A DNA stretch of 64,000 nucleotides, taken from positions 1-64,000 of the forward strand of contig JAJYZF010000005.1 of NCBI GenBank assembly GCA_021800165.1, written 5' to 3'. Positions 1 through 64,000 of this stretch are shown here, one piece after another. A program made the position numbers and the translations under genes. Source of the DNA: Planctomycetota bacterium (GTDB taxonomy: Bacteria; Planctomycetota; Phycisphaerae; WQYP01). The number at the start of each line of letters is the position of its first letter. Position 1 is the first letter of the stretch. The notes beneath the pieces are model-generated. The model did not search any database and was not told the DNA's origin. It saw only the letters and a list, made by a program, of their open reading frames with translations.

Positions 1-306
1 CGCCAATGCACCAAGGAATTCAAACGCGACATGAAAATCTGCTTCGATTCGTTTCTGCCCCAATGGAACTATCGGGCTGGCCCTGTAAGCACTTAAATAG
101 GGAAGTTATTTCGGACCCGTTACTTAGAATCTGGGAGCTAGGAGTTAAAGGCGGCTGCGGCCGCAGGAGTGTTCACCGCAGGGGACGCAGAGGACCGCAG
201 AGGATGGACGAGGGGATCCATCCCGATGGACTTCGGGATAAACGCCTTACACAGATTACAGGGATTAGATGACGACGGGGGATGTTGGGAAGCGATGAGC
301 GGTCAG

Positions 307-399
307 TCCCGATGCGCGGCTCCTGCGCCATCGGGATTTCGGCATCCATGCCTTCCCGATGCTTGGCTCCTGCGCCATCGGGATTTCGGCATCCATGCC
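307..399. repeat. Two adjacent copies of the ~46-bp hairpin repeat (repeat D)
   Basis: Each copy has the form TCCCGATG, a variable GC-rich loop of about 15 nt, CATCGGGA, then the conserved tail TTTCGGCATCCATGCC. The two arms are reverse complements and would form an 8-bp stem. Copies lie at 307-352 and 354-399. Further copies occur at about 1739-1785, 3565-3610, 3830-3906, 8108-8153 and 43623-43669. The structure resembles REP/MITE-type palindromic repeats. No mobilising enzyme is visible in the window. Confidence 0.75.
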
Positions 400-616
400 T
401 CAACGGCGATGACGATTTTTTACCACAATGGGCACGAAGGTACGCAGGGGCGTATAAAGGATGTTGGGAAGCGGTCGGCGGACAGCCCCGATGCGCGGGT
501 CCTGTCACGCAGGCCCAACTCCGTGAGGGAGAGCGGCCAATCGGGATTCGCCTGCTCGCCGATCACCTGATCTCGGCGAAGCCGTCGCCTGGTCGGCGAT
601 TCTGGTATTCATTTTA

Positions 617-637
617 ATAGGTGACTGTCCCTATTAT
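617..637. repeat. REP-like imperfect palindrome with 'GGGACAGTCACC' core
   Basis: The sequence around 619-634 reads AGGTGACTGTCCCTAT on the + strand (TAGGGACAGTCACC on the other) and is an imperfect palindrome. From memory, motifs of this kind accompany REP-associated tyrosine transposase (RAYT) genes in other bacteria. That link is recollection, and no such transposase is in this window. Confidence 0.45.
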
Positions 638-720
638 CGTGCAACGAATATGTGTGCTGTTTTGCCAATGAAATCAGCCCTTGGCAACACCGATACTCAA
701 GCGACTCTCCAGTTCTGGTT

Positions 721-739
721 GGCGGGCATCTTGCCCGCC
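721..739. repeat. GC-rich palindromic repeat, copy 1
   Basis: GGCGGGCATCTTGCCCGCC is a perfect 7-bp inverted repeat around a 5-nt loop, extended by flanking TT/AA to 9 bp in this copy. An identical 19-mer lies at 3139-3157. Both copies are followed at different distances by the same CCGCGGTGAATCTTAA module. Confidence 0.75.
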
Positions 740-783
740 AACCTCTGCGTGCCCCTGCGTCCTCCGCGGTGAATCTTAAAAAA

Positions 784-801
784 GGTACCTGACCCCTTTA
801 T
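784..801. repeat. 18-bp direct repeat at the 3' end of the pseudopilin gene
   Basis: GGTACCTGACCCCTTTAT is repeated exactly at 1912-1929. The pair brackets the pseudopilin gene. This copy supplies the gene's TAA stop codon (798-800 on the complement). The sequence resembles REP-type ends seen with RAYT transposases; that comparison is from memory. Confidence 0.7.
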
Positions 802-1889
802 TGGAGCGCGTTGGCCGGAGTACACGCTGTGGCAAACGCTTGGATGGAATTGATGGATTCCACATGGCCATCCGCAAATCCGCAATTGATCACCCCATTA
901 TGCCCCGGTATGGATCCCAGCGTAGCCGTGTTCGAAAACGGTTCGTTTGAATATTTCTCCAAATACGCATCCGCCATCTGCCACGGAGGCTGCTCACCCC
1001 ATCCGGCGCTGGCAGCGGAACCGATGCTGGCGTTGACACTCGGCAGTGCGTAGTCCCATTCAATGCCAACCCCCCCGTTGGACCAGATGCTCGTGTCCGC
1101 AAGCAGCATTTCATCATCTGGAATCTGATTTAAGAAGATCGCCGGGCCACCGCCGTGGGTGGAGCCGTACGGCAACGGCAACGGGCTGATATATTGCTTG
1201 TTTCCATCCATGAACGCATACAGATTCGCGTTGAGCGAATAATTGCAGGGAAGGTACTTGGCTCCCGCCCCCACGTACGCCGCCACCGGATGATAAAAAT
1301 TCGTCATATTCTGGCCCTGGAACGCATCCTGAAAAAGTGGGCACAGCCACACCGCGGAGCTGGGGTAGCCAAAACCGGCCAAATACGAAGTCATGTGGGA
1401 GCGGATGACCTTGTACGGCGGGCTGCCCCAAGGGCCGCTATTTAACGGCGCACCGCCCAGCGCATCATACCACGGACTGCCGTCGGCCATATCAATTGGT
1501 ACCACGCCTTGGTAATCCTGGGCGTAATATTGGATCGCCAGCACAATTTGCCGCTCGTTGCTGGCGCACAAAGTCACATCAGCCGCCTGCCGCGCTGCCG
1601 CCAGCGCCGGCAACAGCAGGGCAATTAAAATGGCGATAATCGAAATCACCACCAACAATTCCACCAGCGTGAATCCCGATCGCCGTGATCTTCTCTCGGT
1701 TATCGGGACAGGCCCGCCGCGGCGCAAGGAGCCAGGAGTCCCCGATTGGCCGCTCCTGCGGCATCGGGATTTCGACATCCATGTCTCAACGCGGCAGGAG
1801 ACAGGGGACAAGCGATTCTGTTCCGCCCCGAGAGCAAATGTTGGCTCAAGGAGATCGAAACCTGCGCCGGGCAACAAGCAACGTTTCAT
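798..1889 (-). CDS. Type II secretion-type pseudopilin (DUF1559-like) with an unusually long leader
   Basis: The protein has 363 residues. It carries the prepilin cleavage/methylation signature [16 protein letters not shown] at about residue 70, where cleavage is expected after the Gly before Phe. A hydrophobic alpha1 helix follows, then CASNERQI, and near the C-terminus the FADGHVESI motif typical of planctomycete DUF1559 pseudopilins. The start at 1889 is preceded by AAAAGGAG at good spacing, so translation probably begins there. That leaves a leader of about 70 residues, far longer than the usual 5-30. The extra leader contains an in-frame copy of repeat D (1739-1785) encoding [13 protein letters not shown]. 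The protein is probably an envelope pseudopilin, but the extended leader may impair processing by the prepilin peptidase. An internal start at the repeat's own ATG is possible. Confidence 0.85.
1739..1785. repeat. Repeat D copy inside the pseudopilin leader
   Basis: CCCCGATTGG, a GC-rich loop, GCATCGGGATTTCGACATCC: this is the same hairpin-plus-tail as the other D copies, with minor substitutions. It lies between the ribosome-binding site and the FTLVELL motif of the 798-1889 gene and is read through in frame. Confidence 0.7.
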
Positions 1890-1911
1890 AACATTACTCC
1901 TTTTGGAAAAT

Positions 1912-1929
1912 GGTACCTGACCCCTTTAT
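1912..1929. repeat. 18-bp direct repeat upstream of the pseudopilin gene
   Basis: This is an exact copy of the 784-801 element. It sits between the pseudopilin ribosome-binding site and the 3' end of the PEP-CTERM gene. The two copies flank about 1.1 kb that contains only the pseudopilin gene and its embedded repeat. Confidence 0.7.
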
Positions 1930-1955
1930 CCCGGCCTCTTGGAAAAGGCGTGGTT

Positions 1956-2894
1956 TCAGGCCACTTTGCGTTTGCGGCCCACCAAAAGCAACCCGGTACC
2001 CAGCACCGCCATCAAGCCCAGCGTGGCTGGTTCAGGGACGGAGGAGGAAACGACAAAATCAGTAAAATCGGCGCCGCCGGGCGCATTGGTCCCGCCAAAG
2101 AACAAGTCGGTAAAGGTGGCATTGGTGGAGGCAAAAGTGGCGTTGGGGGTGCCCAACGGAACAGTGGGGTTGGCACCGTTATACCCGGCCGGATTCACCC
2201 ACAGGCTCAAATTCGCGGCCGTTCCCGTAGTGTAGTGCACCTCCATCACCAGTTCGGTCGGCGTGCCTACGGTAAAGGCGGCATTGGAATCGGTGTTGAC
2301 CAGGGGGGATCCGCCATTGGCACTGCCAAGCGTCCAATCATGGTTGGCGTTGCTATCCGCCCAGCCGATTGCGGCGTTGGCGGGGATGCTGAAAGCTCCG
2401 GCGTTACTGTCGCTTAGGCCGATGACGATGGCACCATTGTTTGTGTTGTCAACCCGCACCAAAACGGACATCAAAATAGTCGCGCCCGGTACGCCAATCT
2501 GGTGGGTCGTCGGGTTGACCAGCCCTGCGAGCCCGAATGGCCCGGTGGCACTGGTGTCAAAGGTCCGTCCGGCCCCCTCGTATGCGTACCCACCGGTGGC
2601 GTAATTGTTGTTGTCCGCGCCGGTAAGCGGTGTGGCATCAGAGACATTGTATCCGGGAATGCCCTTCGGCGTGTTCTGCTGGTACCAGCCAACCGAACCG
2701 TTTCGATTTGACGTGGTGCTCCAACCGGTACCGTCAGTCACGCCGGCCAGCAGAATTGGCCCGGAGGCCAGGGTCACGCCGCTGAAATCCTCCGTGGCCA
2801 AGATGGTTGCCTGCGCGGAAGTGGCCGCCATTGCTCCCGCGAGTGCTGCGCTGGCCGCGGCCAGCAGAATTGTGGGACGAGAAAACCTACACAT
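1956..2894 (-). CDS. PEP-CTERM sorting-domain protein, exported, unknown function
   Basis: The protein has 312 residues. It starts with a Sec signal peptide (ILLAAASAALAGAMAATSAQA). The body is rich in Gly, Asn, Thr and Ser, as expected for an extracellular beta-rich domain (a concanavalin-like or discoidin-like fold is possible but unproven). It ends with a canonical PEP-CTERM tail: VPEPATLGL, a hydrophobic segment, then GRKRKVA. Known biology: exosortase recognises such tails and processes the protein for surface or exopolysaccharide association. No exosortase gene is in the window. The sequence AAGGAGAAGTTTT just upstream of the ATG supports the start. The gene is followed on the same strand by the pseudopilin gene. 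Confidence 0.9.
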   Translation of the reverse strand: MCRFSRPTILLAAASAALAGAMAATSAQATILATEDFSGVTLASGPILLAGVTDGTGWSTTSNRNGSVGWYQQNTPKGIPGYNVSDATPLTGADNNNYATGGYAYEGAGRTFDTSATGPFGLAGLVNPTTHQIGVPGATILMSVLVRVDNTNNGAIVIGLSDSNAGAFSIPANAAIGWADSNANHDWTLGSANGGSPLVNTDSNAAFTVGTPTELVMEVHYTTGTAANLSLWVNPAGYNGANPTVPLGTPNATFASTNATFTDLFFGGTNAPGGADFTDFVVSSSVPEPATLGLMAVLGTGLLLVGRKRKVA

Positions 2895-3062
2895 AAAACT
2901 TCTCCTTCAAATTCAAGGCCCTTTAGTTTCCTGGTTCGGCTGCGGCGAATGCCGCAAGAAAACCGACCGCTCTCTACGGGTCTTAACCTTTGACATGCAC
3001 GATCCTAACCCCTCCGCAAGCCAAAAACAATAGCAAAAAGGTTTTAATTTGTTGATTATGTT

Positions 3063-3089
3063 CGAAAAGTGACCGAAAAAGGTCGAATT
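3063..3089 (-). promoter_or_regulatory. Candidate operator: three helically phased CGAAAA/CGAATT half-sites
   Basis: On the + strand, CGAAAA occurs at 3063 and 3074 and CGAATT at 3084, giving 11- and 10-bp spacing. On the complement these read TTCGACC, TTCGGTC and TTCGAAC. The array lies about 170-195 bp upstream of the 2894 start. Direct repeats on one face of the helix suggest a regulator-binding site. The regulator is unknown. Confidence 0.35.
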
Positions 3090-3138
3090 TGGGGTGGAAG
3101 GAGGCGTTTGGGGGTTGCGGAGTCAGTTCCGGGGGGGA

Positions 3139-3157
3139 GGCGGGCATCTTGCCCGCC
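3139..3157. repeat. GC-rich palindromic repeat, copy 2
   Basis: Identical 19-bp palindrome to 721-739, again beside a CCGCGGTGAATCTTAA module. Confidence 0.75.
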
Positions 3158-3420
3158 GGTTACCGCGGTGAATCTTAACGCGCCCGGGGTTTAACCGCAG
3201 GGGACGCAGAGGACCGCAGAGGATGCTGGGAAGCGGTCAGCCTTCAGCGGTCAGCTATCAGCGGTCAGCGGGAGGACGACCAAATCACCATCCCGGCGCG
3301 GCCGGGATAAACTCCGGACACGGGGGTTCACGAAGAACGGACGGAGGTATCCATCCCGATGGACTTCGGGATAAACGCCTTACGCGGATTTGCACAGATT
3401 AAATGACGACGAGTTTTTAC

Positions 3421-3612
3421 CGCAGGGGACGCAGAGGAACGCAGAGGATGGACGGGGGGCGCTGCGCGAGAGAGGAGCACGGCGGCCGCGGCCGCAGGAG
3501 TTAGAATTTGGGAGCTAGGAGTTGGGAGTAAGGGCTGCGGCGGCGCTAAACGCGGCGCGGCCAGTCCCGATTGGCGACCCCTGTCACATCGGGATTTCGG
3601 CATCCATGCCGC
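3421..3612. repeat. ~190-bp composite repeat, copy 1
   Basis: This block is nearly identical to 7966-8156. Both contain, in order, CGCAGAGGAACGCAGAGGA, GGCGCTGCGCGAGAGAGGAG, a GGCGGC..GGCCGC palindrome, a GGAGTTGGGAG run, CTAAACGCGGCGCGGCCAGT, and a complete repeat D (3565-3610 here). Conservation across the whole block suggests the modules moved as one unit. Confidence 0.8.
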
Positions 3613-3800
3613 GACGGGAGTTAGGAGTTGGGAGCTAGGAGTTAATGGCGGCTGTGGCCGCAGGAGTTAGGAGTTAGGAGTTGGGAGTTAGGAGTTAAAG
3701 GCGGCTGTGGCCGCAGGAGTTAGGAGTTGGGAGCTAGGAGTTAATGGCGGCTGTGGCCGCAGGAGTTAGAATTTGGGAGCTAGGAGTTGGGAGTAAGGGC
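3611..3800. repeat. Tandem array of GGAGTTA/GGAGCTA runs alternating with GGCGGCTGTGGCCGC
   Basis: GGCGGCTGTGGCCGCAGG occurs at about 3647, 3700 and 3746, separated by runs of 7-bp purine-rich words (GGAGTTA, GGAGTTG, GGAGCTA). Related single units occur at about 130-166, 3484, 7876-7945 and 8026. The GGCGGC..GCCGC core is self-complementary. This is non-coding satellite-like DNA. Confidence 0.75.
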
Positions 3801-3829
3801 GGCGGCGGCGCTAAACGCGGCGCGGCCAG

Positions 3830-3906
3830 TCCCGATGCGCTGGTCCTCCAGCATCGGGATTTCGGCATCCGTGCTCCTGCCCCATCGGGATTTCGGCATC
3901 CATGCC
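3830..3906. repeat. Repeat D copy with a duplicated tail
   Basis: TCCCGATGCGCTGG, CAGCATCGGGATTTCGGCA, then a second CATCGGGATTTCGGCATCC tail. This copy carries 1.5 repeat units, like the paired copies at 307-399. Confidence 0.65.
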
Positions 3907-4050
3907 TTAACAGTAGGGTTCGAGGAAGGCGGAATGCGCGGCCGGCTTAGAAATTTTTCGCGGGTTCTGCGTGCCCAGGGAAATAAGCCCTGGGCTCAGG
4001 GGCATCGTCGGATACGGGGCGGGTTTTAAAATTCCTGATAAAATATCCGT

Positions 4051-5295
4051 ATGGCCGAACCTTTACCAACTACTGAATCTCCTCATTCGCCGACGGCGTT
4101 TGCTCCGGTTGCGGAGGTGCTAAAGGCCTTGGCTGCGGGGAAAATGGTGGTTTTGGTGGATGATGAAGACCGTGAAAATGAAGGCGACCTGGTGTGCGCG
4201 GCCCAATTTGTCACGCCACAAATCATCAACTTCATGCTGCGTGAGGCGCGGGGCGTGTTGTGCGCCGCGTTGACCTCGGAAGATTGCCAGCGGCTGGCCC
4301 TGTACCCCCAAGCTATTTATAACACCGCCCCGCTGGGAACGGCGTTTACCGTGAGTGTAGATGCGCACCGCCGCTTCGGCATTACCACCGGGGTTTCCGC
4401 CACGGAACGAGCCAAGACCATCGCCGTGTTGATTGATCCCAAGTCTTCGCCCGACGATTTATGCCGGCCCGGGCATATCAATCCTTTGCGGGCACGACCC
4501 GGCGGCGTTCTGGAACGGGCGGGGCAGACGGAAGGTTCCGTGGATCTGGCGCGGCTGGCGGGGCTTTATCCGGCGGGCGTTATTATTGAAATCATGGCCG
4601 AAGACGGCAGTATGGCCCGGCGGCCGCAACTGGAAACCTTTTGCCAGCGGCATCATTTGCTGATGTGTTCCATCGCGGACCTGATCGCCTACCGCCTAGA
4701 GCAGGAAAGCCTGGTCAAGCGCATCGCCCGGCAACCATTGGCCACGCGCTTTGGCGAGTTCACTTTGCATGTGTACGAAATGGTGAACGATCCGCTGGTA
4801 CACCTGGCTTTATGCTGCGGCGGCGTAGGAGACCTGGACCCGACGGGGCGTCAGGCCATCCCGCAACTGGAACCGGTGCTGGTGCGGATGCACTCGGAGC
4901 ATCTGCTGGGTGATGTGTTCGGGGCGAGCCTGACAGCCAGTGGACGCGAATTGCACGTATCGCTGCAAATGATTCAGGCGGCAGGCAAGGGTGTGGTGGT
5001 TTATCTGCGACAAGAATCCCGCGGTCTGGCCTTGCTATCGCGTCTGGCGGAACTGCGCCAACTGCAGGGTGCGAACACGCCAGCCATAGATAACCCGCCG
5101 ACGGCTTGGACCGAGCGGAGTCATAGTACCCGCCAGGATTTCGGCATCGGCGCACAAATACTGCGGGACTTGGGCCTGACGCAACTGCGTATTCTCACCA
5201 ATCGCCCTAAAAAGCTCTATGGGTTGGAAGGCTTCGGTCTGACTGTGGTGGAGCAACTTCCGATCCCGCTGGAGCCTTCCAGTACACCGACATAA
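4051..5295 (+). CDS. ribBA: RibBA homologue (DHBP synthase / GTP cyclohydrolase II) with degenerate active sites
   Basis: The protein has 414 residues, with an N-terminal RibB-like domain (about 15-215) and a C-terminal RibA-like domain (about 220-405). RibB landmarks are present: DDEDRENEGD, TTGVSA and RPGHINPLRA. However, the metal-binding His of the usual GHTEA motif is Gln (GQTEG). In the RibA half the HSECLTGD and RCDCG motifs, which carry all three zinc cysteines, read HSEHLLGD and LTASG, and the AYxLQD motif is also lost (AELRQLQ). The overall fold signature is kept (RQESRGLALL, IGAQILRDLG, LTNRPKK, GLEGFGL). Known family chemistry is the first steps of riboflavin synthesis. I infer the RibA half is inactive as a GTP cyclohydrolase and the RibB half is doubtful. 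No FMN riboswitch is visible upstream. The ATG at 4051 lacks a strong ribosome-binding site. Confidence 0.85.
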   Translation: MAEPLPTTESPHSPTAFAPVAEVLKALAAGKMVVLVDDEDRENEGDLVCAAQFVTPQIINFMLREARGVLCAALTSEDCQRLALYPQAIYNTAPLGTAFTVSVDAHRRFGITTGVSATERAKTIAVLIDPKSSPDDLCRPGHINPLRARPGGVLERAGQTEGSVDLARLAGLYPAGVIIEIMAEDGSMARRPQLETFCQRHHLLMCSIADLIAYRLEQESLVKRIARQPLATRFGEFTLHVYEMVNDPLVHLALCCGGVGDLDPTGRQAIPQLEPVLVRMHSEHLLGDVFGASLTASGRELHVSLQMIQAAGKGVVVYLRQESRGLALLSRLAELRQLQGANTPAIDNPPTAWTERSHSTRQDFGIGAQILRDLGLTQLRILTNRPKKLYGLEGFGLTVVEQLPIPLEPSSTPT

Positions 5296-5368
5296 CACCC
5301 GGCGAGGGTAGGCCGAAGGGAAAGAGGAAAGGGAAGGGATATCCCGATGGTCGGCGGCGTGTGCCGAC

Positions 5369-5983
5369 GGTGCCGGGGGATTTGGGCATCCAGGCCTTGA
5401 CAGGAGGAGGCGGGCAGAGCACGCATGGCTTCGATTCTTTGGCTTTACGGAAGGATAGTGCGCCCGGCCAAGCAATGGCCGGGCTGCGACGGGATACCGG
5501 TCGCCGGGCGGCCACGATAAACAATAGCCACGTTCCTTGGACCGGTCTCTAATACTCGTCGCTGTCACGGCGCGGTGCCGGGGGATTTGGGCATCCAGGC
5601 CTTGACAGGAGGAGGCGGGCAGAGCACGCATGGCTTCGATTCTTTGGCTTTACGGAAGGATAGTGCGCCCGGCCAAGTAATGGCCGGGCTGGGACGGGAT
5701 GCCGGTCGCTGGGCGGCCACGATAAACAATAACCACGTTCCTTGGACCGGTCTCTAATACTCGTCGCTGTCACGGCGCGGTGCCGGGGGATTTGGGCATC
5801 CAGGCCTTGACAGGAGGTGGCGGGCAGAGCACGCATGGCTTCGATTCTTTGGCTTTACGGAAGGATAGTGCGCCCGGCCAAGCAATGGCCGGGCTGGGAC
5901 GGGATGCCGGTCGGCGGGCGGCCACGATAAACAATGGCTACGCTCCTTGAACCGGTCTCTAATACTCGTCGCTGTCGCGGCGC
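5369..5983. repeat. Tandem repeat, three copies of a 205-bp unit
   Basis: Copies begin at 5369, 5574 and 5779 with an exact 205-bp period and only scattered substitutions. Each copy contains a repeat-D-like tail (GGATTTGGGCATCCAGGCC), a GCAGAGCACGCATGGC segment, a perfect hairpin (stem GCCCGGCCA, 5-nt loop), and at its right end the complement of the last codons of the neighbouring leftward gene (LRRDSDEY plus stop). The third copy's right end is the real 3' end of that gene. The unit therefore seems to be a duplicated gene 3' end plus its downstream hairpin. 205 is not a multiple of 3, so the array is not protein-coding. Confidence 0.9.
5872..5894 (-). terminator. GC-rich hairpin, possible terminator (also at 5667-5689 and 5462-5484)
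   Basis: GCCCGGCCA-AGCAA-TGGCCGGGC is a perfect 9-bp stem with a 5-nt loop, found once per 205-bp unit (loop AGTAA in the middle copy). It lies downstream of the leftward gene ending at 5959 and between two convergent genes. It has no clear U-tract, so it may be a REP-type 3'-end stabiliser rather than an intrinsic terminator. A related hairpin lies at 53920-53936. Confidence 0.45.
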
Positions 5984-6615
5984 AGAGCCAGCGGCCTGCC
6001 GAGTATTTCCGTTAGAATAAACGCGCTGCGTAAGTACCGGCGATCTTGGAGCATAGCCGCGGCAATGGTGCCTGGAGCGGGTACGGGGGCGGGCGTTTTG
6101 GCTGCCGCCGGCCCCTGCACAGATGCGGCCGTTGCCCCGCCGGTCGCGGGTTTGGCCCCGCCTGCAATGGGCTTAGCCCCGCCAGCAATAGGTTTGGCCC
6201 CGCCTGGCTTACCTGGCGGCTGAGGCGCACGGGACGTACTCTCACCGGGGCGCGGCCGCCCTGGGGCTACCGCCGGTTGCCGCACACGAGCCGCAGGCAC
6301 AGAGCGGCTGGACGGGGATTTGGTGCCCCTTGGCGGAGGGGCGGGAAAGGGCACGGTGCGCACCGCGGGCCGCACCGGCTGCCGCGGTTGCTGATAAGCG
6401 GTAGGTTTGTTGGAAGTGGGGGCGCGAGCGGCGGGTGGGCGTGGAGGCGACGGTTGAGCATAAGCCTGGCCGGGCGGGGGCGATGGACGAATGGCGGATT
6501 GGGCCTGACCGGCGGCCCGGCGGCGGGCCTGCTCCTGGGCCAACTGCTGTATGGACACGCGACCGGAGAGAATCTGGCGCGCCAATTGTTCCGGATCTGA
6601 AGGTAACTCGGCCAC
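5959..6615 (-). CDS. Hypothetical Pro/Ala-rich protein downstream of floA
   Basis: I do not recognise a family. The first ~40 residues form a compact helical segment (ELPSDPEQLARQIL...QLAQEQARRRAAG). A long disordered Pro/Ala/Arg-rich stretch follows, with a degenerate GGAKPIA repeat (about residues 145-165). A conserved-looking C-terminus comes last (MLQDRRYLRSAFILTEILG, then RRDSDEY). Start candidates are GTG at 6615 and TTG at 6618, behind AAGGGG. The gene starts about 40 bp after the floA stop on the same strand, so the two are probably co-transcribed. The last codons are duplicated in the adjacent tandem repeat. A linker or adaptor of membrane microdomains is possible but is only a guess from the neighbour. 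Confidence 0.7.
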   Translation of the reverse strand: MAELPSDPEQLARQILSGRVSIQQLAQEQARRRAAGQAQSAIRPSPPPGQAYAQPSPPRPPAARAPTSNKPTAYQQPRQPVRPAVRTVPFPAPPPRGTKSPSSRSVPAARVRQPAVAPGRPRPGESTSRAPQPPGKPGGAKPIAGGAKPIAGGAKPATGGATAASVQGPAAAKTPAPVPAPGTIAAAMLQDRRYLRSAFILTEILGRPLALRRDSDEY

Positions 6616-6657
6616 CAATTAGCCCCTTTTTAATGACCTGACACCGACGCGGGAGAT

Positions 6658-7761
6658 TTACGCGGCTCCGGAGTTGCCCGCAGCCGAATCCGTCGCAGGT
6701 TTGCCGATGCTATCGCGCATGGACGTATCGGCCTGAATGTTTTTCATGCGATAGTAATCCATAATGCCCAGATGCCCGCTGCGAAAGGCATCGGCCATGG
6801 CCAACGGGATCTGGGCTTCCGCTTCAATCACCTTGGCGCGATTCAACTGGGCCAGGGCGCGGTTTTCCTGATCCTGGGCGACGGCCATAGCCCGGCGTTT
6901 TTCGGCCTCGGCCTGGAAAATCTGCTTATTGGCTTCGGCCTGCCGCGTTTGCAATTCCGCGCCGACGTTGTCTCCGACATCCATATCGGCGATATCGATG
7001 GATAAAATCTGAAAGGCGGTGCCCGCGTCAAGCCCGTTGGCCAACACGGCCTTGCTGATGAGATCCGGACTTTCCAGGACATGTTTGTACGTATCCGCGG
7101 ATCCAATGGCCGCGACAATGCCCTGACCCACACGGGCCACCACGGTTTCTTCGCCGGCACCGCTGACGAGTTGTTTCATGTTGGTTCGTACGGTGACCCG
7201 CGCCTTAACCCGAAGCTGTATGCCGTCCCTGGCCACGCCATCGTGGGTTTGCCGGCCGCTGTTGGGACCGGGCACATCAATTACCCGTGGATTGACGCTG
7301 GTCTGGACGGCTTCGAGCACATCGCGGCCAGCGAGATCAATGGCCGTGGCCATGCCCCAGGGCAGATCAATTTGGGCCCGATGGGCGGCGATCATGGCTC
7401 TGGAGACCCGCGTGACGTTGCCGCCGGCCATGAAATGGGCCTGTAACTGGTTGGTGGTGACCTGCAAACCGGCCTGGACCATGGAGATTTTGGTGGTGGT
7501 AATTTCGCGGGCGTTTACTTTGCGCAAGCGCATGCCGATAAGTTCCCACATACTCACGTCCGCGTGCGCCGAAAAAGCTTGCAGCCACAGCGTAAACACC
7601 TGGGCGATGGCGATGAAGAAGATCAACGCCACCACCGCGACCACCGCGATGATGATCCAGATCAGCATGGAGCCGTGGTCCGCCGCGGCCACCGGCATAG
7701 CCCGCCCGATCGGCCTTAAGACAAAATCCGCCCCCTGCCCCAAGATCGAAGCCAATCCCAT
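6658..7761 (-). CDS. floA: Flotillin-like protein FloA (SPFH/UPF0365 family)
   Basis: The protein has 367 residues. A short N-terminal region leads to one strongly hydrophobic membrane segment ([20 protein letters not shown], about residues 33-52). An SPFH domain follows with family motifs ([17 protein letters not shown]-like [39 protein letters not shown]). A coiled-coil region rich in Glu/Ala then covers about 280-330 ([19 protein letters not shown]), before a poorly conserved tail. FloA proteins form oligomeric scaffolds in functional membrane microdomains. The ATG at 7761 is preceded by AAGGGGA at good spacing. It is followed by the Pro/Ala-rich gene in a likely two-gene unit. The length is slightly above the usual ~330 because of the N-terminal extension. 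Confidence 0.95.
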
Positions 7762-8286
7762 GACATTCCCCTTTCTAAAGTGGAACCGCTAATTTCGTCG
7801 CGCAACTGCCAACCGCAATTTTCACTTTACGAGCGAAAAGCGTGCGTGTCAATGGCGAAGCGGCGAGGGGACGGGGCTGCGGCCGCAGGAGTTAATGGCG
7901 GCTGTGGCCGCAGGAGATAGAAGCTGGGAGCTGGGAGTTGGGAGTTGGGGCGACGAGTTTTTACCGCAGGGGACGCAGAGGAACGCAGAGGACGGAAGGG
8001 GGCGCTGCGCGAGAGAGGAGCACGGCGGCTGTGGCCGCAGGAGTTAGGAGTTGGGAGCTAGGAGTTGGGAGTAAGGGCGGCGGATGCGCTAAACGCGGCG
8101 CGGCCAGTCCCGATTGGCGACCCCTGTCACATCGGGATTTCGGCATCCATGCCGCGACGGGAGTTGGGAGTCAGGAGACAGGAGACAGGCGCTGCGCGAG
8201 ACTGCGCGGCTAGACGACGGCGCAAGACAAGTCGGCTGGGAAGCGGCGGAGGTTTGCATCAGGCGAGGATAAGACCCCGGTCGTCA
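7762..8286. other. Intergenic region: floA upstream DNA, then repeats
   Basis: About 7762-7860 is unique sequence upstream of floA. From 7876 to about 8200 the DNA is repeat modules, including a second copy of the 190-bp composite block and a repeat D. The last ~70 bp (GACGACGGCGCAA..CATCAGGC) resemble 53943-53995. No gene is supported. Confidence 0.7.
7966..8156. repeat. ~190-bp composite repeat, copy 2
   Basis: Same module order and near-identity to 3421-3612, including a complete repeat D at 8108-8153 that is identical to the D copy at 3565-3610 (TCCCGATTGGCGACCCCTG and CATCGGGATTTCGGCATCC). Confidence 0.8.
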
Positions 8287-9003
8287 CTACATCAGGCCGA
8301 GGGCCAATTGGGCTTCTTCCGACATGCGATCTTTGCTCCAAGGCGGATCCCACACCAGATTCACCTTCGCCCCCTTCACCGCGGCAATGGTTTCAACCGC
8401 GGCGGCAACCGCGGGCGGCATGGAGCCGGCCACCGGGCAGCCCGGGGCCGTGAGGGTCATATCGATGATGACTTCGCGTTCGGGCAGAATGGTTATTTTG
8501 TAAATCAGGCCCAGATCATAAATGTTGACGGGAATTTCGGGATCAAAAATAGTGCGGAGCTTTTCGATAATTTCCGCCTCCAGCACTTTATCATGCAGAC
8601 CGGAAAATTCGGGCGATGGGGCCTTGGTGCCATCCGCCGCGGATTCCCCGCTGGCGGTCGGTGCCGAGGCGCCGGTAGAACCTTCGGCGGCGGGCTTGAC
8701 GGGCAAGCGTGTGGCATGGGGATTTTTGAAGGTAAAGCCCCGCCCACCCGCTTCATCTTTGAAGTCAATTTCCGTACCATCCAAACTTGGAAAGCTGGTA
8801 GGATCGCAGACCACTTTGATATCCTGGGAAACGCCGGTCACATCGTCATCGGCGGAAACCTCGGTCAGATCGAGAATATAGTTAAAGCCTTGGATGTTGC
8901 GGCCCTTGATACCAACGCGCAGCACCACCTGGTCAGACATGGCCTGATCTTTGATGATGGCCTTAATTTCCTGGGCGGCCCGCGGAGTTAATGTCACTGC
9001 CAT
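8287..9003 (-). CDS. Fused IscA/HesB-like (cysteine-less) and SufT/DUF59-like protein
   Basis: The protein has about 238 residues from the ATG at 9003 (a TTG at 9030 is less likely). Residues 1-100 align in pattern with A-type Fe-S carriers: TPRAAQEIK, LRVGIKGRNIQGFNY, FTFKNPHAT. Residues 140-238 form a MIP18/PaaD/SufT-like DUF59 domain: IFDPEIPVNIYDLGLIY, MTLTAPGCPVAGSMP, VNLVWDPPWSKDRMSEEA. A-type carriers bind clusters with one Cys in the GGCSGF loop and a C-terminal CGC; here all three are missing (GRNIQGF; no CGC). The DUF59 Cys (APGCP) is retained. The gene is last in the suf operon, so a role in Fe-S maturation is likely. I infer the N-terminal half is a structural or docking domain, not a cluster carrier. 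Confidence 0.85.
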   Translation of the reverse strand: MAVTLTPRAAQEIKAIIKDQAMSDQVVLRVGIKGRNIQGFNYILDLTEVSADDDVTGVSQDIKVVCDPTSFPSLDGTEIDFKDEAGGRGFTFKNPHATRLPVKPAAEGSTGASAPTASGESAADGTKAPSPEFSGLHDKVLEAEIIEKLRTIFDPEIPVNIYDLGLIYKITILPEREVIIDMTLTAPGCPVAGSMPPAVAAAVETIAAVKGAKVNLVWDPPWSKDRMSEEAQLALGLM

Positions 9004-9031
9004 GGCGAATTCCAATTCCTGAAAAATCAAC

Positions 9032-9484
9032 CTATTCTGTTTTTACGGGGGCGGCGCTGCCCTGGAGCGCGGCCTGCAAGGTATGCCAGGGCAGGGTGGC
9101 ACATTTAACCCGCACCGGAAATTCCCGTACACCGCCGAATACGGCTAATTTGCCCAGCAATTCTTCATCTTTATCCGCATGGTTTCCGGTGGTGAGTAAA
9201 TCATGGAAGCTCTCAAAAACGGCCTGGGCATCGGCCAGCGACTTACCCTTGAGAGCCTCGGTCATCATGGAGGCGGATGCGGTGGAAATGGCACAGCCGG
9301 ACCCGGTAAAGCTAATATCCTGAATCACACCATTTTCCACCCGTACGAAAACCCGGAGACGATCACCGCAAAGGGGATTGTGCCCATCGGCGGCGCGGGC
9401 GGAATCCGGCATGGTATGGAAGTTCCGCGGCTTTTTGGCGTGGTCCAAGATGACTTCCTGATAAAGTTCGCGTAAATCCGACAT
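9032..9484 (-). CDS. sufU: SufU sulfur-transfer/scaffold protein
   Basis: The protein has 150 residues and a canonical SufU/IscU fold. Three conserved cysteines sit in NPLCGD, GSGCAIS and RVKCATLPW, with the Asp after the first Cys, the zinc-binding set of SufU. The SufU-specific insertion between the second and third Cys is present. Known role: SufU accepts persulfide from SufS and passes it to the SufBCD scaffold. Its ATG overlaps the sufS stop by one base (TGATG), indicating translational coupling. The family length is about 145, so the gene is complete. Confidence 0.95.
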   Translation of the reverse strand: MSDLRELYQEVILDHAKKPRNFHTMPDSARAADGHNPLCGDRLRVFVRVENGVIQDISFTGSGCAISTASASMMTEALKGKSLADAQAVFESFHDLLTTGNHADKDEELLGKLAVFGGVREFPVRVKCATLPWHTLQAALQGSAAPVKTE

Positions 9485-10761
9485 CAGTGGAAAACCTCTT
9501 TCACCTTTTCCAGCCCCAGCACCAACTGATCGACATCTTCGCGTGTGTTATAAAACGCCAGCGAGGCCCGGGCGGTGGCCGGAATTCCGTAGCGGTCCAT
9601 CACGGGCTGGCAGCAATGGTGGCCGGTGCGTATGGCCACGCCCTGGCCATCGAGAATGGTACCCACATCATGGGGATGGGCATAGGAGAGTACAAAGGAA
9701 ATCACCGCGGCTTTATCGGCGGCGGTACCGACAATTTTCAGGCCTTTGATACGGGTGAGTTTTTCCTGGGCATAAAGCAGCAGTTGTCGCTCATAGCCGC
9801 CGATACGATCCAGGCCGATACCGGTGATGTAATCCAGGGCGGCGGCGAGTCCTAAAGCGCCGGAGATATTTGGCGTTCCGGCTTCAAATTTCTGCGGAGC
9901 CGGGGCATAGGTGGTCTGGTCGAAGGTGACGGTTTCAATCATGTCACCGCCGCCCTGATAAGGCGGCATGGCCTGTAAGATCGGCTGCCTGGCGTAGAGC
10001 ACGCCGATGCCCGTAGGCCCGCAGATCTTGTGGCCGGAAAACACAAAAAAGTCGCAGTCGATGGCCCGCACATCAATGGGCAAATGCGGGACCGACTGGG
10101 CGCCATCCACCAGCGCCAGCGCCCCGGCCGCATGGGCCAGCCGGACCATTTGCCGCACCGGGTTGATCGTACCGAGCGCATTGGACACGTGCGTTATGGC
10201 CACCAGCCGGGTGCGTGGATTGAGCAGTTTTTCGTATTGTTCCAGGCAAAGCTCTCCGGCGTCGTTGATGGGAATTACCCGCAGCACGGCACCCACGCGC
10301 TGGGCGAGCATTTGCCAGGGGACGATATTGGAATGATGTTCGAGCGTGGAAAGAATAATTTCATCGCCGGAGCGCACATTGGTACCGCCCCAACTTGCGG
10401 CCACCAGATTGATGGCTTCGGTGGCCCCGCGCACAAATACTATTTCGCGGACATCGGCGGCGTTGATGAATTGCCGCACCCGGTCGCGCGCTATTTCATA
10501 GGCGGCGGTGGCCTGGGTGCTTAGCTCGTAAACGCCGCGATGAATGTTGGCATTCTGGCTGTTGTAAAACCGCGTCATCGCGGCAATCACGGCCTGGGGT
10601 TTTTGGCTGGTGGCGGCATTGTCGAGGTAGGCCAGGCGGCGGCCATGGGAGGTGATCTGCAAAATCGGAAAATCACCCCGGATGTCGTCGGGCGAAAAGG
10701 CCGGCGCTGGGGGCGCTGGCGCCTTGGGGGTGCGGGTGGATTTTACGGTGGTGACGGCCAT
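9484..10761 (-). CDS. sufS: Cysteine desulfurase SufS
   Basis: The protein has 425 residues and belongs to group II NifS-like PLP enzymes. Landmarks: LDNAATSQKP, the His in TLEHHSNIVPW, ALVDGAQSVPH, the PLP lysine in FSGHKICGPTG, and the catalytic Cys in RTGHHCCQPV. It converts cysteine to alanine and enzyme persulfide, which is relayed to SufU encoded next to it. An N-terminal Pro/Ala-rich extension of about 20 residues precedes the domain. GGAGG lies 9 nt before the ATG, inside the end of sufD. It sits between sufD and sufU in one operon. Confidence 0.96.
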   Translation of the reverse strand: MAVTTVKSTRTPKAPAPPAPAFSPDDIRGDFPILQITSHGRRLAYLDNAATSQKPQAVIAAMTRFYNSQNANIHRGVYELSTQATAAYEIARDRVRQFINAADVREIVFVRGATEAINLVAASWGGTNVRSGDEIILSTLEHHSNIVPWQMLAQRVGAVLRVIPINDAGELCLEQYEKLLNPRTRLVAITHVSNALGTINPVRQMVRLAHAAGALALVDGAQSVPHLPIDVRAIDCDFFVFSGHKICGPTGIGVLYARQPILQAMPPYQGGGDMIETVTFDQTTYAPAPQKFEAGTPNISGALGLAAALDYITGIGLDRIGGYERQLLLYAQEKLTRIKGLKIVGTAADKAAVISFVLSYAHPHDVGTILDGQGVAIRTGHHCCQPVMDRYGIPATARASLAFYNTREDVDQLVLGLEKVKEVFH

Positions 10762-10762
10762 G

Positions 10763-12079
10763 TTAAAATTCCTCCCGCTCCAGCCTATGCAATTCGGTTA
10801 CCACGAGGTCTTCCAACATGGTGCGCAAAGCCGGCTGCCACACGCGGGCCAGCACATCCGAGGCAAAAGCGCTGGTCAACATGGCCCGGGCCTGATTACA
10901 GGCCAGCCCTCTGGCCCGCAGATAAAAGAGTTGCTCATCATCCAACGGTCCATTGGTGGAACCATGGGTACACTTGACATCATCGGCATAGATTTCCAAC
11001 TGCGGCTGGGAATTCATGGTGGCCTGGCTGGAAAGCAACACCGCCTTACTGGTTTGTTTGGCATCGGTCTTCTGGGCTCCGGGCCGCACCAGAATTTTGC
11101 CGGTAAAAGTTCCGCTGGATCGGCCGGCCAGGAGGCTCTTGTACAATTCGTGGCTGGCGCACTGTTCCCGCGCATGATCGAGCATGGTGTGATTGTCCAC
11201 ATGCTGCCGCCCCGCCGTCATGGAAAGGCCATTGAGCGTGGCCTGGCTGCCCGGTCCGGCCAGGGTCACGGTAACATTGTTGCGCACCAGCAGACCGCCT
11301 TGATTCAGGGATAAGGATTGAAAGGTCACGTCCCGGTCGAGATGAATATAATCCGAGCCGATATGCAACGCGGCGGTTCCTTCGCGCTGAATTTTGACCA
11401 ACTCCACACGGCTGCCGGCACCAACAGTGGCTTCCACCACGGAATTCGTCAGATAGGCGAGGTGGTCAGGCCCGGTAAAGCTGAAAACCACCGTCACCGC
11501 GGCATTGGCCCCGACTTTAAGAAGGATTCGGGGATAGGTGGTAAACGGCTGATTTCCGAGAGCATGCACGGCCAGATTCAGAGGCGCAGCGACAGTGACG
11601 CCCGCCGGCACCTCGACGAGCACCACATCGCTAAAATTAGCGGTGTTCAGGGCAATAAGACCGTGATGGGATGGGTGGGCCTGGGCACCGAGCAGGTCTG
11701 CAAAAATTTTCGAGTCCGCGGCGGCGGCTTGCGAGAGCAGGGCTATTTTTACCGGAGCGGGCGGCAAACGCGAGGCCGGGCGATACAAGTTCCCGTTGAC
11801 CAACACCAGTGCGGCACCCTCAAGCCCGGGCAGGCGGCCATCAGACGACGGCACAGCAGCCGGGGCTGCGGCGGGGGTTGAAAAATCAGTTTCGGCCAGC
11901 GGCGATAGGTCCGTAAAACGCCACTGTTCGTCGGAATTTTTCGGCAAGCCGACGCGCAGCCACTGCCGACGGGCCTCTTCCCGCCGGGCTTGCAGCCAGA
12001 GAGGGCCTGAGGTGGAAGAGTCCGAACCGGTGGGGAGCAGCCGCTGGAGGTAACTTGTATTGGTCATCACTTGGGTCAT
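10763..12079 (-). CDS. sufD: SufD, SufBCD scaffold subunit
   Basis: The protein has about 438 residues from the ATG at 12079 (an upstream TTG at 12106 is possible; none of the candidates has a strong ribosome-binding site). The N-terminal helical part contains SDEQWRFTDLSPL, the WRxTDL motif of SufD. A long right-handed beta-helix core follows, and the C-terminal region carries NTDHGATVGPLDEEQLFYLRARG-type sequence (CTHGSTNGPLDDEQLFYL). SufD pairs with SufB and two SufC to build and release Fe-S clusters and helps with iron entry. The stop is within 2 bp of the sufS start. The next gene upstream is sufC. Confidence 0.93.
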   Translation of the reverse strand: MTQVMTNTSYLQRLLPTGSDSSTSGPLWLQARREEARRQWLRVGLPKNSDEQWRFTDLSPLAETDFSTPAAAPAAVPSSDGRLPGLEGAALVLVNGNLYRPASRLPPAPVKIALLSQAAAADSKIFADLLGAQAHPSHHGLIALNTANFSDVVLVEVPAGVTVAAPLNLAVHALGNQPFTTYPRILLKVGANAAVTVVFSFTGPDHLAYLTNSVVEATVGAGSRVELVKIQREGTAALHIGSDYIHLDRDVTFQSLSLNQGGLLVRNNVTVTLAGPGSQATLNGLSMTAGRQHVDNHTMLDHAREQCASHELYKSLLAGRSSGTFTGKILVRPGAQKTDAKQTSKAVLLSSQATMNSQPQLEIYADDVKCTHGSTNGPLDDEQLFYLRARGLACNQARAMLTSAFASDVLARVWQPALRTMLEDLVVTELHRLEREEF

Positions 12080-12124
12080 GAAAATAGCACCGTTGAAGGT
12101 CAACAATCGCGGGAGAAAGCGGAA

Positions 12125-12886
12125 TCAATGGACGGCGGCGGGTTCTTCGAGCCAGCCATAGCCGCGGGCTTCCAGTTCCAGGGCGAGATTTTTATCGCCG
12201 GATTTAATGATCTGGCCATCGCGCAGCACATGCACATAATCCGGAACAATGTAATTGAGCAGGCGCTGATAATGCGTTACCAGGAGTATCCCGCGGTCTG
12301 GCCCGCGGAGAGAATTGACTCCGCCGGCCACAATGCGCAGGGCGTCAATATCGAGGCCGGAATCGGTTTCATCGAGAATAGCCAGTTTGGGATCCAGCAC
12401 GGCCATCTGCAAAATTTCGTTGCGTTTCTTTTCTCCGCCGGAAAAGCCCTCGTTGACCGCCCGCGACAAAAAGCTGGGGTCCATATCCAGCAATTTCATT
12501 TTTTGTTTCATGAGCTTGAGAAAATCCATCGCATCGAGTTCCGGCTGGCCATGGTATTTGCGCACGGCATTGAGGGCGGCTTTGAGAAAATAGCTGGTGG
12601 ACACGCCGGGAATTTCGACGGGATATTGAAAGGCCAGAAAGAGGCCCGCACAGGCCCGTTCTTCGGGCGATAACTCCAGCAGATCCTGGCCATCCAACCG
12701 GACCGATCCGCCGGTGACCACATACGTATCACGCCCGGCGAGCACCTGAGCCAAGGTGCTTTTACCCGAGCCATTAGGCCCCATAATCGCATGGACCTCG
12801 CCCGGGACAATGGTTAAATTCACACCGCGGAGGATTTGGCGTCCGGCGATACCGGCTTGCAGATCTTTTATTTCGAGAATTGGCAT
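12125..12886 (-). CDS. sufC: SufC, ABC-type ATPase of the SufBCD complex
   Basis: The protein has 253 residues from the ATG at 12886 (MPILEIKDL), which follows AAAGGAA at good spacing. Longer upstream reading is possible but would overlap the end of sufB. It has Walker [10 protein letters not shown], a Q-loop (AFQYP), the SufC-type signature GFSGGEKKR, Walker [13 protein letters not shown] and the switch His (THYQRLL). It is a soluble ATPase that drives conformational change in SufB-SufD. It lies between sufB and sufD and matches the family length of about 250. Confidence 0.96.
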
Positions 12887-12945
12887 AAGATTCCTTTGGT
12901 TTTGAGTTTTCACGGTTAGCGGGTTCCGGGTGGCTGGTCCGCCGG

Positions 12946-14391
12946 TCAGCCCACGCTGCCTTCCAGGCTTACGCCGAGGAGTTTCTGGGCTTCGACGGCA
13001 AATTCCATCGGCAATTCTTTGAAGACTTCCTTGCAAAAGCCGTTGATGATCATGTTGACGGCATCTTCCAGGGCAATACCGCGCTGCTTGCAGTAAAAAA
13101 GCTGATCTTCGCCGATCTTGGAGGTGGAAGCCTCGTGTTCAGCACGCGAGGTGGTATTTTTCATTTCAATGTACGGAAAAGTATGGGCTCCGCATTGATC
13201 GCCCAGCAGCAGGGAATCGCACTGGGTGTAATTGCGGGCGTCGGCCGCACCCTTGAGGACTTTTACCAGGCCGCGATACGTATTTTGACCGTGGCCGGCC
13301 GATATACCCTTGGACACAATGGTGCTGCGGGTATTTTTGCCGATATGAATCATTTTGGTACCGGTATCGGCCTGCTGGTAATTGTTGGCCAAAGCCACGG
13401 AATAGAACTCACCGATGGAATTGTCGCCCTGTAAAATCACACTGGGATATTTCCAGGTGATGGCCGAGCCGGTCTCGACCTGAGTCCAGGAAATCCGCGA
13501 GTTTTGCCCCAGACACTTGCCGCGTTTGGTGACAAAATTATAAATTCCACCTTTACCCTGCTTGTCGCCGGGATACCAGTTCTGCACGGTGGAATATTTG
13601 ATCTGGGCGTTGTCCAGAGCCACGAGTTCCACCACCGCGGCATGCAACTGGTTTTCATCGCGCATGGGCGCGGTGCAGCCTTCCAGATAGCTGACATAGG
13701 CACCTTCTTCGGCGATGATCAGCGTGCGTTCGAACTGGCCGGTTTCCTTGGCGTTAATGCGGAAATAGGTGGAAAGTTCCATGGGACAGCGGACACCCTT
13801 GGGCACAAAGCAAAATGAGCCATCGCTGAAGACGGCGGAATTGAGCGTGGCGTAGAAGTTATCGGAATACGGGACCACGGACCCCAGATACTTCCGCACG
13901 AGATCGGGATGGGTTTTGACGGCTTCGGAAAAGGATCCGAAAATAACCCCCATTTCGGCAAGTTTGGCCTTGAAGGTGGTGGCGACGGAAACGCTATCGA
14001 AAACCGCATCCACGGCGACGTTGGCGAGCAATTTCTGTTCCGCCAGCGGCACGCCGAGCTTAGCGTAGGTGCGCAACAATTCGGGATCAACCTCGTCGAG
14101 ACTGGCGAGCTTCTTTTTGGATTTTGGGGCAGAATAATAGATGATGTCCTGGAAGTCGATGGGCGGATACTTGATATTGGCCCATTGCGGCGGAACCATG
14201 GTCAACCAATGTCGATAGGCTTTCAGGCGAAAATCGAGCAGGAATTCCGGCTCGTCCTTGCGGCGGGAAATTTCGCGAATGATGTCTTCGTTGAGACCTT
14301 TGGGCAGGGCATCGGCGTCAATATCGGTGACAAAACCCCACTCGTATTCTTTATTGGCGAGGGTTTCAATGGTTCCGGTATCTGTAGGCAT
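12946..14391 (-). CDS. sufB: SufB, Fe-S scaffold subunit
   Basis: The protein has 481 residues from the ATG at 14391, preceded by GGAG at 8 nt; an upstream extension in the same frame looks non-coding. Typical SufB sequence is present: [32 protein letters not shown] with the conserved Cys, [15 protein letters not shown], and the C-terminal [21 protein letters not shown] with its Cys. SufB hosts the nascent cluster and persulfide. It is the first gene of a suf operon in the order sufB-C-D-S-U and the IscA/SufT fusion. A sigma70-like promoter with a Fur-like palindrome lies upstream. No SufR or IscR gene is adjacent. Confidence 0.96.
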
Positions 14392-14487
14392 GGCACGAAC
14401 TCCAAACTCTATAGCGTCAAGGCGGATGCCTAACGGGCCAGCCCCGTCGCCCAACCGGCCGGCCGGTGCATCCACGATCCACCTTTA

Positions 14488-14516
14488 ATCCTATACCTTG
14501 GTCTGGCTTAGGTCAA
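14488..14516 (-). promoter_or_regulatory. suf operon promoter (TTGACC-17-TAGGAT)
   Basis: On the complement, TTGACC (14511-14516) is followed after 17 nt by TAGGAT (14488-14493). The expected start of transcription is near 14481, about 90 nt before the sufB ATG. Confidence 0.6.
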
Positions 14517-14517
14517 T

Positions 14518-14532
14518 TGAGACTCAATCTCA
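14518..14532 (-). promoter_or_regulatory. 7-1-7 inverted repeat next to the suf promoter (Fur-like)
   Basis: TGAGACT-C-AATCTCA is a 15-bp inverted repeat with one mismatched pair and the 7-1-7 architecture of Fur-family boxes. It abuts the -35 hexamer of the suf promoter. Iron-responsive control of suf genes is well known in other bacteria. Assignment to Fur here is inference, and IscR- or SufR-type regulators are alternatives. Confidence 0.5.
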
Positions 14533-14681
14533 TTTACTGGCTTAGCGCAGCGGCCGCCGGGTCTATGGACACAGCCCGTAATCCATTCCGGTGGCCACGA
14601 CCGCCGCGGTTTGCGATTATAAGCGCAGGGCATCCAATGGCAGGGTTGCCAGCAGGCCCCGGACGCGGCACAATACCCACC

Positions 14682-15917
14682 ATGGAAGGTTCGTTCTCTG
14701 ATCAATTACCAATAGCACCCCACCATTTAATTGATACCCCGGCGGAGTTTCACAAAGTCTGTGATCATCTGGCAGCGGGTGGCGTTTTTGGATTTGATAC
14801 GGAATTCATCGGCGAATTCACCTATCAGCCGGTTCTATGCCTGGTGCAGGTGGCTACGCGGGAGCGGGTGGAACTTATTGATTCCATGGCTATCGCAGAT
14901 ATGGCACCGTTGTGGAAGCTCATCGCGGACCCGAAGATTCTTAAAGTGTGTCATGCCGGTGAGCAGGATTTGGCCATCGCCTTTGCCCAGGGTGGCCTGG
15001 CCCCGGCCAATGTGCTCGATACGCAGATGCTGGCCGGACTTATCGGCATGGGCTATCCCCTGGCCTATTGGAAGCTGGCGGAGGAATTTGCGGGGATTTC
15101 CCTGGCTAAGGCGCATACGTATAGTGCATGGAATCGCCGGCCATTGACCGGGCCGCAATTTGAATACGCCGTGGACGATGTACGGTATTTGCTGCGGATT
15201 TACGATTGTTTGGACGCGGAACTGGGCCGTTGGAACCGTCGCACCTGGGCCGCGGCCGCCTGCGAAGAGCTTACGGCGGCGGCGGCAGTAGCGCCGGATG
15301 CGCAGAGAGTGTATCTGAAAATAAAAACCGCCAAATCGTATACGGCGGAAAATCTGGCGATTCTGCGGGCGCTGGCGGCCTGGCGGGAGCAAGTCGCCTT
15401 TGAGCACAACCTGCCGGCCCGGAGTCTGCTGCCGGATGAAGTTCTCCGCGACATCGCCAAAAGCCCGCCGGCCAGACCGGCTTCGCTGGCGAAGATCAAA
15501 AATTTTCCGCCGGAGGAACTGGCCTCGTACGGCCCCACCATTCTGGAACTGATCCGGCAGGTTCGTTCGTCTCCGCCAAATACCTGGCCGGTGCCACCGG
15601 AACCCGCGAACGATTCTCCGCGCTGTAAACTCTATGCCGACATGCTGTGGTCCATTACTCAGGTTTTGTGCCTCGGGCAGTCGTTATCCACGACGGCGGT
15701 GACCTCGCAGGCGGAAGTGGTGCAACTGGCGCAGGCATTGCTGGAACGCAAGGACCTTAGCGATATCGACCTGCTGCGTGGATGGCGGCTGGAAAGTATC
15801 GGGCGGCGGCTGTTGGAATTCGCGGCGGGCACAACCAACCTTATTTTGAGTTGCCGCCAGCAGCGTCTGAAAATTGACGCGCAACCACTGCCGGTTATAG
15901 CACCGGCCGGAACGTGA
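14682..15917 (+). CDS. rnd: Ribonuclease D
   Basis: The protein has 411 residues from the ATG at 14682; the open frame runs upstream but the earlier sequence does not look coding. The DEDD 3'-5' exonuclease domain spans about 20-190 with FGFDTEFIG (Exo I), VCHAGEQDLAI (Exo II) and FEYAVDDVRYLL (Exo III, DEDDy type). One clear HRDC domain follows at about 225-290 (LRALAAWREQ...LPDEVL). A second HRDC-like region ends the protein (DIDLLRGWRLESIGRRLL). RNase D trims tRNA 3' ends and other stable RNAs. It diverges from sufB and precedes the methyltransferase gene on the same strand. Confidence 0.92.
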   Translation: MEGSFSDQLPIAPHHLIDTPAEFHKVCDHLAAGGVFGFDTEFIGEFTYQPVLCLVQVATRERVELIDSMAIADMAPLWKLIADPKILKVCHAGEQDLAIAFAQGGLAPANVLDTQMLAGLIGMGYPLAYWKLAEEFAGISLAKAHTYSAWNRRPLTGPQFEYAVDDVRYLLRIYDCLDAELGRWNRRTWAAAACEELTAAAAVAPDAQRVYLKIKTAKSYTAENLAILRALAAWREQVAFEHNLPARSLLPDEVLRDIAKSPPARPASLAKIKNFPPEELASYGPTILELIRQVRSSPPNTWPVPPEPANDSPRCKLYADMLWSITQVLCLGQSLSTTAVTSQAEVVQLAQALLERKDLSDIDLLRGWRLESIGRRLLEFAAGTTNLILSCRQQRLKIDAQPLPVIAPAGT

Positions 15918-15990
15918 AGCTCAAGCAGCACCGGACACGCCAACTCAAGACGCCGAGAGCCGGAAGCAATATCTTTTTGCAAGGTTGAAG

Positions 15991-16734
15991 ATGGGTTCAA
16001 TACCACAGGCCATGGAATATCCGGACAATATCCGCCGCTGGAAAAAGAAGCTCGTGATGGCCGCGGCTGCGCCCTATCGCAGCGCGGGCCGCTTTGCATG
16101 GCATTTCGCCCGCGGCAAACTCGGCGGAGATCCGGTTTTTCCGGAGCTTTTGCGGCAGGGCCTGATGGCCTCGAATTCCCACATTCTGGATCTGGGCTGC
16201 GGACAGGGGTTGCTGGCGGCATGGCTGCGCGCGGCCGAAAAACTTTACTCCAGCGGCGACTGGCCGGAAAATTGGCCGCCGGCTCCGACACAACTCACCA
16301 TTCGCGGCCTGGAGCTTATGCCACGCGACGTGCAAAGAGGAAAAGCTGCGCTGGGCAGCCAAGCCACCATCGAACAGGCTGACATACGTACCGCGGATTT
16401 CGGGCAAGCGGATATCGTCGTTATTCTCGACGTGCTGCATTACATGGACTATACCGCCCAAGAGGCGGTGTTACGCCGCGTCCGCAAGGCTTTGTCCAAT
16501 CATGGGACTCTGCTGATGCGGATAGGAGATGCGGCCAGCGGGTGGCGGTTTAAGCTAAGCAATGGTGTGGATGCGGTGGTGGCGGCGGCCCGGGGCCATG
16601 GCCGGGTACGGCTTTACGGTCGATCGTCAGGGCAATGGCGGTCGGTGCTGGAGCAACTGGGTTTTACCGTCGAGCCAATCGCGATGGGCTACGGAACGCC
16701 GTTTGCCAATATTTTGCTGGTTGGACGGGTGTGA
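15991..16734 (+). CDS. SAM-dependent class I methyltransferase, substrate unknown
   Basis: The protein has 247 residues from the ATG at 15991 (AAGG 8 nt upstream; a TTG at 15985 is the alternative). The SAM-binding motif I is ILDLGCGQGLLAAWL. An acidic residue after beta2 (GLELMP) and the post-motif DIVVILDVLHYMDY follow, typical of class I Rossmann methyltransferases. The order of helices and the C-terminal variable region do not identify a substrate. It lies 73 bp after rnd on the same strand and ends just before the convergent ABC transporter genes. Confidence 0.85.
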   Translation: MGSIPQAMEYPDNIRRWKKKLVMAAAAPYRSAGRFAWHFARGKLGGDPVFPELLRQGLMASNSHILDLGCGQGLLAAWLRAAEKLYSSGDWPENWPPAPTQLTIRGLELMPRDVQRGKAALGSQATIEQADIRTADFGQADIVVILDVLHYMDYTAQEAVLRRVRKALSNHGTLLMRIGDAASGWRFKLSNGVDAVVAAARGHGRVRLYGRSSGQWRSVLEQLGFTVEPIAMGYGTPFANILLVGRV

Positions 16735-16755
16735 CGGCCGCCGCGACGGCATACA

Positions 16756-17577
16756 TCAGGCAGGCGATTTTCGCAAAAACCGCAGGGCTTTCCCGGCCGG
16801 ATCAACTTTCACCCGATACACCGCTTCCAAAATCTCCGGCACCAGAACAGATTTCACCGCGCCTTGGGCCACTACTTGACCCGCGTTCATCAGGACCACC
16901 CGATCGGCATATTCATGGGCCTGATTCAGATCGTGAGTGATCCAGACGACGCAGCGGCCCCGCTGATGGGCCAGATCCGCCAGACAAGCCAGAAATTCCA
17001 ACTGATGCCACAAATCCAGTGAGGCGGTCACTTCATCGAGGAGTAAAATCGGGGCATCCAGGGCCACGGCCCGGGCGATGGTGACTCTCTGCTGTTCGCC
17101 GCCGGAAAGCTCGCCAAAAGCCCGTCCCGCCAGATGATGAACATCCAGATCCCACATGGCCTGGGTGGCCGCAGCCCGATCGTCCGCGCCGGTCAGGCCC
17201 AACGCCGCATGAAGTGGGCCGTCGGCACCCCGCCGGGGCCAGCGCCCCATCAAGACAATTTCCTCAACGGTATAGGCAAATCCAACCGTGGGTGCCTGCG
17301 GCACAAAGGCTATTTGTGAAGCGCGCCGCCTTTCCGGGACTTGAGTTAAGGATCGCCCACCCAGCCGGACCACCCCGGCCTGCGGCTGTAGAAAGCCCAG
17401 CAAAATGTGCATGAGCGTTGATTTACCAGAACCATTTGGCCCTAAAACAGCGGTCACCTGCCCCGACGGAAATTCAGCATTCACCTGCCGCAGCACCGGT
17501 TGAACGCCGTAACCGAAGGAAACATCTTCCACGGCCATATTCAGGCTAAGTGAATCAGCAGTTGGCAGGGGACGCAT
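16756..17577 (-). CDS. ABC transporter ATP-binding protein, BtuD/FecE type
   Basis: The protein has 273 residues. It has Walker [11 protein letters not shown]-loop VPQAPTVGFAYTVEEIVLMGR (typical of iron-siderophore, heme and cobalamin importers), signature LSGGEQQRVTIARA, Walker B ILLLDEVTASLD (with Val in place of the usual Pro after Glu) and the switch His in WITHDLNQA. It energises the permease encoded immediately upstream (4-bp gap; GGGAGTG serves as ribosome-binding site). The substrate is not decided by sequence: cobalamin, heme or a siderophore are all possible. No cobalamin riboswitch was seen near the operon. Confidence 0.92.
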   Translation of the reverse strand: MRPLPTADSLSLNMAVEDVSFGYGVQPVLRQVNAEFPSGQVTAVLGPNGSGKSTLMHILLGFLQPQAGVVRLGGRSLTQVPERRRASQIAFVPQAPTVGFAYTVEEIVLMGRWPRRGADGPLHAALGLTGADDRAAATQAMWDLDVHHLAGRAFGELSGGEQQRVTIARAVALDAPILLLDEVTASLDLWHQLEFLACLADLAHQRGRCVVWITHDLNQAHEYADRVVLMNAGQVVAQGAVKSVLVPEILEAVYRVKVDPAGKALRFLRKSPA

Positions 17578-17581
17578 TTTA

Positions 17582-18628
17582 TCACTCCCACACGCGACGA
17601 CGGGACAGCAGGTATAAAAAGAACGGCCCGCCGCACAAGGCCGTTACCACTCCCACCGGCAGTTCCCCTCCGAACCAGGATCCGGTAATACGCACAAAGG
17701 TATCGGCCAGCATCAGAAAGATGGCTCCGACAAATGGCGCAATGAGCATCAGTCGGCGATGCTCCGGGCCGAAGATCATGCGGCAAATATGCGGACAGAT
17801 CAGTCCCACAAAGCCGATCGGTCCGGCCAGAGCTATAGAACCGGCGGTTAAGAAACTGGCACAAAAAAAGGCCAGCATGCGCATGCGCCCCAGCCGCACG
17901 CCCAGACTTACCGCCTCCACATCTGAAAGCGCGGCAATGTTCAAGGCCCCGCCGAGGTTGAGCGCCATGGCCCAGCCCGCCAGCAGCACGACCAAGCCAA
18001 TCCAGAGCACCAGCGTGGGCGTACCCTCGCTGATGTAGCCGAAAAGGTAGGATAAAAGATTCGCCTTGGCACCATACGGCACCAGATTTTGCAGCAGCAT
18101 AATTAAACCGCCGCAGATCGCCCCCAACACCACGCCGGCCAACAGCAAGGTTAAGGGATCGATTTGCCCCTTGCGCTGTCCGAGAAAATAGACCACGGTG
18201 CAGGCGAGCAACGAACCGCACAGCGCCGGCAACGTCTGGCCGTAACGGAAGAGCTGGGCCAGCCAGGGATTGGCCAGGATGGCGGCTCCGAAGGTGCTGG
18301 AGATAACTATCCAGGCCATCACCCCCACCGCCCCGCCGCTGGAAATGCCCAATACGTATGGATCAGCGAGTGGATTACGCAACAGCCCCTGCAATAGGAC
18401 CCCGGAGAGGGCCAAAGCGGCTCCGACAATGGCTGCGGCGGCAACGCGCGTCAGGCGCAAGGACATAATGGCCGGACTGGAAAAGCCCACGGAAATGGTG
18501 GGGTGGCCGGGCAGTCCGGGGCCCAGAGCCAGACATAACATCAGCACCAGTGTGGTCAACAGCGCCCCCACCGTCACAGATACCGTATAGCCGAAGATGG
18601 GGTGTTCATCGTGGTTTAACTTGATCAT
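17582..18628 (-). CDS. ABC transporter permease, BtuC/FecCD family
   Basis: The protein has 348 residues and about ten hydrophobic segments. Family motifs: RLTRVAAAAIVGAALALSGVLLQGLLRNPLADPYVLGISSG-type N-terminal sequence (seen as LQGLLRNPLADPYVLG) and the C-terminal GPIGFVGLICPHICR and GELPVGVVTALCGGPFF. These are hallmarks of FecCD-type permeases for metal-chelate or corrinoid import. Its ATG overlaps the stop of the upstream binding-protein gene by 4 bp, so the three genes form one operon (binding protein, permease, ATPase). Confidence 0.93.
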   Translation of the reverse strand: MIKLNHDEHPIFGYTVSVTVGALLTTLVLMLCLALGPGLPGHPTISVGFSSPAIMSLRLTRVAAAAIVGAALALSGVLLQGLLRNPLADPYVLGISSGGAVGVMAWIVISSTFGAAILANPWLAQLFRYGQTLPALCGSLLACTVVYFLGQRKGQIDPLTLLLAGVVLGAICGGLIMLLQNLVPYGAKANLLSYLFGYISEGTPTLVLWIGLVVLLAGWAMALNLGGALNIAALSDVEAVSLGVRLGRMRMLAFFCASFLTAGSIALAGPIGFVGLICPHICRMIFGPEHRRLMLIAPFVGAIFLMLADTFVRITGSWFGGELPVGVVTALCGGPFFLYLLSRRRVWE

Positions 18629-19611
18629 CGGTCCGACTTTCTGATATTTCCGCCATGAATCAAACGACCGAAGAGGGCCGCGGTTTTATACAGTTGCAGC
18701 GTCGGCATTTGTGAGCGTCCGCCCGTGACCAGATAGACCTGATGGTTTTGCGCCGCCGGCACGGGCAAGGCCAACCATGGGGCAATGCGTGGATCAGCAG
18801 AACCCGTGGCCGCCGGTTCTCCGGGCAGCCCGATCAACAAAATTTGAGGTTTTAAGTCCACCAGGGTCTCGCGGGTCAGGGCCGGATAGCCGGAGCCGAG
18901 TTTTTCGCCAACATTGTTGCCGCCCGCCACACGGATCAATTGATCTAAAAATGTTTTTTTTCCGACGGCCATCAGCGGCTGAGTGCTGATTAAGAAAACC
19001 ACACGGGGATGGGAACCAAGCGCATAGCGGCGGTGAATGGCGGCCAGCCGGGCCTGGGCATCGGCAATCATCCGTGCCGCCCGAGCGGTCATGCCGGTCA
19101 CAGACCCGAGAAGCCTGGCGCTGGCATACAACTGGTGCAGGGTATTGAGGCGCACATTCACCAGGGCGATGCGGTTGCGGCGGGCAAAATGAGTCAGGCT
19201 TAGCGGCAAGCGAGTTGGTGCCATCTGTACCACCAACACCGTCGGCTGAAGATTGAGAAGCGTTTCATAATCCAGATGCAGATAATTGCCGACGATGGGG
19301 AGCGATTGCAGCGGTGGAGGCAGCAGTGGCTGGTCAAAACTCGATACCCCAACCAGGTCGCGGGCGGCACCGAGCTGGACAAGAATCTGGGTGGCGGCGG
19401 GAACGGTACAGGCAATACGAACCGGTTGGACCCCGCCGGCAGGCGCGTGGCGCAGCGGCAGAGTTGTTTTTTTGCGGCAACCGGCGGACAGAATCAGCAG
19501 CGTTAGAATACCCGCGAGCAAGGCCGCACGCCCCAAGAAGGCGGATGGACCGGCGGGAGCATGGCCGCGGAGCGGCAGAGAGGACCGGCTTGGATAGGCA
19601 TGAGTCATCAT
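18625..19611 (-). CDS. Periplasmic binding lipoprotein, BtuF/FecB family
   Basis: The protein has about 328 residues from the ATG pair at 19611/19608. The signal peptide ends in a lipobox (LLILSAGC), so a lipid-anchored binding protein is expected. The class III solute-binding fold shows in RIACTVPAATQILVQLGA, LVGVSSFDQP, NLQPTVLVVQM, FLDQLIRVAGGNNVG and LVDLKPQILLIG. It delivers the ligand to the adjacent BtuC-type permease. A longer reading to 19758 would overlap purF and is unlikely. purF lies about 110 bp upstream on the same strand, so read-through is possible. Confidence 0.9.
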   Translation of the reverse strand: MMTHAYPSRSSLPLRGHAPAGPSAFLGRAALLAGILTLLILSAGCRKKTTLPLRHAPAGGVQPVRIACTVPAATQILVQLGAARDLVGVSSFDQPLLPPPLQSLPIVGNYLHLDYETLLNLQPTVLVVQMAPTRLPLSLTHFARRNRIALVNVRLNTLHQLYASARLLGSVTGMTARAARMIADAQARLAAIHRRYALGSHPRVVFLISTQPLMAVGKKTFLDQLIRVAGGNNVGEKLGSGYPALTRETLVDLKPQILLIGLPGEPAATGSADPRIAPWLALPVPAAQNHQVYLVTGGRSQMPTLQLYKTAALFGRLIHGGNIRKSDR

Positions 19612-19720
19612 GGCGGGCCATCGTAAGGACGATGGCCGGAAATCACAAATCCGACCAGTGGGTTTTACGCCGCCGAAGGGCGGGCGATAACCAGCCGATG
19701 GAAGCAGCATCTCCAGCCCA

Positions 19721-21259
19721 TCACTCAAACATCTTGAGCTGATGGCGTTCGAGACCAAATTTGGAAACGGTGAGATCCACGGGAATAGGATAGGCCCCCG
19801 ACCAGCACGCCGTGCAATAATTCCCTGGAGGATGGCTTAAGCATTCCAACATACCCTCCAAGGATAGGTAGGCCAGGGAATCCACCTCAATAAAATCGCG
19901 GATTTCGGCAACCGTGCGGCCGTTGGCAATGAGTTCGCCGGGCGTGGGAAAATCAATGCCAAAAAAACATGGATGGCGAATCGGCGGACAACTTACCCGC
20001 ATGTGGACTTCCTTGGCCCCGGCCCGCCGCAAGGCCAGAATTTTTCCACGGGTGGTGGTGCCGCGTACAATGGAATCTTCCACGACCACCAAGCGCTTGC
20101 CGCGGACCACATCCGGAATGACGATCAATTTCATCTGGACGGCCAGGTCGCGCATCTGTTGCGAAGGCTGCAGGAAGGATCGGCCGACGTACCGATTGGG
20201 CACAATTCCTTCTTCAAAAGGGATTCCGCTTTGCTTGCTGAAACCCAGGGCCGCGGAGCGTCCGCTGTCGGGAATGGGAATGACGATGTCCGCATCCACC
20301 GGAGATTCGAGGGCCAGCCGCCGCCCCATCTTCTGCCGCACCATCACCACCGTATCGCCGAACAACGTGCTGGACGGACTGGCAAAATACACATGCTCAA
20401 AGGCGCAGTGGGCCCGGGCATGGCGGTCTTCCGTATAAAACCGGCTTTTGAGAGTGGTGCCGCCCCGGTCGATGGTGACAATTTCTCCCGGCTCCACCTC
20501 CCGTACAAAAGCAGCCTGAATGCTGGCCAAGGCACAGGTTTCCGAGGCCACACAATAAAAACCATCGCGGGTTTTACCGATCACCAAGGGACGAAAACCC
20601 CAGGGATCGCGGCACGCTTCCAGGCGATCTTTAAATAAAAACAACATGCTAAAGGCACCCTGCAAATGCCGAAGCACATGGGCCAGAGGATCGGCCTTTT
20701 CCTGGTGCGTGGGCTTGGCCAGCATGTGGATAACAATTTCAGTATCGCTGGTGGAATAGAAAATGTGGCCGTATTTCTGGTATTCATGCCGCAGGCGTGG
20801 AGCGTTGATCAGATTGCCGTTGTGCGCCACGGCTACCTGGCCATCAAGATATTCCTCCAGAATGGGTTGGGCGTTACACTTGCGGTTGGAGCCGGAGGTG
20901 GAATACCGCACATGACCAATGGCCGCGGTCCCGGTCATTTCACGGAGAACATTTTTATTAAAAACCTCCGCCACCAGGCCCAGCCCGGTATGAGCGCTGA
21001 TATCCTGGCCATCACTGGCGGCAATGCCGGCGGATTCCTGGCCTCGGTGCTGGAGGGCGTAAAGCCCGTAGTAACAGCGTTCGACAGCATCCGGCGGCCC
21101 GGCAATTCCAAAAATTCCGCATTTCTCTTTTTTTTCGTAATCGGCCAACGGGTCCGCCGCCGGAGCCGGCGCAGAGACTTCGGCTCCGGGGGCAAGTTGG
21201 GACAACGAAATACCGTGGCCGGAATCGGTGTTATTGTTGTCGGATTGCGGGTATGCCAT
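19721..21259 (-). CDS. purF: Amidophosphoribosyltransferase PurF
   Basis: The protein has 512 residues. The N-terminal glutaminase domain begins after a ~45-residue extension. The nucleophile is the Cys of EKCGIFG, so removal of an unusually long propeptide must be assumed. Glutaminase motifs: LQHRGQESAGIA, GHVRYSTSGS, AHNGNL, FSMLFL, DPWGFRPL. The PRPP-binding motif VVVEDSIVRGTTT and C-terminal CPPIRHPCFFGID with further cysteines suggest the Bacillus-type Fe-S enzyme. It makes 5-phosphoribosylamine, the first step of purine synthesis. GGAG precedes the ATG. A promoter-like pair lies upstream. Confidence 0.96.
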   Translation of the reverse strand: MAYPQSDNNNTDSGHGISLSQLAPGAEVSAPAPAADPLADYEKKEKCGIFGIAGPPDAVERCYYGLYALQHRGQESAGIAASDGQDISAHTGLGLVAEVFNKNVLREMTGTAAIGHVRYSTSGSNRKCNAQPILEEYLDGQVAVAHNGNLINAPRLRHEYQKYGHIFYSTSDTEIVIHMLAKPTHQEKADPLAHVLRHLQGAFSMLFLFKDRLEACRDPWGFRPLVIGKTRDGFYCVASETCALASIQAAFVREVEPGEIVTIDRGGTTLKSRFYTEDRHARAHCAFEHVYFASPSSTLFGDTVVMVRQKMGRRLALESPVDADIVIPIPDSGRSAALGFSKQSGIPFEEGIVPNRYVGRSFLQPSQQMRDLAVQMKLIVIPDVVRGKRLVVVEDSIVRGTTTRGKILALRRAGAKEVHMRVSCPPIRHPCFFGIDFPTPGELIANGRTVAEIRDFIEVDSLAYLSLEGMLECLSHPPGNYCTACWSGAYPIPVDLTVSKFGLERHQLKMFE

Positions 21260-21326
21260 GTGCGAATCTCCGATCTGCCGTTGCCCCAGTATAAAGCGAT
21301 TTGCGCCAAACCGACTTCATGCATGG

Positions 21327-21355
21327 ATTCTAGCAGAACTTCACCATGCGGTAAA
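21327..21355 (-). promoter_or_regulatory. Candidate purF promoter (TTTACC-17-TAGAAT)
   Basis: On the complement TTTACC (21350-21355) and TAGAAT (21327-21332) are separated by 17 nt. This puts the start about 60 nt before the purF ATG. No purine riboswitch or PurR-like box was recognised. Confidence 0.4.
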
Positions 21356-21519
21356 CGCCGGAAAGCCTCCACGCGAGCGAGGTCGGCACTCCTGGCCACG
21401 GCCCCAATTGGCACGTCCGGGTAACGTGGGCCAATCGGTGGTGAAGAGCGGATTGAGGCCGCTTAGATTCCGCGTTTTCCGTCGTCCGCCGCACCACACG
21501 ATTTTTTTCTGCGCGGTCC

Positions 21520-24222
21520 TTAACCGCCGGTTTTTTCATAGCTGCGGGTAACATAGTCAATGAGTTGCACCACCAAAGCGGTCCAACCGGTCTGGTGGGA
21601 GGCCCCCAGCCCCGCGCCATCGTCGCCGTTAAAATATTCGTGGAATGGGATCATATCTTTCCAGAGGGGGTTTTCCTGAAAAAGTTTTTGCCCGCCATGG
21701 ACGGGCCGGCGGCCATTTTGGTCGGCTGTGAAAATGGCAATCATGCGCCGGGAAATTTCTTCGGAAAGCTGCAGGAGATTCATGGATTTTCCGTTTTGGC
21801 CGGGTATGGGAACCGTCAGGCTTGGGCCATAAAAATGATGGTAAGTGCGCAGGGCGGTTACCAGCAGATACGCGGTGGGAAACCAGACAGGCCCGCGCCA
21901 ATTGGAATTTCCGCCAAAAAGGCCATTGGTGGATTCGGCCGGTTCGTAACGAATTTCCCACTGGCGGTTATCCAACCCAAGACTGAAGGGATGGTTTTGA
22001 TGGAACTTGGAAACGCTGCGCAGGCCGAAGGGGGAAAGAAATTCATTTTCATCGACCACGTAGCGGAGCGCCCGTTGCAGCCGATCTTTGTTGGCAATGC
22101 TTAAAAGACAGCGGCTGGAGTCCGCGGACCAGGTCCAGCCGATATTCTCTTCGCCGATGTATTTGCGCATAACATCCGATTGTGAGCGATCTTTGAAGGC
22201 GGGAAGGTTTTCGATCCAACTGCGATCAATGATTTGCACGGCCAGCAGCGGAATCAACCCGACAAGTGAACGCACGCGCAGGGGAAATTTGGCGGAATGA
22301 TCGTGGGCGATGGTGTCATAATAAAAGCCATCGGTTTGATCCCATAAGCACAAGCCATGATGGCCGGGGGAATTGATAGCACTGGAAATGGCGGCGAAGT
22401 GGTCCAAAAACTTCACGACCAGATGGGAATAATTGGGATCCTTCTGGGAAAGTTCCAGGCCGATGGTCATCATGTTCAGACAAAACAGGCCCATCCAGCC
22501 GGTAGCATCGGCCTGTTCGAGATGCTCGCCATTGGGGAGAGGCCGGCTGCGATCAAAGACGGAGATATTGTCCAGGCCCAGAAATCCACCTTCAAAGATA
22601 TTATTGCCGCGGCGATCCTTGCGGTTCACCCACCAGACAAAATTAATGAGCAATTTGTGGTACATGCGTTCCAAGAATCCGAAATCGCCACGGCCATGAT
22701 TGCGGCGCTTATCCAGGTTGTAGATGCGCCAGACGGCCAGCGCCTGCACCGGCGGATTGACATCACCAAAGGCCCATTCGTAGGCGGGCAACTGGCCGGA
22801 AAGGTTCTGGTAGCGCTCCGAACAGATCAGCTCAAGCTGATGCTTGGCCATGGCCACATCCACATAGCCCAACGTGAGTGCGTGGAAGGCCCAGTCCCAG
22901 GCGGCAAACCATGGGTATTCCCATTTGTCCGGCATGACGATGATGTCCCTGGATTCCAGATGCTTCCAATGGGAATTGCGGCCGCGCAGGCGGGACTCCG
23001 GAGCCGGTGCGCCGCTGTCGCCCTTGAGCCAACCACCCACATCGTAGTTATAAAACTGTTTACTCCAAAGCAAGCCGGCAACGGCCCGTCTTTGAATTAA
23101 ACGCAGCTGCTCATCACAGACCTGCGGGAGCATGGAGGCATAAAAGGCGTCGGCCTCGGCGATGCGGGTGGTGAAAACGGCGTCAAAATTTTCGTAGGGC
23201 GTGGGGCGGGCTTTCTCGGAAATAACCATGGCGATGACATGGCTGGCACCGGCTCCCAGATGCAACTGGTAATGCAGGGCGGCTTTGGTACCAAAGCCAC
23301 CCTGATGGACGGCGGCGGCATTGTGGCCGATGAGATAATCGTGGAAAGCATCTTTCACCGCGGGATGGGTATTGGGAACATTGAAAAGTTTGCGGCGATT
23401 GGTTTCGTTGAAGGTAAAAAGCGTCTGCATTGATTCCCGCCCATATATATGGACCGTACCCAATTGCGGGTGCTGGGCCACCAGCAGCGTTTCGTCGGGC
23501 CGACCGGTGTTCCCGGCGCGGATGGTTGGCTCGGCGGCGGCGGTTTTACCCCAGGCCCAGGTGTTGCGAAACCAGACGGTGGGCAAAACATGGAGAGTGG
23601 CCATTTCCAAAGATCTGTTGGTGATGGTACAGCGAAACAAAATGGTGCCGGGATCGGACTTGGCGTATTCGATCTGGATATCAAAAAAGGCGTTGTCCAC
23701 GAAGATACCGGTATCCACCAACTCATATTCCGGCTGGTCGGCACCGCGGCGGCGATTAATTTCCACCAGTTGGCGGTAAGGGAATTCGGAGAGTGGATAG
23801 CGATAAACCATTTTCATGTAGGCATGGGAAGGCAGATTATCCAGATGGAACCAGTATTCTTTGACATCTTCACCATGGTTGCCTTCCTGATTGGTTAAGC
23901 CGAAGAAACGCTCCTTGAGAATAGGATCGCGACCATTCCAAAAGGCGGGCGCAAAGCAGAGAATTTGTTGATCGTCGGAAAGGCCACCAATACCGTCTTC
24001 ACTCCAGCGGTACGCCCGGCTGCGGGCCATATCATGAGAAAAATAACTCCACGCGCTGCCATCGGGGGAATAATCTTCACGAACCGTACCCCAGGCCCGG
24101 TCGGAAAGATAAGGCCCCCATTTGGCCCATAATTTGGCGGAATCCGGAGAAACCTGGCGCTGGTGTTCAGGGGTGGCGGATAGCGTGTGGGGGGCAGAAA
24201 TGGCGGGAGAAGATGGCTTCAT
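21520..24222 (-). CDS. GH63/MGH1-like alpha-glycosidase
   Basis: The protein has 900 residues from the ATG at 24222 (AAGGAG 9 nt upstream). It resembles the large cytosolic GH63-type proteins annotated as glucosidase: RAWGTVREDYSPDGSAW at the N-terminus, WNGRDPILKERFFGLTNQEGNHGEDVKEYWFHLD, and the (alpha/alpha)6-barrel part with WEYPWFAAWDWAFHAL, EGGFLGLDNIS and GGNSNWRGPVWFPTAYL. No signal peptide is visible, so it acts in the cytoplasm. Known relatives act on alpha-glucosides or mannosylglycerate. Downstream of phosphoglucomutase, PPK2 and aldolase genes, it may serve storage-glucan or compatible-solute turnover (inference). Confidence 0.88.
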   Translation of the reverse strand: MKPSSPAISAPHTLSATPEHQRQVSPDSAKLWAKWGPYLSDRAWGTVREDYSPDGSAWSYFSHDMARSRAYRWSEDGIGGLSDDQQILCFAPAFWNGRDPILKERFFGLTNQEGNHGEDVKEYWFHLDNLPSHAYMKMVYRYPLSEFPYRQLVEINRRRGADQPEYELVDTGIFVDNAFFDIQIEYAKSDPGTILFRCTITNRSLEMATLHVLPTVWFRNTWAWGKTAAAEPTIRAGNTGRPDETLLVAQHPQLGTVHIYGRESMQTLFTFNETNRRKLFNVPNTHPAVKDAFHDYLIGHNAAAVHQGGFGTKAALHYQLHLGAGASHVIAMVISEKARPTPYENFDAVFTTRIAEADAFYASMLPQVCDEQLRLIQRRAVAGLLWSKQFYNYDVGGWLKGDSGAPAPESRLRGRNSHWKHLESRDIIVMPDKWEYPWFAAWDWAFHALTLGYVDVAMAKHQLELICSERYQNLSGQLPAYEWAFGDVNPPVQALAVWRIYNLDKRRNHGRGDFGFLERMYHKLLINFVWWVNRKDRRGNNIFEGGFLGLDNISVFDRSRPLPNGEHLEQADATGWMGLFCLNMMTIGLELSQKDPNYSHLVVKFLDHFAAISSAINSPGHHGLCLWDQTDGFYYDTIAHDHSAKFPLRVRSLVGLIPLLAVQIIDRSWIENLPAFKDRSQSDVMRKYIGEENIGWTWSADSSRCLLSIANKDRLQRALRYVVDENEFLSPFGLRSVSKFHQNHPFSLGLDNRQWEIRYEPAESTNGLFGGNSNWRGPVWFPTAYLLVTALRTYHHFYGPSLTVPIPGQNGKSMNLLQLSEEISRRMIAIFTADQNGRRPVHGGQKLFQENPLWKDMIPFHEYFNGDDGAGLGASHQTGWTALVVQLIDYVTRSYEKTGG

Positions 24223-24499
24223 GGTCGAAGACTCCTTAGCGGACAACCGGGTATGCGAAATGGCTATCCTTGAGGGAAAGACCAGTTCATCAGCAGCAAA
24301 TTATAGCGGCTTTTTTCAATAAGGCACCGCCGAAAAAAACCAGCGCCGTACTGCTTTGGCTTTTACGTGCAGCGACACCGTTGGGGCCGGCGGCCGAATT
24401 TCGATCCACCGCGGCGCGTGGTTGGTCGCGCCGACCGCGCGGCTGGAGCGCACATTGCGACAGAGGTGTTCGCCTTTCGGTATTCAAGTTTATTTTGAA

Positions 24500-26146
24500 C
24501 TACCTTGCAGCCAAGGCACTTTTGACCAATTCCTGGGCCTCCCGCAGGATGCGGTCCACGTGGGTTTCGTCGATCAGGCTTTCGGCATAGATTTTATACA
24601 GGGATTCGGTTCCCGAGGGCCGGGCGGCAAACCAACCGTTGGCCGTTACCACCTTCAGACCCCCAATCGGAGCGTGGTTGCCGGGAGCGGAGGTCATGAC
24701 GTTGAGAATTGCTTCTCCCGCCAGCGTGGTATGCCGCACCGCGGAGGGACTGAGTTTTTTAAGAATGTCTTTTTCCCGCGGCGTGGCGGGGTGATCTTCG
24801 CGGCGATAGCTGGATCGGCCAAATTCTTTTTCAATTTGGGCATAGTGTTGGCCGTGGTCCTGGCCGGTGCGGGCGGTGATTTCACAGGCCAGCAGGCCCA
24901 TCACCGGCCCGTCTTTATCGGTGGTCCAAACTCTGCCATCGCGGCGCAGCAGCGTGGCACCCGCGGATTCTTCGCCGACAAAGCCCAACGTGCCGGCGGC
25001 CAGGCCATCGACAAACCATTTGAAGCCCACGGGCACCTCCCACACTTTACGCCCAACGCTGCTGGCGACCCGATCGATCATACTGCTGCTGACCAGGGTT
25101 TTGCCGATCATGGCTGTGCCGGGCCACTGGGGCCGCTGGGTAAAAAGATACCGTACCGCGACCGCCAGATTATGGTTCGGCGGCAACAGCCCGACCGAAG
25201 GTGTGACGATGCCATGGCGATCGGCATCGGTATCTGTACCAAAGCTGATCTGATATTGATCCTTGAGGGCCACCAGACCGGCCATGGCATAGGGACTGGA
25301 GCAATCCATGCGGATCTGCCCGTCATGGTCCACACGCATAAAGCGAAAAGTAAAATCGACTTCCGGATTGACCACCGTAAGATTCAGCTTGTAACGTTCG
25401 CGCACGAGATCCCACAAATGCACGGCCGCCCCGCCGAGCGGATCGGCGGCAATCCGCAGGCCGGACGAACGTATTACATCCATATCAATGACGGAGCTTA
25501 GATCATCCACATAAGGCCGCAGCAGATTTTGACGATGGGTGGTACCCGCGGCCGCGGCTTTCTGATAGGCCATGCGTTGCACTTGCCGGTTGCCGGCCTG
25601 CAAAATGGCATTGGCCCGGTCCTGCACCCATTGGGTGACATCGACATCAGCGGGGCCTCCCGTGGGCGGATTGTATTTGAAGCCGCCGTCGCGCGGCGGA
25701 TTGTGCGATGGTGTAACGGCAATGCCGTCGGCATAACCAACGGCACGGCCACGGTTGTAGGCAAGAATGGCATGAGAGAGAACGGGCACCGGAGTGTAAT
25801 TGTCGGCTTCGGCGATAACCACCTCCACGTTGTTGGCCGCCAGAACTTCCAAAGCGGTATCGTGGGCAGCGGTATCGACGGCATGCGTATCTTTGGCCAG
25901 AAAAAGCGGGCCATCAATGCCCTGGCTGCGCCGATATTCGCAGATCGCCTGGGTTATGGCCAGCACATGAGCTTCGGTAAAGGAACCATCTTCCGGGGTT
26001 CCGCGATGACCGCTGGTGCCAAAGACAACCCGTTGACGCGGATCGGCAAGATCAGGCTGACGCTGAAAATATTCCCGGGTCAGATGCTGGGAATTGATGA
26101 GGATATCAGCGGGAGGCGGTTGGCCCGCCAACGGAGAAATACGCAT
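24500..26146 (-). CDS. pgm: Phosphoglucomutase (alpha-D-glucose phosphate-specific)
   Basis: The protein has 548 residues from the ATG at 26146 (GGAG 10 nt upstream). All four alpha-D-phosphohexomutase domains are present: GTSGHRGTPEDGSF, the phosphoserine loop VTPSHNPPRDGG, the metal loop DTDADRHGI, the sugar-specificity loop GEESAGA, and the phosphate-binding C-terminal ARPSGTESLYKIYAES. It interconverts glucose-1-phosphate and glucose-6-phosphate. It is on the same strand after fba and ppk2 and before the GH63-like gene, consistent with a glucan/sugar-phosphate cluster. Confidence 0.96.
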   Translation of the reverse strand: MRISPLAGQPPPADILINSQHLTREYFQRQPDLADPRQRVVFGTSGHRGTPEDGSFTEAHVLAITQAICEYRRSQGIDGPLFLAKDTHAVDTAAHDTALEVLAANNVEVVIAEADNYTPVPVLSHAILAYNRGRAVGYADGIAVTPSHNPPRDGGFKYNPPTGGPADVDVTQWVQDRANAILQAGNRQVQRMAYQKAAAAGTTHRQNLLRPYVDDLSSVIDMDVIRSSGLRIAADPLGGAAVHLWDLVRERYKLNLTVVNPEVDFTFRFMRVDHDGQIRMDCSSPYAMAGLVALKDQYQISFGTDTDADRHGIVTPSVGLLPPNHNLAVAVRYLFTQRPQWPGTAMIGKTLVSSSMIDRVASSVGRKVWEVPVGFKWFVDGLAAGTLGFVGEESAGATLLRRDGRVWTTDKDGPVMGLLACEITARTGQDHGQHYAQIEKEFGRSSYRREDHPATPREKDILKKLSPSAVRHTTLAGEAILNVMTSAPGNHAPIGGLKVVTANGWFAARPSGTESLYKIYAESLIDETHVDRILREAQELVKSALAAR

Positions 26147-26194
26147 GCTTTTGAACTCCAATGAAAAATGCCGAGCCAAGCCTTGGTACAGTTG

Positions 26195-27025
26195 TTATTC
26201 CTTGGACGCAGTGTGATATTCCCGCCGGATATGTTCAATATCCACCGTGGGCTGGGGGAATTTCAGCTTCAGGGATTCCAAGCATTCCACGACAATGCGG
26301 GCCACCGCCAGATTGCGGAACCATTTATGATCCGACGGAATCACGTACCATGGCGCAGCAGCGGTGCTGCAGCGGGAAAGCGCATCCTCATAGGCGGCGG
26401 TGTAATCATTCCAGAACAGTCTTTCTTTATAGTCCGCTTCGCTGATTTTCCATTGCTTGGCGGGATCTTCAAGGCGTTGGTGAAAGCGTTTGAGTTGCTG
26501 GGCCTTGGAGATGTGCAGGAAAAACTTGAGGATATGCACATCCGCCTCGAGCAATTCAGTTTCGAAAGCGTTGATGGCATCATAGCGCCGGGACCAGACC
26601 TTTTTCGGCACCAGGTTATGCACACGGGCAATGAGCACATCTTCATAATGAGAGCGGTTAAAAATGACGACTTCGCCCCGCCGGGGCGCGGCCCGGTGCA
26701 CCCGCCATAAAAAATCGTGGCTTAACTCCTCCGCCGACGGTTGCTTAAAGCCGACCACCCGGCACCCCTGTGGGTTCATCGCGCCAAGAACATGATTGAT
26801 GGTGCCGTCCTTGCCGCCGGCATCCATGCCCTGCAAGCAGATCAACAGCGACCGGCGGTGATCGGCATAGAGCAATTCCTGCAAGTCCCAAAGCCGCCGA
26901 CGGTAATGTTCGATTTCATCGGCGGCCTGTTTATGATGCTTGTGATCCCCAGTGAAGGCTGGATTCATCCGCGAGAGCTTCACTCTGCTGCCCGGCTTGA
27001 CTCGGAAATGTTTTTGATAATCCAT
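26195..27025 (-). CDS. ppk2: Polyphosphate kinase 2 family protein (PPK2)
   Basis: The protein has 276 residues. PPK2 landmarks: LLICLQGMDAGGKDGTI with the Walker A loop, KQPSAEELSHDFLWRVH, GEVVIFNRSHYEDV with the Walker B Asp replaced by Asn-Arg-Ser as in class III PPK2 proteins, and the lid region KRFHQRLEDPAKQWK. PPK2 enzymes transfer phosphate between polyphosphate and nucleotides (AMP, ADP, GDP depending on class). Exact specificity cannot be read here. A short GGAAA lies before the ATG. The gene sits 40 bp from the fba stop. Confidence 0.93.
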   Translation of the reverse strand: MDYQKHFRVKPGSRVKLSRMNPAFTGDHKHHKQAADEIEHYRRRLWDLQELLYADHRRSLLICLQGMDAGGKDGTINHVLGAMNPQGCRVVGFKQPSAEELSHDFLWRVHRAAPRRGEVVIFNRSHYEDVLIARVHNLVPKKVWSRRYDAINAFETELLEADVHILKFFLHISKAQQLKRFHQRLEDPAKQWKISEADYKERLFWNDYTAAYEDALSRCSTAAAPWYVIPSDHKWFRNLAVARIVVECLESLKLKFPQPTVDIEHIRREYHTASKE

Positions 27026-27064
27026 ACGCGTATTTCCATTGGCGATTGTCTGGGGGATTTAGAC

Positions 27065-28099
27065 TTAACTTTGACCGGGATGTTTTTCCATCGCGGCGTT
27101 GTACACGCCGCGCCGGGCCGCACTATTGCAGGCCGCCCGTTGATGCAACGCCCGCTGGGCCGCGGGGATATTGGCGGGCTGCCCCTTCCATAATTCCAGG
27201 GCAGGTTGCTGAATGGCCCGGGAATAGGAAAAAGTCAATGCCCAGGGCATGCGCCCCTGGAAACGCAGATTCATGGCCTGCAGACGCTGCGACGCCAATT
27301 CCGCCGATTGACCTCCGGAGAGAAACGCCACACCCGGCAGGATGGCGGGAACATTTGCCAACAAACATGTAACGGTGACATCCGCCACGCGGTCCACAGG
27401 ATCCTGCCGCGGACACGCTTTGCCGGGCAATACCATGTTGGGTTTAAGGATAACTCCGCGTAAATCCACCCGCATCTGATAAAGCTGATGAAACAGCGCG
27501 TGCTGCGATTTTTCGGTGGCGGCGAGGCATTGTTCCAAGGTATGGCTGCCATCCATGAGCACCTCGGGTTCCACAATCGGCACCAGTCCCGCTTCCTGGC
27601 ACAGCGCCGCATAGCGCGCCAGGGCGTGGGCATTGGCCTCAATACAACTCCAGGTGGGAATACCATCACCGACGGTGATCACGGCCCGCCATTTGGCAAA
27701 TCGCGCCCCCATGGCGGCATATTCAGCCAGACGCGGACGCAAACCATCCAAACCCTCGGTCACTTTTTCTCCGGGAAAGCCGGCCATATCCCTGGCCCCC
27801 GTATCCACCTTGATGCCGGGAATGATGCCCGCCTTCTTCAGGGCATCGACAAAGGAAATACCGGCGTTGGTCTGCTGACGCAATGTTTCATCAAAGAGAA
27901 TGGCTCCGCTGATGAAATCGCCGAGTCCGGGCGTGGTGACAATAAGATCGCGATAGGCCCGCCGGGCTTCGGGAGTCTGAGCAATGCCCAGTGCGGCGAA
28001 GCGCTTGTTGCAGGTGGGATTGCTTTCGTCCATGGCCAGCAGGCCTTTGCCCTCGGTCATCAGCGCTTTGGCCGTGGCCATGAGTTGATTGACATCCAT
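27065..28099 (-). CDS. fba: Class I fructose-bisphosphate aldolase
   Basis: The protein has 344 residues from the ATG at 28099 (AAGGAA 8 nt upstream); the frame runs further upstream but crosses the promoter. Motifs of eukaryote-type class I aldolases: GLLAMDESNPTCNKRF, LFDETLRQ, GIKVDTGA, FAKWRAVI, VPIVEPEVLMDG, the Schiff-base lysine in GVILKPNMVLPG, and FLSGGQSAE. It cleaves fructose-1,6-bisphosphate in glycolysis/gluconeogenesis. It is the first gene of a leftward set fba-ppk2-pgm-GH63, with a good -10 box upstream. Confidence 0.95.
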   Translation of the reverse strand: MDVNQLMATAKALMTEGKGLLAMDESNPTCNKRFAALGIAQTPEARRAYRDLIVTTPGLGDFISGAILFDETLRQQTNAGISFVDALKKAGIIPGIKVDTGARDMAGFPGEKVTEGLDGLRPRLAEYAAMGARFAKWRAVITVGDGIPTWSCIEANAHALARYAALCQEAGLVPIVEPEVLMDGSHTLEQCLAATEKSQHALFHQLYQMRVDLRGVILKPNMVLPGKACPRQDPVDRVADVTVTCLLANVPAILPGVAFLSGGQSAELASQRLQAMNLRFQGRMPWALTFSYSRAIQQPALELWKGQPANIPAAQRALHQRAACNSAARRGVYNAAMEKHPGQS

Positions 28100-28209
28100 G
28101 AGCGTTTCCTTTCTATAGGTTATCACTTGATGGCCTGGCGGAAAACACGGACGGTTTGACTCTTTGGCAACCGACACCGTTATGGCCGCCGTTGGCCCCG
28201 GCATGGTTC

Positions 28210-28238
28210 ATTATAGGGCAGGATTGAGAAGGTCCAAA
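28210..28238 (-). promoter_or_regulatory. Candidate fba promoter with perfect TATAAT
   Basis: On the complement TATAAT lies at 28210-28215 with a TTTGGA/TTGGAC -35 region 16-17 nt upstream. Transcription would start near 28203, about 104 nt before the fba ATG. Confidence 0.5.
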
Positions 28239-28310
28239 GATGGGTGGTGCCCTGGAGCCTGTTTTGGCCGCCAGACGGCCACTCACGGTTGAAACTTTGG
28301 GGGAGGGGCG

Positions 28311-28340
28311 TTGCCACCCACACCTCCGGCAAGTTATAGT
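28311..28340 (+). promoter_or_regulatory. Candidate rnpA promoter (TTGCCA-18-TATAGT)
   Basis: TTGCCA (28311-28316) and TATAGT (28335-28340) are separated by 18 nt. A start near 28347 places the rnpA ATG at 28378 within a short leader and argues against longer N-terminal versions. Confidence 0.45.
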
Positions 28341-28377
28341 GATGGCAGAAACACGGGCAGGCCGGTCGAGGTATACC

Positions 28378-28752
28378 ATGGAAAACCAGCAGCCACCCTG
28401 CACCACCGCAACCAACCACCGCAAAGCCCTGACGTTGAAGAAAAACCAGCGCTTGGGTGGCAAGCGACTGGTGGACCAGGTATTTCGAGCGGGTCGGCGA
28501 CGCACGCATCACCCCATTATGGCGTGTTGCCAGCGACGTGTGGACAATGGGTTGACACGCATTGCGATCTCGGTTTCTAAAAAGTGCGGCAGTGCGACAG
28601 AGAGAAATGCGATTCGCCGCCGCATTCGCGAAGGGCACCGTCTGATGCAACATGAGTTGCCACCGGGTATGGACGTTTTGCTGGTGGTGCGGCCTCATCG
28701 CCGATTGGCAGTGGTACAATATCAGGAGATTTTGCGCTGCCTGTTGAGGTGA
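28378..28752 (+). CDS. rnpA: Ribonuclease P protein component
   Basis: The protein has 124 residues from the ATG at 28378, preceded by GAGG at 7 nt. It has the expected RnpA layout: a basic N-terminal KNQRL segment, GLTRIAISVSKKCGSATERNAIRRRIREG (the RNR-type RNA-binding motif, here RNAIRRRIRE), and a C-terminal VVVRPHRR segment. It binds RNase P RNA for tRNA 5' maturation. yidD follows 6 bp later. The usual upstream partner rpmH (ribosomal protein L34) is absent between this gene and fba. Confidence 0.93.
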   Translation: MENQQPPCTTATNHRKALTLKKNQRLGGKRLVDQVFRAGRRRTHHPIMACCQRRVDNGLTRIAISVSKKCGSATERNAIRRRIREGHRLMQHELPPGMDVLLVVRPHRRLAVVQYQEILRCLLR

Positions 28753-28758
28753 ATTAAT

Positions 28759-29013
28759 TTGCGCGGGGTATTTACATTCCTTTTTCTGGCGCTGATCCGT
28801 CTGTATCAGATGACACTTTCGCCATTTTTAGGCGGGCATTGTCGTTATCAACCCACTTGCAGCAACTACGGCCTGGAAGCGATCAAAACTTATGGTCCGT
28901 GGCGCGGCGGCTGGATGGCGCTTTGGCGCATCGCCCGATGTCACCCCTTCGTGAAGGGAGGTTACGACCCGGTTCCACCCCCACCGGACGGGCGCTCGGA
29001 TGATTGCTGGTAA
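28759..29013 (+). CDS. yidD: Membrane protein insertion efficiency factor YidD
   Basis: The protein has 84 residues, beginning with TTG at 28759. It has an N-terminal amphipathic/hydrophobic helix ([16 protein letters not shown]), then the family signature [15 protein letters not shown] with two Cys, [23 protein letters not shown]. The rnpA-yidD neighbourhood is the usual one and supports the call. YidC (oxaIII) does not follow here: the next gene is an OsmC-like gene. Confidence 0.93.
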
Positions 29014-29170
29014 AGCCACATCCCGGCGACGCTGCAACCGGACACGGGTGCGACTTTCAACACGACCAGCGATCGCCGTCGCTGCTATGAAAATGGCTGG
29101 ATGGCGGTAGAGTGGATATTTTCGCCAGAGCGCATAAAATCGTTCGTGTCGGCATTTTGGAGTATTTTTA

Positions 29171-29566
29171 ATGACTACGTTTACGTTAAAGCAAGTGGGT
29201 AACTTTGCCATTGATGTGGAGTACGAGAGCTGGAAATTGCGCATTGACCTGATGCCGGGCCAAGGCGGCAGCGGCACCGGACCCGGCCCCACCGATCTGG
29301 TACCGATTGCCTTGGCGGCCTGTGAGATGATGCTGGCTTTGCTGACGGCCAAAAAGCACGGCCACCCGCTGACGGAGGTGGAAGCCAGCGTGACCAAACA
29401 ATACGCCAAAGATCCCTCGCGTTTGGGAGATATGCAGGTGGTGTTGAAGAATGTCTTGAGTAAACTGCCGCCGGAGCTTCATGAACGTGTGCGGGCCGCA
29501 GTGGAAACCTGCCCGGTGCTGCAAACGCTTAAGCATCCGCCGGCGGTGCAAACACAAATAATGTGA
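29171..29566 (+). CDS. OsmC-like family protein
   Basis: The protein has 131 residues. It has the OsmC/Ohr fold signature with two redox cysteines: one in ALAACEMMLALL and one in VETCPVLQTL. The central PGQGGSGTGPGPTDLVPIAL segment is the GPxP-type helix entry seen in YhfA/OsmC proteins. Such proteins reduce organic hydroperoxides; specificity within the family is not clear. GGAG lies 9 nt before the ATG. It is separated from yidD by 157 bp and is probably independently transcribed. Confidence 0.88.
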   Translation: MTTFTLKQVGNFAIDVEYESWKLRIDLMPGQGGSGTGPGPTDLVPIALAACEMMLALLTAKKHGHPLTEVEASVTKQYAKDPSRLGDMQVVLKNVLSKLPPELHERVRAAVETCPVLQTLKHPPAVQTQIM

Positions 29567-29742
29567 GCTTGCGGTCAGGGACCGGGCAAAAATAACGTCA
29601 CACTTTCCGGCCGGTCCTTTTGCCCGCTGGCCTGGTTGTTCGCTCCTTGCAGACCCACTGTCGGGGTATGCGCGCCCGTCACGCCTCGCCAGCAACTAAA
29701 ATTCCTGCACCGTAAAGCACGAATTTATTTTTGCACGGTCCC

Positions 29743-31884
29743 TTACTCCGCGAACACCCGCAATTCGCGGATACAAAAATGGGGTTCGCTCCAGCCTTGA
29801 CCACCGGCCTGGTGATCCAGTTCACAGGTGCTGCCGCCCCATGTGCTCTGATGCACCAGCACGCGGATTTCGTCGGTGAAGACGGGGCTGAAATCAGACT
29901 GAAAAATCCACCGGTCGCTGAAGAATACATCCACCATGCAGCGCACGGTAGGCGTAAATACACCGATGGTTTTGGGATTTTCCCGCACGCGTTTCAAGGT
30001 GACCCAACGGCTGCCCTTGAGATATTGCAATTCAAAATCCAGCAGTGTGCCCTGCGATTGCCACGGGGGAGCGCAGAACAGGATCACGCGCCGCATCTTG
30101 ACCACCTGGGGCAGCTTCAGCCGCACCCAGATTGGAAATTTACCGATATTTTCAGACCATGGAGCGCTGGGACCCTGGAACGACCAGTACCAGTTTTCCA
30201 GATGGTTGTCATAAATCTTCTGAATGCCGACGGAAGCGTGCAACGCTGTTTCCACGCCCGTAGCCGAAGCTGCCGCACTGGTACCGGCGGCCAAAGCCAG
30301 ATCCAGTCCCCATTGATAGGGTATCACGTCCAGAGTCTGTCCGGGAGTTAATTGCACGTATACAGGCATCTCGGGTACGGCCAGCACAGCCTTTTGGCCA
30401 ACCACGGGAATTTCACTTTCCACGCCGAAGGCTGATACGACACGCAACTTGCCATTGCCACCGAGCACCTGCAGGTGAACTTTTCCCCGGGTATCGCCGG
30501 CGGTCATGAAAGCGGCAACAGATTTTCCCGGCCCTTGAAAAAGGCTGCCCACATAGATTTCGTTGGCGTAGGAGCCAAAGTCAAAGGCACGGCTGAATTG
30601 AGTGCCGAATAATTCCTCCGACCACACGCGCATGAGCGGGGCTGCTGGATTGAGACTGTGATCGCCGTTTTCCCACCAAGTGGGAAAGTCCCAAAAACCG
30701 TGGCTCAGGTCGTACCAGAGATCGTTGTGTTCTTTGGGAATGCCGAACTGTTCATACACCATCATCTGGAGCATGGTCCAACGCCCCTGAAGATGGGGAT
30801 GATAGGCCCCATAGACAGCGGCAAAAAAACCCTGCTCGGTCTGCCATTTTTCAATGTTCTCCAGACCATACTTTTTGAGCATTGCCATCAGGTTGGTCAG
30901 TGATTTGCGTTCCAGCCACAAATCGCCATTGCAGCAGTTGTAGGCATGGAATGAAAAGGCATCAATATACTTTCCGCCTCCGGCCTTAAAAAAATCCTCC
31001 AGCCATGGATACAGGCTTGGGTCGATGGCCACCGTGCCTGGGCCAATGACTTTCAATGTGGGATTCACCTTTTTTACGGTGCGATAAAAATCTATCAGCT
31101 CGTCTTGGACAAAGCCCGCCCCGGTGGCCCCGCCGTTGGGTTCATTGCGTGGTTCCCAGTACTGCACACGGTCCTGGAAATGCTCGACAATTTTCTTTAC
31201 ACCGGCCAGATGGCCCTTCGTACCGTTTCCAAAGGACATTTCCAGCGGTCGGGCGCGCATGGGATCGCCGGGATGGACGTAATACTTTTCATAGAGGGGA
31301 ATGGTTTGATCGTAGATTTTGATGGTAGCGTCGGGATTCGCCGCATCCGCTTGAAACCGTGTAGGCCCCATGGCGGTTATGCCACGGACCACAGGATCCG
31401 AGCCATCCGAAGCATAAGGAGCATTTTTTCCAGGTTTGGGAAAATGCGGGTTGTTGCGGAACACTACGAACATCGTGCCACCGACAATATCACCCCATTG
31501 TTTGGTGGCTTGGCGGCCGTAAATATAAAGCTTGTACCAACCCGGAGGTAGGGCCTTGAGAGTAATCACCGCACCGGCGGAACCCTGATCCACCAGATCG
31601 CCATCATAATTGCGCACCGCATAGGCGGCGGCCGCCGGACCGAGTTTGAATACAAGATGCTCGCCCACGTAAAAAATATTGTTGCGAACGGGGGCCACGG
31701 GCCGCACCAGATTCGGCGGCAATTTCCAACTCCAGCCCGGCTTGGGCTTACCCACCGCGGGAAGTGGATGATGGGAGGGCACCCAAGCCGCAGCCCGGGC
31801 CCGGCGACGGGGTATACTGACGGTGCCCGCCGCAACAGCGGCCACGGCCATGGTCCCCACAAAATCTCGACGTGTAGAAGACAT
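29743..31884 (-). CDS. Tat-exported GH-A clan glycoside hydrolase (GH39-like) with C-terminal beta-sandwich
   Basis: The protein has 713 residues. The N-terminus is a Tat signal (STRRDFVG followed by a hydrophobic stretch). An Ig-like domain precedes the catalytic TIM barrel. Acid/base Glu248 lies in WEPRNEPNGG and the likely nucleophile Glu350 in KWQTEQG, the paired glutamates of clan GH-A. FSFHAYNCC is also typical of the barrel. The C-terminal ~170 residues (RRVILFCAPPW, DFELQYLKGSRW, IRELRVFAE) look like an F5/8-type carbohydrate-binding domain. The substrate is unknown; xylosidase-like activity is one option. GGAG precedes the ATG. It is third in a leftward run of three related enzymes. 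Confidence 0.85.
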   Translation of the reverse strand: MSSTRRDFVGTMAVAAVAAGTVSIPRRRARAAAWVPSHHPLPAVGKPKPGWSWKLPPNLVRPVAPVRNNIFYVGEHLVFKLGPAAAAYAVRNYDGDLVDQGSAGAVITLKALPPGWYKLYIYGRQATKQWGDIVGGTMFVVFRNNPHFPKPGKNAPYASDGSDPVVRGITAMGPTRFQADAANPDATIKIYDQTIPLYEKYYVHPGDPMRARPLEMSFGNGTKGHLAGVKKIVEHFQDRVQYWEPRNEPNGGATGAGFVQDELIDFYRTVKKVNPTLKVIGPGTVAIDPSLYPWLEDFFKAGGGKYIDAFSFHAYNCCNGDLWLERKSLTNLMAMLKKYGLENIEKWQTEQGFFAAVYGAYHPHLQGRWTMLQMMVYEQFGIPKEHNDLWYDLSHGFWDFPTWWENGDHSLNPAAPLMRVWSEELFGTQFSRAFDFGSYANEIYVGSLFQGPGKSVAAFMTAGDTRGKVHLQVLGGNGKLRVVSAFGVESEIPVVGQKAVLAVPEMPVYVQLTPGQTLDVIPYQWGLDLALAAGTSAAASATGVETALHASVGIQKIYDNHLENWYWSFQGPSAPWSENIGKFPIWVRLKLPQVVKMRRVILFCAPPWQSQGTLLDFELQYLKGSRWVTLKRVRENPKTIGVFTPTVRCMVDVFFSDRWIFQSDFSPVFTDEIRVLVHQSTWGGSTCELDHQAGGQGWSEPHFCIRELRVFAE

Positions 31885-32004
31885 CGGATAAAACTCCTGC
31901 TATAAACTGGGTAGAATCCATTTTGAGGTCGCACCTGCCACAAGGCGGAAGCGGGTTAAGATTTTGGCAAAACGCCTTTCCCGCATGGCATCGCAGGAAC
32001 ACCG

Positions 32005-33564
32005 TCAGGCCATGTTTTCGACCACCACCATGGTCGCCCCGCCCACCAGATGTTCGGGTTTGCCCAGAGCCACGGCCGCAGGATTGGTTTTGTCGGCAGG
32101 CCAGCCAGCTTCGTTGGTGGCCCCGGCTAAATGGAGGTGGTAAAAACCACCGGTGGCTTTAATACGAGATCGGTGATTGTGGCGGTCCACCAAGGTAGCG
32201 GATTTAGCCTTGGCGGGAATTGCGATGCGCACTGCACGGCGGGTATCGGCAAAGGCCATGAAAACGCGCTTTCGTGCCGCCGTATTCTGAAATTCAAAAA
32301 GGTTGTACCCGGTTCGCCACGTACCGGAATACGGGGAGTTTCCCTGCAGCAGTCCGACCCCGGCATGGCCGTGTAATTGCTTGACCAATGTCGCATGGGC
32401 CAATTCCGCCACCAGCACATCGGTCCAAGTGGTCAGCGCCGGCTTGGGATTGCCAAGCCCACCATTGGCCGGTCCACCAGCGTACAAGCCAAGACCGTTG
32501 GAATTGTCCAACTGAAAGTGGAAGAGCTTTTGAACCCCCGCCAGCGCCGCCCACGCCCACGACTGAAGGACGTAATCACAGTATTGGTTCGGCGTGCCAC
32601 CGAATATTCCGCCGGTATCCGGAAAGCCGGTTTCCGTGAACCATATCGGCTTGGAAGTCCGCAAATAATGATGAATCAGTCGGAGATCCACCATGGCGTA
32701 ATCGTAAAGATCCGTGGCACGGCTGTACGAGTGTTGGTTCATGACATCGAAGTAATGGTTGTGTCGCGCGGCCTGGGGATCGTTCACTACGGCCTGAAGG
32801 TATTGTTCAAAAAAGCAGCTTTTGGCCGGATAGGGTGTGGGTGGCTTAAGATGATGGATTGCCAGATAACCTTCCACCGTGCGGTAGCTTAAGCCGGCAA
32901 ACAAAGCCGTGCATTTAGGATCGGCCATTTTGGCCGCGAGATAAAATGCCCGCTGGTAGGGCATAAAGTCCGCACCGTCGCCCTTGAAGAAATAATGACC
33001 GCCAAGATCCGGCTCGTTCCAACTTTCCCAGCAGTCCACCACATCGCGGTAGCGCTGTACAATTTCGTAGACGAACTGGCCAAACAAATTTCCTGCGGCA
33101 TTGACGGGGCGCACATTAACGCCACGTTGCAGTCCGGAATTGGGTCCACCCGGCCATCGGGCATAGGCGGGATCGGCCGCCCACGGCGGACAGTAACCGA
33201 GAATGGGTGAAAATTTCAGATGCGGATATTTCTTCCGAATGGCGCGTACTTGCTCCATCCCCTGCCAATTCCACTTGTCCGGATTGGGTTCCGGCGTCGG
33301 CCGCACCATACCAAAGGACATATCAATACGGCACAGGGGAGCACCCGCCGCGAGCATACATGTAACGTAATGCCTATTGGCCAGGATACCGCCATTGGAA
33401 CACATGGCAAATGGATACACATGGCGGCCCGAATGAGCCATACCGTCGCTTGCCACCGCCCGAGACCGCCAAGCAAGAGCGGGGGCCGCGGCCAACGCCG
33501 AAGCCGCCACCAACGACCGCCCGACAAACTTGCGTCGAGTAAGCGAACCTCGATCAGGGACCAT
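32005..33564 (-). CDS. Tat-exported GH-A clan glycoside hydrolase
   Basis: The protein has 519 residues from the ATG at 33564, chosen for AAGGAG 8 nt upstream. A Tat signal (LTRRKFVG, then an Ala-rich hydrophobic segment) leads to a single catalytic barrel. The acid/base Glu (about residue 184) is in WESWNEPDLGG and the nucleophile (about 311) in PIWFTETGFPD. A small beta domain ends the protein. The start overlaps the stop of the upstream 1065-residue glycosidase gene by 11 bp, so the two are translationally coupled. The substrate is unknown; plant or algal polysaccharide breakdown is a reasonable inference. Confidence 0.85.
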   Translation of the reverse strand: MVPDRGSLTRRKFVGRSLVAASALAAAPALAWRSRAVASDGMAHSGRHVYPFAMCSNGGILANRHYVTCMLAAGAPLCRIDMSFGMVRPTPEPNPDKWNWQGMEQVRAIRKKYPHLKFSPILGYCPPWAADPAYARWPGGPNSGLQRGVNVRPVNAAGNLFGQFVYEIVQRYRDVVDCWESWNEPDLGGHYFFKGDGADFMPYQRAFYLAAKMADPKCTALFAGLSYRTVEGYLAIHHLKPPTPYPAKSCFFEQYLQAVVNDPQAARHNHYFDVMNQHSYSRATDLYDYAMVDLRLIHHYLRTSKPIWFTETGFPDTGGIFGGTPNQYCDYVLQSWAWAALAGVQKLFHFQLDNSNGLGLYAGGPANGGLGNPKPALTTWTDVLVAELAHATLVKQLHGHAGVGLLQGNSPYSGTWRTGYNLFEFQNTAARKRVFMAFADTRRAVRIAIPAKAKSATLVDRHNHRSRIKATGGFYHLHLAGATNEAGWPADKTNPAAVALGKPEHLVGGATMVVVENMA

Positions 33565-36500
33565 GAGTTTTCTCCTTATTTTGCAGTGGTGCACTCATCT
33601 GGCGTACGTGCAGATGTTGAACGGGAGCGTAAATTTGAATCTGCCGCAGACACAGCTTGGCCTGATTGCCAGGCCCGCCCCAGGTGCGACGGATGGCCGC
33701 ATTGGCCAGGGCATCGGGAGCAAACCCGAAGGTGGTGCGCAGCACCACCAGACGTAACGCCTTGGTGGTGACAGGGGTAAAGGTATTGAGATAACAGTTG
33801 GAGTCTTTGTACCATGTAGCGGCAATGCAATCCGGCGTTCTCACCCATTCACTTGGGGGAAGCGGGGTGCGTACCTGTTGAATGGTAAGCCAGTGACCAT
33901 CTTTTTTACATTGCAGGTTGTAATCCAGCAAAGCACAGTAGCCGTTATCCGCACGTAAACCGGCCACCACTACTTCGCCGATGTTCTGTGGGGTTGCAAA
34001 CCGCATGGTCAAATATTGCGGTAAAGTCGGCAAATCACCCCAGAAAAGCCCTTTGCCATCGGTATCGCCATACGGACCGCCGGCCATATAGGTATTCCAT
34101 ACGCCATTGTTGAGTGCGGGCACATTGGTGCATTTGGCCGAATAGACAAACTTGGCCGAGCGAGCCAGATTGACGCCCAAATTAATTTTCGGCACGGAAA
34201 TGCGCAGGCCCCTGGTCAATGAAAGATAAATGGGCATCTGTCCGACATGCACCACGACAATGCCGCGGCCGGCGTGTTCCTCTTGAACGCGCACGGCGGC
34301 TATTTTGTTGCCAAAACTGTCCGTTGCTTCAATCCGGCCGGACCCGAATGCGCCTAAAATAACGCGCAAATCCGGCGTGCCGAGGTTTTGCAGAACAATC
34401 GTGCTGCCGCGTTTTCCGGCATACCGCAGGCCCAGCAGCAGATCATTACCGGGGCGGCCGAAATTCAAAACCCGAGTTAGCTTACGGCCACGGATCATGG
34501 CGGCGCGAGTGCGCAACGCCAGTGCCGCGGGATGTGGCCCCGCCGAAGACCATTCAAAGCTGGGCACGGCGCTGTAGCCCATGTTATTCATGTAATATAA
34601 ACAATCGTGCCGGTTGGGAATACCCAGGGAGGTCATCAAATTTTGGTGCAGCGTATCACGGATGGCCTGAGTGACGGGCAGAAAATCGCCGCCACGGATA
34701 CCGGTAATGGCCCGTTCAGTATTCCATATTGGTTTTGAAGCATCGCCATAGCGGACCATGAGTTTGCGCAAGGCCGCGATTTGATAGCGCCAATGCACCG
34801 GATCAATGGATTCGTTGCCTTCATAATCATGAATCGAGAGAATGTCAGTGTAGTTTTTACCGCCATCCTGGTAGAACTGCTTATACCATGGCAACTGGAT
34901 ACCACACACATCCGGCCCGATCACCCGGGCCGCCGGATCAAGTCTTTTAATCAGCGGATAGAGTTGTTTGATCATAGCCACGTATGCCGCAGGCGACATC
35001 GAAAAGTTGGGTTCATTCATGATTTCCCAATACTTCACACGGCCCTTGTAGCGTAGCATATCCGCTTTAACCTTGACGGGGTTGCAATCGGCTATATCGG
35101 TCAGATTAAAAAACACGGTGACGCCGGCTTTTTTCGCCTGCCGAAGTGTTCTTCCCACACCAGTACCGGGGGACAAACGCATGATGGGCTGACCCGCAAA
35201 GGCATATTGCCAAGGGGTGCCAATTTGGCCTTTTTTGAGCTTGGGTAAATCGTCAAATGGCGGCGTTACACCTACAAACTTTCCCAAGGTCATCAGCCGC
35301 TGCGATCCGCTGTACAGACCTATTTGTACCATATACCAACCGAAGCGCGGAGGTGTGAACGCCAAGCGATGTTGGGCCGGCTTACCGTTTACCAGCGGCA
35401 AACTAAATTGGCCGTGGGCAATAAGCGTTTTATACACGTTGTAAACCTTCCAGACGGCCTGCACGACCTGCACGGGACGATTGGCAGGGCCAATGGCCAA
35501 GTTGAGAGGCACAGGATCAAGGTCGTAAGCAATGCTGCAAGGCAGAGTGGTTGTAATCGACGGAAAAAGCCCCAACGCCAAGGCACTGTGCTGACGCACA
35601 TGAAGCGTGCCTGGCTTAAAAAAATCGTTGCGAAGCCGCATAATGCAGGGACTTGGGTACGCGGCAAAACGGTGATACCATCGATTGCTGGGCTTAAGTG
35701 CGCCGGTGGAAGCCACCCATATCCGGCCCTTGGCATCGACGTGAATAGGTAAATCGTCGGCGTTCCACGCGTCGGCCCAAGTAAATTCGCCATGATGCTG
35801 GGTAACAGTCGTCACCGACGCATTAAACTTGGTCACCCGGCCGGGATTACCAAAAGTCATAGAGTAAATGTTGCCATGCTGGTCCACGGCAACAGAATGA
35901 AACAGCTCACTCCCGTCTTCCGAGCGAAACATCTTCCGGCTCCCGCAACCAATGACTTTGAGCAATTGGCCTTGGGGCGAAAATTCATAAATCTGGTTCA
36001 CCGCCGCCTGAAAATAAAAGTTGTCCTGACTATCCGAGGCCATCGATTCGACCTGCGTCAGGCGACGACTAAGCGAAATGAAAGCGACGATATGTCCTGC
36101 AGCGTTGATGACATCAATGCGTCGCCCCCCGATCCAGCTCCATCCTTGGCTGGGAACATCCTCCTGGGCGCTACCGATGACCGCCATGTTGCCGCGCCAA
36201 GGGGTAATTGCCATAGCCGCGGCGATGGCAACATTATGAATCAACTGCCCACGAGCATCGTAAATTTGCACAATGTTAGCCCGCGGCTGAGTGATAAATA
36301 CGTGCCCTTGGGCATCCACCGCCAGAGATTGCGGATCATTGTATACCCCCGGCAACTTTTCCATTCCGGGTACAGGATCAGCCGTCGATGCAACACGTTG
36401 CGGGGCCGCAATCGGAAACTGCCGGATGAATTTACCCTTGTGGCTGAATATCTGGACAAGCAAATCGCCGGCCATCGCCTTGGTTTTATAGTCGTAACCG

Positions 36501-36751
36501 GCACCATCCAGAACATAGATACGACCTTGGGGACCGAACGCAAAATCCCGCAAGAACTGAAATGTACCATGCCCGTTGCCATAACCGCCAAACTCCAGAT
36601 CCACGCCTTCGGCAAACTTCTGCGTCGTTGGAGCGGCGAAAAGTAAGTGGCCGGGAAAAACCAGCAACAAAAGCACCACCAACCAGCCATAGAAGGAACG
36701 CCGCAAGGAGAATATGAAGAGGGACCACTCCGGGGTTATCCAAGAACGCAT
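33554..36751 (-). CDS. Exported multidomain glycoside hydrolase: NHL-type propeller, GH-A barrel, F5/8-like domain
   Basis: The protein has 1065 residues. A Sec signal/anchor (WLVVLLLLVFPGHLLFAA) is followed by NHL-like propeller repeats (FGPQGRIYVLDG, VDAQGHVFITQP, VDQHGNIYSM) over about 45-370. An Ig-like segment comes next, then a GH-A barrel at about 520-800 with acid/base in YWEIMNEPNF (Glu near 578) and nucleophile in IWNTERAITG (near 680). A C-terminal discoidin-like domain ends the protein. A propeller fused to a GH39-like enzyme is an unusual architecture. It is the first gene of a three-gene leftward operon. A direct-repeat site matching the one beside the downstream regulator lies about 235-265 bp upstream. 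Confidence 0.85.
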   Translation of the reverse strand: MRSWITPEWSLFIFSLRRSFYGWLVVLLLLVFPGHLLFAAPTTQKFAEGVDLEFGGYGNGHGTFQFLRDFAFGPQGRIYVLDGAGYDYKTKAMAGDLLVQIFSHKGKFIRQFPIAAPQRVASTADPVPGMEKLPGVYNDPQSLAVDAQGHVFITQPRANIVQIYDARGQLIHNVAIAAAMAITPWRGNMAVIGSAQEDVPSQGWSWIGGRRIDVINAAGHIVAFISLSRRLTQVESMASDSQDNFYFQAAVNQIYEFSPQGQLLKVIGCGSRKMFRSEDGSELFHSVAVDQHGNIYSMTFGNPGRVTKFNASVTTVTQHHGEFTWADAWNADDLPIHVDAKGRIWVASTGALKPSNRWYHRFAAYPSPCIMRLRNDFFKPGTLHVRQHSALALGLFPSITTTLPCSIAYDLDPVPLNLAIGPANRPVQVVQAVWKVYNVYKTLIAHGQFSLPLVNGKPAQHRLAFTPPRFGWYMVQIGLYSGSQRLMTLGKFVGVTPPFDDLPKLKKGQIGTPWQYAFAGQPIMRLSPGTGVGRTLRQAKKAGVTVFFNLTDIADCNPVKVKADMLRYKGRVKYWEIMNEPNFSMSPAAYVAMIKQLYPLIKRLDPAARVIGPDVCGIQLPWYKQFYQDGGKNYTDILSIHDYEGNESIDPVHWRYQIAALRKLMVRYGDASKPIWNTERAITGIRGGDFLPVTQAIRDTLHQNLMTSLGIPNRHDCLYYMNNMGYSAVPSFEWSSAGPHPAALALRTRAAMIRGRKLTRVLNFGRPGNDLLLGLRYAGKRGSTIVLQNLGTPDLRVILGAFGSGRIEATDSFGNKIAAVRVQEEHAGRGIVVVHVGQMPIYLSLTRGLRISVPKINLGVNLARSAKFVYSAKCTNVPALNNGVWNTYMAGGPYGDTDGKGLFWGDLPTLPQYLTMRFATPQNIGEVVVAGLRADNGYCALLDYNLQCKKDGHWLTIQQVRTPLPPSEWVRTPDCIAATWYKDSNCYLNTFTPVTTKALRLVVLRTTFGFAPDALANAAIRRTWGGPGNQAKLCLRQIQIYAPVQHLHVRQMSAPLQNKEKTHGP

Positions 36752-36986
36752 GATTTTTTTTCCTTTAATCGGGCAACCGCGCCCACCAGCCCCATATTGC
36801 AGCCCTCCCGGCCATACCCAGGATCGAGTTCCAGATTGGGATGCCTCCTCAACTGCAATTCAACCGGGACTCACATCTTTCTGCAGCGCGCGACACAGAG
36901 TCCAACACCAGGCGACACGCTGCAATGGCGGTCACAACCACCATCTCGTCGAATCTTAAGCCGGGGATGCCTTGGACACAACGCTA

Positions 36987-37016
36987 ATTTGCGTCCTATT
37001 TTCGCGATTTTACGAC
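36987..37016 (-). promoter_or_regulatory. Candidate operator of the XylR/AraC-type regulator, site 1
   Basis: ATTTGCGTC (36987-36995) and TTTTACGAC (37008-37016) are imperfect direct repeats 21 bp apart. The 30-bp block matches 42167-42197 closely, allowing one gap. It lies upstream of the 36751 glycoside hydrolase start. A two-turn direct repeat is typical of AraC-family binding. Confidence 0.5.
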
Positions 37017-37020
37017 AACG

Positions 37021-39519
37021 CTACGCCACGGCCGGGTGAAGCAAACCTGGTACCAACCGCAGTACCTCGCCGACGGAAGTGTCCATTTCCGCCACCGGAC
37101 CGATGACCGCTTGTTTTGCTTTGACACTGCTGTGGAGAACAGCTTGTGGCCATGGCAAAAGTAACTTCAGCGGAGCGCCGGCTTGAGAATAGATCTCAAT
37201 CCAGAGAACCTCTCCGTCGACGATGGCGGCGCTGACCAAAAACGCCCCCACCGCCCGCAATGTGCGAAACTCCGCACGCTTATCTTTGGGCCAGTTCGGG
37301 AACAGCCGCAGCACGCCATTGTAGCTTTGCAGCAGGCACTCATTGATCACCACCGGCAAGGCAAAGTTTTCAAACCATATTCCCATCGGTGCCATGAAGG
37401 CAAAATCGGTATGGTCCGCGTAGCGGCCCTGCGATTGCAGGCATTTGTCAGTGCAGGTGCCGTTGGGCAGCAGGCAATAGGCGATCTGCCGTTTGAACTT
37501 TTCCAAATCCAACAACCCCAAGCGGGCCGCCTGCAAATTCAAAAACACCAATTCATTGCCTCCTTCATTGCGGTGCTGACGCAAGGAATTAGCGGCAATG
37601 GTGAAATCTTCCGGTGCTGAATGAAGGCCATGATCTTCGCCGGGAAAAACCGTCATCAGTGAATTGGGGGTATTCTGTACAATTTCGGGATTTTCCCCGG
37701 GCACGGAAACAAACACTCTGCCCGCCGGCGAATCGGCGGTGGGATAATTCGGGAAATGGGCCAGGATTTCGCGTACCTCGTCCATCAAGGCTCGTTCCAC
37801 AGGGGCGCAAGCCAGAACATCGCAGGCCCGTAAATAGGCATGAAAAATAAATTTTGTCAGGGTCAGATCCACCAGACAATCATGGTTATTTTTGAACCCG
37901 GGACGCAGCCCGTAGAGTTCGGGCGGAACTGTCGGAAAAATGTGGTATTTATCATCACCCCACTGAGGACCGCGGGCCTCGGGTCTTTTCATGTAGTCGA
38001 CCAGGAACAGGACGGCGTCGCGTATTGGGCCAAAGGCCCGGTTTTTTAGAAAGTCCCGGTCTTGCGTGTAAAGATAATGCCACCATAATCCCTGCATGGT
38101 CCATGGCGTTTCACAAATTTCCCAGCCCCAGGCAGGTACGGGATACGGGTTGGTGGTCATTTCCACCGGATACAGCGAATGCATACCATAGGCCCCGCGT
38201 AAACCGTAATATTCCCGAGCCCATTGTCGCTCCAGCGGCAGCACACGTTCGACGAGTTCCACATACGGCAGATTTTTTTCGACGTGGTTGCTGGAGAAAC
38301 TCACCCAGAAGGGTTGCTGGGTGTTATAGTTCATGTGGTAATCGCCATGCCATTCCGAGCCGATCGTGCCGTAACTCCAATTCGCCCACAGGCCAGGGCA
38401 GGTTACACCCGGCTTCACAGCGCAGTTAAAGAAGTACAGGTTTGAATACCATATTTGTTCCAGAAAATCGTCTTCCAGGGCCACGCCGCTTTTACCCCAA
38501 TAATCGTGCCAGATTTCGGTACTGCTACGGCGCGCTGCCTCCCAATTGGGCAGCGTCGGTTCGGAACATTGGGCTACGGCGTTCGGTACCACCGCGGCCA
38601 ATCCCTCATCGAGCCGCACGCAAGCCAACAGCTTGGCCTGCGGATTTATTCCACGTTCCAACGCTCCCATGGGTTCCGGCAGGCCGGACCACGTATCCGT
38701 GCGTATTTGCGATTCCAGATCCACATTGACACGGACGGTCAGACGTACCGCGCGATCTTGGGGATGGCCCCGCTCCAGATCGTAACTTTCAGGCTCCTGA
38801 TATGGCAACACGTGGCGGAAGCACAGGGCATTTCCCCCGGAATTATCGGGTACTGTGTAGGCTGGCATATCCTTGGGCGTTTGCGGATCGGGGAGCAGAC
38901 GAACGCGGTTAAATGGGCCGGCCATCGGCTTTCCCAAGGCATCCACCATCCGCAGCCACAGGCAGTCGGCCCGCATATCCACAAATATATGAAGGTCAGC
39001 CGACTCTCCTGCGATCAAGAATTGCACCCGACAAAGGCCCGTGCTAATGTCCAGATGATGCCCCAGGATTTCCGCATGGCGGCGATCAAACCCCAGCAAA
39101 AGCGTTCCACAGGGAAAGGGCCGCGGATACGGCTTGCGGTAGCTGGCCGTAGTCAAGGCAAAATAGTTCTTAAACCATTCATCGTCGTCCAAAGACAAGG
39201 TCTGGGCCGACACCGCTTTCACCCGTTGAAAAACATCCTGGAATGTACCAATTTTTTCTTTTTGTTCCTCGTAGAGGCGGATGTCCCAGACATTGTTGTG
39301 GCCAAAGTGAATGAGCACCGCATCCGGCCGGGTGCATACAACCGCACCCAAGCCGCCGTTGCCCAACACTGCACCTTCAAAGAAATTAACCGCCGGGCTT
39401 TCACGCCTGATCGGATGGCGGGCTGCGCGTTGCACAAAATTAAATGCGGCGGAACCCAAGTGTACAATCTCCTGATCAATCAAAAGCCAATCCCAAGAGC
39501 AATTATACGCCAATGGCAC
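37021..39519 (-). CDS. Six-hairpin glycosidase, GH95-like
   Basis: The protein has 832 residues if it starts at the GTG at 39519; a TTG at 39459 behind AGGAG is an alternative start. No signal peptide is visible in either case. The N-terminal beta-sandwich has FFEGAVLGNGGLGAVV and FGHNNVWDIRL, reminiscent of the GNGRLGA..N..TLW motif of GH95. The (alpha/alpha)6 barrel shows YNTQQPFWVSFSSNHVE, WEICETPWTMQGLWWHYLYT, and QGRYADHTDFAFMAPMGIWFENFALPVVINECLLQSYNGVLRLFPNW-type end sequence (seen as LLQSYNGVLRLFPNW). GH95 enzymes are alpha-L-fucosidases or galactosidases; specificity here is unknown. It is probably part of the same polysaccharide locus. Confidence 0.8.
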   Translation of the reverse strand: MPLAYNCSWDWLLIDQEIVHLGSAAFNFVQRAARHPIRRESPAVNFFEGAVLGNGGLGAVVCTRPDAVLIHFGHNNVWDIRLYEEQKEKIGTFQDVFQRVKAVSAQTLSLDDDEWFKNYFALTTASYRKPYPRPFPCGTLLLGFDRRHAEILGHHLDISTGLCRVQFLIAGESADLHIFVDMRADCLWLRMVDALGKPMAGPFNRVRLLPDPQTPKDMPAYTVPDNSGGNALCFRHVLPYQEPESYDLERGHPQDRAVRLTVRVNVDLESQIRTDTWSGLPEPMGALERGINPQAKLLACVRLDEGLAAVVPNAVAQCSEPTLPNWEAARRSSTEIWHDYWGKSGVALEDDFLEQIWYSNLYFFNCAVKPGVTCPGLWANWSYGTIGSEWHGDYHMNYNTQQPFWVSFSSNHVEKNLPYVELVERVLPLERQWAREYYGLRGAYGMHSLYPVEMTTNPYPVPAWGWEICETPWTMQGLWWHYLYTQDRDFLKNRAFGPIRDAVLFLVDYMKRPEARGPQWGDDKYHIFPTVPPELYGLRPGFKNNHDCLVDLTLTKFIFHAYLRACDVLACAPVERALMDEVREILAHFPNYPTADSPAGRVFVSVPGENPEIVQNTPNSLMTVFPGEDHGLHSAPEDFTIAANSLRQHRNEGGNELVFLNLQAARLGLLDLEKFKRQIAYCLLPNGTCTDKCLQSQGRYADHTDFAFMAPMGIWFENFALPVVINECLLQSYNGVLRLFPNWPKDKRAEFRTLRAVGAFLVSAAIVDGEVLWIEIYSQAGAPLKLLLPWPQAVLHSSVKAKQAVIGPVAEMDTSVGEVLRLVPGLLHPAVA

Positions 39520-39670
39520 AAAATTGCGGCGACGGATGGGTGCGGCGGCTGGGAGTCCATTGGTGGCTCACTGCCGCGTTACCACTACGGTACACGCCAG
39601 AGGGTGGTCTTGGGCACGCGGACGGCGGTGCAGTGTTATGGCCGCGTGCGACGCATATACCCGCCGAACG

Positions 39671-40567
39671 CTACTCATGATGATCAAAGACGTACCAGAG
39701 ATCTCCGCGAATGACGAGATTACCGGCGGACTGAAAACCATTGGTGGCAAAATACGGATGCTCAAAGGGCACCACGGAGCCATCGGTGTAGAGCACGTTA
39801 AAATAATTCAGGCCGTGGGCAAGCTGGTTGACGGGTCCGGCGGATGGAGAGTATCGGTACCCACCCTCGGTCAAGTCTGATGCAATTGCCAGTCGTCCAA
39901 CGTCGCCAAGGGGCCGATCCTCCTGTTGCACGGCGGCGTAGCTGTAATAAGGGGTGGTTTCAGTGGCGGCGAACTCACCGGTTACAGTGATGTTGATCGA
40001 CGGACTGCCATCCACCTGAAAAAGTGATGCCGGGCCGGTGGCCGTGGCGATCTGCCTGCCCACTCCGATGTAAATGTACGACGTTCCCCATCCCTCATCC
40101 TCGCCCTGATTGCCAAAAGTGTTCAAGGTATTGGGCGGCATGGACGGACAATAAAACACCGGCGTCGTCGACGCCTGGACAGTCCAGTTACCGGACACCG
40201 GTCCGTTTCGATTGCCGACGTACCCGCCCACCCATAGAAATCCCAACCCGTCGAGCGCGGCCCCCCCGTTGGCTCCTTCGGCGGGTATTCCGCCGTGCAA
40301 ATCCCCGTAGGGGACGCTCGCATCCGCACAATAAAGTGAGGAATTATCGCCGACCTCCTGGTACTGGAATGGTACTCTATCTTGGTTGGCGTCGGCATAA
40401 GATTGAATGGCAACACCGATCTGTCGCAGATTGCTGGCGCACACGATCCGGTTGGCCAGCTCACGGGCTTTGGCCAAGGCGGGCAGAAGCAAGGCCATCA
40501 GGATGGTGATAATGAAAATCACCACCAATAATTCCACCAGCGAAAAAGCCTTTACACGTCTTGGCAT
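39671..40567 (-). CDS. Type II secretion-type pseudopilin (DUF1559-like)
   Basis: The protein has 298 residues. The short basic leader MPRRVKA is followed by [27 protein letters not shown], the prepilin signature; the residue before Phe is Ala instead of the usual Gly. [19 protein letters not shown] is the family's conserved second motif. The C-terminal part includes [12 protein letters not shown], equivalent to the usual DGH motif. Planctomycetes carry many such proteins of unknown role. It lies upstream of, and on the same strand as, the GH95-like gene. Confidence 0.88.
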
Positions 40568-40794
40568 GGGAGTACCCCGTGGCTAACCGGAACCATGCAC
40601 CGCCTGGGCCGAAATAATTTCCAGAGATCCGCCGACATTGTTTCCCAAGGCGCTGCACGCTCCACGAGCACTGGCGGCCTCTTCCGCCCCGGCCACGCCA
40701 TCCTTGGGCGGGCTGTCGGGCAAAGGCCACCGCAACGGCAAGCGGTGCGCAAGCGGACGGTGTAATCCGCCAAACCGAGTCCGCCGTCGCTTCC

Positions 40795-40959
40795 TTACCG
40801 CGGTGCTGCTTTCCTGCGCCGCCCCAGGAGTAGCAGCGCTGAACCACCGGCGACCACGAGGCCTATTACCGAAGGCTCGGGAGCCGCAGTCACGGCGATG
40901 CCATATCCAAACGCCGCCGCAAACCCGCTGGTAAACCATCCGGATCGGCGGTAATCCGT
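40795..40959 (-). pseudogene. PEP-CTERM tail remnant
   Basis: In the frame ending at the TAA at 40795 the complement encodes TAAPEPSVIGLVVAGG, then SALLLLGRRRKAAPR. This is a complete PEP-CTERM sorting tail (PEP motif, hydrophobic segment, Arg cluster). The frame is closed by a stop at 40960 and has no signal peptide or body. The tail was probably left by deletion or recombination in an exported-protein gene. Confidence 0.6.
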
Positions 40960-41078
40960 TCAATGCCGCCCCGTAGCGCCGCCAGCAAGTGTCCATCGAG
41001 GCAATTCTCCACCACCACATAGCCATCGCGTTCATACTTACTGCGCCAGCGGGGTATATCGTTGTTCAGAGCAAGCCT
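40890..41078 (-). pseudogene. Phytanoyl-CoA dioxygenase-like N-terminal remnant
   Basis: In another frame the complement encodes KYERDGYVVVENCLDG and LLAALRGGIERITADPDG, then LPAGLRRRLDM before a stop. This is the typical N-terminal sequence of PhyH-family Fe(II)/2-oxoglutarate dioxygenases (FxxDGYxVV). The catalytic H-x-D..H core is missing. An in-frame stop precedes the fragment. It overlaps the PEP-CTERM tail remnant, so two unrelated gene ends have been joined. Confidence 0.5.
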
Positions 41079-41125
41079 TTATTTGGGAGTTGGCGGACAA
41101 TTCCACGATGCGGTGGGCCTTCCCA

Positions 41126-42013
41126 CTAACTCGGCACTCGAGCCGCCATTCCCGCGCCGCGTTTGCCTCGACCCAGCAGTAACAAGCTGACACCTGCAAT
41201 GAAAATCATGCGCAGCGCAGAGGGTTCGGGCACATCCGCCCCTTGCACCTGAAAATTCGCCACCAGCCCCTGCTGGTAACTCTCTCCATCTCCGTAGAAA
41301 CCGGCAATATTGGTATTGGCGTTACTAAACGCCGTTACGCCAGCAAAGGCCGAGGTATAGTTATTGCCGTTGAACATGACGTTGGTGATGCCACCCGTCG
41401 TGGTGTTGATGGTGTAGGACAAAGCATAAAATGTCGAGGCGCTGAAGCCGACAAATGGACCTGCGTACGTTGTCGTGCCTCCAGTACCGGTGGCGTTGGC
41501 ATTCTCGACCAGACGCAGGTCGCCGGTACCGTCGTTGACCGCCAAGCCGGTGAAATACGAGCTGGATTCGACCCCATTAGGTGCCTGGGTGTAAAAGCCC
41601 AGCCCCACACCGCGGGCGTACTGGCTGGAGCCAGAAGGAATGATGGTATCGCCGCCCAGCGAAATCTCCGCACTGATGGTAAGCAGCGTCGGCTTGGCGT
41701 AGCTGGCGTCGCTGGCAATGCTTATTTCCACGGTTGTGTTGGTGGCAGTGTTAACGTATGCGCCGGGCGTGCCGGAGGATGTGGTGACGATCACCGCCTG
41801 ATTACTGCTGTTTGTGGTGGTGACGTAAGTGCTGCCGGGTCTATCCGCAGTATCCGGCGTGCGCCCACCGAGGGCCGTACCCGTAGTCGGACTGACGCTA
41901 AAACCATCCGAAATAATGATCCCGGCATGGCCGGTCGCTCCCCCGGCCAGCAGGGCAACGGAACTTACAGTGGCTACGACCGCCGCTGCGATCAGACATC
42001 GTGCACTACGCAT
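41126..42013 (-). CDS. PEP-CTERM sorting-domain protein, exported
   Basis: The protein has 295 residues. It has a signal peptide (CLIAAAVVATVSSVALLAGG..GHA), then a Ser/Thr/Asn/Gly-rich beta domain (SYAKPTLLTISAEISLGG, STFYALSYTINTTTGGI) that looks lectin- or laminin-G-like but is not diagnostic. It ends with VPEPSALRMIFIAGVSLLLLGRGKRG, a PEP-CTERM tail with Arg/Lys cluster and a short extra end. It is divergently transcribed from the XylR-type regulator. The shared intergenic region holds site 2 of the proposed operator, so the protein is a likely member of the polysaccharide regulon. Confidence 0.88.
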   Translation of the reverse strand: MRSARCLIAAAVVATVSSVALLAGGATGHAGIIISDGFSVSPTTGTALGGRTPDTADRPGSTYVTTTNSSNQAVIVTTSSGTPGAYVNTATNTTVEISIASDASYAKPTLLTISAEISLGGDTIIPSGSSQYARGVGLGFYTQAPNGVESSSYFTGLAVNDGTGDLRLVENANATGTGGTTTYAGPFVGFSASTFYALSYTINTTTGGITNVMFNGNNYTSAFAGVTAFSNANTNIAGFYGDGESYQQGLVANFQVQGADVPEPSALRMIFIAGVSLLLLGRGKRGAGMAARVPS

Positions 42014-42166
42014 AATTTACTCCTCCTAATAGGTAAGGGAAACCTCTAAAACCTCGCAACCCGTGCCGAAAGGCACTGAAAAGTCGCCGCTTACGCTTGC
42101 CGACCAAGCGGCAAATGCCACCGACATCCGTATTTTTAACACCGCAGACCCCGGCGTACAAGGCTA

Positions 42167-42197
42167 TTTTGCGTCTTACTTTTAGCCATTTTACGAC
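42167..42197. promoter_or_regulatory. Candidate operator of the XylR/AraC-type regulator, site 2
   Basis: TTTTGCGTC (42167-42175) and TTTTACGAC (42189-42197) are direct repeats 22 bp apart. The block is similar to 36987-37016 through most of its length, including the bases between the repeats. It sits between the divergent PEP-CTERM and regulator genes, 70-105 bp upstream of the regulator ATG, where it could serve autoregulation. Confidence 0.5.
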
Positions 42198-42270
42198 CAA
42201 AAGCCAAAGCCCGCAGCTTTGGGGGCGGGACCATTGCGTGGCCAAGGCCAGTTTGGCCGATAATGTATGC

Positions 42271-43464
42271 ATGAATGCACACCCGCCAATTGGTCGAGCG
42301 TCCACACCGGCTGCACTGAGCCTCCAGAAGCGAATCCTGGTTTTAGTGGATTCCGACGCCATACATCACCAAGATATCCTTCACGGCCTGAAAATGTTCG
42401 CCGCGGAGCGAAGCGACTGGGTTTTGCGCTATGCCTCGCGCCACACCGCGATGCATGCGCTGGTGGAATGGCGGCCCGATGGGGTTATTATGCACCAGCC
42501 CCTGGCCGGGGCGCGGCGAGCCTTTGCCCGGCTCCGGCTGCCGCAGGTCAGCCTGATGGAATCCGCCGGGAAGTTGCCGCTGGCAGGCTTGGACAATCGC
42601 CGAATCGGCGTCATCGTCGGCCAAGATTTTCTGCGCCGCAGCTTTCGAGATCTCGCCATCATCATTGTGCAAGGCCAACCGTGGAGTCTGGAGCGGCTGG
42701 CAGGCTTTGCCTCGGTGGCCCGGATGGCGGGGTGTCGGTTGCATCTTTACCGTATCAAGCGGACAGCGCCCAGCAGTGGCACACAAACCAACGACCCACG
42801 GCCGTTGCAGATCTGGCTGCAAGAATTGCCCAAACCAGTCGCTGTTTTTGCCGCCAACGATGTGTGGGGAGTAGAGGTCATTCAACTCTGCAAGGCCGGG
42901 GATATCCGCGTGCCGGAAGAACTTGCGGTGGTCGGGGCGGATAATAACGAACAGCTCTGTGACATGGTTGAACCGGAATTGTCCAGCGTGGCCATTCCTT
43001 GGCACGAGATCGGCTATCAGGCGGGAGCGTTGTTGGAGAGCATGATGCGCGGTGGCAAGCCAGCAAGTCCAAAGCTATTGCTGGCACCTGGTGAAATTAT
43101 TACCCGCGGTTCTTCCGATACCGCAGCCACCGGTCATCCCTATTTGGCCAAGGCGCTTCGCTTTATCAACGAACATGCCTGCGAAGGCATTGGAGTGCCG
43201 GAAGTGCTGAGGGCCGTGCCGGTTGGGCGGCGCTGGCTGGAAAGGATGTGCATGCGGAAGCTGCGCCGCACGCCCTTGGAGGAAATCCATCGCGTACGAT
43301 TGGGAAGGGCCAAACGACTGCTGGCGGAAACGAACCTGCCTGTCAGAGCCGTAGGCCTGCGCTGCGGCATCGATGAAGCAAGGTTTTGCAAGGTCTTCCG
43401 CAAGGCCACCGGGCTGACTCCCTCCGCGTGGCGCCGCAGCAGCCGTGCAGGCGGTCACCCCTAA
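42271..43464 (+). CDS. XylR/AraC-type transcriptional regulator with periplasmic-binding-like sensor domain
   Basis: The protein has 397 residues from the ATG at 42271; a longer frame to 42097 would cover the operator. The N-terminal part (about 25-265) is a LacI/ribose-binding-like sensor domain: ILVLVDSDAIHHQDILHGLK, PDGVIMHQP, AVFAANDVWGVEVIQLCKAG, LAVVGADNNEQLCDMVEPELSSV. The last ~110 residues form an AraC helix-turn-helix pair (LLAETNLPVRAVGLRCGIDEARFCKVFRKATGLTP-type, seen as VGLRCGIDEARFCKVFRK). This architecture matches XylR of the xylose regulon and its planctomycete relatives. It lies in the glycoside hydrolase locus, so it probably senses a sugar released by these enzymes. Confidence 0.9.
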   Translation: MNAHPPIGRASTPAALSLQKRILVLVDSDAIHHQDILHGLKMFAAERSDWVLRYASRHTAMHALVEWRPDGVIMHQPLAGARRAFARLRLPQVSLMESAGKLPLAGLDNRRIGVIVGQDFLRRSFRDLAIIIVQGQPWSLERLAGFASVARMAGCRLHLYRIKRTAPSSGTQTNDPRPLQIWLQELPKPVAVFAANDVWGVEVIQLCKAGDIRVPEELAVVGADNNEQLCDMVEPELSSVAIPWHEIGYQAGALLESMMRGGKPASPKLLLAPGEIITRGSSDTAATGHPYLAKALRFINEHACEGIGVPEVLRAVPVGRRWLERMCMRKLRRTPLEEIHRVRLGRAKRLLAETNLPVRAVGLRCGIDEARFCKVFRKATGLTPSAWRRSSRAGGHP

Positions 43465-43849
43465 AGACGCGATCCGGGAATCCGCGTGGCCGGTAAAGTC
43501 ACGACCGCCGACGGCGGTTAAGCTCCACCCACGTCCAACGTAACTCCCGACAGACGTGGTATGGTAATGTGCAGATCCAGCACACCCAGGCAGGTATCCG
43601 CAGGGGCGACGCTGCACGCGAACCCCGATCAGCGGTTCCTCCCGCGTCGGGATTTCGACATCCGTGCCTCAGCAGGTGAGTAGGAGTTCTCGAGAAAGAG
43701 GACGCGTTGAGAGTTTTTGCAGCGTGAGCGGATGGTAATTTCATTTTTTGCCCAACTGCCGCCCACCGCACCACGGTCCCGAAGGTCCCGACAGTCGTCG
43801 GGAGACGGGGCTGCACAATGGCGCAATCCCGGTGCCTCGGGAGATGCAA
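43465..43849. other. Intergenic region with a repeat D copy and decayed sequence
   Basis: This stretch between the convergent regulator gene and the frameshifted gene contains repeat D (43623-43669) and a small inverted repeat CCCGACAGTCGTCGGG (about 43787-43802). I see no gene. Confidence 0.55.
43623..43669. repeat. Repeat D copy, isolated
   Basis: CCCCGATC, a GC-rich loop, CGTCGGGATTTCGACATCCG: the same hairpin and tail as the copies at the left end of the window, about 35 kb away. Like the 1739 copy it has TTTCGACATCC in place of TTTCGGCATCC. Confidence 0.6.
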
Positions 43850-44244
43850 AGGGGCGGATATTTTCATCAGGCCACGGTAGGGCTGCGGGCTTAACCGGTC
43901 AACGTGGTCAGCACAGGTGTCGAGAGGATGGAAGCAATACGGATACCTGTTCCAGCCACGCATGGCGAGAAGCACGTCGGGAAAGTGAGGTTTCAGTTCC
44001 CCGACCATGGTGTAAAAGAATTGAACCAAACGCTGGCTCCCCAGACATCTTCCATCGCCGCCACGTCAAAACCACACCACGAATGCCGGTCCGCGTATTG
44101 GAGATATCCATAGCTGGTCCAAAGCGTGAAGTGGAATTTTCCAGGAGCTATTTTTTTAGCTGCTCCCGCACGTAATAACCGCGCAACGGACGCACCGGCG
44201 GCCTGTAAAAACTTGCGGGGGGGGGAACCTCCTGGTGTGCTCAT
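43850..44244 (-). pseudogene. Frameshifted gene coupled to the DUF3863-like gene
   Basis: The ATG overlaps the stop of the upstream gene (ATGA), so this was a co-translated downstream gene. The first frame gives GKFHFTLWTSYGYLQYADRH, SWCGFDVAAMEDVWGASVWF and ends at 43993. The coding pattern then appears to continue in another frame with MVGELKPHFPDVLLAMRGWN and RYPYCFHPLDTCADHVDRL. A frameshift near 44010-44020 explains this. I do not recognise the family; the aromatic-rich sequence fits a carbohydrate-active or secreted protein. A sequencing error cannot be excluded. Confidence 0.45.
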
Positions 44245-45578
44245 AGGCCGCTCTCGGAAATCAGGGTGGGATAATAGTTGGCAATCAACGTCTGCTGCGC
44301 TGCGGGCAGATGTTCCAGCCGCACCGGCAAATCTTGCGGACGAGTTTGCTTTTGATTACGCAGATTGATCAGGCTCCAGTTACGGGCCAACCCCGGCGGT
44401 TCGTGGGCCGGTAGGTCGTAGCGGGTCAGGTCAATGACTTTCCACGGGCTTTGATGCCGCCAATCGCGCAGCAGCGCCAGGCGGAACTTTCTGTTCATGT
44501 ACCAGCGTACTTCCACACTCGCATCGGAACCAAAAATTCCCGTACCTTTATGCGCAAAGCGGTAATTTAGCTGGGCGTTATTCGGAAATTCCTTGCGCCA
44601 GGCCATCCCGAATTCGCCTTGGGTGATCATCCGTGTGTTGGGCCAGCGGCGGCGCACGGCATGAAGCCACGCCGCCAACGACTGATCGGCACCTTCATTG
44701 TCCATCAGGCAAAGTTCCCAGATGGTGGTAGCCCAACCGAAGCGGTTGAGCGCAAAGCCGCGGTCAAAATGAATGCCCGTGGTCGCCAGCAATTGCCGCA
44801 AACCCACCTTGCGCGAAAAATTATGTTGGAATAATGTTTCAATAGGCCCCAACCCCAGACGGGAGTTAAAGCCATCCTTAAACCCCGGTTGTCGGGCGGC
44901 GACAAAATCGCATGTCCAGCCGTCCAAACTCACACAATCAATAAAGTCGGCCGGGCCTTGAGCGGGTTTAAGGGTATGTTCGCGCGAGGGATAATACGGG
45001 TAACAGATGGACCCATCATCGTCCAAAGCGTCAATTCCGTATTGACTCCAGATATTTCCCTGGCAAACGTGAATATCTTGCTCCTCGGCCAGAAACCGGT
45101 GATTTTCCGCAGCCAGATAACCGGCCACTACGCTTTTTGGTCTATACCCACCGCCTACAAGCCTGCTGACTGCGGCCAGCCCAGCATGCAGATCCCGACT
45201 GACCTGTTTGCGGTAATTGTATACATTGGGGAAAAAGCCGCCGACGGTGAAAGTGATTTCATCCCCATAACGGTGATGGTACTCCAGTGCTTGTTTGCGT
45301 ACGGCCCGGTAATTCCGGCTTTGTTCATGCAACGCCAGCCAACTGATGGCCCAGGTGATGCGGCCTTGAGGAAATTCCCGTGTAATAGCACGGCGCATGC
45401 GTTGCATGTTGGCGGGCGTGTTGCGGGATTCTTCATTGGAGCCGAACCAACGGGTGCGTGAGGCTTCGACCGAATTCACGCGTATAATGGCGTTGAAGGT
45501 CAAGTAGCGCTGGCCCCAAAATGGTGGGTCGGGCCGAGTATGGCCGATCGTCACGGCAGGTCCAAGGCGCTGTTTCAT
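44241..45578 (-). CDS. DUF3863-like protein, carbohydrate-locus associated
   Basis: The protein has 445 residues from the ATG at 45578 (GAGA upstream; the longer frame to 45674 runs through the promoter). No signal peptide is seen. Sequence such as RYLTFNAIIRVNSVEASRTR, ITWAISWLALHEQSRNY and YYPSREHTLKPAQGPADFID resembles, from memory, DUF3863/DUF3864 proteins of Bacteroides and planctomycetes. The function is unknown. WTCDFVAARQP and GEFGMAWRKEFPNN suggest a TIM-barrel or polysaccharide-deacetylase-like fold, but I cannot confirm it. It has a strong promoter of its own and is followed by a coupled, frameshifted gene. Confidence 0.7.
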   Translation of the reverse strand: MKQRLGPAVTIGHTRPDPPFWGQRYLTFNAIIRVNSVEASRTRWFGSNEESRNTPANMQRMRRAITREFPQGRITWAISWLALHEQSRNYRAVRKQALEYHHRYGDEITFTVGGFFPNVYNYRKQVSRDLHAGLAAVSRLVGGGYRPKSVVAGYLAAENHRFLAEEQDIHVCQGNIWSQYGIDALDDDGSICYPYYPSREHTLKPAQGPADFIDCVSLDGWTCDFVAARQPGFKDGFNSRLGLGPIETLFQHNFSRKVGLRQLLATTGIHFDRGFALNRFGWATTIWELCLMDNEGADQSLAAWLHAVRRRWPNTRMITQGEFGMAWRKEFPNNAQLNYRFAHKGTGIFGSDASVEVRWYMNRKFRLALLRDWRHQSPWKVIDLTRYDLPAHEPPGLARNWSLINLRNQKQTRPQDLPVRLEHLPAAQQTLIANYYPTLISESGL

Positions 45579-45654
45579 GTGATTCTCACGCTTTTTAGCT
45601 ATCGCGTTGTCCAGCCCTTGCGGCGGGTTTGGCCAAGAGTACCTTACTAACAAA

Positions 45655-45684
45655 AGTATACTGCGCAAAAGCAAAACGCGTCAA
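45655..45684 (-). promoter_or_regulatory. Promoter of the DUF3863-like gene (TTGACG-18-TATACT)
   Basis: On the complement TTGACG (45679-45684) and TATACT (45655-45660) are separated by 18 nt. The start near 45648 leaves a leader of about 70 nt before the ATG at 45578. Confidence 0.6.
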
Positions 45685-45853
45685 CACCGCTTTGAAAACC
45701 TTGGGCGGGTTGGGTTTGGACATGCCTTTTGGCACAAGCGCAGAAATCTTTGGCATAAGCGGTGCAACTAAATGATTGACGGCAGCGTTGCCTCCTTGGA
45801 TTGCCCGCATGCTGCCACAAGTTCCCGCCGCACCACACCGACCGCTGATCCGC

Positions 45854-45882
45854 TTGAGATTTTTTATTTCGTGGCGTAAACT
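45854..45882 (+). promoter_or_regulatory. Promoter of tRNA-Phe (TTGAGA-17-TAAACT)
   Basis: TTGAGA (45854-45859) and TAAACT (45877-45882) with a 17-nt spacer. The expected start near 45889 is about 9 nt before the tRNA. A small inverted repeat GGCGTA-AAC-TACGCC covers the -10. Confidence 0.6.
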
Positions 45883-45897
45883 ACGCCGTGTTCCCTT

Positions 45898-45970
45898 GGG
45901 CAGATAGCTCAGCTGGTAGAGCAATGGACTGAAAATCCATGTGTCGCCGGTTCGATTCCGGCTCTGCCCA
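45898..45970 (+). tRNA. tRNA-Phe (anticodon GAA)
   Basis: A full cloverleaf of 73 nt. The acceptor GGGCAGA pairs with TCTGCCC, with discriminator A. The D stem is GCTC/GAGC, the anticodon stem ATGGA/TCCAT with loop CTGAAAA giving GAA, the variable loop GTGTC, and the T arm GCCGG/CCGGC with TTCGATT loop. CCA is not encoded. A run of seven T follows (45971-45977) and may aid termination, although the next gene starts only 20 bp later. Confidence 0.97.
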
Positions 45971-45990
45971 TTTTTTTGGAAGACCATGAC

Positions 45991-47040
45991 ATGACCAATC
46001 CAACCCAAGCAACTGGACAGGCCAAGACTCCTGCGGCGCGGGCCACCGACAAGGCCGGTGGGAAAGCGGTGATCGTGGGGCACGGAGATCTGCGGTTTGA
46101 ATGGATCGACAATTGGGCCAAATTACCCGCGGGCATGAGTTTTGGCGACACCCATTCGGTACAGGAAGCGGCGGATGGACGAATATTTATTCACCACAAC
46201 GGCCCCAATTCCACCGCGGTGTTTGATCCAAAAGATGGGCGGTTCATTGAAGCCTGGGGTGGAGATACCTTCCGAGGTACCGCCCACGGCATGGATTTAC
46301 GCTGCGAAAACGGCCAGGAATTTCTTTATCTGGCCCCCACCGGAAAGAACAAAACGTTTAAGACCACGCTCAAGGGCGAGACGGTGATGGAGCTTGGATA
46401 CCCGGCGCAGGCCCGCAACTCGGCGGGTCAGCCCTGCTACCCGGAGGCTAAACCTTATTCTCCGACCTACACCGCATTTGGGCCTAACGGCGATTTTTAT
46501 ATCACCGACGGCTACGGACTGGGGTACATCTGCCGGTATGACATTGATGGCAAATTGCTGCAGACTTTTGGGGGCAACGGCGATGGGCCGGACCAGGAAA
46601 GCTGCCCCCACGGAATTTTTTGCGATACCCGCACGCCGCATCGTCCCATGATTGTGGTGGCCGATCGAGCCCATCACCGCCTGCAATATTTCACCCTGGA
46701 CGGCAAGTTGGATCATCTGGTTACCAATGCCACGCCGGAACAAGATAACGACGGCACCGGCAAACTCCGACTGCCTTGCCAATTCAGCCAGTACCGAGAT
46801 TTGCTGGCCATCCCGGACTTGCTGGGGCGCGTCACCATTCTCGATAAAAATAACAATGTGGCCGTGCATCTCGGAGACAACCCCAATCTGAAACAACGGG
46901 CCAACAACGGCGTGCCGCAAAATGAACTGGTTCCGGGCCACTTCTGCTGTCCGCATGGTTCCACCTGGGACCGCCACGGCAATTTGTACATTGTGGAATG
47001 GTTGCCCTACGGGCGGGTGACAAAGCTGCGGCGGGTTTGA
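45991..47040 (+). CDS. NHL-repeat beta-propeller protein (peptidylglycine-lyase-like)
   Basis: The protein has 349 residues from the ATG at 45991 (GGAAG 8 nt upstream). No signal peptide is visible. Propeller blades show in SVQEAADGRIFIHHNG, AFGPNGDFYITDGYG, MIVVADRAHHRLQYF, LLAIPDLLGRVTILDKN and STWDRHGNLYIVEW. Planctomycetes have many such proteins, often related to the lyase half of peptidylglycine amidating enzymes, with little experimental data. Its start is 20 bp from the tRNA end, so a dedicated promoter or read-through from the tRNA promoter is needed. Confidence 0.8.
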   Translation: MTNPTQATGQAKTPAARATDKAGGKAVIVGHGDLRFEWIDNWAKLPAGMSFGDTHSVQEAADGRIFIHHNGPNSTAVFDPKDGRFIEAWGGDTFRGTAHGMDLRCENGQEFLYLAPTGKNKTFKTTLKGETVMELGYPAQARNSAGQPCYPEAKPYSPTYTAFGPNGDFYITDGYGLGYICRYDIDGKLLQTFGGNGDGPDQESCPHGIFCDTRTPHRPMIVVADRAHHRLQYFTLDGKLDHLVTNATPEQDNDGTGKLRLPCQFSQYRDLLAIPDLLGRVTILDKNNNVAVHLGDNPNLKQRANNGVPQNELVPGHFCCPHGSTWDRHGNLYIVEWLPYGRVTKLRRV

Positions 47041-47174
47041 TGGGCTGAACGTTGAGCGTGGCGGCTGATGTGGAGAGCAGGCGGGCCGAGAGAATGGTTG
47101 GACACCAAACCCAAGCGGACTTCATGGCGTATGATGTTGGGGATGTCCCAGCGCGGTGGGGCTGTTGTCGCGAT

Positions 47175-47219
47175 TTGTGATTTTTTTCACAAGACATTCC
47201 AGCCAAAGGTAGTTACAAT
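47175..47219 (+). promoter_or_regulatory. CRP/FNR-family site at class II position with -10 box, upstream of resB
   Basis: TTGTGA-TTTTTT-TCACAA (47175-47192) is a perfect inverted repeat with the CRP/FNR-family architecture. TACAAT at 47214-47219 is a plausible -10. A start near 47226 puts the centre of the palindrome at about -42, the class II activator position. The resB ATG is at 47305. No -35 hexamer is evident, as expected for an activated promoter. Confidence 0.6.
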
Positions 47220-47304
47220 GGCTTAGGGCGTATCAGGAAGCTAAAAAACCATAGCCGGTGCTTGGTGCTTCCGGCTGGGTGTTGAAGTTTTTGTTTGATC
47301 TGCG

Positions 47305-49383
47305 ATGAATACCTCTTTTGAACCTCACGGCGCGCAAGGTCCGATGGGCCAACGGCTATCGGCACATGCGGCCGACGTACCTGCGCCAAAGCCTTGGTTG
47401 GCGGAGCGGCTGATCGCCACTATTGGAAAAGTTCCCGCAGCCATCGGGCGCTTCCTGGATCGGCTGGCCAACGGCCGCGGACCACTGCGCTACATCGTTG
47501 GCTTTTTCAGTTCGGTGATCTTGGGGCTGGTCTGGCTGGGGCTTACGGCGGTCTATATCGGCCTGGGTTCCGGCCTGCCGCAGTTACGGGCGCATTTTGA
47601 CGTCACGACGATGGAGTTTTTTGACGCCTGGCCCATGATTATTTTAATGCTGCTGTTGATTTTGACGCTGGCGGTGGTGACGCTGCGGAGGATTCCCCTG
47701 AATATCTTCAAACTGGGAGTGTGGATGGTGCATGTGGGCATTATCACCCTCATCATCGGATGTTTTTTTTACTTTGGCATGAAACGCGAAGGGATGACGC
47801 GGATATTTTTACATCAAACCGTGAAAACATTTTATGACAACACGGATCGAGCCTTATACGTGCAGGCAATGGACCCCGCCGGCCACAACGCCCACAGGAT
47901 GTTTCCGCTCAAATCGCTGCCGATATTCGATCAGCGATCGCCCGGCCGCGATAACCCGTTGAACATCGTGATTCCGCCGGGGCAACTGGCCACGATCAAT
48001 CCGGCACTGCGGCCGGTGAAGCTGAAGGTTATTGGTTACTATCCGTATGCGGTGCTGCGGGCCATGCCCACACCGCGCCAAGCCGGAGTGGCACCCCGCC
48101 GCCCCGCGGTGTTGTTTAACTTGAGCATTTCCGGCCACAGCGGGGGGCGCTGGCTGGTGGCCACCAGCCCGGCCAATCGCGTGTTGGACACCCATTCACC
48201 CTTTGGCGTGGAATACCTGTATCACCCGTCGGCGCGGCGGCGGCGCGATATAACCACAGCCTTTCATGGTACGCAGGCCCTCATTGTAAATATACCCGCG
48301 GCCCATTTTCGCCGGGTATACGTAATTCATCGCAACGTACCCATTGTCATCAAAAGGGCCGGCTACACAATTACACCGCTGGCACCCATTGATATGCCCA
48401 TGTTATCGAAGGGCTACCAGGGGGCGCAAAGCCAGGGGTATATGCTGGCGATAACGCGGAAGCGTAAGACCGGGATATTTCAATTTCAACGGGTGGCGTT
48501 GTTTCGATATCCGACACGCACGCCGGACTTTGTTTTCGTCCATGGTCAACGAAAACTTGTGCCGGGCCGCGTGGATCACAACATTCACATCCGCTACGAA
48601 GATGCCCGGCACAGTCAGTTCTGGATTGTGGAGGGCCAGACGGGAAAATTCACGCTGGTGCACCGACACCACACCGGGAGCGTAACAGTGCATGCGATGA
48701 CCCTGGGCCAGCCGGTGCCGGTGGTTATCGGCGGCATTCATCTGGGCTTTTCGATTTTGCGCCTCGCCGATGCGCGCTACCGCCCGTACACCATTCCCGC
48801 GACTGATCGTCGGCCCAAAATTGAAGACACCATGAATCGCGCGGTGCTACAGCTAAGCGTAGCGGATGGGAAGTGGAAGGACCGTCATGTCTACGCCCCT
48901 TTTGAACAATTTGGTCTGGCCGGCGACCTGCCGCCAACGAAAGTAGCGGTGCCGGGAGTGGGAACACTGGCCCTGAGCTTTTCCCAAATGGCGCGTCCAT
49001 TGCCGGTGGCATTGACCTTGCTTAGTTGCCGGGAGGTATTTTACCACGGCGGCAAAAACTTTCCGGAAGATTTCATCAGCAAGGTACGTATGACCAACCT
49101 GAAGACGGGGCGATCACATGTGGCCACGATTCATTTGAATCACCCGCAGCGGGCCATGGGCTTATCTTTTTTCCAAGCCCGGTTTGGCCGTCAGGCCAAC
49201 GGCGAGCCGTTCACAGTTCTAGGCGTGGGGAACACGCATGGGTTTTATGCCATGCTGGCTGGAGTGATGCTGATCGTCAGCGGTATCGGCTATGCCTTTT
49301 ATGTCAAGCCGGTATTGCTTAATATAAAAAAGCGACAGTTCGCGGCGTATGCGGCCCGGAAAGCGGGCCAGATGACCGCGTGA
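47305..49383 (+). CDS. resB: ResB/Ccs1-like cytochrome c biogenesis protein
   Basis: The protein has 692 residues. Three membrane segments lie near the N-terminus (FFSSVILGLVWLGLTAVYIGL; MIILMLLLILTLAVVTL; MVHVGIITLIIGCFFYFGM). A large periplasmic domain follows, then a final membrane segment (YAMLAGVMLIVSGIGYAFYV). This is the ResB/Ccs1 layout of system II cytochrome c maturation, where it partners CcsA in heme delivery and ligation. ccsA follows 94 bp downstream. A CRP/FNR-like site precedes the gene. The protein is longer than Bacillus ResB (~540), with the extra length in the periplasmic part. Confidence 0.85.
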   Translation: MNTSFEPHGAQGPMGQRLSAHAADVPAPKPWLAERLIATIGKVPAAIGRFLDRLANGRGPLRYIVGFFSSVILGLVWLGLTAVYIGLGSGLPQLRAHFDVTTMEFFDAWPMIILMLLLILTLAVVTLRRIPLNIFKLGVWMVHVGIITLIIGCFFYFGMKREGMTRIFLHQTVKTFYDNTDRALYVQAMDPAGHNAHRMFPLKSLPIFDQRSPGRDNPLNIVIPPGQLATINPALRPVKLKVIGYYPYAVLRAMPTPRQAGVAPRRPAVLFNLSISGHSGGRWLVATSPANRVLDTHSPFGVEYLYHPSARRRRDITTAFHGTQALIVNIPAAHFRRVYVIHRNVPIVIKRAGYTITPLAPIDMPMLSKGYQGAQSQGYMLAITRKRKTGIFQFQRVALFRYPTRTPDFVFVHGQRKLVPGRVDHNIHIRYEDARHSQFWIVEGQTGKFTLVHRHHTGSVTVHAMTLGQPVPVVIGGIHLGFSILRLADARYRPYTIPATDRRPKIEDTMNRAVLQLSVADGKWKDRHVYAPFEQFGLAGDLPPTKVAVPGVGTLALSFSQMARPLPVALTLLSCREVFYHGGKNFPEDFISKVRMTNLKTGRSHVATIHLNHPQRAMGLSFFQARFGRQANGEPFTVLGVGNTHGFYAMLAGVMLIVSGIGYAFYVKPVLLNIKKRQFAAYAARKAGQMTA

Positions 49384-49477
49384 CCAGACGGCCCGCGATG
49401 GCTGGGTTGGGGAGCATACAGAGTGTTGACAAGGTTTATGGTCCACGACGTTGGCAGTGAACTTGGAGGTTCCAATC

Positions 49478-51424
49478 ATGCGTTTTTTTAATCAACTCCC
49501 GAAGACTTTGCGCCATCATGGACAACCGGCGATGCCCTTGCGCCCGCTTATGGGCATGTTGCTGATGGCCATCCTGATGGCCCTGCTCTCGCCGCTGGTT
49601 CACGGCGTGGTGATGGTAGACCAAGGCTCACCCAAGGCGCTGCCACCGGGGCACCCCATGATTGGGCCCAATTCACCGGCGGTGAATCCGACACCGGACT
49701 GGCGAAGGATGGCACTTACCCAGAAATTGCTGGACCAAAATCGTACGCATTTTAAGCATGCGATTAAACTCGGCCCTCTGGGACTGCTAAGCATTCAAAA
49801 CAATGATCAGTTAAAAATTATGGACACATGGGCAGAGGAAAGTCTGCATACCATCTGCGGATATAATTCGATCAACGGCCAAAACCCGCTCTATACCGCT
49901 CTGGACATGGCCTTTCGTCCGGAGGCGTGGATGTATCGCAATTTTATTTTTGTGGAGACGGTTCCGATCCGGGAGCGATTGATGAAGCTGGTAACAGGCA
50001 AGGCCGCCAAAAAGCGGCTGCTGGAGCAAGGCACGGTCAGCCCGGCTTTTCTGGCCGAGCCTGCGGTGCAAAGCCTGCTTAACCGCATGAGTTCCAATGC
50101 CATTTTGAACTCCGCGCTGGCGCAGCTTTATCAGGCGGACAGCACATTTCAGAATCTAAGCTCGGCGCTGCGCATTGTGCCTCCCCCACCGCCCCAAAGC
50201 AACGGTACCTGGCACGAACCGCTGGAACTGGCCCCCAATACCGGCAGCATGGCGGTGAAGGCCTTGCCGCAACTGGCCAAACTCAAGCCTATCGCCGGCT
50301 ATACCCGCAACCAATCTTTGCAGGTGGTGCTGGGTATGGCCGAACTGGTGAACGGCTGGCGGGCCAACAAAGCCTCCCAAGCCAATGCCGGCATCGCCCG
50401 GTTGGCGGCGGTGTTACCCAACATCAACCCCGCGGCCTATCCACCGCGGCTCAAACGCCACGTGGAATACTGGTACGACTATTTTTCCGACGGCACCATC
50501 GTCGGGGTGATTTTGTATTTTCTGGCGTTGACCTTTTTCCTGATTTCCGCGGTGGGCGGTGTGCCCGCGATGCGGCGACCGGCCATGGCATTTTTTACCA
50601 TGGCGGTACTCACCCAGGCGGCCTTCATGGGCACGCGGTGGTGGCTGGCGGGTAGAATTCCGATACAAAACGAATTTGAAAGTGTTCTTGGCTCGGCCTT
50701 TGTGGGCTGTGTTATCGGATGGTTGCTGGAACTCTGGAAGAAGAACAGCCTCTTCGGCATGGCCATGAGTTTTGTGGGTTTTCTGGCGATGACCGCGTGT
50801 TTTGTGGTGCCCTTTGTGCTGGGTGACCATATCGGGGCCAACATCGGCAAGGTGGACGGCGTGCTGAATACGTATTGGCTCTACATCCACGTGAATGTGA
50901 TTATCAGCTCCTATGCCCTGATAGCCGCGAGCTTTTGCATGGGCATGACTTACCTGGGCACGAAGCTGTTTTATCATCTGCATCCGGTGAGCGGTCCGGC
51001 GCCGTCGCTGGCGTTGGCCGGGGCGAGTTCGGGCGGCGGGTCCGGCGGTGCGGGCGGCGGTGGACTTGATGGGGGAGGCGAAGTGTCGGCGTTGGAACTG
51101 GCCCGCCGCAAATTTCTGCTGCAACTGGATTCCGCCAACATCGTCATTTTGCAGATGGCGTTCTGGTTTTTGGGTACCGGAATTATTCTCGGCGCCGTGT
51201 GGGCTGATTACAGTTGGGGAAGGCCCTGGGAATGGGATCCCAAGGAAACATTTTCCCTGCTGACCTGGATTATTTTTCTGATTATCGTGCATCTGCGTTT
51301 TGTAACACCGCGGTACCGTCCGGATTGGACGGCGTGGCTTTCGGTTTTTGGATTTGCCGCTATGATGTTCAACTGGATCGGCGTTAATTTTTTCCTGGTG
51401 GGCCTGCACAGTTACGCATCGTAA
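49478..51424 (+). CDS. ccsA: CcsA/ResC-type cytochrome c assembly protein with N-terminal extension
   Basis: The protein has 648 residues from the ATG at 49478 (GGAGG 9 nt upstream). One N-terminal membrane segment is followed by a ~330-residue periplasmic region without clear family match, then the CcsA core. The WWD-type heme motif appears as WADYSWGRPWEWDPKE. Conserved His residues sit in LYIHVNVIISSYAL and near the C-terminus (GLHSYAS). A Gly/Ser-rich linker (SSGGGSGGAGGGG) interrupts the core between membrane segments. It acts with ResB as the heme-handling synthetase. The mrp-like gene follows within 20 bp. Confidence 0.9.
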   Translation: MRFFNQLPKTLRHHGQPAMPLRPLMGMLLMAILMALLSPLVHGVVMVDQGSPKALPPGHPMIGPNSPAVNPTPDWRRMALTQKLLDQNRTHFKHAIKLGPLGLLSIQNNDQLKIMDTWAEESLHTICGYNSINGQNPLYTALDMAFRPEAWMYRNFIFVETVPIRERLMKLVTGKAAKKRLLEQGTVSPAFLAEPAVQSLLNRMSSNAILNSALAQLYQADSTFQNLSSALRIVPPPPPQSNGTWHEPLELAPNTGSMAVKALPQLAKLKPIAGYTRNQSLQVVLGMAELVNGWRANKASQANAGIARLAAVLPNINPAAYPPRLKRHVEYWYDYFSDGTIVGVILYFLALTFFLISAVGGVPAMRRPAMAFFTMAVLTQAAFMGTRWWLAGRIPIQNEFESVLGSAFVGCVIGWLLELWKKNSLFGMAMSFVGFLAMTACFVVPFVLGDHIGANIGKVDGVLNTYWLYIHVNVIISSYALIAASFCMGMTYLGTKLFYHLHPVSGPAPSLALAGASSGGGSGGAGGGGLDGGGEVSALELARRKFLLQLDSANIVILQMAFWFLGTGIILGAVWADYSWGRPWEWDPKETFSLLTWIIFLIIVHLRFVTPRYRPDWTAWLSVFGFAAMMFNWIGVNFFLVGLHSYAS

Positions 51425-51442
51425 AAAGAGGTGGTTGCATCA

Positions 51443-52534
51443 ATGACCGTTACCCGCGAAGACATTATTCAAGCCTTGCGCACCGTGGAAGATCCGGAGC
51501 TTTTCAAGGACATCGTCACCCTCAACATGGTCAAGGATGTGAAAATATGTGAAGGAGCGGTAAAGGTGGAGGTGGAACTGACCACGCCGGCGTGTCCGCT
51601 CAAGGAGAAGATCCGCGGTTCAGTGATTGCAGCGCTTAAGCAAGTTCCGGGTGTTGGCGCAGTGGAAGTGGATCTAAGCGCTAAAGTCAGAAGCATGACT
51701 GACCAAAAAAATATTCTGCCGGGCGTGCTCAACATCATCGCCGTGGGTGCGGGCAAGGGCGGCGTGGGCAAGAGCACGGTAGCGGTAAATTTGGCGGTGG
51801 GGCTGGCGTTACAAGGCGCTCGCGTGGGTTTGCTGGACGGCGACGTTTATGGCCCATCCATTCCCACCATGACCGGCCTGGCGATTGAAAATCCAGCGCT
51901 GCGCGGCGAAAAAATCGTACCGTTTGAAATCGGACCAAAAGAGCATGTCATCAAGGTGATGTCGATCGGATTCATTGTGCCCCGGGAAAAGGCGCTCATC
52001 TGGCGTGGGCCGATGGTGCATGGGGTGATCAAGCAATTTTTGGAGCAGGTGGACTGGGGCGACCTGGATTATCTGGTGGTCGATCTGCCGCCCGGCACCG
52101 GTGATGTGTCGCTGACCTTGGCACAGTCGATTCCCCTGACCGGCGCGGTGATTGTGGCCACGCCGCAGGAAGTGGCCCTGATGGACGCCCGCCGGGCCGT
52201 GCGCATGTTTCAGCAACTCGGCGTGTCCATCCTAGGCGTGGTGGAAAATATGAGTTACTTTGTATGCGCTCATGGAACGGAATACGACATCTTCGGCCGT
52301 GGCGGCGCGCGGAACATGGCCAGCACCATGGGCTTGCCTTTTCTGGGAGAATTACCGATTGACATGAGCATCCGCATGTTGTCGGACAGCGGCGATCCCT
52401 TCGCCAATTTCGCCACCACCGGCGCGAGCCAACAGCGGCTGGTGTCCATTGTGCAAGCCTTGGCCGGGCAGATCAGTATCCGCAACATGACGCGTCCGGC
52501 GGGCAAACCACTGCAGGTGGATGTAACGGAATAA
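51443..52534 (+). CDS. mrp: Mrp/ApbC-type Fe-S carrier ATPase with incomplete CxxC
   Basis: The protein has 363 residues from the ATG at 51443 (GAGGTGG upstream; a GTG at 51431 is the alternative). The N-terminal DUF59/MIP18 domain spans about 1-85 (DPELFKDIVTLNMVK, TTPACPLKEKI). The deviant Walker A GAGKGGVGKSTVAVNLA and LDGDVYGPSIPTM, DLPPGTGDVSLTLAQ define the Mrp ATPase. The conserved cluster-binding CxxC normally found after NMSYF is reduced to a single Cys here (FVCAHGTEYDIFG). Known relatives carry 4Fe-4S clusters to apoproteins; whether this one can is uncertain. The N-terminal DUF59 Cys (TPACP) is intact. Confidence 0.92.
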   Translation: MTVTREDIIQALRTVEDPELFKDIVTLNMVKDVKICEGAVKVEVELTTPACPLKEKIRGSVIAALKQVPGVGAVEVDLSAKVRSMTDQKNILPGVLNIIAVGAGKGGVGKSTVAVNLAVGLALQGARVGLLDGDVYGPSIPTMTGLAIENPALRGEKIVPFEIGPKEHVIKVMSIGFIVPREKALIWRGPMVHGVIKQFLEQVDWGDLDYLVVDLPPGTGDVSLTLAQSIPLTGAVIVATPQEVALMDARRAVRMFQQLGVSILGVVENMSYFVCAHGTEYDIFGRGGARNMASTMGLPFLGELPIDMSIRMLSDSGDPFANFATTGASQQRLVSIVQALAGQISIRNMTRPAGKPLQVDVTE

Positions 52535-52650
52535 TCGCCATCTCTGCGGCGGTTGGGAACAATTCTCAACCTAAGGCCTGCCCGCGACCGGTCCATCATC
52601 TGGAACAGGCCACGATATCAGGCCCCACGGCCTGGGAATTGCAGTGGTGC

Positions 52651-52682
52651 AATTTTACCACCGGTTGACGTAATTTTACTAT
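52651..52682 (+). promoter_or_regulatory. Candidate promoter and AATTTTAC direct repeat upstream of the URO-D-like gene
   Basis: AATTTTAC occurs at 52651 and 52672, a 21-bp period. TTTACC (52654-52659) and TACTAT (52677-52682) with 17 nt between form a promoter-like pair. GTGCAAT (52647) and ATTGCAC (52681) form an outer inverted repeat. The core ATTTTAC is shared with the two operator candidates of the polysaccharide locus. Confidence 0.35.
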
Positions 52683-52770
52683 TGCACGGGTTGGATATGG
52701 GCGGGGATAATGGTCGGCACCTCACCCGGCTTAGTCCGGCGCGTTCGGCGGCGACACCCCTGGAGAAGCC

Positions 52771-53772
52771 ATGCCCACCACACCCGCACCAGAGCAAACC
52801 AACACGATGCTCGAACCGCGAGACCGTTTCATAGCGGCATTGAACCGCCGACCGCTGACCGGGCTGGTACCCCATTTTGAACTGGTTTTTTATTTGACCA
52901 TGGAAGCGCTGGGCAAAGTGCACCCGGAACATCGCAACTATCACCAATGGCTGCAGATGGAGCCTGCGGAACGCCAGTTGCATCGCCGCGATATGGCTGA
53001 TTTATATATTGCGGTGGCCGAACGATTCGGACACAGTGCCATTTTTTTACATCCCAATCCGGGCACCGATGAGGAGACCATGGCCTTGGTGGATATCATC
53101 CGCGAAAAAACCGGAAATCGCTATTTTTTAATGCGCCACGGCGACGCCACCTTCTCCATACCCGACGGCAATCACATGATGGAATTTGCGTTTCGCATGG
53201 CCGACGAACCGGACAAACTCAAACAGGAAGCTCAGGCCATGGTGGACCAGCAGTTGCGGTCCGCGGATCGGCTGCAAGCCCATGGGGGTCTGGACGGATT
53301 TGCCCTGTGCAGCGATTACTGTTTTAACACCGGCCCATTTTTAAGCCCGTCACAATTTGGCGAATTCGTTACGCCATACCTGCATCAGTTGATCCGGGCA
53401 TATCGCCAGCGGGGCTTTTATGCCATTAAGCACACCGACGGCAACATCATGCCCATTATTGAGCAACTGATGCAAACTCAGCCCCACGCGCTGCATTCGC
53501 TGGATCCCCAGGGTGGCGTGGATATTGCCCAGGTGAAGCGACTTTGTGGCCAGCAAGTATGTCTGTGCGGCAACGTCAACTGCGCGGCACTGGATACGGG
53601 CACGGATGCCGAGGTGATTGATTCAGTACGTTATGCGCTTCGTCATGGCATGCCGGGCGGCGGCTACATTTTCTGCACCAGCAACTGCATCTACACCGGC
53701 ATGCGTCTGGCCCGTTATCAATTGATGCTGGAAACCTGGCGGAAATACGGCTGTTATCCGGAGCGGATGTAG
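52771..53772 (+). CDS. Uroporphyrinogen decarboxylase family protein (not classical HemE)
   Basis: The protein has 333 residues. It has the URO-D/MtaA superfamily barrel: RDRFIAALNRRPLTGLVPHFE, FALCSDYCFNTGPFLSPSQFGEFVTPYL, IKHTDGNIMPIIEQL, LDPQGGVDIAQVKRLCG, LCGNVNC. HemE-specific N-terminal residues (PVWxMRQAGRY) are absent, so this is one of the paralogues common in planctomycetes and anaerobes, related to methylcobamide:CoM methyltransferases. The His in KHTDGN and the Cys in CGNVNC could be metal ligands. The substrate is unknown. The gene is flanked by its own promoter-like region and is monocistronic. Confidence 0.85.
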   Translation: MPTTPAPEQTNTMLEPRDRFIAALNRRPLTGLVPHFELVFYLTMEALGKVHPEHRNYHQWLQMEPAERQLHRRDMADLYIAVAERFGHSAIFLHPNPGTDEETMALVDIIREKTGNRYFLMRHGDATFSIPDGNHMMEFAFRMADEPDKLKQEAQAMVDQQLRSADRLQAHGGLDGFALCSDYCFNTGPFLSPSQFGEFVTPYLHQLIRAYRQRGFYAIKHTDGNIMPIIEQLMQTQPHALHSLDPQGGVDIAQVKRLCGQQVCLCGNVNCAALDTGTDAEVIDSVRYALRHGMPGGGYIFCTSNCIYTGMRLARYQLMLETWRKYGCYPERM

Positions 53773-54071
53773 GCTGGGGCTGGACTGATGAAAACCTTGA
53801 GAATTGGGCAATTAACGGGGGTGGTGCGAAAGTTGATTCTGTTGCGCGTTGGGGGATTCGGCGGCGGGAGCAGACGGTGATTTTGCATTTTGTTTGCCCG
53901 GCGGAAGCCTGCTGCGCCACGGCCAAACAATGGCCGGGCTGGACGACGGCGCAACACGGGTCGGATGAGAAGTGGCGGATATTTTCGTCAGCCCAGGCTG
54001 GGGCGTGGGAAAGGGCAACATTGGCGGAACATTTTTCATGGATTATCCTCACAGGCGCGCTTTAATATTAA
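53773..54071. other. Intergenic region with a hairpin related to the 205-bp tandem repeat
   Basis: No gene is supported. CGGCCA-AACAA-TGGCCG (53920-53936) followed by GGCTGG matches the hairpin of the tandem repeat at 5.4-5.9 kb. The following GACGACGGCGCAA and CGGATATTTTCGTCA segments resemble sequence at 8213-8275 and 43854-43869. These look like further dispersed repeat debris. Confidence 0.55.
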
Positions 54072-54105
54072 GACTTGGTAAAGACTTGGCCACAACCAGG
54101 ATAAT
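54072..54105 (+). promoter_or_regulatory. Pho-box-like direct repeat with -10 box, upstream of pstB
   Basis: GACTTGG (54072-54078), TAAA, GACTTGG (54083-54089) has the 7-4-7 architecture of a PhoB box (two 7-bp repeats, 4-bp A/T-rich spacer). GATAAT at 54100-54105 is a -10 box 10 nt downstream, the spacing usual for PhoB-dependent promoters. The repeat word differs from the E. coli CTGTCAT. Confidence 0.55.
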
Positions 54106-54253
54106 TTTGCGCTAATACCCACCAAAAGAGGGCCATTTCGACGCTTTTTTCTTGCCACGTCCACCGGCGGCGGCGTATGCTTGCTTGTTGACGGGTGCTA
54201 CCGGTTTCAGCGTGAGGCCGACGGCTACCGGAATTGCTACGGAGGTAATGGAC

Positions 54254-55108
54254 ATGATACTCGCGGATACATCGACCAATGCACCCCAACAAAAAGCTCA
54301 CGCCACGGCGACGCAGGGGACACCCGTGGCGGTTACCACAGCGGAAACAACGGGGCGTCAAGCGGTGGAAGTGCGGAATCTGGAAGTGTTTTACGGCCAG
54401 CACAAGGCGGTGCACAATGTCAGTCTTAGCGTCAAGCACCAGGAAGTCACAGCGTTCATCGGCCCTTCCGGCTGCGGTAAATCGACCATCCTTCGCTGCT
54501 TCAACCGCATGAATGACCTGGTAAGGCATTGCCGCGTGCAAGGCTCGGTTAAAATCCATGGGGCGGATATTTATGCCCGCGGTACCGATGTCATGGAACT
54601 GCGCAAGCGCACCGGCATGGTGTTTCAGAAGCCCAATCCGTTTCCAAAAAGCATTCACGAAAATGTCGCCTATCCGCTGCGCATTCATGGCGTGCGCGGC
54701 AAGGCGGTTATCGCGGAGAAGGTCGAAAAATCGCTGCGTCTGGCCGGCCTGTGGGAAGAAGTGAAGGACCGCCTCCATGCATCGGCCCTGTCGCTTTCGG
54801 GCGGGCAGCAGCAGCGGCTGTGCATTGCCCGGGCGATTGCCGTCGATCCGGATGTGCTTTTGATGGATGAACCCTGTTCCGCATTGGACCCCATTGCCAC
54901 CAAAACCATTGAATCGCTGATCAACGAACTTAGCAAGAGCATTACCATTGTCATTGTCACGCACAATATGCACCAGGCGGTGCGGGTGGCCCATCAGACC
55001 GCCTTTTTCTACATGGGTAATCTGGTGGAAGCGGGGCCTACCGACAAAATGTTCCATAACCCGGAGCAGCACCAGACCCTGGCGTACGTGACCGGGCAGT
55101 TCGGTTGA
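54254..55108 (+). CDS. pstB: Phosphate ABC transporter ATP-binding protein PstB
   Basis: The protein has 284 residues from the ATG at 54254, chosen because GGAGG lies 8 nt upstream; ATG 54248 is too close to it. After a ~40-residue Thr/Ala-rich extension come Walker [10 protein letters not shown], the PstB motif [22 protein letters not shown], signature [14 protein letters not shown], Walker [14 protein letters not shown] and the switch His in IVTHNMHQA. It powers PstCA-mediated phosphate uptake. It comes first in the cluster, before pstS, pstC and pstA. The usual order has pstB last. No phoU is present. Confidence 0.96.
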
Positions 55109-55266
55109 TCGGCGGAACAAAGCTTACTTATTCCCTTACATTACCCTCACGCAAGTCTCATCATCCTGGTTTGTAATACCGCTCGTCACCTTGATGGGTG
55201 CGACGTGTGGTTGAATGTTCAATCCGGCACCGGCAGGGACATGAACATAACATGAAAGGATCAGAT

Positions 55267-56328
55267 ATGTTCAAAACATTTCGCAAGTTTCTGATGGTTG
55301 CGGCACCGGCAGCGTTGCTGGCCATCGGCACCGTCGGCACCAGCCGGGCGGTGGAGATTTCGGGAGCCGGGTCCACGTTTGTTGCCCCGATCATGTACAA
55401 GTGGATCAAGATTTTCCAGAAGAGCCATCCGGATATTCACGTGGATTACGAGGCCATTGGCTCGGGCGGCGGCATCAATGGGTTGATCGGGAAAACCATC
55501 GACTTCTGCGGATCGGATGCGTATATGAGCGATGCCCAGATCCAACAGGCCGGCGGCCACGTGTTGCATATGCCGGAAGTAGCTGGTCCGGAAGTGATGA
55601 GCTACAACCTTCCGATGGTACACAAACAACTGGTCATGAACGGAAAATTGATTGCCGACATTTATCTGGGCGAAGTCACGCGCTGGAATGACCCGGCGAT
55701 CAAGAAGCTCAACCCCGGCGTTAAACTCCCGGACCTGCCGATCCTGGTGGCCCACCGCTCGGATGGTTCCGGCACCACGTTCATTTTCACCGGTTACCTG
55801 TGCAAGGTCAGTCCGACCTGGAAAAAGCAGGTGGGGCAATCCACCTCGGTCAACTGGCCGGTAGGACGCGGCGGCAAGGGCAACCCCGGCGTTGCGGCGC
55901 TGATCGAAAAAACCATCGGTGGCCTGGGCTACCTGGAATATGCCTACGCCATCACCGGGCATTTTCCAGTGGCCCGGCTGATCAACAAAGACGGTTACGC
56001 CATTCAACCTTCCATGCCGTCGGTCATTGCCGCGCAGAAGGCGGTGGTGGAAAACCTGCCTGCGGATCTGCGTCTGCACATTATTAACCCTTCCGGCAAG
56101 AAGGCGTATCCGATTTCCGGCTTTACCTACCTGATCACGGATCGGGATTTGGGTTATATGAGAAAGTCCAAGGCCAAGGCCACACTGGAATTCATCCACT
56201 GGATCCTGACCACCGGCCAGAAGTACGCCAAAACCATGCAGTACATTCGCCTGGGACCAGCGATGCAGAAACAGGTACTGGCCCAGTTGGCTAAAGCCAC
56301 CTGGAAGGGCCACCATCTGCATTATTGA
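55267..56328 (+). CDS. pstS: Phosphate-binding protein PstS
   Basis: The protein has 353 residues from the ATG at 55267 (AAAGGA 7 nt upstream). A Sec signal peptide (FLMVAAPAALLAIGTVGTSRA) without lipobox indicates a soluble periplasmic protein. Phosphate-site motifs: SGAGSTFVAPIMYKW, DYEAIGSGGGI, IDFCGSDAYMS, VAHRSDGSGTTFIFTGYL. It delivers phosphate to PstCA. It lies 158 bp after pstB and has a stable hairpin downstream, before pstC. Confidence 0.96.
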   Translation: MFKTFRKFLMVAAPAALLAIGTVGTSRAVEISGAGSTFVAPIMYKWIKIFQKSHPDIHVDYEAIGSGGGINGLIGKTIDFCGSDAYMSDAQIQQAGGHVLHMPEVAGPEVMSYNLPMVHKQLVMNGKLIADIYLGEVTRWNDPAIKKLNPGVKLPDLPILVAHRSDGSGTTFIFTGYLCKVSPTWKKQVGQSTSVNWPVGRGGKGNPGVAALIEKTIGGLGYLEYAYAITGHFPVARLINKDGYAIQPSMPSVIAAQKAVVENLPADLRLHIINPSGKKAYPISGFTYLITDRDLGYMRKSKAKATLEFIHWILTTGQKYAKTMQYIRLGPAMQKQVLAQLAKATWKGHHLHY

Positions 56329-56356
56329 AATATCTTTCGATAAGATTATGGAGTGT

Positions 56357-56384
56357 GGCCGGTTCCGGTTCGCCGGAACCGGCC
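56357..56384 (+). other. Intercistronic hairpin with UUCG tetraloop between pstS and pstC
   Basis: GGCCGGTTCCGG-TTCG-CCGGAACCGGCC is a perfect 12-bp stem closed by a UUCG loop. It starts 28 bp after the pstS stop and is not followed by a U-tract, so an mRNA-stabilising or attenuating element fits better than a full terminator. Such elements often raise the level of the binding protein over the permease in ABC operons. Confidence 0.7.
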
Positions 56385-56534
56385 CGCTCTATCGATCGAG
56401 ATCAAAGATTGAGGCCGATTTTTGAGGGGGCATGCTCCTGCATGGCCGCGATATTCACGGTGGCCAAGCAGCGGGCCGGTGATTTCCCAGTACGGATTAT
56501 TCATGGCTTTTGCCTGCAGTGCACGAGAAAGATG

Positions 56535-57554
56535 ATGTCTAACCCTACGCCCCGCAATTCGCCAGCGTCCGCATTTAGCCCATGGCACCGCCTATTCCGC
56601 AGTGTCCTGGACCGCCTGACCGTTGGCCTGTCAATCAGCGGCGTGGTCATGATGCTGGGTATTTTGCTGCTGATCTTTGCGGTACTCCTGAACGGAGCCT
56701 GGATGGCGATAGGCCAAATTGGCTGGAAGTTTTTTACCACCGCCACCTGGAATCCTGTCCCGGGCATGGATCAATACGGGGTTCTGTCCTTCGCGTACGG
56801 CACGGCCGTGACCACCATCATCGCCCTGTTGCTGGCCGTTCCGCTAAGCATTGGATGTGCCGTGTTTATCACACGCATCGCACCCCAGTGGCTGGCCGGC
56901 CCGGTCTCTTTTCTGGTGGAGCTTCTGGCGGCTATTCCCAGCGTGGTGTATGGATTGTGGGGAGCGTTTGTCATGTCGCCATGGCTTCAGACCCATATTG
57001 AACTGTGGATGTGGAAAGCGACGCGCAATATCAGGTTGATTCCCATTGGCTATTATCCGGGCCACCGCCGGGAATATTTTCCGGCGAACCTGGTGCATGG
57101 CGGACCCTCCGGCAGTGATTACCTGGCCGGTGGCCTGATCCTGACGATCATGATTCTGCCGATCATCACCGCCATAACGCGCGACGTTTTGCAGCAATTT
57201 CCGGAAGAGCTGGAACAAGGGGCCTACGGTCTGGGAGCCACCTGGTGGCAGACCACGCGGCTGGCCCTGACCTATTGCCGGGTCGGAATTTTTGGTGCGG
57301 CCGTTCTAGGCATGGCCAGAGCCATCGGGGAAACCATGGCTGTCGTCATGGTGATTGGCAACACCGATCGCGTCAGTTCAAGTTTGTTCGCGGGCGGACA
57401 AACCATGGCCGGCGTATTCGTGAATGAATTTTTGGAGGCGGACCACCCGATTTATTTAAGCGCCATGATGTATGTGGCTTTGACGCTGCTCATCAGCGCG
57501 TTGCTGACCAATATCGCCGCACGCGTATTGCTGAACCGCATCAGCACGGTCTGA
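56535..57554 (+). CDS. pstC: Phosphate ABC transporter permease PstC
   Basis: The protein has about 339 residues from the ATG at 56535 (or 56532). It has six membrane segments, with the family regions SYGVLSFAYGTAVTTIIALLLAVPLSIG (seen as GVLSFAYGTAVTTIIALLL), ELLAAIPSVVYGLWG, GLILTIMILPIITAITRDVL, EGAYGLGATWWQTTRLALTYCR-type EAA loop (GAYGLGATWWQTTRL) and ARAIGETMAVVMVIGN. A longer reading frame starts near the pstS stop, but it contains the hairpin and does not look coding. Partner of PstA. Confidence 0.94.
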   Translation: MSNPTPRNSPASAFSPWHRLFRSVLDRLTVGLSISGVVMMLGILLLIFAVLLNGAWMAIGQIGWKFFTTATWNPVPGMDQYGVLSFAYGTAVTTIIALLLAVPLSIGCAVFITRIAPQWLAGPVSFLVELLAAIPSVVYGLWGAFVMSPWLQTHIELWMWKATRNIRLIPIGYYPGHRREYFPANLVHGGPSGSDYLAGGLILTIMILPIITAITRDVLQQFPEELEQGAYGLGATWWQTTRLALTYCRVGIFGAAVLGMARAIGETMAVVMVIGNTDRVSSSLFAGGQTMAGVFVNEFLEADHPIYLSAMMYVALTLLISALLTNIAARVLLNRISTV

Positions 57555-57571
57555 ATAAGGGATTGGATTTT

Positions 57572-58519
57572 ATGACCTTGCCGACAACGCCGACACCAGA
57601 AGGTTATCACCACCATGAGTGGTGGCCGCGACTGGTCAGTTTTGTGGCCAAGATTCTCTGCTCCGCCGCCGCCGCGGTGGCTCTGGTGATGCTATTTCTA
57701 ATTCTGGGCTATATGGTATGGAAAGGCATCAGCGGCCTGCACTGGAGCTTTTTTACCCATTTACCTTTGCAGGAACCGATGGGCATGCGAAACTGCATCG
57801 TGGGCACACTTCTGTTAGCCGGAATAGCCAGCCTCATCGGCGTGCCCATCGGTATGCTCTGTGGTATTTACCTTGCTGAATACGCGCCCCGGGGCTGGTC
57901 CACGCAAGGTATTCGGCTGACCCTGGATGTACTGGCCGGGACGCCGACCATTCTTTTCGGTGTGGTGGTCTATCAAATTATGGTCGTTCGGCCCCAAAAT
58001 TTTAATGGTTGGGTAGGCCACCTATCCCTATGGTCGCACCGTGTGCAATCATGGATGGGAATCACCAACGGATATTCGGGGTGGGCGGGCGGGTTGGCGC
58101 TGGCACTTATTATGGTGCCCATTATCGCCCGGACTACCGAGGAAATGCTGCGTATGGTGCCTTTGGCGCACCGCGAGGCGTCGGCGGGCCTGGGTGCATC
58201 CAAGGCGGAAACACTGTGGCGCGTGGTGATACCCAGCGCCAAGGCCGGAATCATCACCGGCATCATGCTGGCCATCGCCCGCGTCGCCGGGGAAACCGCA
58301 CCGCTGTTTTTTACCGCCTTCGGGAATGACGCCATGGTCTACAATCCCAATCGCCAGACGCCATCCCTAACCGAACAAATTTACAACTACTCCCAGTCCG
58401 ATGATCCGCACTGGCGGGCCCAGGCGTGGACGGCATCGCTGGTGCTGGTGAGTATGGTGCTGGTTTTCAGCGCTGCGGTGCGCATCGCCACGCGTAAACG
58501 GCGCATCCGGACGCGTTAG
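57572..58519 (+). CDS. pstA: Phosphate ABC transporter permease PstA
   Basis: The protein has 315 residues from the ATG at 57572 (AAGGGA upstream; a TTG at 57563 is possible). It has six membrane segments and PstA motifs: GMRNCIVGTLLLAGIASLIGVPIGMLCGIYLAEYA-type region (GVPIGMLCGIYLAEYAPRG), LDVLAGTPTILFGVVVY, PIIARTTEEMLRMVP, EASAGLGASKAETLWRVVIP (EAA loop), ARVAGETAPLFFTAFGN. It completes the Pst system. It converges with speA, with only 16 bp between stops and no recognisable terminator. Confidence 0.95.
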   Translation: MTLPTTPTPEGYHHHEWWPRLVSFVAKILCSAAAAVALVMLFLILGYMVWKGISGLHWSFFTHLPLQEPMGMRNCIVGTLLLAGIASLIGVPIGMLCGIYLAEYAPRGWSTQGIRLTLDVLAGTPTILFGVVVYQIMVVRPQNFNGWVGHLSLWSHRVQSWMGITNGYSGWAGGLALALIMVPIIARTTEEMLRMVPLAHREASAGLGASKAETLWRVVIPSAKAGIITGIMLAIARVAGETAPLFFTAFGNDAMVYNPNRQTPSLTEQIYNYSQSDDPHWRAQAWTASLVLVSMVLVFSAAVRIATRKRRIRTR

Positions 58520-58535
58520 GACCAGGCCGGCGGGT

Positions 58536-60560
58536 TTACTGCTCGTGCGGCTCTTCCAGGTACGTGTAGCCGGAAAGACCGGATTCATAGAAATTCAACA
58601 GCAGGGTGGACTCCTCCAGGGAGATGGTTTTCTCCCGTACCGCCCGTTCCACATCCTTGCGCATGCGGGCCAGCAGTTCATCGGCACTGAATTGCACGTA
58701 TTGGAGAACTTCGCGCACGGTATCACCCCGCACAACCTCCTCCACATGAATTTCACCCTGCTCATCAATATGCACATGCACCGCATTGGTATCGCCGAGC
58801 AGGTTGTGCAGATCGCCGAGTATTTCCTGGTACGCCCCCACCAGAAAAGCCCCCAGAAAATAATCTTCGCCGGTGTATTGGTGCAGTTCCAGCGTGCGTT
58901 TGACATCGCGCAGGTCTATGAAGCAGTCCACCTTGCCGTCGCTGTCGCAGGTGATATCCGCCAGCACCGCGCGGTGGGTCGGCTCTTCCTTGAGTCGATG
59001 GATGGGCATAATCGGAAACAATTGCTTGATGGCCCAACTGTCGGGCATGGACTGAAAAATGGAAAAGTTGCAGAAGTAAGTATCGGAAAGCTGAATTTTC
59101 AGGGTTTCCAGATCCTCACCGACATAATCGATTTCCTCCAGCACCCGCAGAATTTTCCCGCAGATACCCCAAAAGAGCTTTTCCGCCAGACTGCGCAGTT
59201 CCAGGCTTAAATAGCCCAGGTTAAAGAGATTCAGGGATTCATCGCGCTGCTGCATGGCGTCATGATACACTTCCAGAAAATTCTTTTTGTTGACATCGCG
59301 GAAGGAATCGAAGAGATCTTTCACCGGCTGGGGTACATCTTCGCCCGCGGGCAGTTCCCGGGGCACATCCGAAAACTTAAAACCGCTCACACCCAGAACA
59401 TTCATCACCAGAGCGCTATGGTACGCGACCATGGCTCGCCCGCTTTCACTGATAATCGTCGGGTGCTTGACGCCGCACTCATCGCAAACGCTTTTGATGC
59501 GAAATACCACGTCACTGGCGTATTCCTGCAGGGTATAATTGATGGAGGATTCAAAATTGGTCTGACTGCCGTCGTAATCCACTCCCAGGCCGCCACCGAC
59601 ATCAATGTATTCCATACCCGCACCGGCGCGGGCCAGTTCCGCGTAGATGCGAGCCGCCTCGTTGAGTGCGTTTTTCACAGTGCGGATATTGGTAATCTGG
59701 CTGCCCAGATGAAAATGCAGCAGTTTTAAGCAATCCGCCATGTTGCGCTGTTTGAGATAATCCAAAGCCTGCAGCATTTCCGCCACAAACAATCCGAATT
59801 TGCTCCGGGCCCCACCGGAAGATTCCCACCGCCCGCTGCCGCGGGTGGCCAACTTCACCCGCATGCCCATGCGCGGGCGTACGCCGTGCTTTTCCCCATA
59901 TTTGATCAGCAGTTCAAGCTCGGTGAATTTTTCGATGACCGGGATGATGTTTTTGCCCACCTTCTGCGCCAACACCACAGTTTCGATGAATTCGTCATCC
60001 TTAAAACCGTTGCAGATAATGGGTGTATCGTTGCCGTTGGCCAGGGCCAGCACCACCAGCAGTTCAGGCTTACTGCCGGCTTCCAGCCCCCAGCCGTAAC
60101 CCGCCCCGACCTTGAGGATTTCCTCCACCACCTGCCGCTGCTGATTCACTTTGATCGGATAAACACAGATATAACGGTTTTGATAATTATTTTCGGCAAT
60201 GGCGGATTGAAAGGCGGCGTGCATTTCACCCACGCGATGCTTGAGAATATCACTGAAGCGGATGAGCGTGGGGAGCTGTATCCCGCGGAGAATCAATTGA
60301 TCCACTAATTTTTTGAGATCAATGCCGCGGGCCGGATTTTTTTCCGGATGCACCGCCACATTGCCGTCCGGATTGATCGAAAAATACCCCTTGCCCCAAT
60401 GATCAATGCCGTAGGTGTCGGCGGAATCCTGAATAGACCAGGCATTGAGCATGTTCATGGCCGGCAATTTTTTGAGTTGTCCGGCCTGCTCGGCCACACC
60501 CATGCCGGCATTTGCGGCAAACCCCGGCACTTCAATAATTCTCGACGGCCCGTCTGTCAT
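58536..60560 (-). CDS. speA: Biosynthetic arginine decarboxylase SpeA
   Basis: The protein has 674 residues from the ATG at 60560 (AAGGTGAG upstream); sequence before it is not coding. Family landmarks: WGKGYFSINPDGNVAV, RYICVYPIKVNQQRQVVEEI with the PLP lysine, YGWGLEAGSKPELL, RSKFGLF, LHFHLGSQI, EYIDVGGGLGVDYDGS, SESGRAMVAYHS, and the catalytic Cys region CDSDGKVDCF. It converts arginine to agmatine, the entry to putrescine/spermidine. The gene lies downstream of serA and an ArsR-type gene on the same strand, probably in one transcript. Confidence 0.95.
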   Translation of the reverse strand: MTDGPSRIIEVPGFAANAGMGVAEQAGQLKKLPAMNMLNAWSIQDSADTYGIDHWGKGYFSINPDGNVAVHPEKNPARGIDLKKLVDQLILRGIQLPTLIRFSDILKHRVGEMHAAFQSAIAENNYQNRYICVYPIKVNQQRQVVEEILKVGAGYGWGLEAGSKPELLVVLALANGNDTPIICNGFKDDEFIETVVLAQKVGKNIIPVIEKFTELELLIKYGEKHGVRPRMGMRVKLATRGSGRWESSGGARSKFGLFVAEMLQALDYLKQRNMADCLKLLHFHLGSQITNIRTVKNALNEAARIYAELARAGAGMEYIDVGGGLGVDYDGSQTNFESSINYTLQEYASDVVFRIKSVCDECGVKHPTIISESGRAMVAYHSALVMNVLGVSGFKFSDVPRELPAGEDVPQPVKDLFDSFRDVNKKNFLEVYHDAMQQRDESLNLFNLGYLSLELRSLAEKLFWGICGKILRVLEEIDYVGEDLETLKIQLSDTYFCNFSIFQSMPDSWAIKQLFPIMPIHRLKEEPTHRAVLADITCDSDGKVDCFIDLRDVKRTLELHQYTGEDYFLGAFLVGAYQEILGDLHNLLGDTNAVHVHIDEQGEIHVEEVVRGDTVREVLQYVQFSADELLARMRKDVERAVREKTISLEESTLLLNFYESGLSGYTYLEEPHEQ

Positions 60561-60670
60561 GATCTCACCTTTACGTATTGTGCCCGTGGATGCCGCTGCA
60601 CACGCGATTGGCCCGGTTTCCAGCCTGCCACACCGATTTTTCTTCCAATCGGCGGTGATTTCCAGCCCGG

Positions 60671-61033
60671 TCAACAGCAATTGAAACGCTTTTTGGTTTC
60701 CGCGATCCAGCGCAAAACCACCGGCTGGTTCACATAAAAGTACAGGCTGTTGCACTGCCGACGGCACTTCACCAGTCGCGCCTGGCGCAGAAGTTTTAGA
60801 TGATGCGAGACCGTCGGCTGAGTCAGGCCCAATTCCTGGGCTAATTCCACCACATTATACATATCTTTGCAAACCGCCTGTCGCGGCAACAACTGCATGA
60901 TCGCCAGACGGGTGGATTCACCCAGGGCCTCAAAAATCAACGCAAATTCATCCGCCCGCTGCCGCCGACCGTCCAGCGCCGCGATCGGCTTGCTGCCGGT
61001 GGAAGACCTGGGTTGACGACGCAATGGTCTCAT
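60671..61033 (-). CDS. ArsR-family winged-helix transcriptional regulator
   Basis: The protein has 120 residues. The winged-helix core is FEALGESTRLAIMQLL, ELAQELGLTQPTVSHHLKLL (recognition helix), ARLVKCRRQCNSLYFYV (wing). The ELCVC metal motif of ArsR itself is absent; cysteines occur elsewhere (VCKDM, KCRRQC, FNCC), so metal or redox sensing is possible but unproven. Its ATG overlaps the serA stop (ATGA), so it is translated with serA. A role in controlling serA or speA is an inference from position. Confidence 0.88.
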   Translation of the reverse strand: MRPLRRQPRSSTGSKPIAALDGRRQRADEFALIFEALGESTRLAIMQLLPRQAVCKDMYNVVELAQELGLTQPTVSHHLKLLRQARLVKCRRQCNSLYFYVNQPVVLRWIAETKKRFNCC

Positions 61034-62643
61034 GCATGCCCTCGGTCCAACCCCGGCAGGGTGAAACTCCGGATGACTTCAATACCCGAATCGCGGCGCA
61101 AGGCCGCCAGGCACTCCGGCGTCGGAGGGGTATCGAGCTTCAACAACATGAGGGCCTTTTCCCCTTTGCGACTGATGGTCATATCGGCGATGTTGATATG
61201 CTGCTGGCCCAGCGTCATGCCCACAAAACCAATCACCCCCGGCCGGTCCTTGTTGACAATCAGGGCCATCGGACCTTCGGGAACCATATCCATCCAGTAA
61301 CCCTTGATGGCCAGCACCCGCGGCAGATGATCCGCAAATACCGTTCCGATAATGGTATCGCGCTGTCCGCCTTCGGTGATCTCCAATTCAATGCTGTGCT
61401 GAATCGCCCTTTGCACGGCCTGCCCCAGCGACTCATGGCGAATGGTGATGCCACGTTGTTCAGCCTGCCGCATCACATTGACCACATTGAGCGGCTCGGA
61501 AATAAAACCGCGCAGCAGTTCGATCACCGCAAGCCTTTGCAGGGTTGGAGCGATGCGCTTGGGCAATTCCCCATTGGTGCGCAAGGTGATGCTGTCAAAG
61601 CCTTTTTCCGAGATGGCCGCTAAAATAATTCCCATGCGCCGGGCCAGATCAGCATAGGCCGCTTCGGCCGGCGAAAGATTCAGATCAATGCCGCCAGCAT
61701 TGACAGCACCTTCTATCCCCTGCCCGCGCAAATACAGCAGCAATTCCTGCACGGCATCCACCGATACCGCCGATTGGGCCTCGGTCGTGCTGGCACCCAG
61801 GTGCGGCGTTAAAAGCACTTTGTCTCCCAACGTCATCAACACATGATCTTTGGCTGGGGGTTCAGGCTCAAAGACATCGATGGCCGCACCGCCCACCTGG
61901 CCGCTTTTAAGCGCTTCAGCCAAGGCGGCTTCATCAATAATTCCACCGCGTGCACAGTTGATCAGGCGCACGCCTTTGCGGCACAGCGCGATCCGCCGGG
62001 CATCAATAAGCCCTTTGGTTTTATCTCCGGGCACATGCACCGTGATAAAATCGCACTGCGGCAGCATTTCATCGAGATCCTTGATAACCCGAACGCGGCC
62101 ATCCAACGCGGTATCGGCGAAAAAGAAGGGATCGTGCGCCACCACCTGCATTTCCAGACCCAACGCCCGTTTAGCCACCGCCCGACCAATGCGACCCAAT
62201 CCGACAATTCCCAAAGTCTTGCCGGCCAACTGCGTGCCCATGAATTGGTTGCGTTCCCACAGCCCTTTGCGAACGTGGGCATCGGCCGCGGCGATTTTGC
62301 GCGACAGCGCCAACATCAGGGCCACGGCATGTTCCGCGGTTGTAATGGTGTTGGCATCGGGTGTGTTCATCACCAGCACGCCGGCCTTGGTGGCGGCTTC
62401 CACATCCACGTTATCCACGCCGACACCAGCCCGGGCGATGCCCTTGAGGCGTCCTGGTTTGGCGAGTTCCGCAGCCGTAATCTTCACCCCGCTGCGGATG
62501 ATAATTCCGTCGTAATCGCCGATCATGGATGCCAGTTCGCCCGGGTTCCACTTGGGGTGGTTGGTAAATTCCACATCCGCCTGGGCTTTGAGCAAGGCTA
62601 AACCTTCGTCGGCAATTTTATCCGCCACCAATATTTTAAGCAT
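61030..62643 (-). CDS. serA: D-3-phosphoglycerate dehydrogenase SerA
   Basis: The protein has 537 residues from the ATG at 62643 (MLKILVADK). The NAD-binding D-2-hydroxyacid dehydrogenase core has GLGRIGRAVAKRA, HDPFF, the catalytic Arg in NCARGGIIDE, Glu in DVFEPEPP and His in LLTPHLGAST. An intervening substrate-binding (ASB) domain (about 320-450) and a C-terminal ACT domain (MALIVNKDRPGVIGFVGMTL) make this the long form with serine feedback potential. It catalyses the first step of serine synthesis. A promoter-like pair lies about 75 bp upstream. Confidence 0.96.
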   Translation of the reverse strand: MLKILVADKIADEGLALLKAQADVEFTNHPKWNPGELASMIGDYDGIIIRSGVKITAAELAKPGRLKGIARAGVGVDNVDVEAATKAGVLVMNTPDANTITTAEHAVALMLALSRKIAAADAHVRKGLWERNQFMGTQLAGKTLGIVGLGRIGRAVAKRALGLEMQVVAHDPFFFADTALDGRVRVIKDLDEMLPQCDFITVHVPGDKTKGLIDARRIALCRKGVRLINCARGGIIDEAALAEALKSGQVGGAAIDVFEPEPPAKDHVLMTLGDKVLLTPHLGASTTEAQSAVSVDAVQELLLYLRGQGIEGAVNAGGIDLNLSPAEAAYADLARRMGIILAAISEKGFDSITLRTNGELPKRIAPTLQRLAVIELLRGFISEPLNVVNVMRQAEQRGITIRHESLGQAVQRAIQHSIELEITEGGQRDTIIGTVFADHLPRVLAIKGYWMDMVPEGPMALIVNKDRPGVIGFVGMTLGQQHINIADMTISRKGEKALMLLKLDTPPTPECLAALRRDSGIEVIRSFTLPGLDRGHA

Positions 62644-62718
62644 GTTGATCATCCAATCTTTATTTTACAGCGCTGTCCAGGCCCGCGTCGGCACTGCCGC
62701 GTTTGCGGGTAAAAACCA

Positions 62719-62746
62719 AGTATAGGAAAAAAGTCGCGCTTGTAAA
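62719..62746 (-). promoter_or_regulatory. serA promoter (TTTACA-16-TATACT)
   Basis: On the complement TTTACA (62741-62746) and TATACT (62719-62724) are 16 nt apart, with a start near 62712. Just upstream of the -35, ACCCACC (62751-62757) and GGTGGGT (62763-62769) form a perfect inverted repeat that could be an operator or the end of a neighbouring transcript. Confidence 0.5.
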
Positions 62747-62987
62747 ATGAACCCACCCGCCTGGTGGGTAAACGAAAATGGAGCCCCCCTGCCCCCGAGC
62801 CGCATCCGCGGCCAAAAAGAGATCTCTGTGGAAGCGTGGTCTGGAGACACCGCCAAAAGATATTGAGCCAAGCCGGTGTATGGTGGTGCCCAAGGGCCGT
62901 TGGAGAATCAAGGCGGTGAGCGGGTGGTATTTTAGCCGGGATAGAAGCCGAGGCCATTTCTCTCCCGGGAATCCAGGCTCAGCAACC
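62747..62987. other. Intergenic DNA between serA and the lipoprotein gene
   Basis: Apart from the inverted repeat at 62751-62769 next to the serA promoter, I see no gene or known element. Together with the serA leader this makes a gap of about 340 bp. Confidence 0.5.
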
Positions 62988-63617
62988 TTAGCCGCCGCGG
63001 TAGCCTACCGAATGGGAATAGAATATTTTTGCTATTTTATCGGCCAACTGGGCTACCAGTTGGCGTTCGACCGTGGTGGCGGTTTGCCGGTGGGCCAGCG
63101 CTGCTGGGATGGTGGCATTGACGGGTACACCGGGCATCGCCGCTTTGGGGAAAAGTCGCTGGCCGCCGGCGGAAACAACCTTGACGATGGCCGAAGCGTA
63201 GCCCCGGCTGATCTGCCGATCGCTTTGCAGCAGCACTGAAAAGTGATCAACGAATACATAAACCACGACTTGAGCATCCACGGCGGAAGCAATATCGGCG
63301 ATGCCCATCTGGTGGTAGCGTCGGGCGTTTTTCTCTAATTGAACCAGACGAAAAGCCGGCACGAGGTTGCGGCACACATGGTGTTGATAAAGCCGGGTGC
63401 TGATGGATTGTTCCAAATCGGAAATTCCGCGCAAACTCATCGGCGAGCGAACCGCGGAATCGACCAGCACCAGCACGCGTTGGCGCTTGGGCAATTGGTA
63501 TTGGGCACTGATGGTACCGTTACCAAAGATAAAATAGAGTGCGGCGCATCCGCTGCCGGTGGTAACCAGCAGCAGCGAAACAAGGGCCAGCATAAGTCCG
63601 CGCCGAATCTTATTCAT
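62988..63617 (-). CDS. Putative lipoprotein, unknown function
   Basis: The protein has 209 residues from the ATG at 63617 (an ATG at 63632 is possible). The signal peptide MNKIRRGLMLALVSLLLVTT ends near a Cys in TGSGCAAL, a lipobox-like site. The mature part has RQRVLVLVDSAVR, ISTRLYQHHVCRNLVPAF and VYVFVDHFSVLLQSD; I cannot name a family. Its start overlaps the stop of the upstream gene by 8 bp, so the two are translated together. Pairs of short lipoproteins like this may belong to an envelope complex, but nothing here proves it. Confidence 0.7.
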   Translation of the reverse strand: MNKIRRGLMLALVSLLLVTTGSGCAALYFIFGNGTISAQYQLPKRQRVLVLVDSAVRSPMSLRGISDLEQSISTRLYQHHVCRNLVPAFRLVQLEKNARRYHQMGIADIASAVDAQVVVYVFVDHFSVLLQSDRQISRGYASAIVKVVSAGGQRLFPKAAMPGVPVNATIPAALAHRQTATTVERQLVAQLADKIAKIFYSHSVGYRGG

Positions 63618-64000
63618 GGGGATGGTTTCCATAGGTCCGCCAAGTGTAAAACATACGGGTGAGATCCCGGCTGAAAAGCTCCAGTGTGCGCATCCGCACC
63701 ACATTGTTATCCGAATCAAAAACCGGCTCCGGACCGGATTGCGGGAAAAGCGTGTTAAGATGCGTGGAGAAAACCAGACCGGATCCCGGTATTTGGGTAT
63801 TGTAAACAAACACATTGGCTTCGATGCGGCCCTGCATGAGGTGGCGGGCACCGGGTGCATGGGTGCGGTAATGGACCAATTCCAGATACAAGACGCGATT
63901 TACGCCAAAGTGCCGCCCGATGGACTTCACCGGCAGGGCCTGCCAACCGGGAGTATGCCGCTGCCATGCCAGTACATCCATGTACGGCAGCAGACGGATC
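63610..64000 (-). CDS. Hypothetical protein, partial (5' end beyond window)
   Basis: The last 129 or so codons of a leftward gene are visible; the frame is open to the window edge. Sequence such as HFGVNRVLYLELVHYRTH, GRIEANVFVYNTQIPG and SGLVFSTHLNTLFPQSG resembles the C-terminal half of a periplasmic or lipoprotein-type domain similar in style to its downstream neighbour (both have VLVLVD- or VLYLEL-like beta strands). No family could be named. It overlaps the lipoprotein gene by 8 bp. Confidence 0.6.
   Translation of the reverse strand, partial: IRLLPYMDVLAWQRHTPGWQALPVKSIGRHFGVNRVLYLELVHYRTHAPGARHLMQGRIEANVFVYNTQIPGSGLVFSTHLNTLFPQSGPEPVFDSDNNVVRMRTLELFSRDLTRMFYTWRTYGNHPHE

Follow-up and report, generated by a model that had tools for sequence, protein, structure and literature searches.

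A cysteine-free A-type carrier domain fused to SufT closes the suf operon in one family of Phycisphaerae and may repeat the NfuA design

Why would a suf operon end in a gene that joins the iron-sulfur maturation factor SufT to an A-type carrier (ATC) domain without cluster-binding cysteines? Such a gene lies on the reverse strand at positions 8287–9003 of the window, the whole 64,000-nucleotide stretch analysed here, which comes from a Planctomycetota bacterium of the class Phycisphaerae (assembly GCA_021800165.1, contig JAJYZF010000005.1). It is the last gene in the order sufB-C-D-S-U-fusion, all on this strand, and each of the other members was assigned by family models scoring over their cut-offs: sufU (9032–9484; TIGR01994, 160 bits), sufS (9484–10761; TIGR01979, 595 bits), sufD (10763–12079; TIGR01981, start chosen at MTQVM), sufC (12125–12886; TIGR01978, start chosen at MPILEI) and sufB (12946–14391; TIGR01980 and PRK11814, start chosen at MPTDTG). 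The ATG of the fusion at 9003 lies 28 nt past the sufU stop, and about 525 bp pass downstream before another gene begins on this strand, in agreement with the sequence-only reading, which had placed the gene at the end of the operon. In a separate observation, intergenic direct repeats with units of about 187–217 nt were found at 3182–5994 and 7867–8184, as well as at 335–398 and 1768; one unit occurs in three tandem copies at 205-nt spacing, and the repeats share a GATTTCGGCATCCATGC core that is present 12 times in the window at up to two mismatches, against 0.03 expected.

The stop-free frame encodes a single 238-aa protein, comprising an ATC domain (residues 1–98; 8710–9003, reverse strand), a loose Ala/Pro/Ser-rich linker (about residues 99–139; 8587–8709, reverse strand) that varies in length and sequence, and a DUF59/SufT domain (residues 142–238; 8290–8586, reverse strand) bearing the DPE and APGC(189)P motifs. 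Pfam assigns PF01521 (Fe-S_biosyn) to residues 1–98 with 42.8 bits (cut-off 26.3) and PF01883 (FeS_assembly_P, DUF59) to residues 142–214 with 59.3 bits (cut-off 23.5), and the NCBIfam equivalog TIGR02945 (SUF_assoc) scores the full C-terminal domain at 141.1 bits, just under its cut-off of 143.4. Each domain matches a solved fold, the first that of IscA (1r94, TMt 0.86) and the second that of DUF59 (3lno). For the full-length chain AlphaFold gave a weak model (pLDDT 67.8, pTM 0.38, with the middle of the linker at about 25–32), which supports only these two folds.

Alignment with canonical ATCs reveals the extent of the change at the cluster site. Canonical proteins of the class read GVKGGGCSGFSY...NPNATxxCGCGSSFS, where the fusion protein reads GIKGRNIQGFNY...NPHATRLPV, so that the canonical GGGCSG...CGCG motifs become GRNIQG...LPV (ligand loop GRNIQGF at residues 34–40, tail LPV at residues 100–102) and all three ligand cysteines are absent. 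The one cysteine of this domain, Cys66 (VVCDP), sits off the ligand positions, and many orthologues have Ala in its place. The idea that other residues stand in for the cysteines as ligands was rejected, since position 37 may be I, M, S, A, P or V and Cys66 is so often replaced, leaving no conserved substitute ligand. Cluster binding and transfer by a domain with this sequence are hence unlikely. In the DUF59 domain, Cys189 is present and is the only invariant cysteine across the fusion orthologues. The sequence-only reading had described an A-type domain that keeps its fold motifs without any of the three cysteines, next to a DUF59 domain that keeps its own, and that description holds.

The architecture is not peculiar to one genome. 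This form of the fusion (type A) occurs as one open frame in 23 of the 28 genomes of the family, own genome counted, and both the fusion and the loss of the ligand cysteines are found in all 23 orthologues, which argues against chance; these orthologues span seven genera. An assembly artefact, or a missed stop between two genes, has next to no probability and was rejected, as the frame is uninterrupted in 23 separately assembled genomes and in the public records L001–L006. No type A fusion was detected in 270 genomes from other families of the class or in 392 genomes sampled from the phylum; as far as searched, type A is thus restricted to one Phycisphaerae family of uncultivated bacteria, with the limit that one scan of genome contigs used patterns derived from a single sequence, which distant fusions elsewhere may escape.

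Selection on the Cys-free domain can be read from both substitution rates and invariant positions. Within the genus, dN/dS is 0.04–0.10 (about 0.08) for this domain, 0.2–0.5 for the linker and 0–0.07 for DUF59, compared with 0.005 for the canonical ATC of the same genus (one pair). A set of 13 canonical Phycisphaerae ATCs is invariant at 42 columns, and every type A row keeps the canonical residue at 22 of these; the columns replaced throughout are concentrated in the ligand loop (G35R and G36N, with positions 37 and 38, formerly C and S, variable) and in the CGCGSSF tail. The old cysteine site is rebuilt rather than scrambled, with GGGCSG turned into GRNxxG and the CGCG tail into LPV; R35, N36, L100 and P101 are new invariant residues, and the former Cys position 37 varies freely. 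A decaying passenger without function would account for the lost ligands and for evolution faster than that of the canonical ATC, but it is very improbable for a domain that is kept in 23 of 23 orthologues across the genera under strong purifying selection and that has gained invariant residues. A degraded copy is likewise rejected by the conserved orthologues and by dN/dS, and an intact CGC motif is found in none of the 23. Judged from the alignments, the type A pattern is that of a domain that has lost cluster binding and remains under selection elsewhere.

What the fusion has displaced is visible in the same family. Four members without it (G006, G010, G012 and G013) carry a stand-alone SufT beside suf genes, and no stand-alone SufT was seen in any fusion-bearing family genome; the fusion replaces stand-alone SufT in the family, and the two are mutually exclusive. 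(G010 also has a SufS-SufE fusion.) Canonical three-Cys ATCs persist elsewhere in fusion-bearing genomes (L078 in the own genome, and others); they are present in nearly all type A genomes and are 56% identical to the Cys-free domain. The own genome encodes three PF01521 proteins (canonical, type A and a second fusion, type B) and one small Nfu, so that carrier function is covered by the canonical ATC and Nfu. It also encodes three PF01883 proteins, namely type A, type B and a 369-aa frame at window position 51455, in which the third DUF59 match spans 51455–51670 and which is perhaps an Mrp/ApbC-type P-loop carrier.

Several published results bear on what a Cys-free A-type domain could contribute. 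The degenerate ATC domain of E. coli NfuA carries no cluster and interacts with client proteins (PMC11327457; PMC8593673), and NfuA interacts with ErpA and stabilises the ErpA cluster (PMC11327457). In M. tuberculosis SufT, one Cys mediates binding to SufS, SufU, aconitase and SufR, and the protein is reported to bind neither iron nor cluster (PMC9045647). In S. aureus, mutations in sufT and in nfu act synergistically (PMC8593673). Taken together, the NfuA interactions, the partner binding of SufT and the sufT/nfu synergy point to the Cys-free domain as a docking module at the A-type hand-over. By this analogy we lean, with restrained confidence, towards an Fe-S maturation factor of two domains built like NfuA, with SufT as the effector and the Cys-free domain for docking. 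The conserved fusion and Cys loss, the purifying selection, the retained folds and canonical residues, the exclusion of stand-alone SufT and the presence of a canonical ATC and a small Nfu in the genome all fit this reading. The A-type domain, no longer binding a cluster but still folded and with most of the conserved surface intact, would dock partners by recognising either the apo-clients that A-type carriers serve or the canonical carrier that remains; the flexible linker would tether it to DUF59, whose single conserved Cys would make the contacts seen in other SufT proteins, with SufS, SufU and clients; and the joining would bring SufT to the point of cluster hand-over by A-type carriers. 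The sequence-only reading had proposed a docking or maturation factor instead of a carrier, which survives as the best reading, within the bounds of an analogy with NfuA and SufT.

ATC domains form dimers, as in IscA and SufA, and the Cys-free domain could accordingly be a subunit-pairing module whose mixed dimers with the canonical ATC bring SufT to the holo-carrier, and not to clients. The near-universal presence of the canonical ATC in type A genomes, its identity to the Cys-free domain and the NfuA-ErpA interaction with its stabilised cluster (PMC11327457) all speak for such pairing; however, on those type A contigs that were examined this gene is located away from the suf locus, and we regard this explanation as unlikely, though worth keeping in mind. 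Gene order bears on docking at the synthesis side, where the A-type domain would bind SufBCD or SufU like SufA and SufT would work at the scaffold. In every orthologue with enough contig, the fusion is co-directional with the suf genes and preceded by sufU in the order sufB-C-D-S-U-fusion; the operons of other families (L088, L089 and L095), used as outgroups, begin with a canonical ATC gene before sufB, and the M. tuberculosis SufT protein has SufS and SufU among its partners (PMC9045647). In the family members G010 and G012, the canonical ATC gene is divergent and lies just upstream of sufB. SufT makes these contacts with SufS and SufU by itself, which leaves no need for an added domain there, and synthesis-side docking seems improbable. 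For the preferred NfuA-like factor, a client or the canonical ATC would rank before the scaffold as docking partner. Overall, selection keeps the ATC domain, probably as a docking module, an arrangement that would repeat the NfuA design with another partner. The natural fusion points to the Fe-S delivery step at which SufT would act, and it offers a ready reagent for testing where SufT acts.

The second fusion in the own genome, type B (G000:C118:53042–53662; L079, L118 and L162), is a 207-aa Cys-free ATC-DUF59 protein with a weak PF01521 match (24.9 bits, just under the cut-off) and a model that fits IscA folds. It occurs in the own genome and about ten relatives, comprising several family members and a second family (relatives recorded in G009, G011, G013, G015, G018, G025, G041, G057 and G063). 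Its neighbours are heme-copper oxidase-like (COX1/COX2-like) genes and a Crp/FNR-type regulator, joined by two hemerythrins nearby in the own genome and by an adjoining copper nitrite reductase-like gene in G041. In the DUF59 tree, type A groups with the suf-operon SufT and type B falls outside, the two halves being far apart, and a single clade of both is rejected (AU p 0.017). The ATC halves do group with moderate support (91/86), beside canonical Phycisphaerae ATCs, a placement that may be misled by long-branch attraction. A single origin was rejected on the DUF59 result despite that grouping, and the deeply different DUF59 halves suggest that the ATC-SufT pairing probably arose twice, two fusion events being the simplest reading. 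The idea of a lineage-specific solution thus fits the type A orthologues, confined to one family, and fails for the pairing as such, which recurs as type B and reaches another family. A broader reading is offered tentatively: Cys-free A-type domains would have joined SufT twice, in two deeply separate DUF59 lineages, with no stand-alone SufT left in the fusion genomes of the family, which would make docking of Fe-S maturation factors a general role of the cluster-free A-type domain, with SufT acting at the A-type hand-over; type A, in the suf operon, would perhaps be the housekeeping form and type B a form for respiration or nitrogen-oxide stress.

Among known systems, E. coli NfuA (b3414) is the closest in plan, since it likewise joins an N-terminal degenerate ATC domain without ligands, matched by PF01521 as in the fusion, to a second Fe-S maturation domain. 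The effector differs, being an Nfu domain in NfuA and DUF59/SufT in the fusion, where PF01106 (the C-terminal Nfu domain with CxxC in NfuA) was not found, and the NfuA gene of E. coli lies outside the suf operon. The analogy is also incomplete, because the NfuA effector domain binds a cluster whereas M. tuberculosis SufT is reported not to. In the tree, the Cys-free domain of the fusion has Phycisphaerae canonical ATCs as its nearest relatives and stands apart from that of NfuA (a single clade has AU p 0.042, the NfuA branch being long); common descent with NfuA is accordingly not supported, and the likeness looks convergent because the two degenerate domains do not group. Compared with the canonical carriers IscA, SufA and ErpA, the fusion has the same fold and keeps about half of the residues that are invariant in canonical ATCs, but lacks the Cys ligands and the CGCG tail and is joined to DUF59. 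With stand-alone SufT proteins (S. aureus SufT, M. tuberculosis Rv1466) it shares DUF59, the DPE motif and one conserved Cys, and differs by the added N-terminal domain.

Modular SufT proteins have been described before. The Nfu N-terminus-SufT protein of Oligotropha carboxidovorans (OCA5_c02770) and the U-type-SufT architecture S5 also place a carrier or scaffold domain N-terminal to SufT, but that donor domain is not described as A-type and they come from one or few genomes (PMC4982691). The same work, a 2016 survey that covered 761 SufT proteins, has no A-type domain in any of its listed architectures (PMC4982691), and a 2009 ATC survey gives NfuA as its example of fused PF01521 (PMC2682760). 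Other arrangements of these genes were also encountered. A SufS-SufE-SufT triple fusion of about 760 aa (aminotransferase V, SufE and DUF59) occurs in another family (L088:4968–7376, G041), with a candidate copy known only as an 805-aa open frame (G063:C138). In Pelagibacteraceae (L013, L016, L019, L020, L022–L031, L035, L046 and L047), sufT is followed by a canonical ATC gene, the reverse of the order in the fusion; two-domain matches from Pelagibacter and gammaproteobacteria were rejected as fusions, being adjacent sufT and normal CGCG-bearing ATC genes. No paper describing ATC-SufT was found in the open-access literature searched. Degenerate ATC domains, as in NfuA, and modular SufT proteins are already known, and the ATC-SufT combination is, as far as searched, new; the repeated evolution of the NfuA design suggests that a carrier can become an adaptor once it no longer binds clusters.
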